Origin: Kiritimatiellia bacterium
Lineage (GTDB): Bacteria > Verrucomicrobiota > Kiritimatiellia > PWTM01
Assembly (NCBI GenBank): GCA_026417735.1
Contig: JAOACR010000003.1
Span: 1-64,000 of the forward strand
DNA length: 64,000 nucleotides
Direction: 5' to 3'
The notes below the pieces were generated by a model. That model was given only the letters and a program-made list of their open reading frames with translations. It had not been told where the DNA came from and made no database searches. Shown piece after piece: positions 1-64,000 of the stretch. Each line of letters begins with the position of its first letter. Position 1 is the first letter of the stretch. The position numbers and the translations under genes are program-made.

Positions 1-963
1 GAGCAATGCGTGTTCGGGACCAACCGCCGCATAGTCAAGGCCGGCGCTGACCGAATGCGTAAGTTCGATGTTGCCTTCCTCGTCCTGCAGCAGATAGGTA
101 CGCGTGCCCTGAAGAATGCCGACCCGGCCCCCCGCAAAACGGGCGGCGTGCTTGCCCGGCCGGATGCCCTCGCCGCCTGCCTCGACACCAATCAGCCTGA
201 CGTCGGATTCCCGAATGAACGGATAAAAAAGGCCGATCGCATTGCTGCCGCCGCCGACGCAGGCAACCAGCAACGTCGGCAGCCGCCGTTCTGCGGCGAG
301 GATCTGGCGCCGGGCTTCCCGCCCGATCACGCTCTGGAACTCGCGGACCATCAGCGGATACGGGTGCGCGCCGAACACGGTGCCCAGCACGTAGTGCGTG
401 GTGCGAACGTTGGTGACCCAGTCTCGCATCGCCTCGCTGATCGCCTCTTTCAGTGTTTGCTGTCCGGCGGTCACCGGCACGACTCGCGCACCCAGCATGC
501 GCATGCGGACCACGTTCAACGCCTGCCGCTCCATGTCCACGCGGCCCATGTAGACGACGCATTCGAGGCCGAACCGCGCGGCCATCGTCGCGGTGGCGAC
601 GCCGTGCTGGCCAGCGCCAGTTTCCGCGATGACCCGGCGTTTGCCCATGCGGCGGGCGAGCAGCACCTGGCCGAGGGCGTTGTTGATCTTGTGGGCACCG
701 GTGTGGCAGAGGTCCTCCCGTTTGAGGTAGACCCGTGCACCGATTCGTTCGGAGAAGCGCTCTGCGAAATACAGAGGGGTCGGCCGGCCGACGTACTCGC
801 GCAGATGGGACTCGAACTCGCGGCGGAACAACGGGTCGCGCCACGCGCGCCGAAACTCCCGCTCGAGCTCTTCCAGCGGTGCCATCAGCGTTTCTGGCAC
901 GTGCCGTCCGCCGTACGGGCCGAACCAGCCGCGGGAGTCCGGAACGGTCACAGCGCGCGACAT
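1..963 (-). CDS. trpB: Tryptophan synthase beta chain (3' end beyond window)
   Basis: TrpB condenses indole with L-serine by a PLP mechanism in the cytoplasm, the last step of tryptophan synthesis. The 321 visible codons begin [19 protein letters not shown] and contain [10 protein letters not shown] with the PLP-binding lysine at residue 92, the phosphate-binding GGGSNA loop near residue 238, and [10 protein letters not shown] at the window edge. About 75 C-terminal residues are missing because the window ends. The ATG lies 16 nt inside the end of trpF, so the two genes are translationally linked. trpA is the expected next gene outside the window (inference). Confidence 0.97.
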
Positions 964-1559
964 CGCTGCACGAACTCCTTCATCTTGGCCGCATCCTTCC
1001 GTCCCGGCGCGGACTCGACGCCCGTGCTCGCATCTACTCCCCAGGGTGCGACTTCCCGCACCGCGGCGGCGACGTTGTCGGGCGTCAACCCGCCGGCGAG
1101 CACCACGCGGCCCGGGAACGCGCGGGTGAAGGCGGCGGCGCGGTGCCAATCGGCCGGCAGGCCGGTGCCGCCGGGGTGTTGGCCAGTGCCGCTGTCGAGC
1201 ACGATTGCCTCTGCCGGCCAGCCGGTCGCCGCGGAGACTGAGGCGGCCGCGGCGGGCATCGCTTTCCACACCCGCAGTCCTGCCGCGAGGGAAGGGGGTT
1301 CCTCGCCGTGGAGCTGTACGATCGTGAGCCCGGCAATGTCGACCGCGCGGCGCAACTCATCCGGCGCGGGATTCACGAACACGCCGACCCGTTCGAGGTC
1401 AGGCCGGAGGTCGGGCAGCCACTCGGCGACCTGCTCCGGCCGTACCGCGCGAACCGAACGGGGCCAAAAAACGAAACCGACCGCGTCCGGAGCGGCTTCG
1501 TTTGCAGCGGCGATGTCGTCGGCACGGCACAGACCGCAAATCTTGACAAACAACGGCAC
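948..1559 (-). CDS. trpF: Phosphoribosylanthranilate isomerase
   Basis: TrpF converts N-(5-phosphoribosyl)anthranilate into CdRP by Amadori rearrangement, step three of the tryptophan pathway. The 203-residue product has normal length. It opens with the VKICG motif that carries the catalytic cysteine, and it ends with the phosphate-binding [10 protein letters not shown] and VDASTGVE motifs, all on a single (beta/alpha)8 barrel. The start is GTG, with no Shine-Dalgarno sequence in front. A promoter-like pair (1566..1594) ends 6 nt upstream, so this may be the first, leaderless gene of the unit. It overlaps trpB by 16 nt. Confidence 0.96.
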
Positions 1560-1565
1560 GCGGCT

Positions 1566-1594
1566 GTTCTACCCCACGCAGAGCCGGACCGCAA
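1566..1594 (-). promoter_or_regulatory. Putative promoter abutting the trpF start
   Basis: On the minus strand TTGCGG and TAGAAC are separated by 17 nt, and the -10 box ends 6 nt before the GTG start. A transcript starting at the usual distance would begin at the start codon itself. This is seen by eye only. The -35 box matches the consensus in three of six bases. Confidence 0.35.
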
Positions 1595-1812
1595 ATCTGC
1601 AGCCGAAGGACGCTGCGCCGAAGTGGTGCGGAGCGAACCGCTTCCCGATTCGGTTGCGAAAATGCGCCAGCTGCCGCCCGACGTTCGCGAAACTCTCTCT
1701 CAAGGCGACCGGGTGCGCGGAAGTGCGGCAGGGCGGGGCCGTGAAAGAGGCCGGCCTGGCGCGAACGTCCTCGGCCTCGATGTAACGCGCCGCTGGTCAC
1801 CGTGGTGCGCGG

Positions 1813-3573
1813 CTACCAGGGGGGGAGTGGGACGACGGAGATGTCATCGAACCAAACGGCGTCACCTTCTGCCTGCCGGACGCTGAGCATCAGCACCAGC
1901 TCGTCGGCCGCCTCCGGCGTGGTCACCAGGTCGCAGGCTCGCCGCCATCCATCGGGGAGCGGTTCGGCGAACCGAAGGCGCGGCATCGGCAGCGACCAGT
2001 TCCAAGCGCCGGACTGCTTCCAGCCGATCAGCACGGTCGCCGGACCGCCGCGCGCGTGCGCCTCGATGACGACGGGGGTTTGGGGAGGAAGCCGCACGGA
2101 TGTGACGAAGCATCCCTCTTCGACGCCGGCGGCGTGCAGCGAGCCGGCGCACTTGCGGCCCACGTTCGCATCGACACCGAGACGACCGGCGCGTCGTTGT
2201 TCGCGGCGCCAGCGCGACCACCCCGCGGGGAGAGGGTCCTCGGCCTGCGCGGCGGTCACGTTGGTCGTGGGCGAGCAACTGCCATCGGCGAGCAGGTTGG
2301 TGATCGAGCCGGCGGTGCGCTGCCGTTCGACCCAGACGCGAGCCCAGCGGCTCGGATTGCGCGCGATCGCGAGGATGTCCTCAAATCCGGCGATGGAAGC
2401 GCTCCAGGTCCGGTTGGTCTCGCGGCCGGGCAGGCGCCAGCGGACCCAGTCGCACTGTTCCCCGTAGACCCAGACGAACTCATCGGCTGCCGCGGTTGCC
2501 GCGGCGAGGTTCGCGAGGAGCCGTCGCGCGCGCGATCCGTGCAGTTCGCCGAAGTACCACGGTGAGCCGGGCGGGTTGATGTACATGTCGAGGTAGATGC
2601 CGAAGCCGGCCAGGACGCGGGCGGCGTAGACCGGCTGCACGTCGGGGCCGACGAGCATACGGGCGGGACCGTGCACACGCCAGGCGCCGATGTGGAAGTC
2701 ATGTCGGCTCGCATCGTAGCGGTAGGCGTGTTCGTCGCCATCCACCAGGCGGGCGCCAGGGGGCAGCGCTCGGAGCAGGCCGTTCAGGAACGAGGGCCAG
2801 AGATCTCCGGCCTCTTCGACGGCGCTGGCCGGGTCGGGATCGTCGAGGTGGTCGCGGCACATGCTGAACAGCCAGAAGCTCAGCAGCGTGATCTGTGGGT
2901 ATTCTGCGGCGATCGCGGCCATGAGTTCCGCGCCGCGCTGCCGCGCGAGCGCAGCGCAGATCGGCCAGGGGGGATCGGTGGCGAGGCGGCGGTACTGATG
3001 AACTTCGTAGTAGTCTTCGGGATCCACCAGGATGCCCGCGGCCCGGCCCTCGCGGGCCAACCAGGCCAGCACGGCGTGGTTGGAGGCGATGCGGGCCCAC
3101 GCGTCGTCGTCGGTCCATGCGATTCGGCGGGCGGGCGACCAATACGCCGTGAGGAAGTTATGGCGCAGACCGCCGTTTGCGCACGCGCGCAGCGCGATCA
3201 CGTCATTGCTGAACCAGCTCCGCTGCCAGGGCGGGTCGGTGAAGATGCTGCAGCCGCGGGGCTCCGCATCGTTCTGTTTTGGCCCGCGGACGTGAAGCGA
3301 GACCCCATCGACCGGTAGGTTCGTCCACAGGTCCAGATGCGCGGCGACATCGGTGGGGTGGACTGCCAGCAGGTCCCAACCGTGGGCGATCAGTTTGCGC
3401 TCGACCGCGTCGGTCTGGCGTCCACCGGCGAGCAGCACGGCGAGGAGCAGCGCGTGCAACCGGCGCGCCGCGTTGCGCGGGAGAGCGACAGACGGACGAC
3501 GGCGTGTCCAAGGATGGGATGGCGTGCGCGCGGCCCGGTCCAAGCGTTGGAAAGGCGAACACAGTGGGTTCAT
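1813..3573 (-). CDS. Secreted barrel-type hydrolase-like protein with C-terminal binding domain
   Basis: I do not recognise a named family. The 586-residue protein has an arginine-rich N terminus followed by the hydrophobic stretch LHALLLAVLLAGG, read as a signal peptide. A central region (about 60-400) has the feel of a glycoside-hydrolase TIM barrel, with VDGVSLHV, GILVDPEDYYE, ITLLSFWLF and GFGIYLDMYINPPG as likely strand ends and several acidic residues. The C-terminal 120 residues end in AVWFDDISVVPL, typical of galactose-binding-like carbohydrate modules. It is the last gene of a four-gene operon and its ATG overlaps the preceding stop as ATGA. Catalytic activity is inferred, not shown. 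Confidence 0.75.
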   Translation of the reverse strand: MNPLCSPFQRLDRAARTPSHPWTRRRPSVALPRNAARRLHALLLAVLLAGGRQTDAVERKLIAHGWDLLAVHPTDVAAHLDLWTNLPVDGVSLHVRGPKQNDAEPRGCSIFTDPPWQRSWFSNDVIALRACANGGLRHNFLTAYWSPARRIAWTDDDAWARIASNHAVLAWLAREGRAAGILVDPEDYYEVHQYRRLATDPPWPICAALARQRGAELMAAIAAEYPQITLLSFWLFSMCRDHLDDPDPASAVEEAGDLWPSFLNGLLRALPPGARLVDGDEHAYRYDASRHDFHIGAWRVHGPARMLVGPDVQPVYAARVLAGFGIYLDMYINPPGSPWYFGELHGSRARRLLANLAAATAAADEFVWVYGEQCDWVRWRLPGRETNRTWSASIAGFEDILAIARNPSRWARVWVERQRTAGSITNLLADGSCSPTTNVTAAQAEDPLPAGWSRWRREQRRAGRLGVDANVGRKCAGSLHAAGVEEGCFVTSVRLPPQTPVVIEAHARGGPATVLIGWKQSGAWNWSLPMPRLRFAEPLPDGWRRACDLVTTPEAADELVLMLSVRQAEGDAVWFDDISVVPLPPW

Positions 3574-5903
3574 GGAACGGCGTCTCCGGCGCGGCGAAGG
3601 AGATCGCGTGCGCGGTTTGAGGCCTCGGGGAGATCGGTTGCTGTGGCGACTTCGCGCAGCGCCGCGATTGCGTCCGCTGCGTGGTCGGTGCCGAGCAGGG
3701 GCTCACACATTGCCAGCAGTGCGGTGGCCGTTTCGGTGCGAACGGCCGGCTCGCCGAGCCAGCGGCGGGCGAGCGCAATCAGCGCGGGGTTGGGAAGCAC
3801 AGCGGCGGCGAGCCAGGCGTGCCGCTCGGCGGGTGTGCGAAGAAGCGGGTGAAGCTGTTGAAGCCATGCGGCGCGTTCCGCGGGGGGTACGGATGCGGCC
3901 GCGCACAGGCGCAGCGCACCAGCGAGCAAGCGAGCGCGCTGCGGGTCGTCGCCGGGCAGCCGGCGAGCGAGCGCGGTCAGCGCGGGCACCGCTTCTGGCG
4001 AGGTCCATTCGGCGAGCCGCCGGCCCGCTTCGGTGCGGACCTCCGGGGTTTCGTCATCGAGCGCGGCGATCACCAGCTCCAGCGCCACCTGGCCGCCGGC
4101 GGTTTGGGCGATGTTCAACGTGGTGATGCGGGCAGCCGGTGTAAGACGCTGCCATCGCGCGCGCAGACGACCGATCGCGCGATCACGGTCCGGCGTGCGG
4201 CCGAGCAGGTCGCGCCATGCCTGCGCGATCGCGGCGAGGAGCCTTTCATCTTCGCCCGCCCGCACCGCCAGGTCCGCCAGCGCCTCGTGAACGGACGGTG
4301 TGGCGAGTCGGCCGACGGCGCGAATGCATTCGGCGCGCAGGTCCGGATCGGGGTGCGCCCGGGCGGCGGTGAGGAGGGCGGGTAGGGCGGCGGGTGTGGC
4401 CCGACGGGCGGCGAGGCGCAGAAGTGCGTCGTTCGTGTGGGCGCCGACCGGCGCGAGGCGTGCGGCGATCGCCTGATCGACCTCCCTCCACGGAAGTCGG
4501 CGCAGCAGTGTCGCGGTGGCATTCGCGGTCGAGGGGTCCGGCGAATCGAGCAACGCGAGAAGATGTGAGGTGACTTCGGCGTCGGGCGGCCAGTCGGGAA
4601 TTGCGGTGAGGGCTGCGAGGCGAATCTCGGGCGCTGCGCTCTGAAGGAATGAGAACAGTGCGTTCCAATGGGCGGGGTCTGCGCGGCGCGCGAGTGCAGC
4701 GACCCAGCCCGGCATAACGTGCGGGGGCAGCGCAGACGTCTGGGCGATTAGCGCGGCGGTGAGGTTTGAGCCGACGAGGTCGTTCTGGATCAACCAGAGT
4801 GCCAGATGGCGTCGGCGCGGGTCCTCGGCGGTCGCCCATTCGGCAAGCTGGGGTGGCGCTGCGGCGGGATTGAGCCGACACTGTTCGAGCAGGGCGAACT
4901 CGGCCGCCGCAGCCGCATGGGGTGTGGAGGCTACCGCATCGAGAAGACGGCGCGCGAGCGACGGATCGAGCGGTGCCAGTCTGCGGGCGGCGACCACCGC
5001 GGCGTCCGCCGCTGCGCGGCGTTGGGCCTGACCCGGACGAGCCTCCACATTGGTGAGTGCGCTGAGGAGACTTTCACCGGCGGCGGGGACGGCGATCTCG
5101 CCGAGCGCCCAGGCGGCGGCGTCGGCGATGGTTGGATCCGCGTCGGCGAGCAACGGTGCGAGGGAGTTGACCGCGTCGGGGGTCCGACGCCGTCCGAGGC
5201 TGAGGATGATGCCGAGTCGGCACTGGCCCGTGGTGGATCCCAGTGCGGCGCACAGCAGCCGGTCCGCTTCCGGGTCGGGGATGGACTCGAACACCATGCG
5301 CACTGCATGGGCACGGCGTTGGTCCGCCAACAAGGGGGCCAGCGTTGCGAGCGAACTCGGCGGAGCGTCGCTCGCCAGTGCGCGGCCGGCTTCCGTGATG
5401 AGGTGGTCGTCGGTGGCTGTCCGGAGGAGGGCGATCCAGGCGGCGGCTGGCAGCGACTCCTCCGTGGTGAACTGAAGGCACCGGCTCGGATCGACGCGAT
5501 CGGCGAAGATCGCGGCCCAGCCGGGGCGGGGAGGGTCAGCAGGGATTGCATAGACGCCGGCGCGGCCGTTGGAGGGGGGATCGCTGAGTTCCCAGTAATA
5601 CACGCCGGGCGGTGCGGGGGGCGAAACGGGCAGACGGACCGTTGCGTTGTCCGCGACATTTGTGAACTGTCGGGTGGCGAGTCGCTGCACCCGTGCGGTG
5701 GAGTCCCAGAGGGTGAGGGTGACGCGGACCGAGGGATTTCCCCAAGTGGGAACGACGACCTGCAGTGCGCGGAGGGAGCCGGTTGTGCTGAACACCTGGC
5801 CCAGGTGGCCGTGTTGATCGAGCGCAACAGGTTCGGCGGCGCTGGCCGGATGCAGAGCTGCAACGAGCGCGGAGAGCATCGCGGCGAGCGAGTGGCACAG
5901 CAT
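3570..5903 (-). CDS. Secreted HEAT-repeat protein
   Basis: This is a 777-residue protein made almost entirely of HEAT-like helical repeats after about residue 160. Repeated units such as ADAAAWALGEIAV and LRAECIRAVGRLATP are visible. A beta-rich N-terminal segment, with ALQVVVPTWGNPSVRVTLTLWDS and PGVYYWELSDP, resembles a small binding domain. The ATG at 5903 is chosen because it opens a clean signal peptide (MLCHSLAAMLSALVAALHPASA). An in-frame upstream start at 5987 would lengthen the leader and run into the previous gene. HEAT repeats are scaffolds, so a binding role for operon partners outside the cytoplasm is likely but unproven. Confidence 0.8.
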   Translation of the reverse strand: MLCHSLAAMLSALVAALHPASAAEPVALDQHGHLGQVFSTTGSLRALQVVVPTWGNPSVRVTLTLWDSTARVQRLATRQFTNVADNATVRLPVSPPAPPGVYYWELSDPPSNGRAGVYAIPADPPRPGWAAIFADRVDPSRCLQFTTEESLPAAAWIALLRTATDDHLITEAGRALASDAPPSSLATLAPLLADQRRAHAVRMVFESIPDPEADRLLCAALGSTTGQCRLGIILSLGRRRTPDAVNSLAPLLADADPTIADAAAWALGEIAVPAAGESLLSALTNVEARPGQAQRRAAADAAVVAARRLAPLDPSLARRLLDAVASTPHAAAAAEFALLEQCRLNPAAAPPQLAEWATAEDPRRRHLALWLIQNDLVGSNLTAALIAQTSALPPHVMPGWVAALARRADPAHWNALFSFLQSAAPEIRLAALTAIPDWPPDAEVTSHLLALLDSPDPSTANATATLLRRLPWREVDQAIAARLAPVGAHTNDALLRLAARRATPAALPALLTAARAHPDPDLRAECIRAVGRLATPSVHEALADLAVRAGEDERLLAAIAQAWRDLLGRTPDRDRAIGRLRARWQRLTPAARITTLNIAQTAGGQVALELVIAALDDETPEVRTEAGRRLAEWTSPEAVPALTALARRLPGDDPQRARLLAGALRLCAAASVPPAERAAWLQQLHPLLRTPAERHAWLAAAVLPNPALIALARRWLGEPAVRTETATALLAMCEPLLGTDHAADAIAALREVATATDLPEASNRARDLLRRAGDAVP

Positions 5904-5931
5904 GGGGCGGATCGCGGCGGCCGGCGGCACG

Positions 5932-7245
5932 TTACAGCCTCCAGGGCGGGCGCAGCGCAACGTCGCGCAAACGGTTTGCCTCTTCATCGCCCGGAAATTC
6001 TTCGCGGAGCGGATCCCAGCGGAGAGACCGACCCAGCCGCAGCGCGAGGATGATCAGGTGGCCGAGCGCGGCGGCGCGGTGGCCGAGCTCCGCGTCGGTT
6101 CGGGTGGGGCCGCGAGACCGGATCGCGTGGATCCAGTCGTCGTGGTGGTCCTGGAAATCGCCGACCTGGACGTCGAGGAGTCCGGCCTCTTCGAGCAGGT
6201 CGGCTGGACCGCCGCGAATCGGTGCGCCGGACATGGAGGTGATCCAGCCGCGCTCGCCGACGAAGACACCGCCGAACATTCCCCGCAGATCCGCGTCGGC
6301 CGGCACCGCGTGGTAGAGCCGGGCCACATCCGACCAGTTCTCGACCATGTGCAGCAAGGTGCCGTTCGCGTACCGGCAGGTGATGGTGGGGAACGCGCGA
6401 TCTGCGGGATGGAGGATTTCCACGGGGCCGCTTCGCTCCATACCCAGCGCGTACTGAATGATGTCGGCGCTGTGCGAGTGGTGAGCGGTCACCGCGCCGA
6501 CGCCGAAGTCCGAGCAGAAATGCCAGGGCACCACACCGGGGGGTGGATTGCGGTGGTATCGGGAGCTGTACGGCCGCCACGGCGCGGGTCCGATCCACAT
6601 GTCCCAGTCCAACCCTTCCGGGACCGGTTCGGCGGGTAGAGCGGGATTGTGCGGATAGGGCAGGCCGTTCACCCGTGTCCAGAGCGTGAAGACCTGGCGG
6701 ACCCTTCCGAGACCGCCGGTCCGTACGAACTGGCAGATGCGCCGGATGACGGGTTTCGAACGGTACTGCGTGCCGGTTTGGAAGACGACACCCCGCGCGT
6801 GCACGACGTCGGCGAGGCGCCGACCCTGCGCGAGAACGAGAGACACCGGTTTCTCACAGTAGATGTCTTTTCGGGCCCGTGCGGCGTCGGCGGCGATGAT
6901 GGCGTGCCAGTGGTCCGGCGTGACGATCACAACGGCGTCCACATCGCTGCGCGAGAGCGCATCGCGGTAATCGTTCAGTGCGACGCAGCCGCGGCCGGTG
7001 CCCGAGTCGGCATTCTCGGCGATTTGGCGGGCGGCCTCGCGGCGAACGCGGTCGGGATCGCAGACGGCGATGAGCTGTACGTCGCCGCGTCCCAGCAGGT
7101 GCCGGAGGTGGCCGGTGCCCATCAGGCCGCAGCCGATCAGGGCGATGCCGATCCGTTCGCTGGGTGCAGTTGCGGTGGCGGCGAACGGAAGCACGACGGC
7201 GGCGCGCAAAAACTTACGGCGCGAAATGGGTGGGGCGCGATTCAT
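5932..7245 (-). CDS. Tat-exported Gfo/Idh/MocA oxidoreductase
   Basis: This 437-residue NAD(P)-dependent sugar dehydrogenase-like protein starts with a twin-arginine signal, SRRKFLRA, followed by a hydrophobic segment. The Rossmann fold follows with GIALIGCGLMGTGHL, then the family motif VIVTPDHWHA and the catalytic-lysine motif KDIYCEKPVS. The C-terminal domain contains ARG-type substrate residues and VTAHHSHSADIIQYALG. The ATG at 7245 forms an ATGA overlap with the upstream ThuA-domain gene and places the Tat motif at residues 8-13. PVC bacteria carry many such exported oxidoreductases next to ThuA proteins. The substrate is unknown. Confidence 0.93.
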   Translation of the reverse strand: MNRAPPISRRKFLRAAVVLPFAATATAPSERIGIALIGCGLMGTGHLRHLLGRGDVQLIAVCDPDRVRREAARQIAENADSGTGRGCVALNDYRDALSRSDVDAVVIVTPDHWHAIIAADAARARKDIYCEKPVSLVLAQGRRLADVVHARGVVFQTGTQYRSKPVIRRICQFVRTGGLGRVRQVFTLWTRVNGLPYPHNPALPAEPVPEGLDWDMWIGPAPWRPYSSRYHRNPPPGVVPWHFCSDFGVGAVTAHHSHSADIIQYALGMERSGPVEILHPADRAFPTITCRYANGTLLHMVENWSDVARLYHAVPADADLRGMFGGVFVGERGWITSMSGAPIRGGPADLLEEAGLLDVQVGDFQDHHDDWIHAIRSRGPTRTDAELGHRAAALGHLIILALRLGRSLRWDPLREEFPGDEEANRLRDVALRPPWRL

Positions 7246-8891
7246 CGTGCGGAGGAAGCGGGCTGGCTGGCCAGCGTGATCGCGATTTCGTCGAGCCATC
7301 TGACCAAGGAGCGGACCGCGGGTGAAGGAGAGCCGTCCGTGCCGATGTTTCCTGCGACAACCACGGTCAGGGTCCCGTCGCGCGGAGTTGCGGCGCGCAA
7401 CACCCGGGAGAGGTCCATCGGTGGCGTTCCGCTGTTCCCGGCGAGCGCGAGCCGCTCGGCAGGGAACCAGAGGAGACGTGTGCGAGGTGGTAGCGGATCG
7501 GGCCCATCGTCCGCGAACGTGTTCTCGAGGAGCCATGCGATGCCGGCGTTTTCACGACCGCGATGGCCAGGAAGGACAGGCGACCGAAGTTCGATCACGC
7601 GAGGCGGGCGCCGCTCGGTCGCTGTTTCGGTTGCCAGACCGTCGCCTCCGGAGCGTTCGCACATTACGGTTTCGACGCCGAGGCGGGCGGCGAGCTCGTC
7701 CAGACGCGCAGCGTCGGGAGGGTTGGTGGCGGCGCCCGCGAACAGAACGAGCGGTCGCAGGCCAGCGGCGGCCAGTTCGATTCGAAACGCGGCCCGCTGC
7801 GCGGCGGTCATTGCGGGTTCGATGCAGACAGCAGCGTCGTCCTTCATCGGCTGTTTGTTCGCCAGCGCGATTCCATGCAGCGCGAGGCCGGCGGCGGCTC
7901 GACAGAGGCGGCGGACCGAGACGCTGTGCGGCGGGTCGCCGGCCAACGCGATCTGCCAACCGAGGCGGGACTGGGCGATGCGGCCGGGGCTGATCCGGCT
8001 GCTGGGCTGGTCGGGCGCAGTCAGATCGCCCAGCGCGTAGCGGAGTCCGGCGAGGAGGAACTTCAGCCACACGGGATCTTCAAACAGATGGGGCTGATGG
8101 CCGAGTGCGCAATAGAACACGCGACCTCGCCCGTGCCGGCGAATCCAGGCGATCGCGTAATCGGAGTCGGGACGAAAGGCGGGCATGTCCTGATTGCCGG
8201 GCACGAGCGCGCTGGCGGCGAGGTCCACCGAAATGAGCACTCGGCACCGGTCGCGGGACCAGGGATCGCTGAATCGGAAGAACTCGTCGGCGTGGTTGAT
8301 CGAGGGGCTTGGGAATGCGCGCACCAGTGGGTGTTCGGGTTCGTCGAGGCGGAGGACGAGTTGCTCGTCCGCTGCGCGGTGGCGGGCCCCTCGGGCACCG
8401 AGCATCCACGCGAACTCCGGCCAGTCCTCGCTGCCACCGGGCCAGTGGACGAACGCGACGGAGGCACCATGAATGCCGATCAGCCCGCCTCCCGCCGCGA
8501 CGAACTCCGCCAGCGACGTGCGCAGGTCTTCGTTGGTGAAGAGGTTGCCGACGGTGTTGTTGAGCAAAACGGCGTCGAATCGCGCGAGTGATGCGGGGGC
8601 GAAGACGATGGGATCACGGTGGACTTCGGCCTCGTAGGCGCCAGTGGACCTGCCGAGCTTCGTCAGTGCGGAGTTGGCCGCGGCGATGGAGGCGTGGCCG
8701 GGATAGCCGACATTGCGATCAAAGATCAGAAGACGGCGGGCGCCGGCGGGCGGGGGGGATGCTTCGGCAGGCGGAGCGGCGAGGATGCGCTCCGAGAGGG
8801 GTGCTGCCGACGGCGCGTCGGCGGGCAAACCGGGCGTGGCGCCGGCCGCAGCTAGCAGGAGCAACAGGGTGAAGGGCCGGCGAGTGAGCAT
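7242..8891 (-). CDS. ThuA-domain secreted protein
   Basis: The 549-residue product has a signal peptide (MLTRRPFTLLLLLAAAGATPG), then a ThuA domain from about 50 to 290 with the glutamine-amidotransferase-like fold: RLLIFDRNVGYPGHAS, FDAVLLNNTVGN, GGGLIGIHGAS and GRVFYCALGHQP. ThuA proteins are linked to trehalose and other sugar use, and their reaction is not settled. The C-terminal 250 residues are separate and resemble a xylose-isomerase-like barrel (weak). The ATG at 8891 is preferred over 8918 because it opens the signal peptide directly and follows promoter-like boxes at 8899..8928. It is the first gene of the four-gene operon. Confidence 0.88.
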   Translation of the reverse strand: MLTRRPFTLLLLLAAAGATPGLPADAPSAAPLSERILAAPPAEASPPPAGARRLLIFDRNVGYPGHASIAAANSALTKLGRSTGAYEAEVHRDPIVFAPASLARFDAVLLNNTVGNLFTNEDLRTSLAEFVAAGGGLIGIHGASVAFVHWPGGSEDWPEFAWMLGARGARHRAADEQLVLRLDEPEHPLVRAFPSPSINHADEFFRFSDPWSRDRCRVLISVDLAASALVPGNQDMPAFRPDSDYAIAWIRRHGRGRVFYCALGHQPHLFEDPVWLKFLLAGLRYALGDLTAPDQPSSRISPGRIAQSRLGWQIALAGDPPHSVSVRRLCRAAAGLALHGIALANKQPMKDDAAVCIEPAMTAAQRAAFRIELAAAGLRPLVLFAGAATNPPDAARLDELAARLGVETVMCERSGGDGLATETATERRPPRVIELRSPVLPGHRGRENAGIAWLLENTFADDGPDPLPPRTRLLWFPAERLALAGNSGTPPMDLSRVLRAATPRDGTLTVVVAGNIGTDGSPSPAVRSLVRWLDEIAITLASQPASSAR

Positions 8892-8898
8892 GTGGCGC

Positions 8899-8928
8899 TG
8901 TCTACCTTTACGGGGCATGGCGCGTCAA
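8899..8928 (-). promoter_or_regulatory. Putative promoter abutting the ThuA operon
   Basis: TTGACG and TAGACA lie 18 nt apart on the minus strand, with the -10 box ending 7 nt before the ATG at 8891. This implies a leaderless or near-leaderless transcript. No Shine-Dalgarno sequence is present in the gap. Confidence 0.4.
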
Positions 8929-9008
8929 GCTGCCGCTGTGGGCGCCGCGTCAGAAGCGGGGTGACACGGCCCATTGCGCTGGTCGAGTGCGCCAGAGAAT
9001 CGCGCAGG

Positions 9009-9036
9009 TTGCGTGGCTGGCGCCGTTAGGTATGCT
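9009..9036 (+). promoter_or_regulatory. Putative promoter of tRNA-Ser
   Basis: TTGCGT and TATGCT are spaced by 16 nt and end 14 nt before the mature tRNA 5' end. The position and spacing fit a sigma-70-type tRNA promoter with a very short leader. Confidence 0.5.
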
Positions 9037-9050
9037 CATTCCCGAGGCCC

Positions 9051-9142
9051 GGAAGGGTGGCTGAGTGGTTTAAGGCACTCGACTCGAAATCGAGAGGGCG
9101 CTTAACCGTGCCCCGTGGGTTCGAATCCCACCCCTTCCGCCA
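9051..9142 (+). tRNA. tRNA-Ser (CGA), CCA encoded
   Basis: The acceptor strand GGAAGGG pairs with CCCTTCC at 9132-9138, followed by discriminator G and an encoded CCA. The anticodon loop reads CTCGAAA with anticodon CGA. A long variable arm and a T arm with GTTCGAATC are present, as expected for a class II serine tRNA. It reads UCG codons. Confidence 0.96.
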
Positions 9143-9152
9143 GTGAACTCCG

Positions 9153-9184
9153 CGACACACGAGCGTCGAGCGTCGTGTCGTTTC
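9153..9184 (+). terminator. Candidate terminator after tRNA-Ser
   Basis: CGACAC and GTGTCG, with an inner GA/TC extension and a two-base bulge, can form a stem followed by TTTC. It starts 11 nt after the tRNA. The U-run is short, so the call is tentative. Confidence 0.35.
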
Positions 9185-9370
9185 GCTGGCCGAGGGGCAG
9201 CTGTCCGATTCCGCGAGGCGGTTGCGAGTGGGGTGGTCCCGCGGCAGGTCGGGAGGCGGAGGGTGTCTGGGCGGAATTGTCGATTTGCACCATTGCTCGA
9301 TTGATGCGGGGCGCGGTGCAGGGAGCTTTGTCGCTGGTGCGATGTGGACGAGGTGAGGGGGTCTGAAGCG

Positions 9371-12300
9371 GTGAGAGCATTCTGCTACGGGTTGGTGGTC
9401 TGGGCAGGTGTGATTGCAGTGGAGGGTGCCCCCGAGGGAGCGGTGTGCCCGCTGGCTGCGCCGTATGACCTAAGGGTGGAGGGGATGGACAACCCGGAAG
9501 GGGTGGACGTGCCGGCTCCCCGGCTGAGCTGGAAGCTTCGGCCGGCGAGGGACGAGGCGCGCGATCTCGCACCGGCGGCCTACCAGATTCTGGTTGCTTC
9601 CTCGATGGCGGCGCTGGCCCGCGACGAGGGAGACTTGTGGGACAGCGGGCGGGTCGAATCGAGCGACACGATCTGGATTCCGTACGGCGGCCGGCCACTG
9701 CGTACGGGGCAGCGTTGCTACTGGAAAGTGCGCGCGTGGGAGCGATCGGCGCCGGCTGCGCCCTCGCCCTGGAGCGAACCGGCGCGCTGGATCGTGGGGG
9801 TGATGCGGCCGGAGGATTGGAGTGCGAAATGGATCGGGCCGAACCGCGCGACGTGTCCGCCGTCCGACTTGGGCGGGGCGAAGTGGATCGGCGCCGCGGT
9901 GGAAGACGGTACGGATGCCGGCCGTCCGGGCACGCGATGGTTTCGGCGCAGCGTCGAGCTACCGGCGACGGTGACGTCAGGTGTGACGTGGCTGGAGATC
10001 ACCGCGGATGACTCCTATCAGGTGTACCTGAACGGGCGTTTGGCGTCGCGCACGTGGGGACATCTGAACCGGCCGCGTTGGGTTCGCCGAATCGACGTGA
10101 GCGAGTTCATGCGGCCGGGAACGAATGTGATTGCGGTGCAGGTTCCCAATGCGACGACGGGCCCCTGCGGTCTGCTGCTGGCGCTGCATCCGGCTGGGGG
10201 CGAGACGGTCGCCACCGATGGCCGCTGGTGGGTGGCGGAGGGCGGGAGACTGGAGGAGCGTGTCGGCGATGCGCCCGCGCCGCCCGCTGCGCCGTGGCGA
10301 CCCGTGCTGGTGCTGGCCGAGCCGGATGGCGGGCCCTGGGGGCAGTTGGATCGGCGCGACGAACGGCTGGCGCCCGCCTTCGAGACAACGATTCGGGTGC
10401 GGCGGCCGGTGCGTGAGGCGACGATGTTCATCAGCGGCCTCGGTTTCTATGAGACGCGGCTTAACGGCACGCGGGTGGGAGATCGAGTTCTGGATCCTCC
10501 GCCAACGCGCTATGACCGGCGGGTGTTGTATTCGACGTATGATCTCACAGGACTGCTCGCTCCGGGCGAGGTGCGCTGGCGGATCGACCTCGGGCACGGC
10601 TGGTACGACGTGCGGACGGTCGCCGTGTGGAACTTCGACAACGCACCCTGGCGGGATGCTCCGCGAGTGATCGCGCAGTTGGACGTGCTCTATGACGACG
10701 GCACGCGCGATCGTTTCGGCACCGGCGATTCCTGGCACCACGTGGAGCCTGTTGTCGCCTATGATTGCATTCGGGAGGGGGAGCTGGTAGGGGTGCGGCG
10801 CTCTGATGCGCCGGACCTGGCGGCGAGGCGATTGCCGGCGGAGGTGGTGCCGGCGCCGGCGGGGCGGCTCGGTGCTGCGATGCTACCGCCCAGCCGTGTC
10901 ACGCGCGAGCTGCCGCCCATGTCGCTGCGCGCGGTTGCGCCGGGCGTGTGGGTGGCGGACTTCGGCCAGAACCTCGCCGGTTGGATTCGGTTGCGGATAC
11001 GAGAACAGCCCTCGGGTACGGTGGTGACCGTTCGATACGGCGAACGGCTTGCCGCAGACGGTCGCCTCGATCCCAAGCCCATTGACACCTTTTTCAAACA
11101 TTCGGGATCGTTCCGGTGGCTGCCCGGTGGCGGATTTCAGACCGATCGGATCGTTGCGCGGGGTCTCGCCACGGAGGTGTTCGAGCCGCGGTTCGTCTAT
11201 CACGGTTTTCAGTACGTGGAGTTGTCGGGCCTCTCGAACCCGCCGCGAGCGGAGGATGTGCGGGCTTGCGTGGTACACACCGACTTCCGCGATGCCGGCG
11301 GGTTCCAGTGCGACGTTGAGCTGCTGAACCGGATCTTCGAGTGTGTGCGGTGGTCCTACCGCGGCAACTTCGTGAACGGCTACCCGACTGACTGTCCGCA
11401 TCGCGAGAAAAACGGCTGGACCGGCGACGCGCATCTTGCTGCGGAATTTGCAATGTACGCATTTGACAACGCACCGGCCTATGCGAAGTGGGTCCGCGAT
11501 CTGCTCGATGAACAGCAGCCTGATGGCAGTCTGCCGGGGATTGTGCCGACCAGCGGCTGGGGCTACCAGTGGGGCAACGGTCCGGCATGGGACAGCGCGC
11601 TGCTGATCGTTCCATGGCTGCTGTACATCTATCGGGGCGACCGCGCAACGCTTGCAGGCGCCTACGAGGGCATGCGGCGATATGTCGAGTATCTGGAGGG
11701 GCGGGCGACGAACCACATTGTGAGCTTTGGCCTGGGCGACTGGATCCCGGTAAGGACAAAGACACCGGTGGAGGTGACGTCCACCGCCTATTTCCATGTT
11801 GACGCGCGGATCGTCGCCCGTGCGGCGCAGATGCTGGGGCGCGCCGAGGAGGCGCAGCGGTTTGAGGAGCTCGCCGATCGCATCGCGCGGGCGTTTCACG
11901 AGAGCTTCCATCGTGGCGAGGGCCGTTATTCGAATGCCGGTCAGACTGCGCAGGCGTGCGCGCTGCACCAGGGATTGGTTCCCGCCGATCTGCGGTCGGT
12001 CGCCGGGGCGCGGCTGGTGGAGGCGATCGAGGCGGCCGGGCGGGCGCCGGACTTTGGGGTTCTCGGCTCGAAGTATGTGTTTCGCGCCCTGAGCGAGATT
12101 GGTCGGACGGACCTGGCGTTTGCGCTGGCGACTCGCGAGGTGCCGCCCTCCTTTGGCGCTTGGATTCGCCGTGGCGCGACGACGTTTTGGGAGGACTGGG
12201 GAGAAGGCGCTTCGCGCAATCACGTGATGTTTGGCGACGTCGCCGCGTGGATGATGCAGTATCTGGCCGGCCTGCGCCTGCATCCGGCGGTCTCCGCGGT

Positions 12301-12685
12301 CGGTCTGACCTGCGATACGACGCGACTGGCGTTTCGCGAGTTTGTGATTGCACCGGAACCGGTGCGGGGACTGGGGCGTGTGCGCGCGTGGCACGATTCG
12401 CCGCAGGGCCGGATTGAGGTCGAGTGGCGCGTGGTGGCGGATCGGTTTGAGATGGAGACGGTGGTGCCGGTGGGCACGCGGGCGTGGGTGGTGTTGCCGG
12501 TGCGTGCGGACGCGGCGGCAATTCAGGCCGAGGGGCGGCCGCTGCGCTGGGCGGACGGCCGAGCGGGGTTCGTGGTGGGTTCTGGTCGCTACCGTTGGGC
12601 GTGCGGAATGTCCGGCGGAGGGACCGCGACGCCGGGGGGTGGGGGTTCGGCCGCGCGGGCGGCCTCGTCGGCGAGTGCGCGGTAG
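9371..12685 (+). CDS. Alpha-L-rhamnosidase, family GH78
   Basis: This secreted enzyme of about 1104 residues should cleave terminal alpha-L-rhamnose from polysaccharides. In order it shows a signal peptide, an N-terminal fibronectin/rhamnosidase-N region (PRLSWKL), a carbohydrate-binding module with ADDSYQVYLNGRL, an accessory beta domain with GLGFYETRLNG, the (alpha/alpha)6 catalytic domain with the GH78 signature DCPHREKNGWTGDAH and ATTFWEDWGEGASRNHVMFGD, and a C-terminal beta domain. GTG at 9371 is chosen because it opens the signal peptide and follows the purine-rich GAGGTGAGGGGG. GTG at 9344 is an alternative. The last 97 nt overlap the convergent methyltransferase gene. Confidence 0.93.
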   Translation: MRAFCYGLVVWAGVIAVEGAPEGAVCPLAAPYDLRVEGMDNPEGVDVPAPRLSWKLRPARDEARDLAPAAYQILVASSMAALARDEGDLWDSGRVESSDTIWIPYGGRPLRTGQRCYWKVRAWERSAPAAPSPWSEPARWIVGVMRPEDWSAKWIGPNRATCPPSDLGGAKWIGAAVEDGTDAGRPGTRWFRRSVELPATVTSGVTWLEITADDSYQVYLNGRLASRTWGHLNRPRWVRRIDVSEFMRPGTNVIAVQVPNATTGPCGLLLALHPAGGETVATDGRWWVAEGGRLEERVGDAPAPPAAPWRPVLVLAEPDGGPWGQLDRRDERLAPAFETTIRVRRPVREATMFISGLGFYETRLNGTRVGDRVLDPPPTRYDRRVLYSTYDLTGLLAPGEVRWRIDLGHGWYDVRTVAVWNFDNAPWRDAPRVIAQLDVLYDDGTRDRFGTGDSWHHVEPVVAYDCIREGELVGVRRSDAPDLAARRLPAEVVPAPAGRLGAAMLPPSRVTRELPPMSLRAVAPGVWVADFGQNLAGWIRLRIREQPSGTVVTVRYGERLAADGRLDPKPIDTFFKHSGSFRWLPGGGFQTDRIVARGLATEVFEPRFVYHGFQYVELSGLSNPPRAEDVRACVVHTDFRDAGGFQCDVELLNRIFECVRWSYRGNFVNGYPTDCPHREKNGWTGDAHLAAEFAMYAFDNAPAYAKWVRDLLDEQQPDGSLPGIVPTSGWGYQWGNGPAWDSALLIVPWLLYIYRGDRATLAGAYEGMRRYVEYLEGRATNHIVSFGLGDWIPVRTKTPVEVTSTAYFHVDARIVARAAQMLGRAEEAQRFEELADRIARAFHESFHRGEGRYSNAGQTAQACALHQGLVPADLRSVAGARLVEAIEAAGRAPDFGVLGSKYVFRALSEIGRTDLAFALATREVPPSFGAWIRRGATTFWEDWGEGASRNHVMFGDVAAWMMQYLAGLRLHPAVSAVGLTCDTTRLAFREFVIAPEPVRGLGRVRAWHDSPQGRIEVEWRVVADRFEMETVVPVGTRAWVVLPVRADAAAIQAEGRPLRWADGRAGFVVGSGRYRWACGMSGGGTATPGGGGSAARAASSASAR

Positions 12686-13413
12686 CGACGGTACTGCGCG
12701 GCGAGCCAGCGTGCCTGTCGGCAGACGCCCATCAACAGGCGCACGTCCGCGTCGGACAGGGGACCCCGGCTGAATGCGCGAAGAAAACCGAGCATCATGT
12801 GATCGGCCTTGTGCGGTTGCATAAAGCCGATTTCCAGCAGCATCTGTCGCCACATGTCGAAGAGGCGGGCTTTTGCTTCCATCGTCGCCTCGGGCGTTCG
12901 TTCTGCAGGCGGCTCGAACTGACCAGCCGTCACGTACAGCTCGTAGGCGCAGACCGCCACGGCCATCGCAAGATTCATAGAAGGGTAGGCGGGCGAGTTC
13001 GGGATGCGGATCAGCAGCGGGCACAGCGCGAGATCCTCGTTGGTGAGGCCGTCGTCCTCGGGTCCGAACACGAGCGCGACGCGGCGGTCTGCCGCCGCGG
13101 TGAGGATGCGCGGGACGGCGCGTCGCGGTTCGACCGCGTGCGAGCGGTAAAGTCCGCCGCGGCCGGTGGTGCCGACCACGAGGCCGCAGTCGGCCACCGC
13201 GTCTGCGAGCGAGGGCGCGTCGCGGTGCGCGCGCCAGATGTCGTGCGCGTGCGCGGCCATCGGGTGGAGCGAGGCCATGTCCTCGCGCGGACCGCCGCCC
13301 GCAATGACGAGATCACGGAGACCGAAGTTTTTCATCGCGCGGCAGACCGACCCGATATTGCCGCCGTAGATCGGGCGGACCAGCACGATGCGGATACGGC
13401 GCAGCGGGTTCAT
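12589..13413 (-). CDS. TrmJ-like RNA 2'-O-methyltransferase (SPOUT/SpoU)
   Basis: The 274-residue product uses SAM to methylate a ribose 2'-hydroxyl, probably at tRNA position 32 as for TrmJ. The three SPOUT motifs are clear: RPIYGGNIGSVCRAMKNFG with the conserved Asn-Arg pair, LVFGPEDDGLTNEDL, and IPNSPAYPSMNLAMAV, which forms the trefoil-knot SAM site. The C-terminal helical extension (about 170-260) fits the TrmJ dimerisation region. The ATG at 13413 begins directly before the first motif. Promoter-like boxes end 8 nt upstream. The gene converges on and overlaps the rhamnosidase gene by 97 nt. Confidence 0.88.
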   Translation of the reverse strand: MNPLRRIRIVLVRPIYGGNIGSVCRAMKNFGLRDLVIAGGGPREDMASLHPMAAHAHDIWRAHRDAPSLADAVADCGLVVGTTGRGGLYRSHAVEPRRAVPRILTAAADRRVALVFGPEDDGLTNEDLALCPLLIRIPNSPAYPSMNLAMAVAVCAYELYVTAGQFEPPAERTPEATMEAKARLFDMWRQMLLEIGFMQPHKADHMMLGFLRAFSRGPLSDADVRLLMGVCRQARWLAAQYRRYRALADEAARAAEPPPPGVAVPPPDIPHAQR

Positions 13414-13421
13414 CGGGCGGG

Positions 13422-13450
13422 ATTGTTGCGGGAGGCCGGCGGGCGCGCAA
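13422..13450 (-). promoter_or_regulatory. Putative promoter abutting the TrmJ-like gene
   Basis: TTGCGC and AACAAT lie 17 nt apart on the minus strand, and the -10 box ends 8 nt before the ATG at 13413. There is no Shine-Dalgarno sequence between. A leaderless transcript is implied. Confidence 0.35.
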
Positions 13451-13516
13451 TCCGGCCGGCTGGACTGGGGCCGCTTCGCGTGCGAGGATCCAGGGGACCC
13501 GAAGAGCCACCGACAC

Positions 13517-14944
13517 ATGAACCGACGGAGCGACTGGTTGGCGCTGGCGGCGATGGTGCAAGTGGCCGCGGCGCGACCGAACTTCGTTTTCATCCTTGCG
13601 GACGATCTCGGCTACGGCGAGCTGGGCTGCTATGGGCAGACGGTGATCCGAACGCCGAGACTGGATCGCATGGCGGCAGAGGGGCTTCGCTTTACTCGTT
13701 TTTATGCCGGGGCGACAGTGTGTGCGCCGTCGCGCAGCGTGCTGATGACCGGCGAACACCAGGGCCGCACACGGGTGCGCGGGAATGCGCCGAGGTCGCG
13801 AGCGCTCGCGCAGGCGCTGCGACCCGAGGATCTGACCGTCGCGGAAGTTTTACAGCGGGCGGGCTATCGGACGGGGCTGGTCGGCAAATGGGGGCTAGGC
13901 GACGTCGGCGCTGCGGAGTGTGGTCTGCCGCTGCGGCAGGGCTTCGACGAGTTCTACGGTTATCTGAACCAGACCCATGCGCACAACCACTTTCCCGACT
14001 ATGTATGGCGAAACGAACAGCGCGAGCCGTGGCCGAACGAGTGCATTGCGGTGGGCGAAGAGGGCGGCGGCCATGCGACCAACGCGGTGGTATTTGCGGA
14101 TGACCGGTTTGCGGAGGAGTGTCTGGCGTTCGTGGAGCGGCACCGGGACCAACCATTTTTTCTCTACTGGTCGCCAGTAAGCCCCCACGCGAACAACGAG
14201 CGCGCGAGGGTGCTCGGGGACGGAGCGCACGTGCCGGACTACGGCCCCTATGAAGCGGAGGATTGGCCGCCACCGGACAAGGGGCACGCGGCGATGGTGA
14301 CTCGGCTCGACGGGCACGTCGGGCGGCTGCTGGATCGGCTACGCGATCTGGGGATTGCGGAGCGAACGCTGGTGTTTTTCTCCAGCGACAACGGCCCCCA
14401 CAGCGAGAGCGGCCATGATCCTTCCCGTTTCCGCCCGGCGGGGCCGCTCACCGGCATGAAGCGCAGTCTGACCGAGGGCGGCATCCGGGTACCGGGCATC
14501 GCGTGGTGGCCCGGCGTGATTGCGCCGGGGCGGGTGACGGATCACGTGGCGTACTTCGGCGACTGGTTTGCGACGGTGTGCGAGCTGGCCGGCGTTGCGA
14601 CGCCGGCGGGGCTGGACTCGATCAGTTTTGCCCCGACGCTCCGCGGCGACGAGGCTGCTCAGAGACGACATGAGTTTCTCTACTGGGAGTTCCACGAGCG
14701 CGGTTTTTCTCAGGCGGCGCTCTGGCAGGGGCGGTGGAAGGGCATTCGCGAGGGCGGTGCAGACGCGCCACTGCGACTGTACGATCTGGCCGCGGACCTC
14801 TCCGAAACGAACGACCTGGCCGCGGTGCATCCGGATATCGTGGCGAAGCTTTCTCGTTATCTCGCGAGCGCCCGGACGGAATCAGAGGACTGGCCGATCC
14901 GCCCGCCGGCTCGGCAGGGCGTTGAGCGGACCCGGGGCCAATGA
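13517..14944 (+). CDS. Secreted arylsulfatase-family sulfatase
   Basis: A 475-residue type I sulfatase that would hydrolyse sulfate esters, probably on a sulfated polysaccharide, outside the cytoplasm. The short N-terminal segment up to VAAA is a signal peptide. NFVFILADDLGYGELGCYG carries the metal-binding aspartates. CAPSR with cysteine 69 is the formylglycine site, followed by LTG-type MTGEHQGR. GLVGKWGLG, SPVSPHA and FFSSDNGPHSESG complete the active site. Activation needs a formylglycine-generating enzyme, and none with the required cysteines is visible here. The ATG at 13517 fits the signal peptide. Its stop overlaps the ATG of the decayed downstream sulfatase. Confidence 0.94.
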   Translation: MNRRSDWLALAAMVQVAAARPNFVFILADDLGYGELGCYGQTVIRTPRLDRMAAEGLRFTRFYAGATVCAPSRSVLMTGEHQGRTRVRGNAPRSRALAQALRPEDLTVAEVLQRAGYRTGLVGKWGLGDVGAAECGLPLRQGFDEFYGYLNQTHAHNHFPDYVWRNEQREPWPNECIAVGEEGGGHATNAVVFADDRFAEECLAFVERHRDQPFFLYWSPVSPHANNERARVLGDGAHVPDYGPYEAEDWPPPDKGHAAMVTRLDGHVGRLLDRLRDLGIAERTLVFFSSDNGPHSESGHDPSRFRPAGPLTGMKRSLTEGGIRVPGIAWWPGVIAPGRVTDHVAYFGDWFATVCELAGVATPAGLDSISFAPTLRGDEAAQRRHEFLYWEFHERGFSQAALWQGRWKGIREGGADAPLRLYDLAADLSETNDLAAVHPDIVAKLSRYLASARTESEDWPIRPPARQGVERTRGQ

Positions 14945-16240
14945 CGGTGGGCGGCCCAGTTTGCTGATCGCGCTCGGCTGCTATGGCGATGGGCTGGTGA
15001 CATCGCCGGAACATTCACTGGCTCGCGGCAAGGGGGGTGAGGTTTGAAGGCGCGTACTGTTTGTTCCCCTTGCCCGGGCCGAGCCGCGAAGCGTTTCTGA
15101 CCGGCCTTTATCCTCGCTCCACGGGGATCTTCTCCAAAGGAGGTCTTTCGGGCGATGGTTCCACCGTAGGTCAGTTTGCCGCAGGCGTTTCGACTCGCGG
15201 CCGGGTGGGCGATTCGGGGCGGCAAGCTGGACCATGACGCGGCGCCGGGTTCAATCGGCACGAGGGGGCACGGCGAGCCTGTCTCGTGGGAGGTGCAGAT
15301 CAATCCGGCCGGCGTGGACCGGCTGAGTGAGGAGCCGGACATTTTTCCCTGGTGCCGGGACAGTTCGGCGGAACCCTGAGCTGCACCGCGTCGCCGCATT
15401 GGGAGCGACTCCAGACCGACTCTTGTCGCGGCCGAAGCGATCTGGGCGCTGGTGCGGACGGCGCGTCAGCGTGAACGGCCGTTCTTCATCGCGGTGGGTT
15501 CTTGTCGGCTCCACACATCCTTTGTTGCGCCCACAAGGGATTTTGACCTGTATCCCATAAAGCGGATGCCGGTGGTGGGCGGGGTGGAAGAGGATCAGCG
15601 TGACATTCCGGGGGCGGCGCTGATGAGGCGAAAGCCGGAACAGGACTCGCTGACCGACAAGCTGCGCCGGCGGTGCCGGCAGGCCGATGGGGCGAGGATC
15701 ACGTTCATGGATGTGCAGCTCGGTCGAGTGCTGGACGAGCTGGAGCGGCACCATCTGACCTCGAACGCGGTGATCGTGTTTGCCAGTGGCCGTGGCGATC
15801 ACAGAGGCGAACACGGTCGGTGACAGAAGATGAGCCAGTTTGAGCAAAGTGCGAGGGTGCCGCGGGTCATCGTCGCGCCGGGCGTGGCGGTGTCCGGTGG
15901 AGTCGCGCGAGCGCTGGTGAGCCATGGAAACCTATATCCGTCCCTTGCGGAGCTGCGGGTTCGCTACGCCGAGCAATCTGCAGGGCAGAGTCTTGTGGCG
16001 ATGCTTCGCGGCCCGGCGCATCACGGCCGGATGGGGGCGCTCACGTAAGTGGCGCGGCGACGCGGGGTGCGTCGAGCAGATGGCGCGGGAATGACGAACC
16101 TGACCGAATGCGGTTACTCGCTACGAACGGAGTGCTGGCGGCACACCGCCTGGGACGAGGGATAGGAGAGGGGGAACTCTACGATCATAACCACGATCCA
16201 GGAGAGCTCACGAACTTCGTGCGGGCGGCGGTGCGAACCG
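14941..16240 (+). pseudogene. Decayed iduronate-2-sulfatase-like sulfatase
   Basis: Conceptual translation in changing frames recovers a sulfatase of the iduronate-2-sulfatase type. The recovered stretches are RPSLLIALGCYGDGLV (about 14953-15000), [24 protein letters not shown] (15043-15114, given here in part), [29 protein letters not shown]...HTSFVAP (15470s), FMDVQLGRVLDELERH (about 15700), SQFEQSARVPRVIVAPG (15833 onward), and ELYDHNHDPGELTNF (about 16174). At least three frame changes are needed. The nonsense codon at 15821-15823 replaces a conserved tryptophan (TGG to TGA). The codon at 15073-15075 is CCC where the formylglycine cysteine should be. The original start formed an ATGA overlap with the intact sulfatase, suggesting a former two-gene operon. 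Confidence 0.85.
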
Positions 16241-16467
16241 ACTCGGGGCCGGTTGTCCGAAGCGATGGCGATATCATCGGCGTCTCATGCCGGCCGACGG
16301 GTAATCGCTCGCCCGCGACTACCCCACTGCCTGCGCGGACAATCTGCGACGCCGCCGCCCCGCAGTTGGCGCGTGTGACCGGTCGCTGCGCAGGAAAGGA
16401 AGAGCGGGCCGGGCATCAATCGCGGCAGTCCAGAAGGGCTGGCAAAGAGTGGTGGCCCCTTGGTGGA

Positions 16468-17184
16468 TCAGGGGCAGTGTTTCAACGCCTCGCGCAGCCG
16501 CGCTGGCGTATCGGTGATCAGCACCGCAACGCCCGCTTGGGCGAGCGCAAGCGCGCGTTCGGGATTGTTCACGGTCCACGCCCACACCGCAAGGCCGGCA
16601 TCATTGGCGTGGCGGACGAGGTCCGCGCTAATGAGGTCTTCGCGAACGCTGAGGAACGAAATCCCCTCGGGCCGCCAGGGATCGGCGGCACTTTCGATCA
16701 GACGGCCGGTGGGCAAGTCGGGTGCCCGTTCGCGGCAACGTGCGAGCACCATCGGATCGGCGGCGGTCAGCCAGCAGCGGGATCGGGCCGACGACGCGCC
16801 GACGATGGCGAGCACGCGATCCGCGAGCTGCGGTGACGCGTCCGGGTCGTTCTTCAGGTCCAGATTGATCAGTTCAACCTTCGCGATGGCGAGCGCTTCC
16901 GCCAGCGTGGGGATTCGCTCTCCGGCATAGGTGGGGCTCCACCACGATCCGGCGTCGAGCGCCGCAAGGTCGGTGAGCAGACAGTGCGCCACCGGGCGGG
17001 GATCGCCGGTCGTGCGCAGCAGATCGGGGTCGTGCAGCAGTACGGGTTCGCTGTCACGAGTGAGGCGGACGTCGAGCTCGACGCCATCGGCCCCCTCGAG
17101 GATGGCGGCGCGGATTGCGGCGAGCGTGTTTTCCGGGGCGGAGCGGGAGGCGCCCCGATGGGCGACGATTTTCATGGAGGGCAT
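16468..17184 (-). CDS. Glycerophosphodiester phosphodiesterase
   Basis: This 238-residue cytoplasmic GDPD-family protein would release glycerol 3-phosphate from glycerophosphodiesters. The signature VAHRGASRSAPENT, the metal-binding GVELDVRLTRD and VLLHDPDLLRTT are all present at the N terminus. LDLKNDP and VWAWTVNNPE sit later in the TIM barrel as expected. No signal peptide is seen, so it resembles UgpQ rather than GlpQ. An alternative ATG lies three codons in, at 17175. It is the last gene of the minus-strand operon, 21 nt after purQ. Confidence 0.92.
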   Translation of the reverse strand: MPSMKIVAHRGASRSAPENTLAAIRAAILEGADGVELDVRLTRDSEPVLLHDPDLLRTTGDPRPVAHCLLTDLAALDAGSWWSPTYAGERIPTLAEALAIAKVELINLDLKNDPDASPQLADRVLAIVGASSARSRCWLTAADPMVLARCRERAPDLPTGRLIESAADPWRPEGISFLSVREDLISADLVRHANDAGLAVWAWTVNNPERALALAQAGVAVLITDTPARLREALKHCP

Positions 17185-17205
17185 TGGTCCACGTGAGGGC
17201 CGTGT

Positions 17206-18066
17206 CTAGGCCGGCGCGGCGGCCGGCGCTCGGGCTGTGGAGAGGAGATATTGCACGGCGTTGCGGAAGATCGCCACACCGAGCCCTTCGGCGGGTAGCG
17301 TTCCTTCGAGGCGCTGACGAACGGCCGAGGGGTGCTGCTCCGGGTACAAATAGGCTTCGGGATGCGGCATCATTCCAAACACGCGACCGCTCGGGTCGCA
17401 GAGGCCGGCGATCGCGTTCAGCGACCCGTTGGGATTGGCAGGGTAGCGGTGGGCGGGCTGACCGGTATCGGGGTCGACATATCGGCAGACGGCCAGATGT
17501 TCCTTTTCGATGCGTGCGAGCACGCGCCGGTCCGGCGCGACGAGTTTGCCCTCACCGTGGCGCACCGGCAGGTCCATCGGCGGCAACCCTTGGGTGAACA
17601 CGCAGGGACTGGCGGGGTTGAAACGGATCCGGACCCACAGGTTGCGGAACGTGCCCACGTCATTCATTGCCAGACTGACGCGGGGGCGGAAGTAGTCGCC
17701 GTCGAAGGCCGGTACCATGCCCAGCCGGGCGAGGATCTGGAACCCGTTGCAGATGCCCAGCACCAATCCCCCCTTGGCGAGGAACTCCTGAAGCTGTTCG
17801 CGCAGGCGGTGTCGCAGACGGGCGGCGATGACGTGGCCGGACCCCATGTGGTCGCCGAAGGAGAAGCCTCCGATGAACATCAGCGCACGGACGCCGCTCA
17901 ATGCGCCGGCATCGGCCAGAAGGTCCGCAAAATGCAGGGGGAGGGGATCCGCGCCGGCGAGGCGCCAGGCCGCGATTGATTCGGCTTCGCAGTTGAACCC
18001 GTAGCCGGTGATGATCAACACGCGTGGCCGTTCCCCGGAAAGCGAAGCTGTAGCAGCCGACGACAT
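17206..18066 (-). CDS. purQ: Phosphoribosylformylglycinamidine synthase, glutaminase subunit
   Basis: PurQ supplies ammonia from glutamine to PurL for FGAM formation in purine synthesis. The 286-residue product is longer than the roughly 230 residues of Bacillus PurQ. Class I amidotransferase residues are visible: the nucleophile in LVLGICNGFQIL (cysteine 106) and the His-Glu pair in MMPHPEAYL. GYGFNCEAE near the N terminus and SLAMNDVGTFRNLWVRI in the middle are typical of the long PurQ type. The ATG at 18066 is 17 nt after the exopolysaccharide-type gene, an unusual operon neighbour. No purL is in the window. Confidence 0.93.
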   Translation of the reverse strand: MSSAATASLSGERPRVLIITGYGFNCEAESIAAWRLAGADPLPLHFADLLADAGALSGVRALMFIGGFSFGDHMGSGHVIAARLRHRLREQLQEFLAKGGLVLGICNGFQILARLGMVPAFDGDYFRPRVSLAMNDVGTFRNLWVRIRFNPASPCVFTQGLPPMDLPVRHGEGKLVAPDRRVLARIEKEHLAVCRYVDPDTGQPAHRYPANPNGSLNAIAGLCDPSGRVFGMMPHPEAYLYPEQHPSAVRQRLEGTLPAEGLGVAIFRNAVQYLLSTARAPAAAPA

Positions 18067-18083
18067 CGGGCGGAACCTCGCGA

Positions 18084-21000
18084 TCAATAGCCGATCAGCA
18101 ATCCCTCGAAGCCGGCGAGGTCGGCAGGGGTGAGCGATGCCCGACGGGCGATTCGCAGCCGGAGGCCATCCCCCTCCCCGCGGTCGACCGAACCGCCGCT
18201 TATCACGGCGCAGCGGGCGGACTGCGCGGCGGTGTCCATTCCCAGCACGATGATCGTCAATCCGCTGGCCGCCAGACGCTCCGCAAGCGCGGAGATCCAG
18301 TCGTCGCCCGGCCAGGTTCGGAAGGCGAGCACGAGCCCATCCGCATTGACCTGACGGACGCGGCCTTCGATTTCCGACGGGACCGCGCCGGCGGCGCTCC
18401 GGCATTCCACCATCGGCAACAGCCAGATGCGGTGGTACCGCGCGAAGATGTGGTAGACGGCCGGATCGGGTGTGGCGGGCCCGGTCCAACGACCGTCAGT
18501 TTCCACCGTGAACCAGGCCGGACACAGCGCGGTGAGGAACGGCGTGTCGTTACGGATTGCGGCCAGTTGCTGATCGGTTTCGTCGCCGGAGCTGGTGGGA
18601 GCGAGCGCGGCCAAGCGCGGCTGGAGGGGCCCGGCACGGAGCGAGGTGAACTCTGCGGCGGCCTGACCGCGGGTGGGCGAGTGGACCGCGAGGCCGATCC
18701 ATCCGGCACGGATGTCGGAGGGAATCACGAGCCGTGTCGCGAACGCGGGCTCGCCGTCGACGAAGCCCATCGCGCCCCGGCCGTTGACTTCCAGACGCAG
18801 CGGAGTGAAACCGGCGGGCGGGATCCACTCGCGCTTCATTTCCTGCAGCAGACGCCCATCGCGCCAAACCTGGAGGTGCAACCGGCCCTCGGTGAAGCCG
18901 AACCGTACGAGGTGGCGTTCGGTGCGACGAGCGTACAGCCACACACCGCCGTGAATCCCGCCGACGGAAGCTTCCACGAGCGCGTCGCGGGTCTGCAGTG
19001 AACCCAGCAAACGGGCGGAGGCTTCCGCATAGGCTTCACCTGCGGCGAGGCGGATGCCGCCGCCCGCACGCGCAGTCACGTCGCCGCCCTCGATCCACCA
19101 GCGGTTCGAGAGGCGTCCCTCCGCCATCGTCTCCACTGCGGGAGTACCGACCGGCAGAAGCCGTGCGCAGAGCTCGGCGATTCGGGGATCTCGGTTGTCT
19201 GCTGCAATGGCGCGCAACGTGGCCATCAGCGGGGCGGCGGCGGGGAGCGCGGGAAGCTCGTACTTCCAGCACGACTGCGCAAACGGAAGATGGTTGAAGG
19301 GCTTGAGACCGGCGTTGGCCAACCGCTCGATCGCGTTCCGGTACTCGGCGGCATCCCGAGTGTGGCGCACGACCATGGCGAGCGCCTCGACGTGTTCGGG
19401 CTGGACTTTCAACAATTTTCTGGCCGCATCCAGCGCTTCATCGGTGCGGCGGTTGTCGACCAGCCACCGTGCCTGTGCGAGCAGAATATCCGGGTTGCCC
19501 GGGAAGAGTCGCGCGTACAGGTTCAAGGACTGCATTGCGCGCTCGGATTCCCCCATTGCGACCAGCACACCGGCCCGGCGGATCGCGAGGGTGATCTGGC
19601 CGGGGTCGAGGTCCAGACTACGATCGTAGTGCTCCACTGCACCCCGCAGGTCGCCTTTGCGCGAGAGCGCATCTCCGATCAGCATGTAGACCTTCGGGTT
19701 TTCGGGCTCAATGCTCCTCCATTCCTGCCACAGCTGCACAGCGCGGTCATACTGGCCGTCGAGATAGGCCGCCAGTCCCTCTTGCTGCAGTCGGGCGGCG
19801 CGGCTCTCCTCCGTCTCGATGCCGCCGCGTTCGGCCGCGCCCGGGATCATGAAAAAGAGGGGCATTTCCTCTTCGCTGGCGGGTGCCGGCACTTCCTCCA
19901 CCTTCACCACCGAAACCCCCGTTGCGGTCTGACCGGTGGTCAGAGGGGAACCCGCCGCGACGGCGATCTGAGCTTGCGGGACCATCGCGAGCAGCGAGGC
20001 CACGTGTGAGCGGGTCTCCAGCGTGGGAGGCAGCCGGACCAGCAGCCGAAGACCGTTGGTGGCGAGCATCGAGCCGCACTGGCGCAGCCAGCTGGCAATG
20101 GCGGGCAATCCCGCGTCTTGCGCGGCGGACAGATTGACGAACAGCCCGTCGAACCGCTGGGCGATTGCGCGTTCTGCCAGCAGTGTCGGCGCGGCGCGCT
20201 GCAGCGCCTTTTCATCGGGCAGCAGCACTTGTGGCAGGTAGCGCAGGTGGTTCACACGGGCAGCGAGCCGATAGACGTCGATCTCGGCCGGGGAGGCAAG
20301 GCTGCCGCCGCCGGTGCGGTCGTCCCAGATCGGGCACAGCTCGGTGAGACGGTAGGCCTCTTGATGCACCCACCGAAAGGCGTAAGGTTCGGCAGGCCCA
20401 CCGGCCAGCGAGACGGCCATGGGGGACTGTTCACGCACCTCAACGCCGCGGAGGCGGGCTCGCGCCACTCCCCGTTGCGCTGCCCAGACGCTGATGCCGA
20501 CCATGCCGGGGCGCACGTCGCCGCGCAGCATTCCCCGGCTCTGAAAGACTTCCTTGCCATCGAGCCGCGCAAAGAGGAGGCGGTCGCGCAGGTAGAGTTC
20601 CAGCGTATGGTCTTTGGTCGGGCTCAGAGGCACTCTGGAGGAGGCGAGCGTAAACCGTTCGCTGCCGACGAACTTTTGGCGCAGCCACACGCCCGTGTCC
20701 TCGGCGTCCTCGCCGATCGGGACCCGTTCTCGCCCTTGTGAGAGCTGGCGCAACCACACCTCGCCGGCCGGATCGAGTCCTACGTAGACGTACGATTCAC
20801 TGTCCGGCGACGCGCGCAGGTACAATCCGAGCTGTCCGCGCTCCAGGCGGAAGCGCACCCGCGCATAGAAGTTGCTGTTCAGGTCGCTGCCGGCCAGCCA
20901 CATTTTCGCGCCGGTCGCGTTGGTGGATGCGAACAGCACCAGTGAACCGTCGGGTTCCTGGGACATTTCGCCCCAGTCCACCACCCAGGCCGACGCGATC

Positions 21001-22031
21001 GGTCGGCCGTCCTTTTCGAGTATGGGCGACTCGTTCGGCCAGGCGAGATCGAGACGGCGCACCAGGTCCGCGCCAGACCATTCCGGGCGCACGAGCAGCC
21101 GATTCAGCCGACGGGGGTCGCTGAAGCGGGTGTTCAACGCGAGGTTGCCAACGATGAAGCCGAGCCGGTAGTGCCGGCCGACCAGGCCGAGGTTGATCGG
21201 CCTCGTGGCGACCGCCCGATGCTGGTACTGGCCGAAGTCACCGAACGGATAGGCGTAGGCCAAGGGGGTGACGCCGAGGTTCCGCTCGATCAATTCCCGG
21301 CAAGTCCGATGGTCGCGGTCAAGCCGCGCCTGAAACTCCTCCAGTGTTTCGAAGCGTTGTTCGTCTGCCTTCCAGAGCGGTGCGGTCATGAAGTTGCCGG
21401 TCAAACCTTTTGGGCTGGAGACGATGCGCTGGACGCCCTCGTGACTTTCCGCGCCGATCTCCCACAGGCCGGACCGAAGCATGCTGCGCAGGTACGGCCA
21501 CAGCAGGGCTGCGGGATCCCCGTCCACGATCGGTTTGGTCCAGAGAAACATCACCGCGTTCCATCCGGTCCGGCGCAGGACGGAATGCGTCGCGAAGTAG
21601 GAGGTCTTCCGCGAGTGATCGAAGGTGACCAGCACCGCACGGCGCGGCAACGGCCGACCATCCCGAAAGAGCGCGTCGACATCCGCCAGACGGATCGGCT
21701 GATATCCGGCGGCCTTCAGCGCTTCGATGTGTTCGCGGAAGCGGTCGGGCGAAACGTCGCCTTCCTTCGTCGAGACGCCCTCATACGCGATCGCGACAAA
21801 CGAGACGGCATCGCGCGGGCCGGTGTGGCGCGCGCGGGGCCACAGCACGCGTTCCATTACGATCTTCACCGGCACCCACCATGCGACCAGCAGGCAGAGC
21901 GCCGCCAGAAAGTGCAGCCAGGAGGTCGTATAGGCCACTTTGACGGGTGGTGTGGGACGGCGGTTGTAGAGCGTGTCGTTCGATGGCGGCTCCGGGTTGA
22001 TGGCCGCCGCGGGCGGCTCCGTGGTGCTCAT
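18084..22031 (-). CDS. Giant PgaB-like protein: NodB-type domain, repeated beta/barrel modules, TPR
   Basis: A 1315-residue membrane-anchored protein. A transmembrane helix lies at about 38-62. A NodB polysaccharide-deacetylase fold follows (about 75-330), with VLVTFDHSRKTS, EIGAESHEGVQ and AYAYPFGDFGQY. The usual TFDD is TFDH (residue 139), and the HxxxH metal motif is incomplete, so activity is doubtful. Next comes a LamG-like domain and a barrel-like domain starting LTELCPIWD, then TPR repeats, then a second copy of both, starting LTALCPAWF. PgaB combines a deacetylase with a glycosidase barrel and PgaA carries TPRs, so this may merge these roles (inference). The ATG at 22031 overlaps the stop of the adjacent glycosyltransferase. 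Confidence 0.8.
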   Translation of the reverse strand: MSTTEPPAAAINPEPPSNDTLYNRRPTPPVKVAYTTSWLHFLAALCLLVAWWVPVKIVMERVLWPRARHTGPRDAVSFVAIAYEGVSTKEGDVSPDRFREHIEALKAAGYQPIRLADVDALFRDGRPLPRRAVLVTFDHSRKTSYFATHSVLRRTGWNAVMFLWTKPIVDGDPAALLWPYLRSMLRSGLWEIGAESHEGVQRIVSSPKGLTGNFMTAPLWKADEQRFETLEEFQARLDRDHRTCRELIERNLGVTPLAYAYPFGDFGQYQHRAVATRPINLGLVGRHYRLGFIVGNLALNTRFSDPRRLNRLLVRPEWSGADLVRRLDLAWPNESPILEKDGRPIASAWVVDWGEMSQEPDGSLVLFASTNATGAKMWLAGSDLNSNFYARVRFRLERGQLGLYLRASPDSESYVYVGLDPAGEVWLRQLSQGRERVPIGEDAEDTGVWLRQKFVGSERFTLASSRVPLSPTKDHTLELYLRDRLLFARLDGKEVFQSRGMLRGDVRPGMVGISVWAAQRGVARARLRGVEVREQSPMAVSLAGGPAEPYAFRWVHQEAYRLTELCPIWDDRTGGGSLASPAEIDVYRLAARVNHLRYLPQVLLPDEKALQRAAPTLLAERAIAQRFDGLFVNLSAAQDAGLPAIASWLRQCGSMLATNGLRLLVRLPPTLETRSHVASLLAMVPQAQIAVAAGSPLTTGQTATGVSVVKVEEVPAPASEEEMPLFFMIPGAAERGGIETEESRAARLQQEGLAAYLDGQYDRAVQLWQEWRSIEPENPKVYMLIGDALSRKGDLRGAVEHYDRSLDLDPGQITLAIRRAGVLVAMGESERAMQSLNLYARLFPGNPDILLAQARWLVDNRRTDEALDAARKLLKVQPEHVEALAMVVRHTRDAAEYRNAIERLANAGLKPFNHLPFAQSCWKYELPALPAAAPLMATLRAIAADNRDPRIAELCARLLPVGTPAVETMAEGRLSNRWWIEGGDVTARAGGGIRLAAGEAYAEASARLLGSLQTRDALVEASVGGIHGGVWLYARRTERHLVRFGFTEGRLHLQVWRDGRLLQEMKREWIPPAGFTPLRLEVNGRGAMGFVDGEPAFATRLVIPSDIRAGWIGLAVHSPTRGQAAAEFTSLRAGPLQPRLAALAPTSSGDETDQQLAAIRNDTPFLTALCPAWFTVETDGRWTGPATPDPAVYHIFARYHRIWLLPMVECRSAAGAVPSEIEGRVRQVNADGLVLAFRTWPGDDWISALAERLAASGLTIIVLGMDTAAQSARCAVISGGSVDRGEGDGLRLRIARRASLTPADLAGFEGLLIGY

Positions 22032-23530
22032 CGTGTCCCCCAGTGCGTCTGCCGGACCGTCAGCAGGGAATAGTAGCCCTGCCAGCTGAAGAACAACACG
22101 TACGTGATGGTGAAAAGAAATCCGGCCCACCAGTGCGGCCGGCTGGTTTTTTCGAGGTAGTAGAACGACCACAGCAACGTCACCAGCAGTACGCCGATCA
22201 CGTAAAAGCCGGCGGGCCGGCCGTACACGATCGGTCCGATCACCAGCGCGTGCAGCATCACTAGCGGCGCAATCAGCGGCAGGATCGTCATCGCATACCA
22301 GGACACTGCGGCGACGGGATGCTTGCGCCACATCCATCGGCCGGCGAACAGCATTTCGCGCACCCACGAGCGCTTCCATCGCGCCTGCTGCCGGATGTAC
22401 TTGCCCCACGTTTCGGGCACGATCGTGGTCGCCAGCGCCTCGTCGTCATAGAGGATGCGGTAGTCGCGCAGCAGGAAGTTCGTGAGGCTGCGATCGTCGC
22501 CATAGGTGCAGTAGCGGCCGAGGAACTTTTGATGCAGCCAGCGGTCAAGCACGTTCAGCACGCAACTCTTGCGGTAGGCGGAGAAACAGCCCGGGCAGCA
22601 ACTCACCGCGCCGAACACGCTCTCGGCCGCCTTCATCACGCGGTAGGAGACAAAGTAGCGCACGTCCTGCATTTTCGTGAGCGCATTCACGTTCACGTTT
22701 TCGACGTCGGTGTGTCCCGCCACCGCGGCGACGGTCGGATCGGCGAGGCCCTGGAGGACCTTCCGGATTGAGCCGGGCAGCAGAAAACTGTCGGAGTCTA
22801 CGTAGATGAGGAACTCGCCCCGCGCGAGGAGCGCGCCAATCGCCATGCCGTGTCGTTTGCCCTTGTTCTCTTCGAAGTCCACCACCACCAGAGACGGGTG
22901 ACGCCCCTGCGCGGCGAGCATTTCGTCCAGCGTGTTGTCCGTGGAACCGTCGTTGACGACAATCACCTCGAGGCGGTCGTGCGGGTAGCCCTCCGCATAG
23001 ATGCGACCGATGGTTTTCCCGATCGAGTCGCCCTCGTTTCGGCCCGCAATCACCACCGCCGCGGTCGGCTCGAAACCGACATCCGGGGGCGCGACGTAGA
23101 ACGCGGCGATCACAAAGCGCGACAGGATGAACGCGCCGACGGTGAGGCTGTACAGGTTTACCCACGGCTGGTACCAGAAGTACTCGAGATTTTTCAGCTT
23201 GATGTAGATTGCCAGCGACAGCAGCACGATCCCGATGATGCCGAGCAGCACCGTCGGGCCCCGGCCGAGCTGACGATAGCCCTCGTGAACGCTTTTCGCG
23301 CCGACCACGCCCTCGGGTTCTGGTGACCATGGCCGCGCCGGGCCGGTCTCGACGTGGAGTCGCGACTGGCAGAACGGGCAGACCACCGGCGCGGGCGCCT
23401 CGACGACGTGTATCGAGAGCCGGCAGAGCCCGCACCGGCATCGGCGGGCCGTTCGGGTCGCGGAGCCGCTGGCACGTGCCGGGGGGCTTTCCTGTAGCGC
23501 GGCAGATTCGGCCGGCGGTGTGGCGACCAT
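22028..23530 (-). CDS. PgaC/hyaluronan-synthase-like GT2 glycosyltransferase with zinc-ribbon N terminus
   Basis: A 500-residue processive family 2 glycosyltransferase that should polymerise an exopolysaccharide at the inner membrane. The catalytic domain shows VVIAGRNEGDSIG, VVNDGSTDNT, YVDSDS, GDDRSLTNF and the QxxRW-type QQARWKRSW. Transmembrane helices lie before it (VLLGIIGIVLLSLAIYI, LYSLTVGAFILS) and after it (three to four). An N-terminal cytosolic stretch has CRCGLCRL and CPFC pairs, like a zinc ribbon. ATG 23530 is chosen; GTG at 23593 is an alternative. It is the first gene of the operon with the PgaB-like protein. Confidence 0.9.
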   Translation of the reverse strand: MVATPPAESAALQESPPARASGSATRTARRCRCGLCRLSIHVVEAPAPVVCPFCQSRLHVETGPARPWSPEPEGVVGAKSVHEGYRQLGRGPTVLLGIIGIVLLSLAIYIKLKNLEYFWYQPWVNLYSLTVGAFILSRFVIAAFYVAPPDVGFEPTAAVVIAGRNEGDSIGKTIGRIYAEGYPHDRLEVIVVNDGSTDNTLDEMLAAQGRHPSLVVVDFEENKGKRHGMAIGALLARGEFLIYVDSDSFLLPGSIRKVLQGLADPTVAAVAGHTDVENVNVNALTKMQDVRYFVSYRVMKAAESVFGAVSCCPGCFSAYRKSCVLNVLDRWLHQKFLGRYCTYGDDRSLTNFLLRDYRILYDDEALATTIVPETWGKYIRQQARWKRSWVREMLFAGRWMWRKHPVAAVSWYAMTILPLIAPLVMLHALVIGPIVYGRPAGFYVIGVLLVTLLWSFYYLEKTSRPHWWAGFLFTITYVLFFSWQGYYSLLTVRQTHWGTR

Positions 23531-23753
23531 GGCAGCTGGATCAGATCGCAATGATGCCGTCTCCCATGCAGCCCATTGGTTTGAGCTTAGCACAGCGACG
23601 GTCCCATGTGCAAAGCAGCTGAAATGTAAAAATGAGATTCATGCGCCAGCCCGTGCCGGCCGACGCGGCGGTCGTGCACGGCAAAAGTGCCCAAGTCTGA
23701 GTGCTTTGGCTCGGCACGAGCGCAGTGGTGGCCGGCCGGCAGGGTAGCCGGTC

Positions 23754-26700
23754 TCAGCGCGGATCCGGCAGCGATTCGGCGACGACGCGAAATCCGACCG
23801 TCGCGTACCGTCCCCAGGGAGGCAACGGGATCCGGACGTGCGCGGCGGCCCAGCGGGGACGGTCGCGCCACGAGCCGCCGCGGACGACGCGCGGGCCTTC
23901 GGCCGCGGGGTCGTTGCGTCCGTCGTCCGCGTACGGATAGGGACGGTGCAGCGATCGCGTCCATTCGGCCACGTTCCCATGCACATCATGGAGCCCCCAA
24001 GGGTTCGGTCGGTATCTGCCGATCGGGGCCGGGCCGGTGGCCCGATCGTCGCAGTCGCCGGCATGTGGCAACCACGGCGGTGAGTCACGGATCAACAGTT
24101 TCAGAAGGGATCGGTCGGCAAGGTTCGCGAACGCGGAAAAATCGACGGTGGGTTCGCCGTACCACATGGGCGTGCGGCGGCCCGCGCGGGCGGCGTATTC
24201 CCACTGGGCTTCGGTGGGGAGGTCAACGACGCCGCCGATGCGTTCGGACAGCCATCGGCAGACGGCGCGCGCGGAGTGCCAGGAGATGCGGATGGCTGGC
24301 TGAGTCGGCTGGTGGGCGGGCAGGCCGGGACCGACGTGGTCTTTGTTGTACTGGCTGATCGCCCCAGAATCATGGGCGGGATCGCAGAGCCGGACGATCG
24401 CATTGGGGATTTCATGGCGGGAGATCCAGAACGGTGACGGGATCGTGACGGGGTGAGCGGGCCGTTCGTCGTCGGCGCCATCGTCGGCGCCCATCCAGAA
24501 GGTGCCGGAGGGCAGCCGAACCATTTCGAGAACGACGCCGGGGGCTAGTTCGAAGCGCCGGACCGGTGGTGGGGGAAGGGGCGTTTCATCGGTTGTTGGG
24601 GGGGCCGTCCCGGCCCGGCTGCGGGGCGGAGCGCTGTTGGGCGGCGGTGGTTGAAAGGTTACGGCAAGCGGCGGCTGCGGGGGATATTGTTCCCAGTCCT
24701 CTTGAATGCCGGCATATGTTGCACGCAGCTGTGCGCGGAGGTCGGCCCAGCTGGAACGGCGGCGACCGGTTTGCTCGGTCCAGGTGCCATGATCCGGCAC
24801 GTTGAGGTCAAGCCAGGTGATGAGCCGATCCCACTCCTCCGGTGCAAGACGGACGCCGTGGTGGCCTTTCCGCAACAACCACACCAGCTCGCTCGTGTCG
24901 GCGTGGTATTCCATCGGGGGTCGCGGACGGTAGTCGCTTTCGGGACCGGGGCGATTCACGAACGGGTGCAGCGCGACATAGGCCGGCGTGAAATTGCGGA
25001 AAGGGGAAGATCCAGCACTGCGAAAGTCGGGCCGGTCGGCGGAACCATCGTGGCAACCGACGCAACGGCGATCGAGCACCGGTTGCACTTCGCGACGGAA
25101 CGAGAACGGGCGCGGTGGACCGTACCAAGGTTCGATGCGCGAGGGCTCGCGCCGGAACGCGGCGCGAGGCGCCGGAGAAGCCACTTCGGCATTCCGCTCG
25201 TGGCAGCCGACGCAGGAGACGTTCTCGCCGGGCATCGCAGTGAACCACGAACGCATGACCTGCACAGCCGCGCCGTTTCGGTCCAGCGGCTGCAGCGCGA
25301 TGGGGATGTTTGCGGGCACACGGAAGAAGGCGGAACCGTCCTCCTCGACGGGGACGGTGCCAAGAATGCGGCGCGCGTCCCACGGACCGTCGATACCGAT
25401 GTCGATGTGGCCGCCGGTGCCCGGCAGCGCGTAGTGGTAGGCGAACAGACGCAGCGCCCGCACCGTACCGCGTGGGACACCGCGCATGGGTTCGCCGAGA
25501 TACACGTCGTGGATCAGTACGGTCGCATCGTTACGGTTGAGGTCCACGTTGGGGGGGATGATCGGCGGGCGGGGTGATGGCCGCCAAGGTGTCGGTTCGA
25601 GCCAGGCGATGTCGGGGTCCTCGCGGAGCAGCACGAGGTTGTCGAAGACGTCCGCTAGCCAAAGGCCCCACGGGCGGTCGGGGGAGGGTTTCATGGAGAC
25701 GAGAAAATAGCGGCCGGCGCCAGCGCCGGTGGCCGGGTCCGCGAGCGGAACCGGGTGCAGGAACTTCGGCCAGGAGCGGTCCACCAAGCGGTCGGCGATC
25801 ACCGGCGGCACAAGCTGGGCGCGACCGGGAATGCGTTGCACGGCCCCTTCCGCGTCGCGGTCGCCCCGGGACACGTCGAACAGAACCAGTTCTCCCATGC
25901 GGGCGACACCGTGATGGCCGGACACGATTGCGATCAGCCGGCCCGGCTGGCCGGGAATCGGGCGCGCGTAGAAAACGGAGGTGGGCCAGTAGGAGTTGCT
26001 GCCGTACAGCGCACGCTGGTGGGTCCCGTCCGGGTTCATCGTAAACAACAGGCGGGTGAAGTAGTGCGGCGTGTCGGTGTACTCCCATCGGGTGTAGAGC
26101 ACGCGGCCATCTTCGAGCAGCGTCGGGCACCAGTTGTGTTCCTGATCGAAACACAGCTGTCGGACTCCTGAGCCGTCGAGGCGGCATCGAAACAGGTTGG
26201 CGACGCGGGTTCCGCCGCCGACGCAGGGCACGCCGGCGATGCAGGCGGTGGAGGCGAAGATCACGTCGTCGTCGGCCAGGTAACAGGGGTCGTATTGGTC
26301 GCAGGAGGGAGGAAAACCGGAGGTCACCTGGCGGACCTGGCACCGGTCGAGATCGAGCTCGAAGATCTGCCATGACGCGGAAGGTCCCAGCGGCGCAGAG
26401 AACAACAGGCGGCGGGCGTCGAAATGCAGCTCGAGGTCGGCAATCATCGCCGGCGCCTCGGGCGCCCAGATGCGCTGCGGCGGGGCGTCTGGGTGGTCAA
26501 GCTCGAGCGAGACGATTTCCGTTGGGGGGCCCGGGCGCCGTAGCGCGCAGTTGCCCTGCCAGTTTTGCGGAAGGCCGAGTGCTGCGCCATCGAGCTGGCG
26601 GTCCGTCGGCACTGCGCGGCGCAGCGCCAGAATCTTTAGACCTTGCAGCAGAGGGTTGGCGAGGAGTGCCTCGCGCTGCAGCGCGGCGACCTCCGCCTGT

Positions 26701-26936
26701 AGCGCGGCCGGGTTGGTGGCCGCGGCGTGACGGGCGAGCAGCTCTGCGGCGCGGCGCTGCCATTCGGGACCACGAGGATACCGTGGGCCAAACGACGCGA
26801 TCAGGTCTGCGATCGCGTCGTGGACCGCGCGGGGATCCGGAGGCGGCAGCGCGCCGCTGGCGCACAGGGTTGCGATCGCCAGTGTTGCGGCGGCCCCGAA
26901 ACGGAGCCGGTCAGTCCACGGGTATGAGTTCCACAT
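23754..26936 (-). CDS. HzsA-like/diheme cytochrome fused to a SUMF1-EgtB-PvdO domain
   Basis: A secreted 1060-residue fusion. After a signal peptide, residues about 150-560 form a beta-propeller-like region of the type found in hydrazine synthase subunit A and related PVC proteins (FELDLDRCQVRQVTSGFPPS, DQYDPCYLADDDVIF). Two c-type heme motifs follow, CVGCH near 574 and CVGCH near 623. The last 270 residues form a formylglycine-enzyme-like fold (SGTFWMGADDGADDERPAH, LPTEAQWEYAARAG, GNVAEWTRS, VVRGGSWRDRP). The C-terminal cysteines of true FGE are absent, so it should not activate sulfatases. The ATG at 26936 lies 26 nt inside the end of the GH95-like gene. Confidence 0.87.
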   Translation of the reverse strand: MWNSYPWTDRLRFGAAATLAIATLCASGALPPPDPRAVHDAIADLIASFGPRYPRGPEWQRRAAELLARHAAATNPAALQAEVAALQREALLANPLLQGLKILALRRAVPTDRQLDGAALGLPQNWQGNCALRRPGPPTEIVSLELDHPDAPPQRIWAPEAPAMIADLELHFDARRLLFSAPLGPSASWQIFELDLDRCQVRQVTSGFPPSCDQYDPCYLADDDVIFASTACIAGVPCVGGGTRVANLFRCRLDGSGVRQLCFDQEHNWCPTLLEDGRVLYTRWEYTDTPHYFTRLLFTMNPDGTHQRALYGSNSYWPTSVFYARPIPGQPGRLIAIVSGHHGVARMGELVLFDVSRGDRDAEGAVQRIPGRAQLVPPVIADRLVDRSWPKFLHPVPLADPATGAGAGRYFLVSMKPSPDRPWGLWLADVFDNLVLLREDPDIAWLEPTPWRPSPRPPIIPPNVDLNRNDATVLIHDVYLGEPMRGVPRGTVRALRLFAYHYALPGTGGHIDIGIDGPWDARRILGTVPVEEDGSAFFRVPANIPIALQPLDRNGAAVQVMRSWFTAMPGENVSCVGCHERNAEVASPAPRAAFRREPSRIEPWYGPPRPFSFRREVQPVLDRRCVGCHDGSADRPDFRSAGSSPFRNFTPAYVALHPFVNRPGPESDYRPRPPMEYHADTSELVWLLRKGHHGVRLAPEEWDRLITWLDLNVPDHGTWTEQTGRRRSSWADLRAQLRATYAGIQEDWEQYPPQPPLAVTFQPPPPNSAPPRSRAGTAPPTTDETPLPPPPVRRFELAPGVVLEMVRLPSGTFWMGADDGADDERPAHPVTIPSPFWISRHEIPNAIVRLCDPAHDSGAISQYNKDHVGPGLPAHQPTQPAIRISWHSARAVCRWLSERIGGVVDLPTEAQWEYAARAGRRTPMWYGEPTVDFSAFANLADRSLLKLLIRDSPPWLPHAGDCDDRATGPAPIGRYRPNPWGLHDVHGNVAEWTRSLHRPYPYADDGRNDPAAEGPRVVRGGSWRDRPRWAAAHVRIPLPPWGRYATVGFRVVAESLPDPR

Positions 26937-29598
26937 GTTCGATATTGATTGCGGGCGCGCGATCGCCCGCGGCTTCGAGCTGCACCGTCCAGGGGCCGGC
27001 CTCGGGAAGGATGAGGCGCACGGGAGGGCCATCCACGAAGCGGCCGTAGTCGCCAGTGGCGGGTGCGGTCAGCGAAACCGCGATCGGGGTGGCGTCATCC
27101 GTGCCGGTGGCGCGGAGGAAAACGGCGCGCACTTCTGCGCCGGGCCCGGCGGCGCGCAACCGTACATTCCATGTGCCGGCGCGCGGCACTCGCACGCGCC
27201 ACAGAATGCGATCCTCCCGGTCGGTCCAGCGGCCGATGTTACCGGCGGGGGACTTGCGTTCGCGCAGCAGCCGCGTGCCCAGCAGTGCTGCGCTGGTCGC
27301 ATCGAGTCGCAAAACGCCCTCCGGTGTTGCGCGGACCCACGGGGCCTTCTGAGACCCGTACCAGTTGAGGCGGTCCGGATCGGCCGCGACTGGCTCGACC
27401 GCCAGTTCGGCTTCTTCCGGTGGCTGCGCGGCGGGAAGCAGCAACACGCGCTCGCCTGCCCGGAGGTCCACCGTGGTCACCGGCCGGCCCTGTTCATCCG
27501 GCGCGGTGGAGATCGAGAACGGCCGGGAACCCCGCGCGATCACCGGGCCGGTCCAACCGGTGCGGACGCGGCAGGGCGCCCCGGCCAGGCTTTGGATCCG
27601 AATCCATCGCGTGGCTCCGCGGCGCCGCAACGCAGACACCAGAAACGCACCCTCTGCGCGCATGTCGCGGATCACCACATCGGTCCAGTCGGCCGGAACT
27701 GCGGGGAAGACGCGCAGTTGCACGCCAAACGGTTCCATGCACCACGACTGCAACAGCATCTCATGCAGCGATGCGGCGGCGGAGAGGGGTGTTTCGATCA
27801 CCGGGCCGGCCTCGAGGTACATTGTGTTCGGCTGGACGAAACCGTCGAGGAAACGCCGCAGAAAGGCCGCCGCCGCCTCCGCGCGGCCGAGCCAGGCCGA
27901 CATCGCCGCCGCGCCGGTGAAGGAATATCCCTGGTGCGCTCCCTCGAGGCCGATCCAGTGGTCGAGCGAACGTTCCAGCAACGGTCGCTGGCGGGGATCC
28001 TCGGGGTCGTAAAGGTGGAGAGGGTAGAACGCGAGGAGATGCGAGAAGTGTCGGTGCGACTGTGCGAACGGAACACCGGCGCCGACCATGAAACCGGTGC
28101 GCTCGTCCACGGGCAGGGGGGCGAGGCGCGCGAGCGTGTCGCGCCATCGGGGTGCCTCGGGGTCGTCGAGACGGAGATGTTCATGCGCGGCCAGCAGCGT
28201 GGAGAGTGCCCACCGCAGCAGCGCAAGGTTGTAGTGCGTATCCCGAGCACGGTCCGGGTATTCCGGCGAGATGTCTTCCGGGAAATGCAGGCGCCCGTTC
28301 TCGCCGGGTCGGAGCTGGTGCAGCATCCATGCGGCGGCGCGGCGCAGCCAAGGATAGAGGCGCTCGCGCAGAAGTGTTTCGTCGCCGGCGTATCGGTAGT
28401 GCAGCCAGACGTTGTGAAGTGCCCACGTGAGGTTGCCGAACTCCGCGCCGGCGGGCCCGCGGCAGTCGTGATCGGAGGTACGGCCCACCGCTGCGGAGTC
28501 TGCGCGGAACGGCTCCGGAACGTTCGCGATGAGGTTCGACCAGCCCCGATCGATCATGCGGACCAGTGACTCACCCACATCCAGGCGGTTGGCCGCGTAG
28601 ACCGGCCAGTAGGTGAGCTGGAGATTCAGGTTCCACCAGAAACGGGGCCAGGGCGTCGAACGGAACCATGGTCCCATCAGGTCGATTGCCGGACCGTCGG
28701 AACGGGCGGCGGAGGCGAGCTTGTACATCTGGATCCAATAGAAGCCCTCGAGCCGGGTGTCCGGGATCGAAAGAAAATGGCGCGGCCACCAACTGTGCCA
28801 CCACGCGCGATGGTCACGCACCAGGGTGGGCCAGCCGGCAAGCGCCGCTTCGGCGACGTTGGACGCCGCGGCCGCCGGGTCCGGGCGGGGAACCACAGAC
28901 CAAAGGAGCCGACCGCCATTGGCGCCTGCCGGTTGCACGGTCCATGCCAGCGCATAGCCGCCAGCCTCGCGAAACGGTTGCAGCAGGGTTCGGATCGTGT
29001 TCTGTTCGTCGCGCTGCGGGGGGGGATTCAGGTCCTTGGGGCCCAGCGGCTCGCCGCGGAACACCTTTCGTGCGTCCACCGCCGGCTCGTGCACGAGGAT
29101 GGGCTCCACCGCCTCAGCGCCCTCCACAGTCCAAGCGACGGCGTGCACGGGGCGGTCGGCACAAGTGAAGGCCGTCCATGAGATCCGGCCACGGTCGGTC
29201 GTCTGGGTTGCAGTCATTTCGGCGTCCCAGAGGTGAAGGCGCATGGTGCCAGCGAGAGTGCGTCCGACGGGGCGCATCGCGAAGAAACCGATGGCGATCC
29301 GGTTGCCCCGGTCGACGACTTCGGAGTGGCCGATGTCGAAGGCCAGCCAGCCATTGGTCCGGATATACGCCATGGCGCCGAGACGGCCGTTGCCGGTAAA
29401 CGCCCCTTCGTGCCAACGGGCGGGTAGGCGTTCCCAAACGAGGTCGTGGCGGGCGAGAAATTCCGGCCAGACTACGCGGTCCGGAACATCCGACGGGTCG
29501 GTGGATGTCGCTGCGGTGGCGGCCGCCGCTGCCAGAAAAAGCCAGGGCACGAGTAGACGGCCCGCAGCGTTCTCCGGCGGCAGACCGGCGATTCTCAT
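26911..29598 (-). CDS. GH95-like secreted glycoside hydrolase
   Basis: An 895-residue secreted protein with signal peptide (RLLVPWLFLAAAAATAATS), an N-terminal beta domain with WHEGAFTGNGRLGAMAY typical of GH95, an (alpha/alpha)6 domain with FWWNLNLQLTYWPVYAANRL and GFMVGAGVPFAQSHRHFSHLLA, and C-terminal beta domains including MLLQSWCMEPFGVQLRVFPAVP. GH95 enzymes are alpha-L-fucosidases or alpha-L-galactosidases, and the assignment here rests on motif similarity only. A further 150 residues at the C terminus look like an added binding module. The ATG at 29598 sits 7 nt after a promoter-like -10 box. Confidence 0.85.
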   Translation of the reverse strand: MRIAGLPPENAAGRLLVPWLFLAAAAATAATSTDPSDVPDRVVWPEFLARHDLVWERLPARWHEGAFTGNGRLGAMAYIRTNGWLAFDIGHSEVVDRGNRIAIGFFAMRPVGRTLAGTMRLHLWDAEMTATQTTDRGRISWTAFTCADRPVHAVAWTVEGAEAVEPILVHEPAVDARKVFRGEPLGPKDLNPPPQRDEQNTIRTLLQPFREAGGYALAWTVQPAGANGGRLLWSVVPRPDPAAAASNVAEAALAGWPTLVRDHRAWWHSWWPRHFLSIPDTRLEGFYWIQMYKLASAARSDGPAIDLMGPWFRSTPWPRFWWNLNLQLTYWPVYAANRLDVGESLVRMIDRGWSNLIANVPEPFRADSAAVGRTSDHDCRGPAGAEFGNLTWALHNVWLHYRYAGDETLLRERLYPWLRRAAAWMLHQLRPGENGRLHFPEDISPEYPDRARDTHYNLALLRWALSTLLAAHEHLRLDDPEAPRWRDTLARLAPLPVDERTGFMVGAGVPFAQSHRHFSHLLAFYPLHLYDPEDPRQRPLLERSLDHWIGLEGAHQGYSFTGAAAMSAWLGRAEAAAAFLRRFLDGFVQPNTMYLEAGPVIETPLSAAASLHEMLLQSWCMEPFGVQLRVFPAVPADWTDVVIRDMRAEGAFLVSALRRRGATRWIRIQSLAGAPCRVRTGWTGPVIARGSRPFSISTAPDEQGRPVTTVDLRAGERVLLLPAAQPPEEAELAVEPVAADPDRLNWYGSQKAPWVRATPEGVLRLDATSAALLGTRLLRERKSPAGNIGRWTDREDRILWRVRVPRAGTWNVRLRAAGPGAEVRAVFLRATGTDDATPIAVSLTAPATGDYGRFVDGPPVRLILPEAGPWTVQLEAAGDRAPAINIEHVELIPVD

Positions 29599-29605
29599 GC
29601 GGTGG

Positions 29606-29634
29606 CCTATACCCGAACGCCGATCAAAGGGCAA
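29606..29634 (-). promoter_or_regulatory. Putative promoter abutting the GH95-like gene
   Basis: TTGCCC and TATAGG are 17 nt apart on the minus strand and end 7 nt before the ATG at 29598. This is among the best -10 matches in the window and predicts a leaderless message. Confidence 0.45.
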
Positions 29635-29716
29635 GATCGCCGCCGCGGTGGACGGCTTGCTGGGCACGGCCGCGCGGTTTGGCGGCCGGCTCGACAGGGG
29701 GGCAAGGCCGGGATAT

Positions 29717-31129
29717 ATGCGGCCGTTGGACGCTTCGATGTTTTCAGGAGTCAGCTTCGGAGTTGATACGGACGCCAGCGGTTGGGCGGTGGTTCGCGCC
29801 TGCCGCCGGTGGGGGCGTGTGGTCACCCAGACGATCGCAGCATCCGCGCGGGGGGAGGAGGCGGCGGATTGTGCGCGACGCCTTCGAGAGGCCTTATCTG
29901 GTGTGCCGGCAGCGCGGTGTGAGGTGGCGGCGGCGGCGCCGGCGGCTGAGACGATTGTGCGCCGGGTTGAAGTGCCGGGGGCGTCGCCCGCGCGGGCGCG
30001 AGCGGTAGTGGGGTCGTTGCTCGATGTTCAGCTACCCTTTCGGATCGAGGATTGTGCGGTTGCGGTTCCGGAGTTGCGGCGGAAGGACGGTGGCACCTCG
30101 GCGCTGGCGGCGGTGATTCCGCGCGAGGCGTTGGCCCGCCGGTGCGAGGCGCTGGTGGCGTTGGGGGTGCGGCCGACAGTGTTGGATGTCGAGGGCTTGG
30201 CGGTGTGGGAGGCGGCGCTTCGGGAGGCGGGCGAACCGGCGATGGGCGAGCTGCGTGTGGCGGTACACGCGACGGCGTCGCGATGGGTGTGTGCGTTCGG
30301 GAGCGTGAAGGGGCTGGAGGGGGTGGTCACGGTCCGGGAACCGCCGGGAGAAGAGGGTTCGGCGGGGTGGGAACGGGTGGATGTCATGCTGCGCTCGGCG
30401 GTGGCGAACCAGCCGCGTGAGCGTGAGTTTTGGGTGTGGTGTGGCCGGCCGGCGGGGACAGTGCAGCGATGGGCGCAAACGATGGCAGCACGGCGGCGGG
30501 GGACGGCCGAGGAGTACGGACGTGTGTTGGCCGATCCGGAACTGGCACTCGCACGGACACTGGCACTTCGGGCGCTGGAGGGAATGAGCCGTTGCGCGAA
30601 CCTGCTGGGGGAGGATGAGCTGCCGGCTGAGGTGCGAAGGGCAAAAAATGTTGCGGCGCTGTTGGCCTGTGGGGGCTTGGCGATCAGTTCTGTGGCGGCT
30701 TTAGGAGTGGAGGCTTGGAGACTCTCGGCGATCAGTTCGCGGGAGCGCGACCTTGCCACTGTGGTGGCCAGGCGGGCGCGCGAGGTGGGCGGCCTTTCTC
30801 GGGTCCAGCCGGGCCTTGAAGTGCGGATGGCACGGGAGGCGGTTGAGCGGCGGCTCGAGGCGCTGAGACCCCTCGACCGCTTGTTTCAGCCACCTCAGAC
30901 CGCGGTGCTGGCGGGGCTGCTGAGGGTGGCGTCCGAGGCCGAGATTCATCTTGAGACGGTTGATCTGTCCGACCAAACGGTACGGGTTGAGGGGACTGTT
31001 CCGGACCGCGAAGCGGCGCGGCGGATGGCGGATTTTTTCCGAATGCTGGGGCTGGTGCCGAAGATGGAGTTTGGGCCATCGCTGTCCGACGGACGGGTTC
31101 CCTTTGTGATGGAGGGCGGACGGCGGTGA
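29717..31129 (+). CDS. PilM/PilN (GspL)-like type IV pilus or type II secretion assembly protein
   Basis: About 470 residues. The N-terminal actin-like ATPase fold begins with FSGVSFGVDTDASGWAVV, and SLLDVQLPFRIEDCAV is the usual PilM/GspL element. A single transmembrane helix (VAALLACGGLAISSVAAL) at about 312-330 is followed by a coiled-coil stretch and a PilN-type ferredoxin-like domain (LLRVASEAEIHLETVDLS, VRVEGTVPDREAARRMADFF). PilM and PilN, which are usually separate proteins, therefore appear fused. An alternative ATG lies at 29738. The stop overlaps the GTG of the PilO-like gene. The unit probably forms the inner-membrane platform of a pilus or pseudopilus system whose other genes are not in the window. 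Confidence 0.75.
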   Translation: MRPLDASMFSGVSFGVDTDASGWAVVRACRRWGRVVTQTIAASARGEEAADCARRLREALSGVPAARCEVAAAAPAAETIVRRVEVPGASPARARAVVGSLLDVQLPFRIEDCAVAVPELRRKDGGTSALAAVIPREALARRCEALVALGVRPTVLDVEGLAVWEAALREAGEPAMGELRVAVHATASRWVCAFGSVKGLEGVVTVREPPGEEGSAGWERVDVMLRSAVANQPREREFWVWCGRPAGTVQRWAQTMAARRRGTAEEYGRVLADPELALARTLALRALEGMSRCANLLGEDELPAEVRRAKNVAALLACGGLAISSVAALGVEAWRLSAISSRERDLATVVARRAREVGGLSRVQPGLEVRMAREAVERRLEALRPLDRLFQPPQTAVLAGLLRVASEAEIHLETVDLSDQTVRVEGTVPDREAARRMADFFRMLGLVPKMEFGPSLSDGRVPFVMEGGRR

Positions 31130-31656
31130 GAGGATGGGTTCGCGAGGTGGCGCTCCCCGCCGCAGCTGGGGCGCTGGCGCTGGCCGCGCTCGGAGGGGTG
31201 CTCTGGACGGAGCTGGTGGCGTTGCCGGCGTACCGCGGGCGGTGCGCGGCGCGGCGGGAAGAGCTTGCGCAGCTGGAGCAGATGGCGGAGGCAATTGCGA
31301 GATATGCGCCGCACTTGAGCGAGGTGGATGCGGCGTTGGGCTCGGCTGGACCCGTGCGATCGCCGGTCGAACTCTTTGCGGGAGTCGGTTCGGGCGTCTC
31401 TCCGCCGGCGGTGTCCGGCGAGCGTGAGCTGATTCTGGACGAGGCCCGCGCGATCCGGCGGGTGGAGCTGGCCATGCCGGAGGTGCCGGTGGATGTGCTG
31501 GCGGTGTTTTTGCACGCGTGCGCCACCGCGCGGCCGCCCTGGCGAGTTGCCGCGCTGCGGCTGCAGGCCCTTGATGCAGGTTCGTCGCGGGCCCGCGTCG
31601 CCCTCACGCTGGAGGCGCCGGCGTTGCGGCGTCAGGAGGAGCTGCGGCGGCCATGA
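31126..31656 (+). CDS. PilO/GspM-like inner-membrane protein
   Basis: A 176-residue bitopic protein. A short cytosolic start is followed by a transmembrane helix (PAAAGALALAALGGVLWTEL), a coiled-coil of about 30 residues (RREELAQLEQMAEAIARYA) and a C-terminal alpha/beta domain (VDVLAVFLHACATARPPWRVAALRLQ), the layout of PilO and GspM. The sequence is poorly conserved and the call depends on its place after the PilM/N-like gene. It starts with GTG in a GTGA overlap and ends in an ATGA overlap with the ABC permease gene. Confidence 0.65.
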   Translation: MRGWVREVALPAAAGALALAALGGVLWTELVALPAYRGRCAARREELAQLEQMAEAIARYAPHLSEVDAALGSAGPVRSPVELFAGVGSGVSPPAVSGERELILDEARAIRRVELAMPEVPVDVLAVFLHACATARPPWRVAALRLQALDAGSSRARVALTLEAPALRRQEELRRP

Positions 31657-32501
31657 GCACGGCGGACGTCGCGATGCTGATCAACGAACCAACGGGTGCA
31701 CGGTCGACCCCTTCTGCGTGGCGCACGGGTGCGTGGCGGGAGATGCTGGGGGCGCTGATTGCCCGCGAATTGAAGGGGCGCTACAAGGGGTCGGCGGTGG
31801 GGTTTCTGTGGGCGGTTCTGGTACCGCTGTTTATGGCGGCGGTCTACGTGATGTTCCTGCGGATCCTCGCGGGGCAACGGATGGGCATCGGCCGCGTGTT
31901 GGTGGGGGTGTTCGCCTGGCAGTATACCGCGCAGTGTCTACAGGGCGGGATGGTCTCGGTCACTTCCAACGCGAACCTCGTGAAAAAGGTGCTGTTCCCC
32001 CGCCTGCTTCTGCCTACTGCGACGGTCGCCGCCCAGCTGGTCCACTACGGCGTGAGTCTGGCGGTGCAGATCGTCCTGCTAACGGCGCTGGACGCGGTCG
32101 CTTGGAGCCCGCGCGGCTGGCTCGCGCTCCCCGCGGTGATCGCGGGGCTCACCGCGCTCAACCTGGGACTGGCGCTGCTGCTGTCCGCCGCGCATGTGCA
32201 CCTGCGCGACACCCAGCATCTGGTTGGCGTGCTGTTGAGCGCATGGTTCTTCGTGAGCCCCGTGATGTACGACCTCGACTTCGCGCGCGCATTTCTGGAG
32301 TCCCGACCGAACCTTGCGCCGTGGATCTGGCTGAATCCGCTGACTTCGCTGCTGACCGCGTTGCGCGCGTGTCTGCTGAGCGACGTCAGTTACCCGTGGA
32401 CACCGCTCTCCGCGGCCGCGCTCGGCTGGCCGGTAGTGGTGCTGGCCGTGGGGCTGGCCGTGTTTCAGCGGGCGCAGAGACACTTCGCAGATCTGCTGTA
32501 G
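31653..32501 (+). CDS. Wzm-type polysaccharide ABC exporter permease
   Basis: A 282-residue ABC-2 permease with about six transmembrane helices. It begins with the family hallmark LIARELKGRYKGSAVGFLWAVL and includes NANLVKKVLFPRLLLP and WFFVSPVMYDL, typical of O-antigen and capsule exporters such as Wzm and TagG. It should move a lipid-linked polysaccharide from cytoplasm to periplasm together with the ATPase encoded 5 nt downstream. The ATG overlaps the stop of the PilO-like gene. Confidence 0.93.
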   Translation: MSTADVAMLINEPTGARSTPSAWRTGAWREMLGALIARELKGRYKGSAVGFLWAVLVPLFMAAVYVMFLRILAGQRMGIGRVLVGVFAWQYTAQCLQGGMVSVTSNANLVKKVLFPRLLLPTATVAAQLVHYGVSLAVQIVLLTALDAVAWSPRGWLALPAVIAGLTALNLGLALLLSAAHVHLRDTQHLVGVLLSAWFFVSPVMYDLDFARAFLESRPNLAPWIWLNPLTSLLTALRACLLSDVSYPWTPLSAAALGWPVVVLAVGLAVFQRAQRHFADLL

Positions 32502-32506
32502 GGCGA

Positions 32507-33757
32507 ATGAGCGACGATGCTCCAGCCGCGCCGGCGATCGAGGCCCGAGGCCTGGGTAAGCGATATCGCGTTCGCGGCATCGGACCTCCGACGCTGTTTG
32601 GCCGCCTGCGTGACGCGCTGCAGGGCCGCGCCGCGCCGGAATTCTGGGCGCTGCGCGATGCGACGTTCGCGGTGCCGCGCGGGCGCACCGTGGGTGTGAT
32701 CGGACCCAACGGCGCCGGCAAGAGCTCGTTGTTGGGGTTGGTGGCGGGCACGATCACGCCAACGGCGGGACGCGTCGTTGTTCGCGGCCGCATCTGTTCG
32801 CTGCTCGAACTGGGCGCCGGGTTTCATCCGGATCTGACCGGGTTGGAGAACATACGCCTGAACGCCGCACTGCTGGGCATTCCGCGTGAGGAGCTACGGC
32901 GGCGAACCGATCGCATCGTCGAGTTCTCCGGTTTGGGGCGGTTCATCGGCGAGCCGGTGCGGCACTACTCCAGCGGCATGTACGTGCGGCTCGCATTCGC
33001 GGTCGCGGCGGAGGCGGAGCCGGATATCCTGCTGGTGGATGAGGTGCTGGCGGTCGGGGACGTCGCGTTCCAACTCAAGTGCCTCGACCGCATCCGCCGT
33101 TTTCAGCGGGAGGGACGCACGCTGCTGTTCGTTTCCCACGCGCTGCAGACGGTGGAAGAATTTTGCGACGAGGTGTGGCTGCTGCACCGTGGCCGGATCG
33201 TTGCGCAGGGCGAGCCCGCACCAACGATCCTCCGTTACATTCGGGAGTTCATGGGCGAGGGCGGCCCAGTGTTTACGCAGGAGTTCGGCACGCGAGAGGC
33301 GGAGCTGGCCGACGTGGTGCTGGAGGACGAGCGCGGCGCGTCGACCGCGGTTTTCGAGACGGGGCGCCGGATGAGCGTGCGGATCCGCTGGCGGGCGGCA
33401 CGGCGGATTGAGCGACCGGTCTTCGGCTATTCCATCAAGACCGCGAACGGCCTTTACCTATGCGGCAGCAACACGCAGATCGCCGGAGTGGAGATTCCGG
33501 CGATCGAAGGGGAGGGAGACATCCGGTTGACGTTCGATCCCCTGCGGCTGATGGAGGGGCACTATCTGCTTTCACTCTCGCTCCATTCCTGGGACCACAG
33601 CCGCCAGTACCACCGCCGTGAGGACTGGTATCCCTTTGCGGTGCGCAACCGCACTGGAGCGCTGGGGTTGGTCGAGCTGGACGGGCGCTGGTCGTTTGGA
33701 GAAGGGAAGGGCAGTTCGGCTCAGCCCCCCGACGCGCCGCGGGCCGCGAACGCCTGA
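32507..33757 (+). CDS. Wzt-type polysaccharide ABC exporter ATPase with C-terminal glycan-binding domain
   Basis: A 416-residue ATPase partner of the permease. The Walker A motif GPNGAGKS is at 66-73, the signature YSSGMYVRLAFA in the middle, and the Walker B DILLVDEVLAVGD just after. Residues from about 270 form a beta-sandwich (FGYSIKTANGLYLCGSNTQ, GHYLLSLSLHSWD) like the Wzt C-terminal domain that recognises the end of the O-polysaccharide. The ATG at 32507 follows the permease stop by 5 nt. The final 37 nt overlap the convergent esterase gene. Confidence 0.94.
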   Translation: MSDDAPAAPAIEARGLGKRYRVRGIGPPTLFGRLRDALQGRAAPEFWALRDATFAVPRGRTVGVIGPNGAGKSSLLGLVAGTITPTAGRVVVRGRICSLLELGAGFHPDLTGLENIRLNAALLGIPREELRRRTDRIVEFSGLGRFIGEPVRHYSSGMYVRLAFAVAAEAEPDILLVDEVLAVGDVAFQLKCLDRIRRFQREGRTLLFVSHALQTVEEFCDEVWLLHRGRIVAQGEPAPTILRYIREFMGEGGPVFTQEFGTREAELADVVLEDERGASTAVFETGRRMSVRIRWRAARRIERPVFGYSIKTANGLYLCGSNTQIAGVEIPAIEGEGDIRLTFDPLRLMEGHYLLSLSLHSWDHSRQYHRREDWYPFAVRNRTGALGLVELDGRWSFGEGKGSSAQPPDAPRAANA

Positions 33758-34896
33758 ATCAGCGGCTCCAGCCGCGTACCTGCGGCCTTCTGCAGTAGCG
33801 CCCCAAAATCCTTTTTGGCCGCGGCCGTGCCGTTGCCGGACCGGAATCCTTTGGGGCTGGTCGCGAAATGCTTCGCGATGAGCCGCTCCATGTCCGGCCA
33901 GACTTTTCGCCACGCTTCGGCCGCCGGTTGGTTTTTCAGCTGTTGTTGCAGGATGCGGATCCGCGCCTGGAGCGGTCCGCTCGCCGGAAACCCCTGCAGA
34001 AAGGCGAGCCATTCGGCTGCCCGCTCCGGCGCGGCGGTGACCGCCGGTTCGACGCGGTCAAGGACCGCCGCGACCCAGGCCTCTCGCTCGCGCGCCGCCT
34101 CGAGACGGCCTCCACGCTCGCGACGAAGAAATATGCCGTTCATCCAAAGGACGCTGTCGATGATCGCCTCGGTCGGTCCCCACCGGCCGGGTTTTTCGGT
34201 GTGCCACTCCATCCGTGAGGGCCGGCCGTCGCTGAACTTCAGTGCGGTGCAGGCCAGATCCCACCGGCTGATCGTCGCGGCGGAGCCGATTGTCGCCAAG
34301 GCTGCGGTCTTCGGCAGGCGTGCAATTTCCTCCGGTCCGACCCCCATGTTGATCAGCAGCAGACCAGCAGGTTCGATGCCTTTGGTTTCGTGCAGCGCGA
34401 GCACGGCGGCGCGGACGCCGTGGGAGAATCCACCCGCGTACACCCGACGGGAATCCACGGGCAACCGTACCAACGCATTGCTCAACGTCAGTCGCGCTGC
34501 GGCCAGCGCCCGATCAAAATTTTCGGAGGCGCCCGCTGCCGGCACCACAAGCATCCAGCCGTTGAGTTCGACCGCGTCCAGAAACCGCCCTAGCGTGCTC
34601 CCGCCGGGGACCGACGAGCTGACGAACAGCAATAGCGGGTACTTTCGGCCCGCTTGAAGTCCGCGGGGCAGGTACAAATGAAACGTCTGCGATTCGTCCC
34701 CGACGCACGGAACATTGGTGACGATCTGGCCCAAGGGCCATTCCGTCGCGAGCGGTGCGCCCGTGGTGCCGTAGTTCGACGGCGGCACGGACGGCGCCTC
34801 CAATGGCGCTGCCACGGTGGATGCAGTTCCTCCGAGGGCTGCGGCCAGCAGAGCGGCCCGGGAGCCGTATACCCACACGTTGGAATCGATTCGCAT
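33721..34896 (-). CDS. Secreted alpha/beta-hydrolase (esterase-like)
   Basis: A 391-residue protein with signal peptide (ALLAAALGGTASTVAA), and an alpha/beta-hydrolase fold of the polyhydroxybutyrate-depolymerase/feruloyl-esterase type. Markers are TFHLYLPRGLQAGRKYPLLLFV and the nucleophile elbow GGFSHG. The C-terminal 150 residues are mostly helical and unusual for the family. The catalytic Asp and His were not placed with confidence. The ATG at 34896 lies about 30 nt after the predicted start from promoter-like boxes at 34935..34962. Confidence 0.8.
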   Translation of the reverse strand: MRIDSNVWVYGSRAALLAAALGGTASTVAAPLEAPSVPPSNYGTTGAPLATEWPLGQIVTNVPCVGDESQTFHLYLPRGLQAGRKYPLLLFVSSSVPGGSTLGRFLDAVELNGWMLVVPAAGASENFDRALAAARLTLSNALVRLPVDSRRVYAGGFSHGVRAAVLALHETKGIEPAGLLLINMGVGPEEIARLPKTAALATIGSAATISRWDLACTALKFSDGRPSRMEWHTEKPGRWGPTEAIIDSVLWMNGIFLRRERGGRLEAAREREAWVAAVLDRVEPAVTAAPERAAEWLAFLQGFPASGPLQARIRILQQQLKNQPAAEAWRKVWPDMERLIAKHFATSPKGFRSGNGTAAAKKDFGALLQKAAGTRLEPLIQAFAARGASGG

Positions 34897-34934
34897 GCAG
34901 GTGATATCTCGTGTACCGTGGATTTACTTTTACC

Positions 34935-34962
34935 TCTATAACATGACTGGCGCGAATCGCAA
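34935..34962 (-). promoter_or_regulatory. Putative promoter of the esterase gene
   Basis: TTGCGA and TATAGA are spaced by 16 nt on the minus strand in an AT-richer intergenic stretch, about 38 nt before the ATG. Unlike the promoters that abut start codons, this one leaves a normal leader. Confidence 0.45.
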
Positions 34963-35007
34963 TCACTTCTTCGCGGAAGCTATTCGGGAAATCTATTTCG
35001 GCGCCGC

Positions 35008-35769
35008 ATGATCGCGATTCTTCGATCGCTTCAGCAAATGGTGTTCCGCTATTACCACGAGAGCGGGGACAGGTCCTACGATTGGGCTGGACAGAAAGTT
35101 GGAGCGCTCCGTCCACAGCGCCTCCTCGATGTGGGTTGTGGTGATGGACAGAGGCTATTGCGCTACTTGACTGAAAAGCCCAGCCAATGGTTCGGGGTCG
35201 AGCGGCATCCCACGCTTGCGGCTAAAGCGCGTGAAGTAGGAATCAAGGTTTTGGAATTTGACCTCAATGGCCGGTGGCCACTGCCGGATGCGTTTTTCGA
35301 GGTGATCCACGCGGCACAAGTGATCGAACATCTTCACAATACTCGTCTGTTTGTGGAGGAGATGCGGCGAGTACTTGTGCCGGGCGGCTGGGCCATCCTG
35401 ACGAGTGAAAATCTGACCAGCTGGCTGAATTTGGCAGCGATGATCTTGGGGTACACGCCATTCTCGCTCCAGCAAACGTGTGGTTGGTATCTGGGTAACC
35501 CCATGGGGCTACATGCGGGCGAGGAAATCGCCGTCGACTTGAATGTTTTACAACCGGACGATCCGGCGTTCAGTGGTGTATCGGGTCACGTTCGTGTGCT
35601 GGGCGTCCGACAAGCGAGAGAACTGTTTATTCGAAGCGGGTTTGCGAAGGTCGAAGTGAGGACGATCGGCTTGCTGCCTCTTCCTGTGTTCGTGGGTCGC
35701 CGCCTTGAGCGATGGATCCCGCAGAGGGGACATTGGTTGTTGATCGCGGCGCAGGCTCCGTCCGGCTGA
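35008..35769 (+). CDS. Class I SAM-dependent methyltransferase
   Basis: A 253-residue methyltransferase of unknown substrate. LLDVGCGDGQRLL is the SAM-binding loop, FFEVIHAAQVIEHLHN the post-II motif and VLVPGGWAILTSENL the motif III region. C-terminal residues such as GHVRVLGVRQARELF resemble methyltransferases of glycan and O-antigen clusters. Its codons are visibly richer in A and T than its neighbours (many TTT, AAT and GAA codons), and the preceding 110 nt are also AT-richer. This suggests recent acquisition. No clear Shine-Dalgarno site is seen. The nearby Wzm/Wzt genes make glycan methylation plausible. Confidence 0.87.
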   Translation: MIAILRSLQQMVFRYYHESGDRSYDWAGQKVGALRPQRLLDVGCGDGQRLLRYLTEKPSQWFGVERHPTLAAKAREVGIKVLEFDLNGRWPLPDAFFEVIHAAQVIEHLHNTRLFVEEMRRVLVPGGWAILTSENLTSWLNLAAMILGYTPFSLQQTCGWYLGNPMGLHAGEEIAVDLNVLQPDDPAFSGVSGHVRVLGVRQARELFIRSGFAKVEVRTIGLLPLPVFVGRRLERWIPQRGHWLLIAAQAPSG

Positions 35770-35787
35770 GCTTGCCGGCGATGTCGT

Positions 35788-37272
35788 TTACGGGCGGACC
35801 TCGAACGCGGTTAAGGGATACCAGCCGTCGTCGGCACGTCCCTTGATCGCGATGCGGATGGCGGGTCGTAGCGAGTCGGGCGGAACGATTGCCAGCGCAA
35901 CCCCGTACTGCCCGGCGGGCAGGTCCGGCGGAAGGCGCAACTCGTCGGTCGCGAGGGTCGGCGGTCCGGGCGGAAGGTCGGGTGGCGAGTGGAGGAATGC
36001 CTCGTCGAACACAGGGACATCGCCAGGCATCCAACGCTCCACCGTGGTCTGGCCGGGAAATACCAGTTGCCGCCCGTCGGTGGCGGTGAGGCGCCACGCG
36101 AGCCGGTAGGGGCGATAGCACGGGGCCGAGCCGACGTTCTGCCAGACGGTGACGATCCGGAAGAGGTCGCCCGGACGGGCACTGGCGGGGTGACGGAGCT
36201 CGCGGAGGACGAACCGGTAGCCGAGCCGCCGCAGAAACCGCTCGATCTCAGCGCGCACCTCGGGGCTTTCCGGCAGCGGCGCAGATTTGTTGTTGACGAA
36301 GGAGCCATGGCAGGCGAGCGCGTAGTTGAAGATGTACCGTAGCGACCATCCTTCGTGCACCCATCGGCGGATGTCCCAGCAGGTTTCCCACGCCACCGGC
36401 GCGCGTCGCCAGGCCTCGAGCGCGCCGGCTTCGCGCAGCCACACCGGATACCCTCGGCGCATGTGGCACCAGTTCTTTGAAAATCCGCCCATGTCACCGA
36501 GGCAGTCCGCACGCCAACCGGTGCCGCGCTCGAGGGCCTCGCGGAGGCATTCGCGACCGCCCACCAGCATCAGGAGCGGCGTGCGGCGGAACGCGGCGAG
36601 GTAGGCGCTGACCACGCGACGGCGAACATCGAGGGAGGGTAAGCGGGCGCGGCGGCTGCCGCTCAAATGCCATTCGCCCCACCAGCCGATCGAGCCCAGG
36701 TCCACGTGCTCGAGATCGGGGTGGCCGTCGTAGCGTTCTCCGAGCCGCCGCAAAAAATCGAGATGGAGCTCCAGGGTTCGTGGATCGTCAAAGTCGGGGA
36801 TGGGCAGCGGTTCCTGTCCGTTGTAATCCGCCGCGATCACCCGCCCGCCGGCCGCCTCGAGCCATTTCGGGTGGTAGGGCTGACGGGGCGTGGTCGAGCA
36901 GCACATCACGCGAAACGCGAGCGTCTGACCCGCAGCCCGGCATTCGGCGAGCTGGCGGTCGAGCAACTCCGCGTTCAAGCGTCCCGGCTCTGGCTCCAGC
37001 TCACCCCATCCCCAGCGCGTATACGCGACGGTGGAGGGAATCCACGGCGGCAAGGCGCGGTCGCTGCGCGCCGTTCGGTGGAAGGTTTGCCAGCCCATGT
37101 GCGGGTTGGGCAGCAGGTCGGGGATCTCAGTGGGGCGCACCACCACGGCGTCGGCGGCGCTGGCGCCGAGGGGGACGGCGACGGTCGCTAGCACGAGGCG
37201 GCAGATGGCTCGGCAGACTGGCGGCGGGGGCTTCGGGGACGTGGTCCAACGATCCGTGAGGGAGGACTTCAT
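35788..37272 (-). CDS. DUF4832-like secreted barrel protein
   Basis: A 494-residue secreted protein with signal peptide (RLVLATVAVPLGASA). It then carries features of the DUF4832/DUF4874 glycoside-hydrolase-like family: LLPNPHMGWQTF, YTRWGWGELEPEPG, LDLGSIGWWGEWH-type sequence and a C-terminal beta-sandwich (VTVWQNVGSAPCYRPYRLAWRL). The conserved acidic residues (WGELEPE, WWGEWH) look catalytic, but the reaction is unknown. ATG 37272 follows GGAGA by about 8 nt and opens the signal peptide. It is divergent from the cytochrome gene that follows. Confidence 0.8.
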   Translation of the reverse strand: MKSSLTDRWTTSPKPPPPVCRAICRLVLATVAVPLGASAADAVVVRPTEIPDLLPNPHMGWQTFHRTARSDRALPPWIPSTVAYTRWGWGELEPEPGRLNAELLDRQLAECRAAGQTLAFRVMCCSTTPRQPYHPKWLEAAGGRVIAADYNGQEPLPIPDFDDPRTLELHLDFLRRLGERYDGHPDLEHVDLGSIGWWGEWHLSGSRRARLPSLDVRRRVVSAYLAAFRRTPLLMLVGGRECLREALERGTGWRADCLGDMGGFSKNWCHMRRGYPVWLREAGALEAWRRAPVAWETCWDIRRWVHEGWSLRYIFNYALACHGSFVNNKSAPLPESPEVRAEIERFLRRLGYRFVLRELRHPASARPGDLFRIVTVWQNVGSAPCYRPYRLAWRLTATDGRQLVFPGQTTVERWMPGDVPVFDEAFLHSPPDLPPGPPTLATDELRLPPDLPAGQYGVALAIVPPDSLRPAIRIAIKGRADDGWYPLTAFEVRP

Positions 37273-37328
37273 CGGGCGATGTCTCCAACGGCGGTTGTGC
37301 GGCACTGAGGACATCGTGCAACGGCGGT

Positions 37329-37357
37329 TTGAATCTGGCAACGTGCGCGACTACGCT
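37329..37357 (+). promoter_or_regulatory. Putative promoter of the YVTN-cytochrome gene
   Basis: TTGAAT and TACGCT lie 17 nt apart in the 128-nt divergent gap, about 43 nt before the ATG. AAGGAG follows as ribosome-binding site. Confidence 0.35.
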
Positions 37358-37400
37358 CGCCGATGGTCCTGGCAACGCCGGACGACAAGGAGTGTGTCGC

Positions 37401-39227
37401 ATGCACGGAGTGCGTGGGATGATTGCGGCGATCACAGCCGGCTCGATCGCGTGCGCGGCGGCCGGGCCCGTGTCGCCGCTGGCGATCGCGGTTTCACCCG
37501 ACGGTTCGAACGTTTGGGTGGCAGGAGCCACCGGCCGGTGCGTGGCCCATGTGGACCTCGTCGCCGGCCAGGTCCGCGCGGTGTGGCCGCTGCCGGCGGA
37601 GCCGGCGGCGCTCGTTGTTTCGAAAGACGGCGCCCGGCTGTGGGTGGCTGGCGGCACCGGAACCGGCCAAGTGTGGGTGGTCGAGACGGCTGACGGGCGG
37701 CTGCTGCACGACTGGCCAGCCGGCCACTCGCCGGTGGCGCTGGCGATCGCCCCGGATGGCGCGCAGCTGTATGTGTGCGACCGGTTCGGCGGTGTGGTGC
37801 GCGCGATCCAAACCTCCGACGGCACCCAGATCGGACAAGTGTCGATGCCGCGCGAGCCGATCGCCTGCGCGTTGACGCCGGATGGCTCGCGGTTGGTGGT
37901 GGTCAATCATCTGCCCGCCGTGCCGGCCACCGCGGAGGTCGTCGCGCTGGATGTGGTGATTCTCTCGGCGGCCGACCTGAAGGTCCTCGCGACGGTCCGG
38001 CTGCCGAACGGCTGCAGCGTTGGGCGGGGCGTCGCGCTCTCGCCCGACGGGCGTTTCGCCTATGTCACTTCGATTCTCGGTCGGTTCACGCTTCCCACCA
38101 CGCAGCTGGACCGGGGTTGGATGATGACGGCCGCGCTCAGTGTCGTGGACGTGGCCGCCGGCCGTCTCGTCAACACGGTGCTGCTCGACGAGATTGATCA
38201 CGGCGCCGCGAATCCCTGGGGTGTGGCCGTCTCTGCCGACGGGCGCTGGCTGGTGGTGGCACATTCCGGCACGCACGAGCTCAGCGTGATTGACCGGGCG
38301 GCGCTGCACGATCGTCTCGATCGCGTTGCGCGCGGAGAGGCGGTCACGCCGGTGAGTTCGACGCCGGCACAGGTGCCGAACGATCTGGCGTTTTTGGTGG
38401 ACATTCGCGAACGCGTTCGACTCCCCGGCAACTCGCCGCGGGGTGTCGCGGTGGTCGGCGACCGAGCCTGTGCGGCGATGTATTTCACCGATTCGCTGGC
38501 GGTGGTTCCTCTGGCCGGCCCGCCGCGCCGGCCGTCGGAAATTCGATTGGGCTCCTCCGAGTCGCCGATGTCGATCGTGCGGCGCGGGGAGATGCTCTTC
38601 CACGATGCCGCGCTCTGTTTTCAGGAGTGGCAGAGCTGCGCGAGCTGCCACCCCGACGGTCGGGTGGACGGGCTGAACTGGGATCTGCTGAACGACGGGA
38701 TGGGCAATCCCAAACAGACCAAGAGCCTAGTGCTGGCGCACCAGACGCCGCCGGCAATGCTCAGCGGCGTGCGCGCGACCGCCGAGATCGCGGTGCGTTC
38801 CGGGATCCGGTTCATTCAGTTTGCGGTGCGGCCGGAGGAGGAAGCGCAGGCGATGGACGAGTACCTGAAGGCGCTGGCGCCGGTCAACAGTCCGCATCGC
38901 GCACCGGACGGCTCGCTGACCGATGCGGCGCGTCGGGGCGAGGCGGTCTTCCGCAAGGCCGGTTGCGAGGAGTGTCATCCGCCGCCTTTGTATACGACAT
39001 TGAAGAGCTATGACGTCGGCACCGGTGTCGGACCGGATGCGAACAAGCCGCTGGACACGCCAACGCTGCGCGAGGTGTGGCGGACCGCACCGTATCTGGA
39101 TGACGGTCGGGCGGCGACACTGCGCGATGTGGTGACGACGTTCAACAAGGACGACCGGCACGGCGAAACATCGAAGCTGACACCGGCCGAGATTGACGAT
39201 CTGGTGCAGTATTTGTTGTCGCTGTAA
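37401..39227 (+). CDS. YVTN beta-propeller protein with two cytochrome c motifs
   Basis: A secreted 608-residue protein. Residues about 25-370 form a seven-bladed YVTN-type propeller, with repeats such as PLAIAVSPDGSNVWVAG, ALVVSKDGARLWVAG and GVAVSADGRWLVVAHSG. The C-terminal 230 residues resemble diheme cytochrome c peroxidase-like proteins, with CASCH near 412 and CEECH near 522, and GMGNPKQTKS and TPTLREVWRTAPYLDDGRA around the second heme. An electron-transfer or substrate-oxidising role in the periplasm is likely. The ATG at 37401 is fixed by AAGGAG 8 nt upstream. Confidence 0.9.
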   Translation: MHGVRGMIAAITAGSIACAAAGPVSPLAIAVSPDGSNVWVAGATGRCVAHVDLVAGQVRAVWPLPAEPAALVVSKDGARLWVAGGTGTGQVWVVETADGRLLHDWPAGHSPVALAIAPDGAQLYVCDRFGGVVRAIQTSDGTQIGQVSMPREPIACALTPDGSRLVVVNHLPAVPATAEVVALDVVILSAADLKVLATVRLPNGCSVGRGVALSPDGRFAYVTSILGRFTLPTTQLDRGWMMTAALSVVDVAAGRLVNTVLLDEIDHGAANPWGVAVSADGRWLVVAHSGTHELSVIDRAALHDRLDRVARGEAVTPVSSTPAQVPNDLAFLVDIRERVRLPGNSPRGVAVVGDRACAAMYFTDSLAVVPLAGPPRRPSEIRLGSSESPMSIVRRGEMLFHDAALCFQEWQSCASCHPDGRVDGLNWDLLNDGMGNPKQTKSLVLAHQTPPAMLSGVRATAEIAVRSGIRFIQFAVRPEEEAQAMDEYLKALAPVNSPHRAPDGSLTDAARRGEAVFRKAGCEECHPPPLYTTLKSYDVGTGVGPDANKPLDTPTLREVWRTAPYLDDGRAATLRDVVTTFNKDDRHGETSKLTPAEIDDLVQYLLSL

Positions 39228-39261
39228 CGCGCCGACAATATTTTGAAGGGGTTTTCGTTCA

Positions 39262-40407
39262 GTGGTCATGAGCGGAATCATGACCACGCCCTCGCTCCGG
39301 CCGGTGATTGATTCATTTCGTCAAGCTCGTCTGCACGTGGTGCGCTTGTCGGCGGGCGGCCTGCCCCGCTTTTTTGCAACGGATGCGCCCGGCGGCAACG
39401 GGGGCCCGGAACCGCTGGCGCGGGAAATCGGCGAATTTCTTGCGGCGACCGGCGCGACCGTCGCCGCGATGGATTTGTTCGGCCCGTGTGAGCTGGAGGC
39501 GAAAACGCTCGATCTCTTGCGGCGCTACTGCGGCCGGCTGGACTGGCCGATCACGTGGATTGACGGCTCCGCGTGCGCGGGGCATGCGCCGGTGGCCGCG
39601 CAGTTCTATGCGGTGGGCGGATCTTGTGAGCCGATTTTCTTCGAGGGCCGCAGGGTCGGGACCCTGATCGAGGACGATGACGCGCGCTATGCGATTCTTG
39701 TCGGGCTGCTGCCGGCGGACCTTCACGCCCGCCGTGGCGATCAGGCCCGGTCGGTGTTCGAGCGGATGGATGCGGCGCTCGCGCCGGTGGGCATGGATTT
39801 TTACCACATCGTGCGCACCTGGCTGTACTGCGATCGGATCCTCGATTGGTACAACGAGTTGAACCGGGTGCGAAATGCCTTTTTCGCGGAACGCGGGGTC
39901 TACGACCGGCTGGTGCCCGCCAGCACGGGGGTCGGCACCGCGAACCCGTACGGTGCGGCACTGGTGGGCGAGGCGCTGGCGATTCAGCCGAAGCGGGGTG
40001 ACGTGTCCATTCGCAGTCTTCCGTCGCCGCTGCAGTGCCCGGCGCCGGCGTACGGGAGCTCCTTCAGCCGCGCGGTCGAGGTTCGCTTGCCCTCGTATCG
40101 GCGGCTGTACGTGTCCGGCACGGCGAGCATTCACCCGAACGGCGAGACCGCGCACGTGGGTGATGTGGACGCGCAGGTCGAGCTCACCATGCGCGTCGTC
40201 GAGGCGATCATGGAGCAGTCGGCCTATCGGTGGGCGGATGTGAACCGCGCGATCGCGTATTTCAAACATGCGGCCGATGCGTCGGCCTGGGACCGGTGGT
40301 GTGCGCGCCACCGGCTGCAGGGGCTGCCGATCGTGGTGGTGAAGGCGGACATCTGTCGCGACGATCTGTTGTTCGAGATTGAAGTGGACGCGCTCGCGAT
40401 CGGCTGA
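39262..40407 (+). CDS. Two-domain RidA-fold protein, chorismatase-like
   Basis: A 381-residue protein. The C-terminal half has the YjgF/RidA fold (RRLYVSGTASIHPNGETAHVGDV, EAIMEQSAYRWADVNRAIAYFK). The N-terminal half is a diverged second copy, with the connecting segment DFYHIVRTWLYCDRILDWYNELNRVR and PASTGVGTANPYGAAL. This length and layout match FkbO/Hyg5/XanB2 chorismatases, which cleave chorismate to hydroxybenzoates or dihydroxycyclohexadiene carboxylate. Whether the active-site residues are kept was not checked. GTG 39262 sits 10 nt after GAAGGGG; ATG at 39268 or 39280 is possible. A strong hairpin follows the stop. Confidence 0.72.
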   Translation: MVMSGIMTTPSLRPVIDSFRQARLHVVRLSAGGLPRFFATDAPGGNGGPEPLAREIGEFLAATGATVAAMDLFGPCELEAKTLDLLRRYCGRLDWPITWIDGSACAGHAPVAAQFYAVGGSCEPIFFEGRRVGTLIEDDDARYAILVGLLPADLHARRGDQARSVFERMDAALAPVGMDFYHIVRTWLYCDRILDWYNELNRVRNAFFAERGVYDRLVPASTGVGTANPYGAALVGEALAIQPKRGDVSIRSLPSPLQCPAPAYGSSFSRAVEVRLPSYRRLYVSGTASIHPNGETAHVGDVDAQVELTMRVVEAIMEQSAYRWADVNRAIAYFKHAADASAWDRWCARHRLQGLPIVVVKADICRDDLLFEIEVDALAIG

Positions 40408-40430
40408 GCGCAGCGCGGTGAGTTTGGGTT

Positions 40431-40465
40431 GGGCCCGCGGTCCGTGGGTGGGCGGACGCGGGCCC
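40431..40465 (+). terminator. Strong hairpin downstream of the RidA-fold gene
   Basis: GGGCCCGC plus GTCCG pairs with CGGAC plus GCGGGCCC, giving 13 base pairs with a single bulged G and an 8-nt loop. It lies 24 nt after the stop codon. There is no U-run, so intrinsic termination may be partial. It isolates the downstream helicase module from read-through. Confidence 0.6.
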
Positions 40466-40495
40466 GATCTGTGCGGGGGGACGACGGCCCACAAA

Positions 40496-40523
40496 TTGAC
40501 GGTCGGCGAGGGGGGGCTACCAT
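40496..40523 (+). promoter_or_regulatory. Putative promoter of the helicase/DprA-like module
   Basis: TTGACG (five of six consensus bases) and TACCAT (four of six) are spaced by 16 nt. The expected transcript start is about 43 nt before the ATG at 40573. It lies just after the hairpin, so the module appears to be independently transcribed. Confidence 0.5.
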
Positions 40524-40572
40524 CGGCCGTGTTTTTCCCTGGGGGTTCGAAAAGGATGTCGGAGGCGCGCGC

Positions 40573-42747
40573 ATGGATTTGAACAACAGTCGGTTGAAGG
40601 CGCTCGCAATGCTGAGGTCTGCGCTGGGCGATTCGGCGGCGGACTTCCGACCGGGACAGTGGGAGGCGATCGCGGCTGTGCTGGCTGGGCGCCGCCAGCT
40701 GTTGGTGCAGCGGACGGGTTGGGGAAAGAGCATGGTGTATTTCCTCGCTAGCCGGTTGCTGCGGGAGGCGGGACGGGGGTTCACGTTGCTGATCTCGCCG
40801 CTGCTCTCGTTGATGCGGGATCAGATTCGTGCGGCGCGGGAACGGCTCGGCGTTCGGGCGGCCACGATCAACTCAGAGAACCGAAAGGAGTGGGCGCTAG
40901 TTCAGTCGCAGTTGATGGCGGATCAGGTGGACGTTCTCTTCATTTCGCCCGAGCGGCTCGCGAACGAGGACTTTCAGCGCGACGTGCTGGGGAAGACGGC
41001 GGCGCGCATCGCGCTGTTCGTGGTGGACGAGGCGCACTGCATTTCGGACTGGGGGCACGATTTCCGGCCGGATTACCGGCGCATTGTGCGAGTGCTCCAG
41101 GCGCTGCCGCCGGGCCTGCCGGTGCTGGCGACAACCGCGACCGCGAACGAACGGGTTGTTGCGGACGTGGTGGCGCAGTTGGGCGAACTGGAGGTTGTGC
41201 GCGGGCCCCTTGCGCGCGATACATTGGAGCTGCAGAACATCTGGATGCCGAACTATGAGGAGCGGATGGCGTGGCTCGCGGAGCACCTCGGCGAGCTGCC
41301 GGGCAGCGGGGGGATCTACGTGCTCACGCGACGCGATGCGAATCGCCTGGCGCGGTGGCTGAAAGACTGCGGCTGGCCAGTCGAGGCCTATCACAGCGGT
41401 CTTGACGACGACAGCCAAACGGATGGGGCCAGAGGTTTGGCCGCGAACCGTCGGGAACAGTTGGAGGAGCGGCTTCGCCGCAACGAGGTGAAGGCGCTGG
41501 TCTCGACCGTTGCGCTGGGGATGGGATTCGACAAACCCGATCTCGGATTCGTGGTGCACATGCAGAGGCCGCCGTCGCTGGTGCATTACTACCAGCAGGT
41601 TGGCCGCGCGGGGCGCGCGGTGGAACGCGCGGTCGCGGTGTTGCTCGGCGGTGAAGAAGACGAGGAGATCATCCGGTACTTTATCGAGTCTGCGATGCCA
41701 CCGCACCTGCATGTGGTGAAAGTGCTCGAGGGGCTGAACCGGGCGCCCGGCGGTGTTTCGGTCGGCGAACTGCAGGAAATGGTGAACCTGCCGCAGGGCG
41801 CGATCGAAAAGTGCCTCAAGTTTCTCGCGGTCGAAACGCCTTCGCCGGTGTCGCGGGTGCAGTCCCGATGGATGGCCACGCCGGTGGAGTACCGGCTGGA
41901 CGAGGCGCGCGCCCGGGCGCTGCGCGAGCGGCGTGAAGCGGAACAGCGGGAGATGACGGAATATCTCCACGCGCGCGACTGTTTGATGGCACGCCTGTGC
42001 CGCGCGCTCGACGATCCGGCGGCGCCGTGTGGTCGCTGTGCGAACTGTCGCGGTGAGCCGGTGGTTGGGATCGGTCATGCGCCGGAGCGAACGCGGCTGG
42101 CCTCGCAGTTTCTCCGGCGATGTTATGTCGAAATTGCGCCTCGGGTGAAGTCGCCCAGCGAGCGCGTGGCGGCGGCGATCTTTGCGCAATGGGTGACGGG
42201 CGACCTTGCCTCGGGGATGAAGCTTTTTGCGACGGGCCGATTCCCGATGCCGAGGCTCAACGAGGGGCGCGCGCTGTGCCTGTGGGGGGACGGCGGGTGG
42301 GGACGGATGGTGCGGGAGGACAAATATCAAAACGGTCGGTTCCGCGACGAACTGGTCGAGGCGTGCGCGGCGATGGTGAGGGAGTGGGCGCCGCGGCCGC
42401 CGCCCACGTGGGTGACGTGCATCCCGTCGCGATCGCGGCCGGAGCTGGTGCCGGACTTCGCCCGCCGGCTTGCGGAGCGGTTGGGCCTTCCATTTGCGCC
42501 GGCGCTGATCAAGGTGAAGGACAATCAACCGCAAAAGTTCATGCAGAACAGTGCGCAACAAGCGCTGAATGTGTGCGGGGTGTTTCAAGTGGATACCTCG
42601 GCGATGCGAAAGGAACCGGTGCTGCTGGTGGATGACGTGGTGGACTCGCGGTGGACGATGACGGTTGCGGGCGTGTTGCTGATGGGGCGCGGTTGCCCGG
42701 CGGTGTGGCCGGTGGCGCTGGCTTCGAGCGCGAGGGACGGAGGCTGA
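40573..42747 (+). CDS. RecQ-like helicase fused to phosphoribosyltransferase (RqlH/PsyrT-like)
   Basis: A 724-residue protein with a superfamily 2 helicase core: motif 0 FRPGQWEAI (25-33), Walker A QRTGWGKS with lysine 52 where canonical RecQ has a GGGKS loop, DEAH box VVDEAHCISDWGHDFRP (from 151), and the second RecA domain with STVALGMGFDKPD and QVGRAGRAVE. RecQ zinc cysteines lie at 470, 476, 486, 489 and 492. The RQC/HRDC regions are replaced from about 600 by a PRTase fold whose PRPP loop is VLLVDDVVDSRWTMT (683-697). RecQ-PRTase proteins with DprA-like partners are the RqlHI and PsyrTA modules. The start is fixed by GGAGG 7 nt upstream. A toxin role is inferred. Confidence 0.9.
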   Translation: MDLNNSRLKALAMLRSALGDSAADFRPGQWEAIAAVLAGRRQLLVQRTGWGKSMVYFLASRLLREAGRGFTLLISPLLSLMRDQIRAARERLGVRAATINSENRKEWALVQSQLMADQVDVLFISPERLANEDFQRDVLGKTAARIALFVVDEAHCISDWGHDFRPDYRRIVRVLQALPPGLPVLATTATANERVVADVVAQLGELEVVRGPLARDTLELQNIWMPNYEERMAWLAEHLGELPGSGGIYVLTRRDANRLARWLKDCGWPVEAYHSGLDDDSQTDGARGLAANRREQLEERLRRNEVKALVSTVALGMGFDKPDLGFVVHMQRPPSLVHYYQQVGRAGRAVERAVAVLLGGEEDEEIIRYFIESAMPPHLHVVKVLEGLNRAPGGVSVGELQEMVNLPQGAIEKCLKFLAVETPSPVSRVQSRWMATPVEYRLDEARARALRERREAEQREMTEYLHARDCLMARLCRALDDPAAPCGRCANCRGEPVVGIGHAPERTRLASQFLRRCYVEIAPRVKSPSERVAAAIFAQWVTGDLASGMKLFATGRFPMPRLNEGRALCLWGDGGWGRMVREDKYQNGRFRDELVEACAAMVREWAPRPPPTWVTCIPSRSRPELVPDFARRLAERLGLPFAPALIKVKDNQPQKFMQNSAQQALNVCGVFQVDTSAMRKEPVLLVDDVVDSRWTMTVAGVLLMGRGCPAVWPVALASSARDGG

Positions 42748-42748
42748 T

Positions 42749-44020
42749 ATGAACGGCCAGACACCGGGCAATCTGAATGCGGACGCGCGGGCGATCCTGC
42801 TGCTGTGTGGCTACTTTGACGCCTCTGCATGCGATGAAAAGCCGCTGGGCGCTGGTGAGTATCACCGGCTGGCGGTCTGGCTTCATCAACGGGCGCTTCG
42901 GCCGGCCTCCCTGCTGGAACTCGAGGGCTGGCGACGGCTGGAGGACGGGGACGCTCCGGTCGAATCGGAACGCGTTCGGCGGCTGATGTCGCGGGGTGGC
43001 GAAATGGCGTTGGCGTTGGAGCGCTGGTTGAACAAGGGGCTCTGGGTGCTGTGCCGCAGCGACGCAGCTTATCCTGGTCGGCTGAAGTCCGAACTCAAAG
43101 CAAAGACGCCGCCGATTCTTTACGGAGCAGGACCGTTGGAGCTGCTGGGCGAGGTCGGGCTGGGTGTGGTCGGTTCCCGCCATGCGCCCGAGCCGTCACT
43201 CGGTGTTGCACGCATCTTGGGTTGCGCGGCCGCTCGCTGCGGGGTGCCGCTGGTTTCGGGAGGGGCGGCCGGGGTGGACATGGCGGCCGCCGAGGCGGCG
43301 CTGGACGAGGGTGGGCGGGCGGTGCTGGTTCTGGGAGACAGTTTGTTGCGCCGCGCCTGCAGAAAGCCGGAACGGGATTACCTGCGCGAAGGCCGGCTGG
43401 TATTGCTCTCGCCATGCAGTCCCGAGAGCCGTTTCTCCGTTGGCGCGGCGATGGGACGCAACAAAATCGTGTATGCACTGGCGGATACGGTGGTGGTGAT
43501 CAGCGCGAGCGTGGGCAAGGGAGGGACGTGGGCGGGCGCAACGGAAGCACTGAAATTGTGGCCAAACGACCGCGTGTTCGTGTGGGTGGCCGATGGCGCT
43601 CCGGAGGGCAATCGGAAACTCGTGGAGAAGGGGGCGCTGCCGGTGGCCGCCGCGGACGAGGCCGATCTGGTCGCGTTCGTGCGGGCACGGGTCGCACCTG
43701 GTCGGCCGTCGGGGCGGCCGCGTCCGGCAGTCTGCGAGGCCGGTGAACGAGCGCCCGTGACCGCCGCCGAACCGCCTGCAGAGCGTCTCTTTGCGGCTGT
43801 GCGGCGCGAGCTTTTGGCGGCGCTGCAGGAGCCGGTCACCGCGTCGAAACTCGCCAAGGGGCTGCGGCTGGAGCCCTCGCAATTGCGGGTCTGGTTGGAG
43901 CGGCTGCTCCACGAGGGGGCGATTGAGCAGCGTCGGTGCGGTCGGACGACGCTCTGGTGTGCGAAACAGCCGAATCTCTTTGGTGAAACGGAGGGGAGCG
44001 CGGCGACGGAAGATGGGTAG
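42749..44020 (+). CDS. DprA-like protein, partner of the RecQ-PRTase (RqlI/PsyrA-like)
   Basis: A 423-residue protein beginning 1 nt after the helicase stop, with GGAGG just upstream. The Rossmann fold has the DprA landmarks LGVVGSRHAPEPS, LVSGGAAGVDMAAAEAAL, GRNKIVYALADTVVVISAS and GGTWAGATEAL. A helical N terminus (about 1-110) and a C-terminal winged helix (SKLAKGLRLEPSQLRVWLERLL) are present. Housekeeping DprA loads RecA on transforming DNA. Here the tight coupling to a RecQ-PRTase fusion argues for an antitoxin or regulator role, as proposed for RqlI and PsyrA. No competence genes are visible nearby. Confidence 0.88.
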   Translation: MNGQTPGNLNADARAILLLCGYFDASACDEKPLGAGEYHRLAVWLHQRALRPASLLELEGWRRLEDGDAPVESERVRRLMSRGGEMALALERWLNKGLWVLCRSDAAYPGRLKSELKAKTPPILYGAGPLELLGEVGLGVVGSRHAPEPSLGVARILGCAAARCGVPLVSGGAAGVDMAAAEAALDEGGRAVLVLGDSLLRRACRKPERDYLREGRLVLLSPCSPESRFSVGAAMGRNKIVYALADTVVVISASVGKGGTWAGATEALKLWPNDRVFVWVADGAPEGNRKLVEKGALPVAAADEADLVAFVRARVAPGRPSGRPRPAVCEAGERAPVTAAEPPAERLFAAVRRELLAALQEPVTASKLAKGLRLEPSQLRVWLERLLHEGAIEQRRCGRTTLWCAKQPNLFGETEGSAATEDG

Positions 44021-44039
44021 CCGTGGGAGCGGCCCACGT

Positions 44040-44068
44040 TTGACCGCGCCGGCATTGACCAGTAGAGT
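44040..44068 (+). promoter_or_regulatory. Putative promoter abutting the STAS gene
   Basis: TTGACC and TAGAGT lie 17 nt apart, ending 11 nt before the ATG at 44080, with no Shine-Dalgarno sequence between. The predicted leader is five nucleotides or fewer. Confidence 0.45.
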
Positions 44069-44079
44069 CGCCGAGCAAT

Positions 44080-44601
44080 ATGGGCAACGGCTCTCAGGGT
44101 GTGGGGCGGGTGATGGTGTGGCTTGATGCCGGCCGCGCATGGATTCGGGTCACGGGGCGGGGGACGTTGTCGGTGGGGCCGCCGCTGCGGGAGTTCATTC
44201 AGCACGCGGAACAGCAAGGGGTTCAGGAGGCGGTGTTGGAGCTGGACGAGTGTGACTCGATGGACAGCACCTTCCTCGGATTGATTGCGGGTTTCGCGAT
44301 GCGGCTGCGCCGGGCGGGCGGGCGAATGCTGGCGGTATCGCCGGGCGAACGAGTTCGCCGCCTGCTGCACACGCTGGGGGTGGACCGGCTTCTGGAGATC
44401 GCGCCGGTGGCGCCGGCAGCAGGGCAGGCCGCCGGGGAGGAGCTTCGGCCGTCATCGGTGGCCGGTTCGAGGGAAACGGTGCTGGAAGCGCATGAGACGC
44501 TCGCCTCCGTTTCGGAAGCGAACCGGGAGCGATTTCGCGATGTGATCGAGTTTCTGCGCGAGCGGTCCGGCGGGGTCAGCAACGCGCCCGGAGGGCGCTG
44601 A
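44080..44601 (+). CDS. STAS-domain anti-sigma-factor antagonist
   Basis: A 173-residue protein whose first 110 residues form a STAS domain, as in SpoIIAA and RsbV. ECDSMDSTFLGLIAG holds the phosphorylatable serine, and GVDRLLEIAP ends the domain. A 60-residue charged tail follows (FRDVIEFLRER). Partner-switching modules need a HATPase kinase, which is not in this window. The next gene, 1 nt away, encodes the matching phosphatase. They likely form a two-gene unit controlling a stress sigma factor or another output. Confidence 0.88.
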   Translation: MGNGSQGVGRVMVWLDAGRAWIRVTGRGTLSVGPPLREFIQHAEQQGVQEAVLELDECDSMDSTFLGLIAGFAMRLRRAGGRMLAVSPGERVRRLLHTLGVDRLLEIAPVAPAAGQAAGEELRPSSVAGSRETVLEAHETLASVSEANRERFRDVIEFLRERSGGVSNAPGGR

Positions 44602-44602
44602 G

Positions 44603-46054
44603 ATGCCGTTGCGGGACGCGGTCGGCCTGGCGGTCGCCGCCGGCGTCGGGGTGGTGGGCGCGCTCGGGGCGGCGTTGTGGCGGCGGTACCGCCGCTGCCG
44701 GCGCGAGGCGGACGAGTTGCGGCGCGAGCGCGAGGTGATGATGGGCTTCGTGCACGACGTCGCGGAAGTTTTTTCAGAGACCGACGAAGAGGGGACCGAC
44801 GCGCTGCTGGAGCGGGTTCTTTTCTACGCGCTGCGCACCAGCGGTGCGCTGTCGGGTGCGATTTACCTGATGGAACCGGATGGCGGCACGCTGCGCGTTC
44901 GCGCGGTGTCTGGGTTGTTCGCTCCGCTCGGACGGGCGTGGACGGAGCCGCTGGGTGACACGGGGCAGGGGCCGTCGGCGGCGCTGGAGGCGGCGGTGCG
45001 TGCCGAGCTGGTGCGGACCGGCGAGGGCATAGTGGGCGACGTCGCATGGCGCGGTGCCGCCCGATTGATCCATGACGCGGAGCGGGAGCCGTCGGTACCG
45101 CGGCACGGTCCCCCGGCGCTTCGGGTGCGCACACTGGCGGCGGTACCGATGAGGTTTCGCAATCGCGTGATGGGAGTGCTGGTCGCGGTGAACCGAGCGG
45201 ATCGCCGCCCGTTCACGCCGAGCGATGTGAACCTGCTGCAGGCGCTCGCTGACCAGGCCTCCGTCTCGGTGCATTATGCACGGCTGCGGGATGAGCTGGA
45301 CGAGAAGCGCCGGCTCGACCACGACCTGGCGCTGGCGCGCCAGATCCAGGCCGCATTGTTGCCGCGCTGTCTGCCGACGCCTCCTGGCGCGGAGTTTGCG
45401 GCGGTGAACGTGCCGGCTCGGCAGGTTGGAGGGGATTACTACGACGCGATCCAGGTGGACGATCGTCGCATCGGACTGATGGTGGCGGATGTGTCGGGCA
45501 AAGGCGTGGCGGGCGCGCTCTGGATGTCGGTTTGCCGCAGTGTGACGCGCGCGACCGCGCCGGGGTGTCCCAGCCCTGCCGCCGTGCTGCGCGCGCTGAA
45601 CCGGGTGATGTCGCCGGACCTCGGCGGGGACATGTTCGTCACTGCGTTGTACATGGTGCTGGATCCGCCGGCGCGCCGCGTGACGGTCGCTCGGGCGGGC
45701 CACGAGGCGCCGGTGCTGTACCGGCCGCTCAGCCGCGGTCTGACCCGGATCGACTCGCCGGGAGTGGGCATCGGCATTGGCGATCCGGCGATGTTTGACG
45801 AACTCATCGAAGACGTATGTGTGCCGCTGGAATGCGGCGATGTGCTGGTTGCGTTCACCGACGGCCTGAGTGAGGCGCGGAACGATCAGGGCGAGGAGTT
45901 TGGCGCGGACCGCATCATGGAGACGGTGGTCCGCACCGATCCGCCGAGCGCCACCGCAGTGGTGGAAGCGCTGCAGGATCGGGTTCGCCGTTTTTCCGGG
46001 GGCCGTCCGTTCGAGGACGATCTGACGATTCTCGTTGCGCGGCTGACCGCCTGA
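44603..46054 (+). CDS. GAF-PP2C (SpoIIE/RsbU-type) serine phosphatase
   Basis: A 483-residue protein. A single N-terminal transmembrane helix (GLAVAAGVGVVGALGAALW) is followed by a coiled-coil, a GAF domain (about 65-225, with SGALSGAIYLMEPDGGTLRVRAVSG and FRNRVMGVLVAVNRADRRPF), a linker helix (LARQIQAALLP) and a SpoIIE-type PP2C domain (PARQVGGDYYDAI, GLMVADVSGKGVAGAL, DVLVAFTDGLSEARN, FEDDLTILVARL). The metal-binding aspartates are present. It should dephosphorylate the STAS protein encoded 1 nt upstream in response to a GAF-sensed signal. Confidence 0.94.
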   Translation: MPLRDAVGLAVAAGVGVVGALGAALWRRYRRCRREADELRREREVMMGFVHDVAEVFSETDEEGTDALLERVLFYALRTSGALSGAIYLMEPDGGTLRVRAVSGLFAPLGRAWTEPLGDTGQGPSAALEAAVRAELVRTGEGIVGDVAWRGAARLIHDAEREPSVPRHGPPALRVRTLAAVPMRFRNRVMGVLVAVNRADRRPFTPSDVNLLQALADQASVSVHYARLRDELDEKRRLDHDLALARQIQAALLPRCLPTPPGAEFAAVNVPARQVGGDYYDAIQVDDRRIGLMVADVSGKGVAGALWMSVCRSVTRATAPGCPSPAAVLRALNRVMSPDLGGDMFVTALYMVLDPPARRVTVARAGHEAPVLYRPLSRGLTRIDSPGVGIGIGDPAMFDELIEDVCVPLECGDVLVAFTDGLSEARNDQGEEFGADRIMETVVRTDPPSATAVVEALQDRVRRFSGGRPFEDDLTILVARLTA

Positions 46055-46063
46055 GGGGCAGGC

Positions 46064-46090
46064 CGGCACGTCGACGGAATGAGCGTGCCG
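46064..46090. terminator. Candidate bidirectional terminator between convergent operons
   Basis: CGGCACG and CGTGCCG form a perfect 7-bp stem around a 13-nt loop in the 119-nt gap between two convergent genes. No U-run is present on either strand. Confidence 0.35.
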
Positions 46091-46173
46091 AGAGCGTGGC
46101 GGTGGCGGTCGGTCCGATGGTTGGATGGGGTTGCGGGAGGGACGTCCAAGGCTTGGAACGGTCAGCGCGCCGG

Positions 46174-48708
46174 TCAGCGTGATGGAGGGGCGCCGCCGGC
46201 TGTTTCCAGAAGGATGCCGGCGCGTTGGCGGGGTGCATCCGCGAGCAGTCGCAGGCCGCGCCAGGGGGGCGGGAGTCGGTCGGCGGCCAGCACGCGCACG
46301 ATGCCCGCCCAGCGTTCCGCGTCGGGCATCACCTCGAGCGTCAGGTTCGGCAGTGCACGCAGGCGTTGATCGTCCAGAAGGTTCGGAGAGCGGTCGGGGC
46401 GCAGCGCTGCGTAGAGCATGTCGGACTCAACGAGGTCGCTGAAGAAATGCGTGCCGAGCGAGGCGTCCGGAATCAGGTGCTCATGCATGGCGACGATCTC
46501 GAAAACTGCGGAGGCGGGCTGGAGCTCTGCGAAGGTGACCGGGATGCCGAGGAAGGGGTTCGTGGTGCCCCAACGGCCGGGGCCGAGCAATGCGATGGCC
46601 GCATCGCGGCGAGGTGTTTCGCGCAGGCGCCGCCCGAGAACGCCCAGCCAGCGCGCCAGCGCGTGCCGGTCTGCAAGACTTAGTGCGGCGTAGTCTCGTG
46701 GTGCGATATAGATCACCCAGTCGAGCGGCAGTGACCGGCTGTGGCCCACGACCGCGTCCGCGGCGACGGCCAACCAGGCTGCGGCGCCGTCCGCGGGCCA
46801 CTCGGGGGCGGCGCGCTCGCCCTCGCGAACCTGAAGCGGTCGGCATTGAAGCAGATGAATGCGCGGGGAATCCGGGGCGGGAAAGTTAACGGTGAACTCG
46901 ATGTCCACGGGGCACTCGTACACTGACTCAAGGGTGCGGAGCATGTCGCGCAGGTCCTCGGCCAGCCGCGTTCGTTCGAACAACCGGTCGAACGTCGGCA
47001 CAGGCGGCGTACCGTCGTCGCCGCCGGTGAAAAACAGGTCGAACGGCACGCCGGGCGGGGGGTCGGCGGCGAGCGTTTCGACGGGGACGCTGACGACCTG
47101 GTTCGCGTCGAGATCGACGACGTCGGCGCGGCGCTGCGCGAAGCGGACGATTTCGTCGAAGTTGGCTTCGGGGCGCCGGTGAGGGGCGTTCAGTGCGACG
47201 AGCCGAGTGTAATCGTCGTCGGAACGATCCACGGCACGGGTGCCCAGACCCAGCACTATGCGCGCGACGCCTGCGCGGGGATCAATGTCGGGGTGCCAGG
47301 CGTAGGGGTTGAAGGAGAAGCCGACGCCGGCGACAGGCGGGTAGAGGCGGCGGCCGGCGAGCGTACCGGAAACGCGCATCACCAGAAGCGCCATCTGTTC
47401 GTCGCGGTTGAGCAGACCGCGTGTGGCGCGGTAGCGCAGCGCACGCTCGCTCATCGCGCTAGCGTAGATGTGGCGGGCGGCGGCGAGGACGTCCGCGATG
47501 CGTTGCTCGCGGGGGCCCTGGTTTGCGCAGAACAGGCTATCGTATTTGCCCGCAAAGGCGTTGCCGAAGCCGTCTTCGAGGATCGAGCTGGACCGTACGA
47601 TGAACGGCCACTGGCCAAAGTAGTCCACCATTCGTTCGAATCCTTCGATCGCGCGGGCGGTCCAGGTGCCGCTGAGGATGCGGTGCCGCGCGAGCGCTGC
47701 TTCGACGAGTCGGCGGTCAATGTCGTCGGCGACATCGCGCATCCACCAGATCCCGTTGTGGACGAGGAAGGTGATGAAGACGTCGGAGCCGACGAAGAAC
47801 GAGTCGTGCGGCTCGAGGCGGGCGGCGAGCTCGGGGCGTTCGCGTCGGAGGATTGCGCGGGCCAGCAGCATGCCGGTCGCCTTGCCGCCGATTCGGCCGG
47901 TGCCGATCATGCGGCGGCGGACCGCATCCAGGTCGGCCGCTGTCATGTAGCGATGCGCGAGCGCCAGAATGCGGTCGTCGCCGGAGAGCAGCGCCTCCAT
48001 GCGCGGCGAGGTGACGAGTGCGGGCGCCTCCACGCGCTCGGGCTGGCGCGGATCGCCGGCACCGCCCTCTGCGAGAACTTCCGCGACGACACCGCTGTCG
48101 GCCACGGGCGGGAAGCTGTTCCCCTGCCATTCATGCAGCAGCGTGATGGTGGGGGAATAGCGGTACTGCGTCTTCACGGGCCGCACGAAGACGCGGTCGC
48201 CGCGGCGCAGCACGTCGAGCACGATTTGCGCGGTGGCAACGATGGGTTCGACCGCGTCGGCGGACTGCGCGCCGCGCAAGAGCGCGAAGCAGGCGACGGT
48301 CTCCAGGTCGTAGAGGTGGGGGCAGGTCAAACGGAAGAAGTTGCCCAGCAGCGCGTCCGACTGCCAGACGCCGGCGAGGTCGCTGAGTAGGTCGAACACG
48401 TACAGGGCGCCGCGGCCGACCTGATCGATCGTGTCGTGCACGCGACGGACGAACGGTGCAAACCCCTCAGCGGGGTCGAGGCGGCGCAGCTCTGCTCCTG
48501 CATCCGCGGGCAGGACAGGAGGCCGGTCGGAGAAGCGGAAATAAATGAGCGGACGCCCTTGCGCGGTGGCGGGGAAGGGGGCGACCAGTCGGGGGAAGTC
48601 GTCGTAGCAATCGACGTGCCAGACGATGTTGTCGCCGGGCAGAACGCCCTTCAACCGCGCGTCAAGATCTGGCCAACCGGTGGAGAGGGGGCGATACGGT
48701 TCACGCAT
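46174..48708 (-). CDS. P-loop-less KaiC-like domain fused to PEP-synthase ATP-grasp domain
   Basis: An 844-residue protein. Residues 1-210 look like a KaiC/RadA-type RecA fold ([34 protein letters not shown]), but the P-loop position reads [12 protein letters not shown], with no GxxxxGK. From about 280 it carries the PEP/pyruvate-binding ATP-grasp domain of PPDK and Pps[37 protein letters not shown] and [11 protein letters not shown]. The central phosphohistidine domain and the C-terminal PEP barrel are absent, so it cannot be a complete PEP synthase. A dikinase acting on another acceptor is possible. The ATG overlaps the activator gene by 8 nt. Confidence 0.83.
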
Positions 48709-50269
48709 TGTTCGGCTCCGGCCCGCGTGCGGCGGGGCCGACGCGGGGGTGAATATTGAGTTTGCGCATCTTGTAGGCGAGGATGCGGGGCGTGGTCTCC
48801 AGTCGACGGGCGGCGGGGGCGATGCGTCCACCGGTGGCGCGCAGCGCTTCGAGAATCAGCCTGCGTTCCAGTGCGGCCACTTGCGCCGCGAGGCCGCCAC
48901 CGGTCGCCTCCGGGGCCGGCGGAAGCGCCTGCAGAACGGGCGGCAAGTGGTGAGGTTCGATCGTGTCGCCATCGCACACGAGCACGGCTCGTTCGATCGT
49001 GTTTTCGAGTTCCCGGACGTTTCCGGGCCACGAGTGGCTGAGGAGCCGCTGCAACGCCTCGCTGCTGATCGCGGTGACGCGACGGCCGCCGCGCTCGCCG
49101 TACAGCCGCAGAAAGTGGTTCGCGAGCAACGGGATGTCGGAGGGGCGGTTGCGCAGCGGCGGCACATAGATCGGAAACACGTTCAGCCGGTAATAGAGAT
49201 CCTCGCGGAAACGGCCGCTGGCGACCATGGCGGCGAGGTCGCGGTGAGTGGCGGCGATCAACCGCACGTTCACCCGGATCGGCCGCGTATCGCCGACGCG
49301 TTCGAACTCCTGTTCCTGCAGTACCCGCAGCAGTTTGACCTGGACGCCGGGCGCAATGTCGCCGATCTCGTCGAGGAACAGCGTCCCACCGTGTGCGGCC
49401 TCAAAACGTCCCTGCCGGTCCCGCACCGCACCGGTGAAGGCTCCTCGGACGTGGCCGAACAGCTCGCTTTCGACGAGGGACTCCGGCAACGCTGCGCAGT
49501 GCACGCGCACGAACGGACCCGACGCGCGGTCGCTCGCATAGTGGATGGCGCGCGCGACGAGCTCCTTGCCGGTACCGGTTTCGCCGAGGATCAGCACCGT
49601 GGCCTCGGTGCGGGCGACTTGTGCGATCTGCTCGTAGACTTCGCGCATTTCGTGCGACGCGCCGACGATGCCCTCGGGCTGGAATCGGCCGCGGAGCTCG
49701 CCGCGGAGCCGGCGATTTTCTTCCGCGAGGCGCTCCTGCTCCTCTGCGGCTTCGCGGCGCAGCCGCACCGCCTGCGCGATCATCGAGGCAACGATGCCAA
49801 GCAGGCGCGCATCGGCCTGCAGCGCGGGGAGCGGCTTCGCGGGCTCATCCACGCTCAACGCGCCGACGACCTCCGCGCCGATCTTGATCGGGACGCAGAT
49901 GAACGAGGTGTCGGGTCGCTTGCCGCGGCCGGTGCGGTCCAGCAGCAGCGGCGATTCGCTCTTGCGGGGGATCACGATCGGCTCGCCGGACTGGATCACG
50001 CGGCCGGTGACACCTTCGCCCAGACGATAGCGGCCGCGCCGCGCCTGCGCCGGGGTCAGGCCGTGCGCGGCTTCGATCTGGATTTGGCCCGTGTCGCGGT
50101 GCAGCAGCGTGAGCGTGCCGTAGTTCATGTTCAGATGCGCCGCGAGCGCGGCGAGCACCGGCTGCACCACTTCGCGCAGGTCGAGGCTCTGGTCGAGCCG
50201 GCGGCTGACCTCAAAGAGCAACTGCAGCTCTCGAGCGCTCGAGGGCGGGAGGGTCGGTTCGGAGCTCAT
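48701..50269 (-). CDS. Sigma-54-dependent transcriptional activator, GAF-AAA-Fis
   Basis: A 522-residue NifA-like activator. The N-terminal GAF domain (about 15-175) is followed by a coiled linker, an AAA+ domain with Walker [10 protein letters not shown], the sigma-54 contact loop GAFTGA, Walker [12 protein letters not shown] and the R-finger region, and a C-terminal Fis-type helix-turn-helix ([34 protein letters not shown]). The Fis helix-turn-helix implies specific DNA binding upstream of -24/-12 promoters. ATG 50269 overlaps the nadE stop as ATGA. Since a matching promoter element lies upstream of the operon, autoregulation is likely. Confidence 0.95.
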
Positions 50270-52002
50270 CGGGGACCTCCCCGCCGAGCCGCGGGGCGCC
50301 GGGGGACCGGCGCGCGCCACGCGCAGGTGATCGGCATGCGGCGATCCCGGCCGAAGGCGCGGGGGGTGATCTTCGGCCCCGGCGGCGCCTGTCGCCGCTT
50401 GTATTCGCTGGTTTCAATGCGCCGCACGACGTTTCGTACCGCGTCGGCGGGAAGGCCGCGGGCGACCAGCGAGGCAGGGGGTTCGTCGCGTTCCTCGACG
50501 CGCTCGACGATTTCATCCACCAGCGAATAGGGGGGCAGGGACTGCTGGTCGGTCTGGTTGGGCCGCAGTTCCGCCGACGGTGCGCGGCGCAGCACGGAGG
50601 CGGGCACGACTTCACGGCCGGCCGTTCGGTTTCTCCAGCGCGCGAGACGGTAGACGAGGGTCTTGGGCACATCCTTCAGCGGTGCGAACGCGCCGACCAG
50701 GTCGCCGTAAATTGTGCAGTAGCCGGTCGCGATCTCGCTCTTGTTGCCGGTCGCAAGCACCAGCCATCCATATCGGTTCGACATCGCCATCAGGACCAGC
50801 CCTCGCAGTCTTGCCTGCAGATTCTCGCCGGTCAGCCCGCGTTCGCAACCTGGCGCGACCGCATTGAGTCCCTCCAGCACCGCCTGTCGCATTGGCTCGA
50901 TGGGGACGACGCGGAAATCGAGACCGAGCCGCTCCGCGACGCGGCGCGCGTCGCGCTGGGTCTGCGGTGAGTTGAAGCGGGTGGGCATCGAAAGCGCATG
51001 GACATGACGGGCGCCGAGCGCGTCGGCCGCCAGCGCCGCGACGAGCGCGGAGTCCACGCCGCCGCTGAGGCCGAGCACCACGTCGCTGGCGCCGTTCTTG
51101 TGCACATAGTCTCGAAGCGCCAGCCGCAGCGCCGCCCATGCTTCTGCGGATCCGCGCGGGCGGGCGGCGATTGAGTTGGCCAGTGAGCGCCGCCGCGAGC
51201 GCCCGAGCGCCGAAAGCGCGAGCAGTGCCGTTTGGGGCGCAGGGGCGCCCGCCGGCGGGGACGGCGCAGGCACGTCCAGCAGCAACAGATCCTCTTCGAA
51301 CGAACGGGCGCGCGCGACCAGCCGGCCCTGTCGATCGATCGCGAAACTGCCGCCATCAAACACCAGCTCGTCCTGACCGCCGACGAGGTTTACGTACGCA
51401 AACGGGGCGCCGACGATCGCAGCGGCCTCCGTAATCACGCTGTGGCGGAGGGCGAACTTGCCGAGTTGAAACGGCGAGGCGGACATGTTCAGCACCAGAT
51501 CCGCCGCACCGCGCAGCGTGGTGCAGGCGGGGGCCTTCGGGTGCCAGGAGTCCTCGCAGATGTGAAGCGCGATGCGGACCGGTCCCACCCGAAGCACGAG
51601 AGGGCGTTCGCCCGGCGCAAACACCCGTTCCTCGTCGAAGACACCGCCGCTGGGCAGCTGCATTTTCGCATAGGTGCCCACAAGGCGACCGTCCTGGAGG
51701 ACCCACGCGGCGTTCTGGGGGCGGTGGTTGGGGACGGGCCGCGGCGCACCGACAATGGTGATTAGCTTCCGCGGCAGCGCACGGGCGAGCCAACGGATCG
51801 TTCGGACGACCGCATCGAGAAAGGCGCGACGGATGACCAGATCGTCGGGCGGGTACCCGCAGAGCGCCAGCTCCGGCGTGGCCAGGAGGTCGGCGCCGAG
51901 GGCGGCCGCCTGGTGCGCGGCGCGCAGGATTCGGCGCGCGTTGTCGGCGAGCGCGCCGACCGTCGGATTGATCTGGGCCAGCGCGATGCGAACCGTTCGC
52001 AT
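50266..52002 (-). CDS. nadE: Glutamine-dependent NAD+ synthetase
   Basis: A 578-residue two-domain enzyme that makes NAD+ from deamido-NAD+, ATP and glutamine. The N-terminal nitrilase-fold glutaminase has the Glu-Lys-Cys triad in [24 protein letters not shown] and [10 protein letters not shown]. The C-terminal synthetase has the PP-loop [20 protein letters not shown] and [21 protein letters not shown] 52002 is preferred because upstream in-frame codons give only a TTG, and [16 protein letters not shown] is a standard N terminus. It follows glutamine synthetase by 47 nt, linking NAD synthesis to glutamine supply. Confidence 0.96.
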
Positions 52003-52049
52003 GCGGGCGCCGGGCCCGCGGCGGCCGCCGCGGGCCCGGCCCTCCGGGA

Positions 52050-54236
52050 TCAACGGACGAACAACAGCTCCGCGTAGGTCGGCAGCGGCCAGAGATCGTC
52101 GGCGACGACCGGCTCCAGCGCGTCGGCTGTTTCGCGTACTGCCGCCATTGCGGGGACGACCTCATCGCGGTAGTACCGCGCCAGCTCGAGCAGCTCGGAC
52201 TTGCCGGCGGTGCCAGCGATCGCGCTTTCGAGCGCCTCGATCCGCGTTTCAAACTCACGCACCCGATCGGTCAGCCGTCGCAGGTAACCGGTATGCGGTT
52301 CGGAAAGTCCGGCGGACCGCAGCGCCGCGATCGTGTGGGCGAGGTCACCCTGGTGACGATGGCCGGCCGGCAGCAGCGCGCTGGAAGCCATCCGATGGCA
52401 CAGCAGGGCCTCGGTGCGGATTTCCTTCGTGTAGCGCTCGAGATAGATCTCGTTGCGGGACTCGAACTCGCGCGGCGAGAGCACGCCGTAGGTTTGGAAC
52501 AGCCGTTCGTACACCGGATTGCCGCGGACTGCAACCAGGGCGTCCACGGTGTTGCGGCGGTTCGGCAGTCCCCGCCGCTCGGCTTCGGCGTACCACTCCG
52601 CGGCGTAGTTGTCGCCATTGAACACGATCGCGCCGTGTTCGCGCATGATGTCCCGAATGAGTTCGTGGACTGCCGCGTTGAGTTTTGCTGGGTTGCCGGC
52701 GGTTCGGGTCTCCAGCTCGGTTGCGACGTAGTCGAGCGACTCGGCCATGATGGTGTTCAGCACCACCAGCGGACCGGCAATGGACTGCGAGGAGCCCACC
52801 GCACGGAATTCGAACTTGTTGCCGGTGAACGCGAATGGGCTGGTTCGGTTCCGGTCGCCGACATCCTTCGGCAGCGGCGGCAGCGTGTCCACGCCGATGC
52901 GCAGTTCGCCTGGCTTCGCAACGCCGTTGAGCCGGCCACGCTCGATCTGGCGGAAGATGTCCGTCAACAGATCGCCGAGGAACACGGAGATGATCGCCGG
53001 CGGCGCCTCGTTCGCGCCCAGCCGATGGTCGTTGCCCGCGTGGGCAACCGAGGCGCGCAACAGGTCCGCATGACGGTGCACCGCACGCACGACCGCCGCG
53101 CAAAACACGAGGAACCGCGCGTTCTCATGCGGCGTATCGCCGGGGTCCAGCAGGTTGCGCCGCCCGCATGCGAGCGACCAGTTCAGATGTTTGCCGGACC
53201 CGTTGATGCCTGCAAACGGCTTCTCGTGCAACAAGCAGGCCAGGCCGTATGCCGGCGCCGTCGCCCGCATGGTCTGCATCACGACTTGCTGGTGGTCGGC
53301 GGCGACGTTCGCGTTTTCGTAAACCGGTGCGATTTCGTACTGACTGGGTGCGACCTCGTTGTGACGGGTCTTCACGGGGATACCGAGCTTGTAAAGTCGG
53401 CGCTCGACATCGAACATGAAGGCGAGCACGCGTTCCGGAATCGCGCCGAAGTACTGGTCCTCAAACTCCTGTCCCTTGGGCGGCCGCGCGCCGAAGAGGG
53501 TGCGCCCCGCGATCACCAGATCTGGCCGCAGCATGTACAGCCGTCGGTCTACCAGGAAGTACTCCTGCTCCGGACCGGCGGTGGCAACGACGTAGTCAGG
53601 GTCGGTCTCGCCAAAGATCTGCAGTACCCGACGCGCCTGTTTGTTCAGCGCCTGCATTGAGCGCAACAGCGGCGTTTTCTTATCCAGCGCCTCGCCGGTC
53701 CATGAGCAGAACGCGGTCGGAATGCAGAGGGTGTTTCCATTCGGATTTTCAAGGATGTACGCGGGACTGGTGACGTCCCAGGCGGTGTAGCCGCGCGCCT
53801 CAAACGTCGCGCGCAGGCCACCGGACGGGAACGACGAGGCATCGGGTTCGCCCTGGATGAGTTGACGGCCGGAAAACTCCGCGATTGCGCGGCCGTCCTC
53901 GGCGGGTACCAGAAAACTGTCGTGCTTCTCCGCAGTCTGCCCGGTCAGGGGATAGAAGACGTGTGCGTAATGAGTCGCTCCTTTTTCGAGCGCCCAAGCC
54001 TTCATCGCCTGCGCCACCACGTCCGCGACGGCCGGGTCCAGCGGCCGGCCCGCGCGGATCGTTTCGCGCAGCGAGCGCACAACGTTTTTCGGCAGCCGGC
54101 GCTCCATCTCGGCCATGTTGAACACCAGCGAGCCGAACAGTTCCTCCGGACACTCGTCCGTCGGCAGCCGCGGAATCGGCCACGGCGCGCCCGCAATTTC
54201 TCCCACCGCCCGAACACGATTGTTGATGGTCTTCAT
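52050..54236 (-). CDS. glnN: Glutamine synthetase type III
   Basis: A 728-residue GSIII that makes glutamine from glutamate, ammonia and ATP as a dodecamer. Length and N terminus are typical of GSIII, not GlnA. Marker segments include [63 protein letters not shown] and [23 protein letters not shown]. The ATG is fixed by GGAAAGGG 5 nt upstream. It is the first gene of an operon with nadE, a sigma-54 activator and an ATP-grasp fusion. A -24/-12 element at 54287..54302 should drive it, so expression probably rises under nitrogen limitation. Confidence 0.97.
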
Positions 54237-54250
54237 CGTTCCCTTTCCAT

Positions 54251-54272
54251 CTCGTCGTCACATTGCGACGAG
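54251..54272 (-). promoter_or_regulatory. Leader hairpin next to the glnN ribosome-binding site
   Basis: CTCGTCG and CGACGAG form a 7-bp stem with an 8-nt loop that ends 2 nt before GGAAAGGG. It occupies most of the predicted leader and could stabilise the message or modulate translation. Confidence 0.4.
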
Positions 54273-54286
54273 GCACCTCCGCTTAC

Positions 54287-54302
54287 AGCAGGCCCCATGC
54301 CA
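54287..54302 (-). promoter_or_regulatory. Sigma-54 (-24/-12) promoter of the glnN operon
   Basis: The minus strand reads TGGCATGGGGCCTGCT, with exactly 10 nt between the invariant GG and GC and a close match to TGGCACG-N4-TTGC. The predicted start lies near 54276, giving a 40-nt leader. The operon itself encodes a sigma-54 activator with GAFTGA. Confidence 0.75.
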
Positions 54303-54344
54303 GGGTGCGGCGTGACTGCGCTATTTCCACGCCGAAAGAGCCTT

Positions 54345-54359
54345 TGGTGCCGCGCACCA
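54345..54359. promoter_or_regulatory. Palindrome, candidate upstream activator site
   Basis: TGGTGC-CGC-GCACCA is a perfect 6-3-6 inverted repeat centred about 76 nt upstream of the predicted sigma-54 start. Position and symmetry fit a Fis-type activator site. The half-site order is opposite to the NtrC box. Confidence 0.5.
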
Positions 54360-54438
54360 GCCATCCGACGGCGGCGCAATACGACATATTTGTCAGCATT
54401 GGTTCCGACCTATGTAACAAAATTGTTCTTTTGACCCG

Positions 54439-56976
54439 TCATCGCCGGCGCAGATCATACCACAACGTGCGGTGCTCGGGGCCGATGTCGAACGAGCATG
54501 TGGAGTCGGTGGCGCTCACCTTGAGCTCGGCCGTGGGTTCGCCTCGGCCGTCGAGCGCACGGACGGTCAACGGCGGTCCCTGCAGCTCGATTCGCGCCGG
54601 GATTCCGTTCACGTGCGTCGGGCCGCGGCCCCAATGGCGGCCGACACTGGTGCGGCTCTCGTTCCAGCGCATGTCGGGATTTTCGGCGGATCCGACCGCC
54701 ACCAACAACATTCGCTGCGAGATCTCCAGCGGGCGGCCGTCCATGCTCGTGAGCGCGACGACCGCGTAATCTCGCTCGACCGGGCCGATCGCGAGGGTGC
54801 ATCCGCCGAATTGGAAGCGCTGCCCGGCGACGCGTCCCCACGCGGCCCTCGTCGCCGGGGTGTTGACGGTGAGGTGTGCGCGCGGGGGGGCGGTCGCGTC
54901 CCAGACGACCGCGTTGTCCGGGCTGCTGACGCGCCGAGTCGGCGGAGGGCTCACGGCGGCGGGCGAGGTGGCTGCGGGCGAGATGCCAATGCGGTGCGTG
55001 AGGCCGAGCATGGGCGGCAGCCGCCGTTCGCAGGTGCCGGCCGCGACCTCCGGCAACGGCGGCAGGTCGCCTCGCAGATAGAGGTGGGCGAAGACGCCGA
55101 GCAGCGCGAGCTTCGCAGGGTGCCCGTTGAACGAAAAGTAGCCGGAAATCCGGTCGCGAAACCACTCGTCTGCGTCGCTGGAGTATTGGAAGAAGAACAC
55201 ACCGTCCCAGTCCTGCAGCGCGGCTGCGAGCGCGGCGAACGGCACCGCGGAAGCGGCGTAATCGTGCGGGGCGGGGATGTTCCACTCGGACAACGTAAAT
55301 GGCCGGTCGAGCAGCCGCCACGTTGCGCGCTCGAATAGCGGATTGAATTCGATCGCCTCCTCCATCGGCGTGTTTCCGATGGTCCAGTCATCGCGATCCC
55401 ACGGGCGCCGGGGGAATCGAGGATGGTGCCAGTAGGCGTGCGCGTCAGCGTAGTCGCAGGTGTCGGCGACGATCCGAGCGCCGTGATAGGTGATCTGCGA
55501 CGCGGTGATCGGCATTCGCGCGCCGCAGTCGCGACGGATGAAGGTGATCAGATCGCGGATGAACTCGCGCTCGGTGTCAACCATGAACGCACGGGCGTCT
55601 TCCCAAGCGCGATCCGAGAGCCCGGCGTAGGGGATCTCGACCGTTCCCGTCTCCAGACGCTGGTCGGCGGAGAACGGGTCGGGCAGTCCCCCCTCGCGGA
55701 ACTCGACGTCTGCAAGTTCGAAGTCCACGTCCGACTCGCCGAACTTGAAGCAGAGGCGTGCGCGGCCATCCACGGTATCGGTTGCGCGGAACTGCCGGGC
55801 GACCCGAAGCCATTCGGGCCCGATCCGCAACCGCTCCGACCAGCCGAGAGGCCCCCAGTTGGCGGGGCCTTGCCGCGACACGTCCACGTACAGGTTGCGC
55901 GACCGGTCCGCGCGGACCGCGAAGGTCACCGAGTAGGTTCGGCCGCTCGTCACCGAGAGACCGCTGTGGATCAGCTCATGGTGCGCGCCGGCAGGCGCGG
56001 GCGCCGGCAGTTCGATCCGGACGGCGTGCCGACCGTCCGGTCCTGGTACGCCAAACCGGGCGATCGCCGGGGCGCTACGGGGGGTGTTCAACGTCCAGGG
56101 AGCCAGACGGCTCGCGGAGCCGTCGAGGGAAGCGAGGAGCCGGCCGGGAGGCTCGAGGTGACTCAACCAGGCTCGTTTCAATGCCTCGGTGCTCTGATAC
56201 TTGCGCTGCAACCAGGCGTTGAACTGGCGGCGGAACTCGGAGCGATAGGGCTCCGGAAGAATTTTGGCCAGCCCGGGCCCACGCTCGCTGAAGCTGTTTT
56301 CGTTGGTGAGCTCGACCAGCGCGATCGCCGGATCTTCCGCCCGGCGCAGCTGGCGGTACGGATTTACGTGGCCGAGGTATTCACGAATAAACTCTTTCAG
56401 GCGCTGTCGCATCCGGGGTTCGAAGTACAGCAGGTATTTCGCGAAGCGGCACTCGTAGGGCAAGTCGCCGACATTCTCGAACCCTTCCGCCTCCGTAAAC
56501 GAGCGGCCGACGTGGAGATTGAGGTTTGCGTAGATGCCATGCCGGTGCAACTGGTCGAGGAAGAAATCTTGCCGGTCTAGCATCTCAGGATCGAGGCGAC
56601 GGACGCCGTTTTCCGGTGGCCGCAGCAGCCCGCGCGGCGGCGGCTGCGTGTCGTGGTGGTGGAACCGCACGGCGTTGATGCCGAGCTTGACCAGACGCGC
56701 GGCGACCTTCGGCGCGACGGATTTTTCCGGTGCGTTGGCGGCAAAGCACACGTTCATGCCCCAGAAACGCAAACGGCGGTCGCCCACGTAGAACCGACCG
56801 TCGCGAATTGTGACAAAACCGTCGGCGCCGGCGGGCCGGGGTACAAGATGGGAGAAATCCGTCGCGTTCGCCGCGATATCGTCACCGGGGATCACAAACG
56901 GAAACCGCTCGGCGGACTCCGCCGCGGCGGCAGCAACGGACAGCGAACAGAAGGCGAGCAGCCAGTTGCCTCTCAT
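54439..56976 (-). CDS. GH5-like secreted glycoside hydrolase with carbohydrate-binding insert
   Basis: An 845-residue secreted protein. The signal peptide (WLLAFCSLSVAAAAAES) is followed by a (beta/alpha)8 barrel start (LRFWGMNVCFAANAPE, GINAVRFHHHDTQPP) with the acid/base glutamate in ALVELTNENSF. A CBM4/9-like beta-sandwich insert (VTSGRTYSVTFAVRADRSRNLYVDVS) lies at about 320-430. The barrel then resumes, with the likely nucleophile in FTLSEWNIPAPHDY. A C-terminal beta domain follows. The split of the barrel by a binding module is unusual. AAGGAGA 6 nt upstream fixes the ATG. Confidence 0.87.
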   Translation of the reverse strand: MRGNWLLAFCSLSVAAAAAESAERFPFVIPGDDIAANATDFSHLVPRPAGADGFVTIRDGRFYVGDRRLRFWGMNVCFAANAPEKSVAPKVAARLVKLGINAVRFHHHDTQPPPRGLLRPPENGVRRLDPEMLDRQDFFLDQLHRHGIYANLNLHVGRSFTEAEGFENVGDLPYECRFAKYLLYFEPRMRQRLKEFIREYLGHVNPYRQLRRAEDPAIALVELTNENSFSERGPGLAKILPEPYRSEFRRQFNAWLQRKYQSTEALKRAWLSHLEPPGRLLASLDGSASRLAPWTLNTPRSAPAIARFGVPGPDGRHAVRIELPAPAPAGAHHELIHSGLSVTSGRTYSVTFAVRADRSRNLYVDVSRQGPANWGPLGWSERLRIGPEWLRVARQFRATDTVDGRARLCFKFGESDVDFELADVEFREGGLPDPFSADQRLETGTVEIPYAGLSDRAWEDARAFMVDTEREFIRDLITFIRRDCGARMPITASQITYHGARIVADTCDYADAHAYWHHPRFPRRPWDRDDWTIGNTPMEEAIEFNPLFERATWRLLDRPFTLSEWNIPAPHDYAASAVPFAALAAALQDWDGVFFFQYSSDADEWFRDRISGYFSFNGHPAKLALLGVFAHLYLRGDLPPLPEVAAGTCERRLPPMLGLTHRIGISPAATSPAAVSPPPTRRVSSPDNAVVWDATAPPRAHLTVNTPATRAAWGRVAGQRFQFGGCTLAIGPVERDYAVVALTSMDGRPLEISQRMLLVAVGSAENPDMRWNESRTSVGRHWGRGPTHVNGIPARIELQGPPLTVRALDGRGEPTAELKVSATDSTCSFDIGPEHRTLWYDLRRR

Positions 56977-57085
56977 AGTGTCTCCTTGAGCGAGGGCGAA
57001 GATACGCTAGAAGACACGGCGGGCCGGCGCAAGCACCCCGAAAAACACTACGAGGGGGCGGCGGCGCGAACGGTGAGCGCCCGTC

Positions 57086-58084
57086 TCAGAGGCGTCCCGC
57101 GAGCACGGCGTCGAGGAATGCGGTTGCAAACTCGTCTTCGTTCATCAGCACCGCGCGCGCGAGGCGAAAGGGCTCGGCGGTGGGATCCAGACGGTCCAGC
57201 CGCTCTGCGGAAATCTGCGCGGGGTCGGCGATCGCGCTGTCCGCTCCGGCGTCGCGGGCGAGATGGGCGAACACCTCATTCAGGAGATGGCGGGCGGGCA
57301 GTCCGTACGAGACATTGCTGACGCCCACGGTGATGTGGACTGCGGGGCCAAACCGGCCGCGGGCGATCGCGATCGCATTTAGAACGCGGAGCCCATGGCG
57401 TCCGTCGGTCGCCACGGGCATCACGAGGGGATCCAGGTAGAGCGTTTCGTCGGGGCGGCCGGCGGCGCGGAGCAGTTCGAGCGCGCGCGCCAGGTTCTCG
57501 ACTCGCTCGCCGGCTTCGATGGGCAGCGCCCCGGCGCCGGCGGCGGAGACGACGGCTTCCGCGTCGTATTCTGTGGCCAGGCTGAACGTCTCCGGGCGCT
57601 CCAGCGAAACGCAGTTCAGCAGCGGACGTCCGCGGGAGCGATCGGAGACCTCGAGCCCCGCGCGAAGGACGGCGACGTGGGACGAGTCCACGCTGACCGG
57701 CCGTCGCGAAGCCTCCTGCACGATGCCGACGGTCCAACGCATCGCCTCGCAGCATTCGGCGGGGTCTGCGGAGTACTCGTCGACGTTGATGTCGAGGAAC
57801 GCGGCACCGTGGCGTTCCTGCTCTTCGGCGATCGCGCGCAGGTAATCGGCGGCGAGCTCCGCCGGTTCGCCGCGAGCGCGCAGCGCCAGCGCAATCGCGA
57901 CCGCGCACGGTCGTAGCCGGCCGGCCGCAAGTTCCGGTGGCACCGGCAGCTCGCGAGGCTCACCGTGGCGGCTGTAGAGGATCGCGCAACGGCCGTTGGT
58001 TGTACGGACGCGGGAGCCCCCCACACGGACCGAGCGGCTGCAGTGGATTTTCTCGCCGATGACGATGAAGTTTTTCGAGCTCAC
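57086..58084 (-). CDS. Pterin-binding (dihydropteroate synthase-like) methyltransferase
   Basis: A 332-residue protein with the pterin-binding TIM-barrel fold shared by DHPS, the folate domain of MetH and corrinoid methyltransferases. It starts with FIVIGEKIHCSR and contains FLDINVDEYS, RPVSVDSSHVAVLRAGLEV, PLLNCVSLE, LYLDPLVMPVATDG and ITVGVSNVSYGLPARHLLNEVF. The last two are typical of MetH/AcsE rather than of folate-synthesis DHPS. It probably uses methyltetrahydrofolate. The GTG at 58084 is the first start before the conserved N terminus, with AAAGGAAG about 16 nt upstream. No cobalamin-binding partner is in the window. Confidence 0.83.
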   Translation of the reverse strand: MSSKNFIVIGEKIHCSRSVRVGGSRVRTTNGRCAILYSRHGEPRELPVPPELAAGRLRPCAVAIALALRARGEPAELAADYLRAIAEEQERHGAAFLDINVDEYSADPAECCEAMRWTVGIVQEASRRPVSVDSSHVAVLRAGLEVSDRSRGRPLLNCVSLERPETFSLATEYDAEAVVSAAGAGALPIEAGERVENLARALELLRAAGRPDETLYLDPLVMPVATDGRHGLRVLNAIAIARGRFGPAVHITVGVSNVSYGLPARHLLNEVFAHLARDAGADSAIADPAQISAERLDRLDPTAEPFRLARAVLMNEDEFATAFLDAVLAGRL

Positions 58085-58253
58085 ACGGTGTGTTCGCCGT
58101 TCTTCCTTTGGGTTTTCGGAGGGGCGGATGATAGGTGGGAGGTGGCCAGTGAGCAACTCGGTGAGGGCGGGCGGTTGAGTTGCGGTGGGGGGCCGGCTCT
58201 CGTACAAGGGCGCCCGGCGAGCCGAGCGATGGTCGGCGCATGGGGCAGACAAA

Positions 58254-61052
58254 ATGGCGCATGAAGTCACGGGAATGCTGGTATGCAGACTGGCGGTTTG
58301 CGTCTCGTTGGCGGCGGCGACGCGGGCGGAGGAGCGGCGCGTCACATTGAAGCCGGAAATGCTTTCAGCCGCCGCGGAGCATGGCTTGCCGACCGGTTGG
58401 GTGGACGAGCAGGAGGAGATCATCGGGCCACCCACGAACGAGCCGCTTCGGGGCTGGACGGTTCCAACAGGCGCCCGGGCGAAGTTTCCCGTGGCGGTGG
58501 AGATTGACCTGGGCGAGGTTCGGCCGCTTTCGAAGCTGTGGCTCTTTGACGCGGAGGGTACCGGCGATCTGATCGTCGCGATCGGCGAGCCGGGCGGCTG
58601 GCGGCCGGTGGCGACCAACGGCTGTCGCGCCTATCGCCAGTGGGTGGCAGTGCCGCTGGACGCCGAGACTCGCTTTCTGCGGCTTGTGCGGACGTCGCCG
58701 GGAGCGAACGTCCGAGAAATCGCCGTTTACCAGCATACGCCGGAATCGTGGCGGACGGTACGGGAACGGCAGGAGCGGGAGCGCCGTGAGGCGACCGCGC
58801 GTGCGGCGGCGCTTGAGCGGGCGCGGGCGGAGCGTCGGACCCGTTCACCGGTGGATCCCGGCCCGCCGTTCGGGCCGCTGCCGGTGGTGGATGAGCTCGA
58901 TCCACTGGCTCCCGAAGAACGGCACGCCTGGTCGGTCGGGCCGCCGGGCAGCGGGGCCGCAACGACGTTGCTGGGCCGCGCCGCCTTCGTGCTTCCACCC
59001 CGTTCGAACTGTGCCAGCTGGGTTCGGTTCCGGCTCGGACGGGACCGGGGGTTGGAGGCGGGGGGCGCGTATGTTCTGCAGGTGGAGTATCCCGAAGACG
59101 CTCCGCGCGCAATGTGGGTGATCAATGCGGGCAACGAGAGCGTCCGGGGATTCCATACCGGCCGGACGGTCGGCGACGCTCTGCACATGAAGTACTTGGA
59201 CAGCCTGCCCGAGTCGCTCGACATGCCGCTCTCGCAGCGGTGGTGCTCATGGACGATGTATTTCCGGTTGCACGATCGATTCCCCACCGGTGGGCTGCCG
59301 CGGGGGTCGGCGCCCCGTCCCGCCACCCCGGCGGACGGCTTCGAGGTTGCGATTGTCCAGTTCGACGCGCGAAACGACCCCATGTCCGCTGGTCTTGCGA
59401 TTGGGAAGGTTCGATTGCTGGAGGTTGCAGAGCCCGAGCGCCTTCGGCTGCAGATCTCCTGGCCGCCGGAGGGTCTGCCCCGCCGGCGGATTTTTTGGCG
59501 GGAGGAGATGGGGGACGGCGTCATCGAGGGGGCCGATGCGACGTCGCGCGGTGTGGAGGACCGGTTGAACTGGTTCCGGTGGAAAGCCGATCTGATGGAA
59601 TTCCTCGGTGTGCCGGTCTTTGCGAAGGATTTGCTTGAGTTTGGCGCCTGCCAGCACTGGGATCCGACGCCCGGCGGCGGAAACGACTGGGTCTATTTCA
59701 ACAGTGGCACGCGCGATTTGTGGGGACGGATCGTCGGCTTGATGGCAGAGCGAGGCATCGAACTGCTGCCGTATTACGAGTACGCGGGCAGCATTGGCCG
59801 GCGCGGTCTCGGTCCCCAGCGGCGCGCGAAGCCACTGACCCGCGAAGATGCCTACACTCACATTCCCTGGGTCGAGAAGGCAAACGTGGACATCACAGAT
59901 CCGGCGACGTGGGAAGACCTGCGCAAGATTCTGGACATCACAGTGCTGGCGTGGCGCGACCGTGCGCGCTTTGCGGGCGTTTGGATGCGTCCGCGGTCGC
60001 AGTGGCCGGTGGGTTTTGGCGATGCGACGCGCCAGCGGTTTGCGCACGAGGCGAACGGTGGCCGGCCGGTGACGCGGGATGAGCTGCGGCGTGATCCGGA
60101 GCTGTACGGACGGTACCTGGCCTGGTGGCTCGGCCGACGGCGCCAGTTTCTAGAGCATATCCGAGACCATTTGCGCGCGGGAGGTGTGCCGGGCGCGTTT
60201 GTTCTGTTCACTGGCTGTGCTGCGGAGCCGGGCCCGGCATGGCCCGACTGGACGCCCCGGCTGGTGACTGACCGGCCGGATCTTTGGCAGCCCCTCTTGG
60301 CAAGCGCCGAGCACAGAACCGCGAAGGGCGAAGTGATACGGGCGGTGACACCGGAGGAGATCGTACGGGACCAACTGTATCTGCGCGCGTTGCGTTCTCC
60401 CGGGCTGACGTGGGGGAGGTGGGAGGTCCACCATGCGAACCCCACCAACGACCCGGAGGCGTATCGGGAAGCGGATGGGATCATGTTCACCCATGCGGTG
60501 AACCGACTCTTCACGGTGTCCTCGCCCGCAACGTTTGACGCGTTTCGTTCGTCCACGGGACTGGCGATTGTGCGGCATCATGCGCTGAACGAGCACATGG
60601 TGGAGGATGAGGGGGGCGGCGAGGCGCTGGGCTACTTTGTCGGGGATATGGAGCGAGCGGCGCCGTTTTCAATGTGTGTGGAGGTGAGGGCCGTTGCGGC
60701 GGGTGATCCGTCGATGATCGGGTACCTGAGCGGCCGGTCCTTCAATCGGGGATTTCCAGAAGAGGCTCGCCGGTTCCATGCGGCCTTCCTCGCGTTGCCG
60801 GCGCTGCCTAGCCGCATTCTCGAGGGCGCGTGCGACGTGCCCGACGTGACGGTACGAGAAATTCGTGCACCCACCGGCGGTGTGTGGTGGGCGGTCGCCC
60901 ACACGGGGTGGCGAGCACGGCCGGGGGTCGAGATCTGTTTGCCGGGCGAAGGGCCAGTGTTCGATGCGGTCAGCGGGGAGCGGCTTTCGGATGGCCGCCG
61001 CGTACGCTGCGATCTGGCTCCGTGCGAGCTGCGCGCGTGGAGGCGACCGTGA
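58254..61052 (+). CDS. Large secreted protein with a glycoside-hydrolase-like barrel
   Basis: About 932 residues with signal peptide (LVCRLAVCVSLAAATRA). A discoidin-like N-terminal domain (VEIDLGEVRPLSKLWLFDAEG) is followed by a charged helix rich in Arg and Glu (about 165-190), a beta domain and a barrel-like region from about 410. The barrel shows RIFWREEMGDGVIEG, LNWFRWKADLMEFLG, GIELLPYYEYAGSIG and FAGVWMRPRSQWPVGF. I do not recognise a numbered GH family. The acidic residues in WREEMGDG and YYEYAG are candidate catalytic residues. ATG at 58275 is an alternative start that shortens the leader. Confidence 0.78.
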   Translation: MAHEVTGMLVCRLAVCVSLAAATRAEERRVTLKPEMLSAAAEHGLPTGWVDEQEEIIGPPTNEPLRGWTVPTGARAKFPVAVEIDLGEVRPLSKLWLFDAEGTGDLIVAIGEPGGWRPVATNGCRAYRQWVAVPLDAETRFLRLVRTSPGANVREIAVYQHTPESWRTVRERQERERREATARAAALERARAERRTRSPVDPGPPFGPLPVVDELDPLAPEERHAWSVGPPGSGAATTLLGRAAFVLPPRSNCASWVRFRLGRDRGLEAGGAYVLQVEYPEDAPRAMWVINAGNESVRGFHTGRTVGDALHMKYLDSLPESLDMPLSQRWCSWTMYFRLHDRFPTGGLPRGSAPRPATPADGFEVAIVQFDARNDPMSAGLAIGKVRLLEVAEPERLRLQISWPPEGLPRRRIFWREEMGDGVIEGADATSRGVEDRLNWFRWKADLMEFLGVPVFAKDLLEFGACQHWDPTPGGGNDWVYFNSGTRDLWGRIVGLMAERGIELLPYYEYAGSIGRRGLGPQRRAKPLTREDAYTHIPWVEKANVDITDPATWEDLRKILDITVLAWRDRARFAGVWMRPRSQWPVGFGDATRQRFAHEANGGRPVTRDELRRDPELYGRYLAWWLGRRRQFLEHIRDHLRAGGVPGAFVLFTGCAAEPGPAWPDWTPRLVTDRPDLWQPLLASAEHRTAKGEVIRAVTPEEIVRDQLYLRALRSPGLTWGRWEVHHANPTNDPEAYREADGIMFTHAVNRLFTVSSPATFDAFRSSTGLAIVRHHALNEHMVEDEGGGEALGYFVGDMERAAPFSMCVEVRAVAAGDPSMIGYLSGRSFNRGFPEEARRFHAAFLALPALPSRILEGACDVPDVTVREIRAPTGGVWWAVAHTGWRARPGVEICLPGEGPVFDAVSGERLSDGRRVRCDLAPCELRAWRRP

Positions 61053-61098
61053 GGGGAGGGCGGCGCAACGGCGCCCGCGCGGTGGACGCGCCAACCGG

Positions 61099-61638
61099 CT
61101 ATGGGGAGGCAGCTGGCGGCGAAAAGCGCCGGTAGAGAGTTGCGATCGCCACGCCGAGCGCGACCAGCCACGACGCAACCCCGGCGAAAAGCAGCTTCGC
61201 CGGCAGCGTCACCGGAGCCTGCTGATGAGCGACGAGGACCGTGAACCACAACCACCCGAACAGCGCGGTGACGGCGCTCGCCTGTCGGGCGAGCCACTCG
61301 TCGATCGCGCTCAGCGTCGCGGATCGATGCGGCGGTGCCAGCCACTGCTCGGCGTTCGGAATATTGACCCATCGCGCGGGCAGGCGGCGAACCAAGACTG
61401 CGGCCAATGCAAATACGCCCACGCAAACGACGACTCCACCGCTGAACTCCGCGGCAGCCTGCACTCGGTGGGTCCAGCGGTCCGGCCGGCCGGCGAGGTC
61501 GAAATGTACCGCGACGCGGATGGGCAGGGCGGGCAGCGAGATCCACAGCGCCGCGATGACCGCCAGAGCCGACACCAGGGGCTGGCGCCAGCTGGTTGGG
61601 GCGGACCCGGCGAACGCTGCGTTGGCGGTTGCGTTCAC
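61099..61638 (-). CDS. DUF1648-like multi-pass membrane protein
   Basis: A 179-residue integral membrane protein with four predicted helices. LPIRVAVHFDLAGRPDRW near residue 40 is the DUF1648 landmark (LP..I..H....G..D), also found in SdpI-like immunity and YhdC-type proteins. The function is unknown. GTG 61638 is chosen for the GGGAG 7 nt upstream and the GTGA overlap with the galE stop. It is the last gene of the DUF151-galE operon. Confidence 0.75.
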   Translation of the reverse strand: MNATANAAFAGSAPTSWRQPLVSALAVIAALWISLPALPIRVAVHFDLAGRPDRWTHRVQAAAEFSGGVVVCVGVFALAAVLVRRLPARWVNIPNAEQWLAPPHRSATLSAIDEWLARQASAVTALFGWLWFTVLVAHQQAPVTLPAKLLFAGVASWLVALGVAIATLYRRFSPPAASP

Positions 61639-62615
61639 TGGGAACTCCCTGCGTAGCCGTCGGGATGCCGCCGGTGCCAGCGCCAGGCGTGTTCGATAAT
61701 TGTTCGCAGGTCCGAATAGCGCGGTTGCCAACCGAGCAGGGAGCGGGCCCGCTTGGCGTCGGCGACGAGCGTCGGGGGATCGCCCGGACGGCGCGGCGCG
61801 ATTTCTTCCGGCAGAGGGTGACCGGTCACCGCGCGCGCCGTGTCAATCACTTCGCGCACGGAAAAACCGAGTCCGTTGCCGAGGTTGAATGCGCCGGTAT
61901 GGGCGGTTTCAAGCGCGCGGATGTGGGCGTCGGCAAGATCCAGGACGTGGATGTAGTCGCGAATACACGTTCCATCGGGGGTGGGATAATCCGCACCGAA
62001 CACGCGGACCGCGGGTGCGCGCCCGAGCGCCACCCGCAGCACATTGGGGATTAGGTGGGTCTCGGGATCGTGGTCCTCGCCGAGGCGCTCCGTCGCACCG
62101 CAGGCGTTGAAGTAACGCAGAAACACCGGTTCGAAACCGTACCGATCCGCGAACCAGCGCAGCATCGTCTCGAGCATCAGTTTGGACTCGCCGTACGGAT
62201 TTAAGGGGCGCTGGGGAGCGTCTTCCGAGATCGGAATGCGCTCGGGAACGCCATAGGTCGCGCAGGTGGAGGAAAACACGATCCGGCGCACACCCACCTG
62301 TCGCATCGCCTCGATGAGATGGAATCCACCGACCACATTGTTATGGAAGTACAGCTCCGGCCGCTCCATGGACTCGCCGACGAGCGCAAATGCAGCGAAG
62401 TGCAGCACCGCATCGGGACGGACCGAGCGCATCGCCTCCGAGATGGCATCTGCGCGCCGCAGATCACCAACGATGAGGCGGGCCCGAGGGTCCACCGCCT
62501 CGCGGTGCCCGCGTTCGAGATTGTCGAAGACGGTCACGCGGTGCCCAGCATCGAGCAACGCTTCCGCGGTGACGCTGCCGATGTAACCGGCCCCGCCGGT
62601 GAGCAGTACGTTCAT
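61635..62615 (-). CDS. galE: UDP-glucose 4-epimerase
   Basis: A 326-residue extended short-chain dehydrogenase that interconverts UDP-glucose and UDP-galactose. The NAD-binding GGAGYIGS lies at 7-14. LHFAAFALVGESME, the catalytic SSTCATYG and YGESK, RYFNACGA and the substrate segment DGTCIRDYIHVLDLA are all present. ATG 62615 forms an ATGA overlap with the upstream DUF151 gene. It feeds nucleotide sugars into the surface-glycan genes elsewhere in the window (inference). Confidence 0.96.
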   Translation of the reverse strand: MNVLLTGGAGYIGSVTAEALLDAGHRVTVFDNLERGHREAVDPRARLIVGDLRRADAISEAMRSVRPDAVLHFAAFALVGESMERPELYFHNNVVGGFHLIEAMRQVGVRRIVFSSTCATYGVPERIPISEDAPQRPLNPYGESKLMLETMLRWFADRYGFEPVFLRYFNACGATERLGEDHDPETHLIPNVLRVALGRAPAVRVFGADYPTPDGTCIRDYIHVLDLADAHIRALETAHTGAFNLGNGLGFSVREVIDTARAVTGHPLPEEIAPRRPGDPPTLVADAKRARSLLGWQPRYSDLRTIIEHAWRWHRRHPDGYAGSSQ

Positions 62616-63109
62616 CGGAACGGCTCGTCCGGCGGCGGCTCGGTGGGGGGCTCCTCCTCGTCCTGCTGCGAAGACTGTTCCTCCGCCTGTTGGAGCATCC
62701 AGCTGGCGTCCTCTGTTTTCTCCCACACGCTTGCCGCCACGTAGATCGGGCATCCCTGCTGCAGCGCGAGCGCGATCGAATCGCTCGGTCGGGCGTCCAC
62801 CTCGATCAGGTTTCGGCCATGTTCGGTGTCTTGAACGATATAGATGCGGGCGTAGAACGTGTCGTCCTTCAGCTCGTTGACCACCACCTTCGCAACCCGA
62901 GCGCCGAACCCCGCGAGGATGGCGGCGATCAGATCGTGCGTCATCGGGCGGGGCGACCGCAAGCCTTCTCGATATCTCGCAATAGCGGACGCGACGAAGA
63001 CGTCGATGAACATGACGATGACCTTGCGGCCATCGGTCAGAAAGACACCGGCGCCGCCGCGCGAGGTCCCCACCAGTGTTTGCACTGTGACCTGGACATC
63101 CGGTTTCAT
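62612..63109 (-). CDS. DUF151 bifunctional-nuclease-family protein
   Basis: A 165-residue BFN-domain protein. Typical segments are VFLTDGRKVIVMFIDVFVASAI, THDLIAAILAGFGARVAKVVVNELKDDTFYARI and VDARPSDSIALAL. Some members show RNase and DNase activity, but the physiological role in bacteria is unclear. The tail after about 135 is acidic and rich in Gln, Glu and Pro (EEQSSQQDEEEPP). It is the first gene of the DUF151-galE-DUF1648 operon. Confidence 0.93.
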   Translation of the reverse strand: MKPDVQVTVQTLVGTSRGGAGVFLTDGRKVIVMFIDVFVASAIARYREGLRSPRPMTHDLIAAILAGFGARVAKVVVNELKDDTFYARIYIVQDTEHGRNLIEVDARPSDSIALALQQGCPIYVAASVWEKTEDASWMLQQAEEQSSQQDEEEPPTEPPPDEPFR

Positions 63110-63198
63110 CGTGATGACCGCTGGTGTTCCAGCTAGAATACCTGCAGTCTAACCGGTGTGGGCTGAACTGTCACGGTGGGCTCACGGACGGCGGAGCA

Positions 63199-63492
63199 AT
63201 GGGCATCAAGCTCGAGATGTGGTTGTCGAGGGTTCGGCGCTGGCCGAAACCTCTGCGACTGGGCGGGGGCGTGGCGTTGCTGGTTCTCGGCGTGCTGGGG
63301 CTCTTCCTGCCAGTGCTCCAGGGACTGCTGTTTTTGGGTGCCGGTCTCGCGCTGCTGGCGGCGGATGTGCCGGCGGTTCGGCGTTGGGTGGACCGTGCGG
63401 CGCAACGTTGGTCGCGCCAGCACGCGCAGGCCGGCCGGGGCCAGTGGATCCGTGTGGAGCCGCCGCGCCCGGAACGATCGCCACGTTCCTGA
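63199..63492 (+). CDS. Small two-helix membrane protein (PGPGW-like)
   Basis: A 97-residue protein. After a basic N terminus (RVRRWPKPLR) come two helices joined by a short turn (GGGVALLVLGVLGLFLPVLQ, GLLFLGAGLALLAADVP) and a basic tail. This matches the layout of PGPGW and DUF454/YbaN proteins, whose function is unknown. ATG 63199 follows GCGGAG by 3-4 nt. It is divergent from the DUF151 operon. Confidence 0.7.
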   Translation: MGIKLEMWLSRVRRWPKPLRLGGGVALLVLGVLGLFLPVLQGLLFLGAGLALLAADVPAVRRWVDRAAQRWSRQHAQAGRGQWIRVEPPRPERSPRS

Positions 63493-63705
63493 GGCGGCGG
63501 CGCGCGGTGGGCGCGCTTGGGTTGGACTGCGGAAAGCTCGTGACTCGCGCAATGGATTGTCGGGGCGCTCGTTTCCCATTTCAGCGTTCGGGCCGCGGAC
63601 ATGAAGCCTACCTCGGGCCGCTTGCCCACCGCGGTCATCGGTGCCGCCGCAGACCGCTGACGCGCTCACGCCGCGATTTGCGGGCGGGAACGATGTGAGG
63701 ATGCC

Positions 63706-64000
63706 TCAGCGGCGATCGCCTCCGGGCGGCCGCCGTTCGCCGGGCTTCGGCAGGTCCGGCGGCGCGGTGACGGTTTCTGCGCGCGACACGTCTGGCTCTA
63801 CTGCCGGCCGTGGCACCTGACCACTCGGACGGATGTAGATGTCCGTGCGGCGGTTCTTTTGCATGTTTTCTTCGGTGTCGTTCGGTGCGATCGGTCGGTC
63901 GAAGCCGTAACCGTGGTAGCTCAGGCGTGACGGTTCAATGCCGCCGGTCTTAACGATGTAGTCCATGACCGCTTTCGCGCGACGCTCGGAGAGTCGGAGA
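63706..64000 (-). CDS. OmpA-domain protein, C-terminal end (5' end beyond window)
   Basis: The visible 97 codons cover the end of an OmpA-type peptidoglycan-binding domain: LSERRAKAVMDYIVKTGG, RLSYHGYGFDRPIAPNDTEENMQKNRRTDIYI. The Arg-Arg after QKNR and the aspartate are the usual diaminopimelate-binding residues. A proline-rich tail of about 35 residues follows. The protein should anchor the outer membrane or a pilus/lipoprotein complex to peptidoglycan. Confidence 0.9.
   Translation of the reverse strand, partial: LRLSERRAKAVMDYIVKTGGIEPSRLSYHGYGFDRPIAPNDTEENMQKNRRTDIYIRPSGQVPRPAVEPDVSRAETVTAPPDLPKPGERRPPGGDRR

Follow-up and report, generated by a model that had tools for sequence, protein, structure and literature searches.

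The window, i.e. the whole 64,000-nt stretch of DNA analyzed here, carries on its minus strand an intact ORF (ATG at 22031, stop codon at 18084-18086) for a 1,315-aa protein, referred to below as the scaffold protein. From N- to C-terminus, the protein comprises a single hydrophobic anchor, a NodB domain of the PgaB type, jelly roll A, barrel A, a stretch of tetratricopeptide repeats (TPRs), and then jelly roll B followed by barrel B (Table 1). The TPRs and Polysacc_deac_1 scored above the Pfam cut-offs, and no porin domain was found in the protein. Within the hydrophobic segment, Trp38 is highly conserved (0.97). The structure model of the first half of the protein had moderate confidence (mean pLDDT of 71.8). 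We rejected the possibility of a pseudogene, as the ORF is intact, its product is 81% identical in a congener, and it is conserved across many families.

Table 1. Features of the scaffold gene and the adjacent synthase gene, with positions in the window.
Feature	Position	Strand	Basis
Predicted pseudo-PgaB scaffold, 1,315 aa	18084..22031	-	ORF; ATGA start/stop overlap with synthase gene
Single hydrophobic segment, about residues 37-60, putative N-terminal inner-membrane anchor	21852..21923	-	Read in sequence
NodB domain (PgaB-type), residues 76-335, metal ligands lost	21027..21806	-	Pfam, PgaB model, 3vus Z 19.9, family alignment
TFDH, residues 136-139: Asp138 = PgaB Asp114 (base), His139 replaces metal ligand Asp115	21615..21626	-	
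ESHEGV: Glu195 replaces PgaB His184, Val200 replaces His189	21432..21449	-	Alignment to PgaB and family
YPFGDFGQ, nearly invariant pocket motif (YPFGDIGQ in porin-fused NodB)	21228..21251	-	
Jelly roll A, residues 341-538, CBM66-like	20418..21011	-	4azz Z 19.0, 159 residues, 2.5 Å
Barrel A, residues 539-700, degenerate GH18-like	19932..20417	-	GH18 profile matches E 1.8e-5 and 2e-5, YaaH 1.4e-3
DGLFVNLS at GH18 DGxxxDxE position, Ser replaces catalytic Glu	20127..20150	-	GH18 profile and family alignment
TPR domain, residues 739-945	19197..19817	-	Pfam; MamA 3vty Z 18.1
Jelly roll B, residues 965-1137	18621..19139	-	Profile match to jelly roll A E 3.1e-21; 4azz Z 16.7
Barrel B, residues 1138-1315, more degenerate copy	18087..18620	-	Profile match to barrel A E 2.3e-16 / 2.5e-17
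GT2 processive glycan synthase, 521 aa, HAS/NodC-like (W..QKFLG, GDDRSLT, QQARW, WGTR)	22028..23593	-	Pfam GT2, structure and model matches
Cys-rich zinc-ribbon-like N-terminal motif of synthase, CRCGLCRLSIH...CPFCQ	23369..23440	-	Read in sequence; weak Zn-ribbon match E 0.12

A synthase gene lies directly upstream of the scaffold gene in 44 of the 49 loci with room for it, as well as in locus L036, where it was missed by the distance rule and is not included in this count. The synthase carries the processive set of motifs (GDDR.LT, QxxRW, W..QKFLG and a terminal WGT) and is the only processive synthase of the HAS/NodC-like kind in the genome. It had been described in an earlier note on this DNA as PgaC-like. 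However, it is nearer to hyaluronan synthases, which are its closest solved structures (E = 2.4e-31), and to NodC, with 157 bits against the NodC model vs. 109 bits against PgaC. Hence, PNAG is not indicated as the polymer. No pgaABCD-type gene set was found, since the synthase is not of the PgaC type and a two-domain PgaB with a metal site is absent; likewise, no PgaD was noticed beside the genes of the locus. The genome encodes two genes of the UDP-glucose/GDP-mannose dehydrogenase family, which are not decisive between hyaluronan and a chito-oligomer as the product. It contains no Sulfotransfer_1 protein, so that N-sulfation of a GAG-like polymer is not indicated here. A hexosamine-rich, GAG-like exopolymer has been reported from cultured Kiritimatiellae (PMC7356697), and this is the polymer that the system might make. 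Cys-rich motifs similar to that of the synthase were also seen in the synthases of related loci.

Two copies of one LamG/barrel module had previously been noticed around the TPRs, and the duplication is genuine, far beyond chance. The strings LTELCPIWD/VYRLAAR and LTALCPAWF/VYHIFAR are located at residues 562-592 and 1166-1198, respectively, and the A and B halves of the protein align with each other by BLASTP (E = 1e-13). Profile-profile comparison matched the whole modules with an E-value of 2.8e-32, the jelly rolls alone with 3.1e-21 and the barrels alone with 2.5e-17, while mismatched domain pairs gave 0.19 or worse. The Pfam TPRs do lie between the two copies, but the LamG label was not retained: both copies are better described as CBM66-like jelly rolls (4azz Z-scores of 19.0 for copy A and 16.7 for copy B), a fold for which many lectin-like structures score similarly. 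From this similarity, both jelly rolls are putative carbohydrate-binding domains. Barrel A is related to GH18 structures (profile E-values from 1.8e-5 to 1.4e-3), although the GH18 catalytic Glu has been lost in 59 of 62 family members. Barrel B is tied to GH18 solely through barrel A, as profile searches returned no solved relative and no independent fold match was obtained, the Foldseek results for the TPR half being dominated by TPR proteins. A GH153 identity was also considered for the barrel, but it had no sequence support and GH18 was matched instead. PgaB was the top Foldseek match of the scaffold model, with an alignment that covers model residues 9-654 at an rmsd of 16 Å.

The NodB domain adopts the NodB2-type fold related to PgaB (3vus, Z = 19.9 over 231 residues; profile E = 4.2e-24 by sequence), in line with its earlier description as PgaB-like. 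The reported change of TFDD to TFDH was also confirmed, and it is part of a broader loss, as the Asp-His-His metal triad of PgaB (D115, H184, H189) is replaced by H139, E195 and V200. Among the scaffold-family members with a residue at the Asp115 column, Asp was found in 0 of 70; His was likewise found at the His184 column in 0 of 70, and His189 is almost always gone. All relatives thus lack TFDD, which excludes a point loss or a sequencing artifact in this genome. The three columns are instead occupied by Gln/His/Asn/Gly, by Gln/Glu, and mostly by Phe/Thr. The domain is nevertheless well preserved, with 41 columns that are at least 90% identical in an alignment of 62 sequences; among eight segments of the protein, it ranks first in mean conservation, followed by jelly roll B. 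Of the two meanings given earlier to the D-to-H change, a binding-only domain fits this pattern better, since the most conserved domain is the dead one; the other meaning, a different metal site, is unlikely, as Gln, His, Asn and Gly, which take the place of the ligands, do not form a conserved ligand set. The suggestion that one polypeptide unites the deacetylase, glycosidase and TPR roles that are split between PgaA and PgaB was not supported, as the three metal ligands and the GH18 Glu are lost family-wide and the protein has no porin domain. The PgaA-like role belongs instead to a separate TPR-NodB-beta-barrel protein.

This partner is of the outer-membrane type and its gene is found elsewhere in the genome (contig C20, the scaffold gene being on C3), so the two are paired on the basis of co-occurrence and of relatives. 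In 346 genomes of the class, in which the partner was searched for with an alignment of its barrel region, both proteins were found in 74 genomes, the scaffold protein alone in 2, the partner alone in 7 and neither in 263, counts that ignore shared ancestry. The two genes share a contig in 42 of the 74 genomes, and the partner gene is often directly adjacent and in the opposite orientation (L037, L038, L040, L045, L046, L081). The partner NodB usually keeps the first-motif aspartates plus one or two metal histidines (Asp115 in 29/40, His184 in 28/42, His55 in 20/26). It is often devoid of the third ligand, and some lineages have a degenerate domain (TFDT/TFDG), so that deacetylase activity should not be taken for granted in all of them. 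In the genome of the window, PF01522 identifies exactly three NodB proteins, namely the scaffold protein and two TPR-NodB proteins (C20 and C9), one of which has the complete set (DD, H184, H189). TPRs were found in the partner, and 30 of 40 copies end in Phe. Judged by eye, its barrel could be homologous to that of PgaA, but BLAST, profile search and hhalign all gave no significant match, and we therefore claim solely a porin-like barrel.

Taken together, these data suggest that the scaffold protein probably lacks catalytic activity and acts as a periplasmic scaffold, anchored in the inner membrane, within a synthase-dependent exopolysaccharide system. The synthase would extrude a GlcNAc-containing chain, which the groove of the pseudo-NodB, both jelly rolls and both dead barrels, judging from their folds, could hold as it leaves the inner membrane. 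The scaffold TPRs may then dock to those of the porin protein, whose fused NodB would deacetylate the chain at the pore mouth. In E. coli, the pore-proximal TPRs of PgaA bind the deacetylase domain of PgaB and stimulate it (PMC9384988). Here, a PgaB relative at the inner membrane would have turned into a guide, and the TPR-deacetylase contact would be built into one polypeptide. It is an even call whether this represents an undescribed export type found throughout the diderm Kiritimatiellae lineage, in which a PgaB-type enzyme became a dead inner-membrane guide and a deacetylase became inserted into the porin after its TPRs and before its barrel, the whole having arisen from a simpler synthase/pseudo-NodB/GH18 set also present in monoderm Paenibacillus. 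For PNAG, Pel, alginate and cellulose export, it is not yet settled how the polymer gets from the synthase in the inner membrane to the pore in the outer one. Evolution seems to have separated guiding, by a dead PgaB relative, from catalysis, by a NodB fused into the pore protein. If so, the guiding function is isolated for direct testing, a PgaA-PgaB-like contact is available as a single chain, and candidate genes are at hand for the GAG-like exopolymers of Kiritimatiellae, whose synthesizing enzymes have so far been unassigned.

Other explanations were weighed. The scaffold NodB could still be an esterase or deacetylase, either with another metal site or without metal, by a mechanism that uses the retained Asp/Glu. 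The catalytic-base position (PgaB Asp114) holds Asp138 here and Asp in 35 or Glu in 33 of 71 family rows, which counts against a pure binding domain, as such a domain would not need a base. The YPFGDFGQ motif of the pocket, which hardly varies, also favors an active NodB. However, the metal columns share no ligand set, no His is found at the PgaB His55 column (Glu, Ala, Asp or Gly instead), and the conventional residues sit in the neighboring partner family, making an active scaffold NodB quite unlikely. Even less credible, and in fact very unlikely, is a glycosidase-type editor in which the two barrel copies would cleave the polymer, with the NodB serving only to position it. Such coupling of deacetylase and hydrolase exists in PgaB and PelA, and barrel A is GH18-related, but the catalytic Glu is kept in only 3 of 62 members, 22 of 62 have Asn in place of the middle Asp of the motif, and barrel B is more degenerate still.

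It is also conceivable that the scaffold protein works with the synthase alone, the TPR-NodB-porin being part of another pathway and the co-occurrence reflecting only shared ancestry. The unlinked porin gene in the genus of the window and the seven genomes with a porin but no scaffold protein are consistent with this idea. Yet it appears unlikely given the 74 concordant vs. 9 discordant genomes, the frequent linkage in opposite orientation, and the single HAS/NodC-like processive synthase in the genome.

Compared with known systems, the scaffold protein resembles PgaB, the PNAG deacetylase-hydrolase of E. coli and Bordetella, in having a NodB2-type domain followed by a barrel, although its score against the PgaB model TIGR03938 (91.7 bits) was below the cut-off of 321.9. 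Unlike PgaB, it has all three metal ligands replaced, adds two jelly rolls, TPRs, a second barrel and an N-terminal hydrophobic anchor, and has a barrel whose sequence relates to GH18 rather than GH153. Similarly, the partner shares with the PNAG porin PgaA its TPRs followed by a C-terminal beta-barrel-like region, but it has a NodB domain between them, its barrel profile has no PgaA match, and it reached only 49.8 bits against the PgaA model (cut-off of 366.65). NodB domains without metal ligands have precedents in Ba0150 (4M1B) and EcCDA (2VYO) (PMC10967932). Both are single cases that do not belong to the PgaB type, whereas the scaffold protein is PgaB-type, with a family-wide loss and a secretion operon. 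The synthase has the motifs and best matches of the GT2 hyaluronan synthases, NodC and chitin synthases but differs in its Cys-rich N-terminal motif.

A simpler arrangement was found in a plasmid operon of Paenibacillus cellulositrophicus (NZ_CP045296) encoding a PilZ-GT2, a polysaccharide deacetylase family protein and a GH18, for which we found no paper, nor anything in the literature on a GT2/NodB/GH18 synthase operon. Its synthase is 41% identical over 395 aa, and the gene that follows encodes an anchored protein made up of NodB and jelly roll (profile E = 7.4e-19 across 431 columns) that also lacks His184 and has FED in place of FDD. In contrast, its GH18, a weak match to barrel A as a single sequence, is a separate gene that keeps the catalytic Glu (GVEIDYE), its synthase has a PilZ domain, and this monoderm has no TPRs, duplication or porin. 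Finally, BcsB, the periplasmic subunit of cellulose synthase, is inner-membrane-anchored and catalytically silent, and in it jelly rolls and alpha/beta domains, two of each, alternate. By analogy, the scaffold protein would be similar to BcsB in working and layout, built on a different alpha/beta fold.

The open reading frame of the pseudo-PgaB protein (hereafter the scaffold) was confirmed on the minus strand at window positions 18084-22031 and encodes 1,315 aa. Its ATG and the stop codon of the gene upstream, which encodes a GT2 glycosyltransferase (the synthase), overlap by four bases (ATGA), so the two genes are very probably transcribed and translated together. The window lies on contig 3 of a 3.09-Mb draft genome (96.8% complete), whose relatives are named Kiritimatiellae or Lentisphaerae bacteria in public records. 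Upstream of the synthase gene, a large ORF (23754-27032, minus strand) resembles a formylglycine-generating-enzyme domain in its C-terminal part. Since the order of its neighbours is kept in the congener (L034), this ORF probably lies outside the secretion system.

Domain layout of the proposed scaffold protein
Feature	Scaffold residues	Remark
Single hydrophobic segment	about 37-60	read by eye from the sequence
NodB domain	76-335	PgaB-type
Jelly roll A	341-538	
Barrel A	539-700	
TPRs	739-945	
Jelly roll B	965-1137	
Barrel B	1138-1315	

Two AlphaFold models, covering residues 64-735 (mean pLDDT 71.8) and 728-1315 (mean pLDDT 89.3), both support this predicted domain order. The first resembled the PgaB deacetylase domain 3vus_A (Z 19.9, 231 residues, 3.3 A) and the CBM66 structure 4azz_A (Z 19.0, 159 residues, 2.5 A), with full-length PgaB as its top Foldseek match (E 1.0e-13), and the second resembled the TPR protein 3vty (Z 18.1) and CBM66 (Z 16.7). 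The two halves of the scaffold matched each other by BLASTP (E 1e-13). With profiles built from 62 family members, module A matched module B at E 2.8e-32; the values were 3.1e-21 for the two jelly rolls by themselves, 2.5e-17 for the two barrels by themselves and 0.19 or worse for mismatched scaffold domain pairs. The barrel A profile matched GH18 enzymes (5jh8, 1.8e-5; 4q6t, 2e-5; YaaH 4s3k, 1.4e-3); the Glu of the GH18 motif DGxxxDxE is kept in just three of the 62 members, with Ser, Ala, Thr and others in its place. Barrel B gave no match in a profile search of solved structures.

When aligned with PgaB sequences, all three metal ligands of the NodB domain are replaced, His139 standing for Asp115, Glu195 for His184 and Val200 for His189. 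Across 71 NodB domains of the family, the Asp115 column holds Gln (29), His (22), Asn (14), Gly (3), Leu (1) or Ala (1), and the His184 column Gln (36), Glu (30), Met (2), Lys (1) or Gly (1). Phe predominates at His189 (45, with His once), His55 is replaced by Glu, Ala, Asp, Gly and others but never kept, and the catalytic base position carries Asp (35) or Glu (33). From this census, TFDH reads as a family-wide change. The earlier note, which proposed a different metal site or a binding-only domain, had named intact TFDD in homologues as the rule, and thus a point loss here, as what would refute it; Asp never occurs at this position in the family. By its sequence the domain is not decayed, since 41 of its columns reach at least 90% identity and its mean conservation exceeds that of every other part of the protein, with jelly roll B next. 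Inactive NodB domains are already known from other contexts (PMC10967932).

Seven relatives were retrieved together with up to 8 kb of flanking DNA, and five of them (L036-L040) encode a partner of about 1,100-1,370 aa (incomplete in L039) close to the scaffold gene and on the opposite strand. The partner has a TPR superhelix at its N-terminus, then a NodB domain, and its C-terminal part looks like an outer-membrane beta-barrel. Of 40 copies in a wider set, 30 have Phe as the last residue. The metal site is usually retained in the NodB domain of the partner (Asp114 39/40, Asp115 29/40, His184 28/42, His55 20/26, His189 12/42). In some lineages two or three partner genes stand in tandem (L045, L046, L068, L081); certain copies in L045 and L068 show degenerate NodB motifs, as though the copies shared out the NodB work. 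Just three Polysacc_deac_1 proteins were found in the window's genome: the scaffold, the partner on contig 20 (L003, L041) and a barrel-less TPR-NodB protein on contig 9 (L002, L042:4941-7406), the last having the genome's sole complete NodB catalytic set (YHG, TWDD, SHALDAH). An 895-aa frame on contig 5 of the congener resembles it.

Among 346 genomes of the class, the scaffold (E <= 1e-60) was found in 76 and the partner barrel (E <= 1e-30) in 81, with both in 74, the scaffold only in two, the partner only in seven and neither in 263 (Fisher's test 1.8e-64, ignoring shared ancestry). Both lie on one contig in at least 42 of the 74, a minimum given the fragmented assemblies. Of 49 loci with room for it, 44 have the synthase gene directly upstream of the scaffold gene; L036, missed by the distance rule, adds one more. 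In a draw of 388 genomes from the phylum, the scaffold was confined to the class.

The window's genome encodes no second processive synthase of this type. The closest solved relatives of the synthase are hyaluronan synthases (2.4e-31), it scores 157 bits with the NodC model and 109 with PgaC, each below its own cut-off, and its nearest plasmid relatives are GT2s of Paenibacillus (40%) and Lactococcus/Enterococcus (35%), and NodC (29%). Because of these several matches, the polymer could be chitin-like, HA-like or another GlcNAc polymer. In the congener, an MBOAT O-acyltransferase gene follows the partner gene (L050:8998-12399, contig 21), with a DUF459/SGNH gene about 1.3 kb further; DUF459 genes also adjoin the system in L039 and L044. 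These adjoining genes suggest that the polymer may be O-acetylated. Some loci (L044:7140-11833, L043:7660-12380) carry extra genes for an ~800-aa TPR and jelly roll/barrel relative of the scaffold C-terminal half and an ~770-aa GHL10-type glycosidase-like protein. Genes for a KaiC-like ATPase and an ExeA-like AAA ATPase repeatedly adjoin the system, together with a small putative membrane protein (L040:15948-17678, L044:12809-14709, L048:554-2395), and may have a part in regulation.

The PgaB deacetylase domain of E. coli is bound by the TPRs of PgaA nearest the pore and thereby becomes 2.3-fold more active, and the polymer is bound in the TPR groove (PMC9384988). There the contact is between two proteins, whereas here it is a covalent fusion within the porin-like partner. 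Because this contact is already fused in the porin protein, we can see no catalytic task for the scaffold. The earlier note had suggested that it may join deacetylase, glycosidase and TPR roles in one polypeptide; it reads instead as a scaffold that is a pseudoenzyme throughout its family, within a probably new arrangement of synthase-dependent secretion. Computation shows that it has lost its catalytic residues, stays conserved, shares an operon with the synthase and co-occurs with the partner. Anchored beside the synthase, with five folds of glycan-binding type and TPRs, it would most likely receive the nascent chain and hand it to the porin complex. We infer that the chain is bound, that the scaffold docks to the porin protein and that deacetylation takes place at the pore.

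A plasmid operon of the monoderm Paenibacillus cellulositrophicus (L117:4586-12216), apparently uncharacterised, encodes a PilZ-GT2 41% identical to the synthase, an anchored pseudo-NodB-jelly roll protein matching the scaffold (profile E 7.4e-19 over 431 columns) and a GH18. The NodB-jelly roll protein lacks His184 and has FED in place of FDD. Because all three genes occur in this operon, they may represent an old gene set, to which the Kiritimatiellae, if the inferred direction of change is right, would have added TPRs and a porin. In Paenibacillus the GH18 is a separate, active-looking protein that keeps its catalytic Glu, whereas in the Kiritimatiellae the GH18 part appears to have been fused, duplicated and inactivated.
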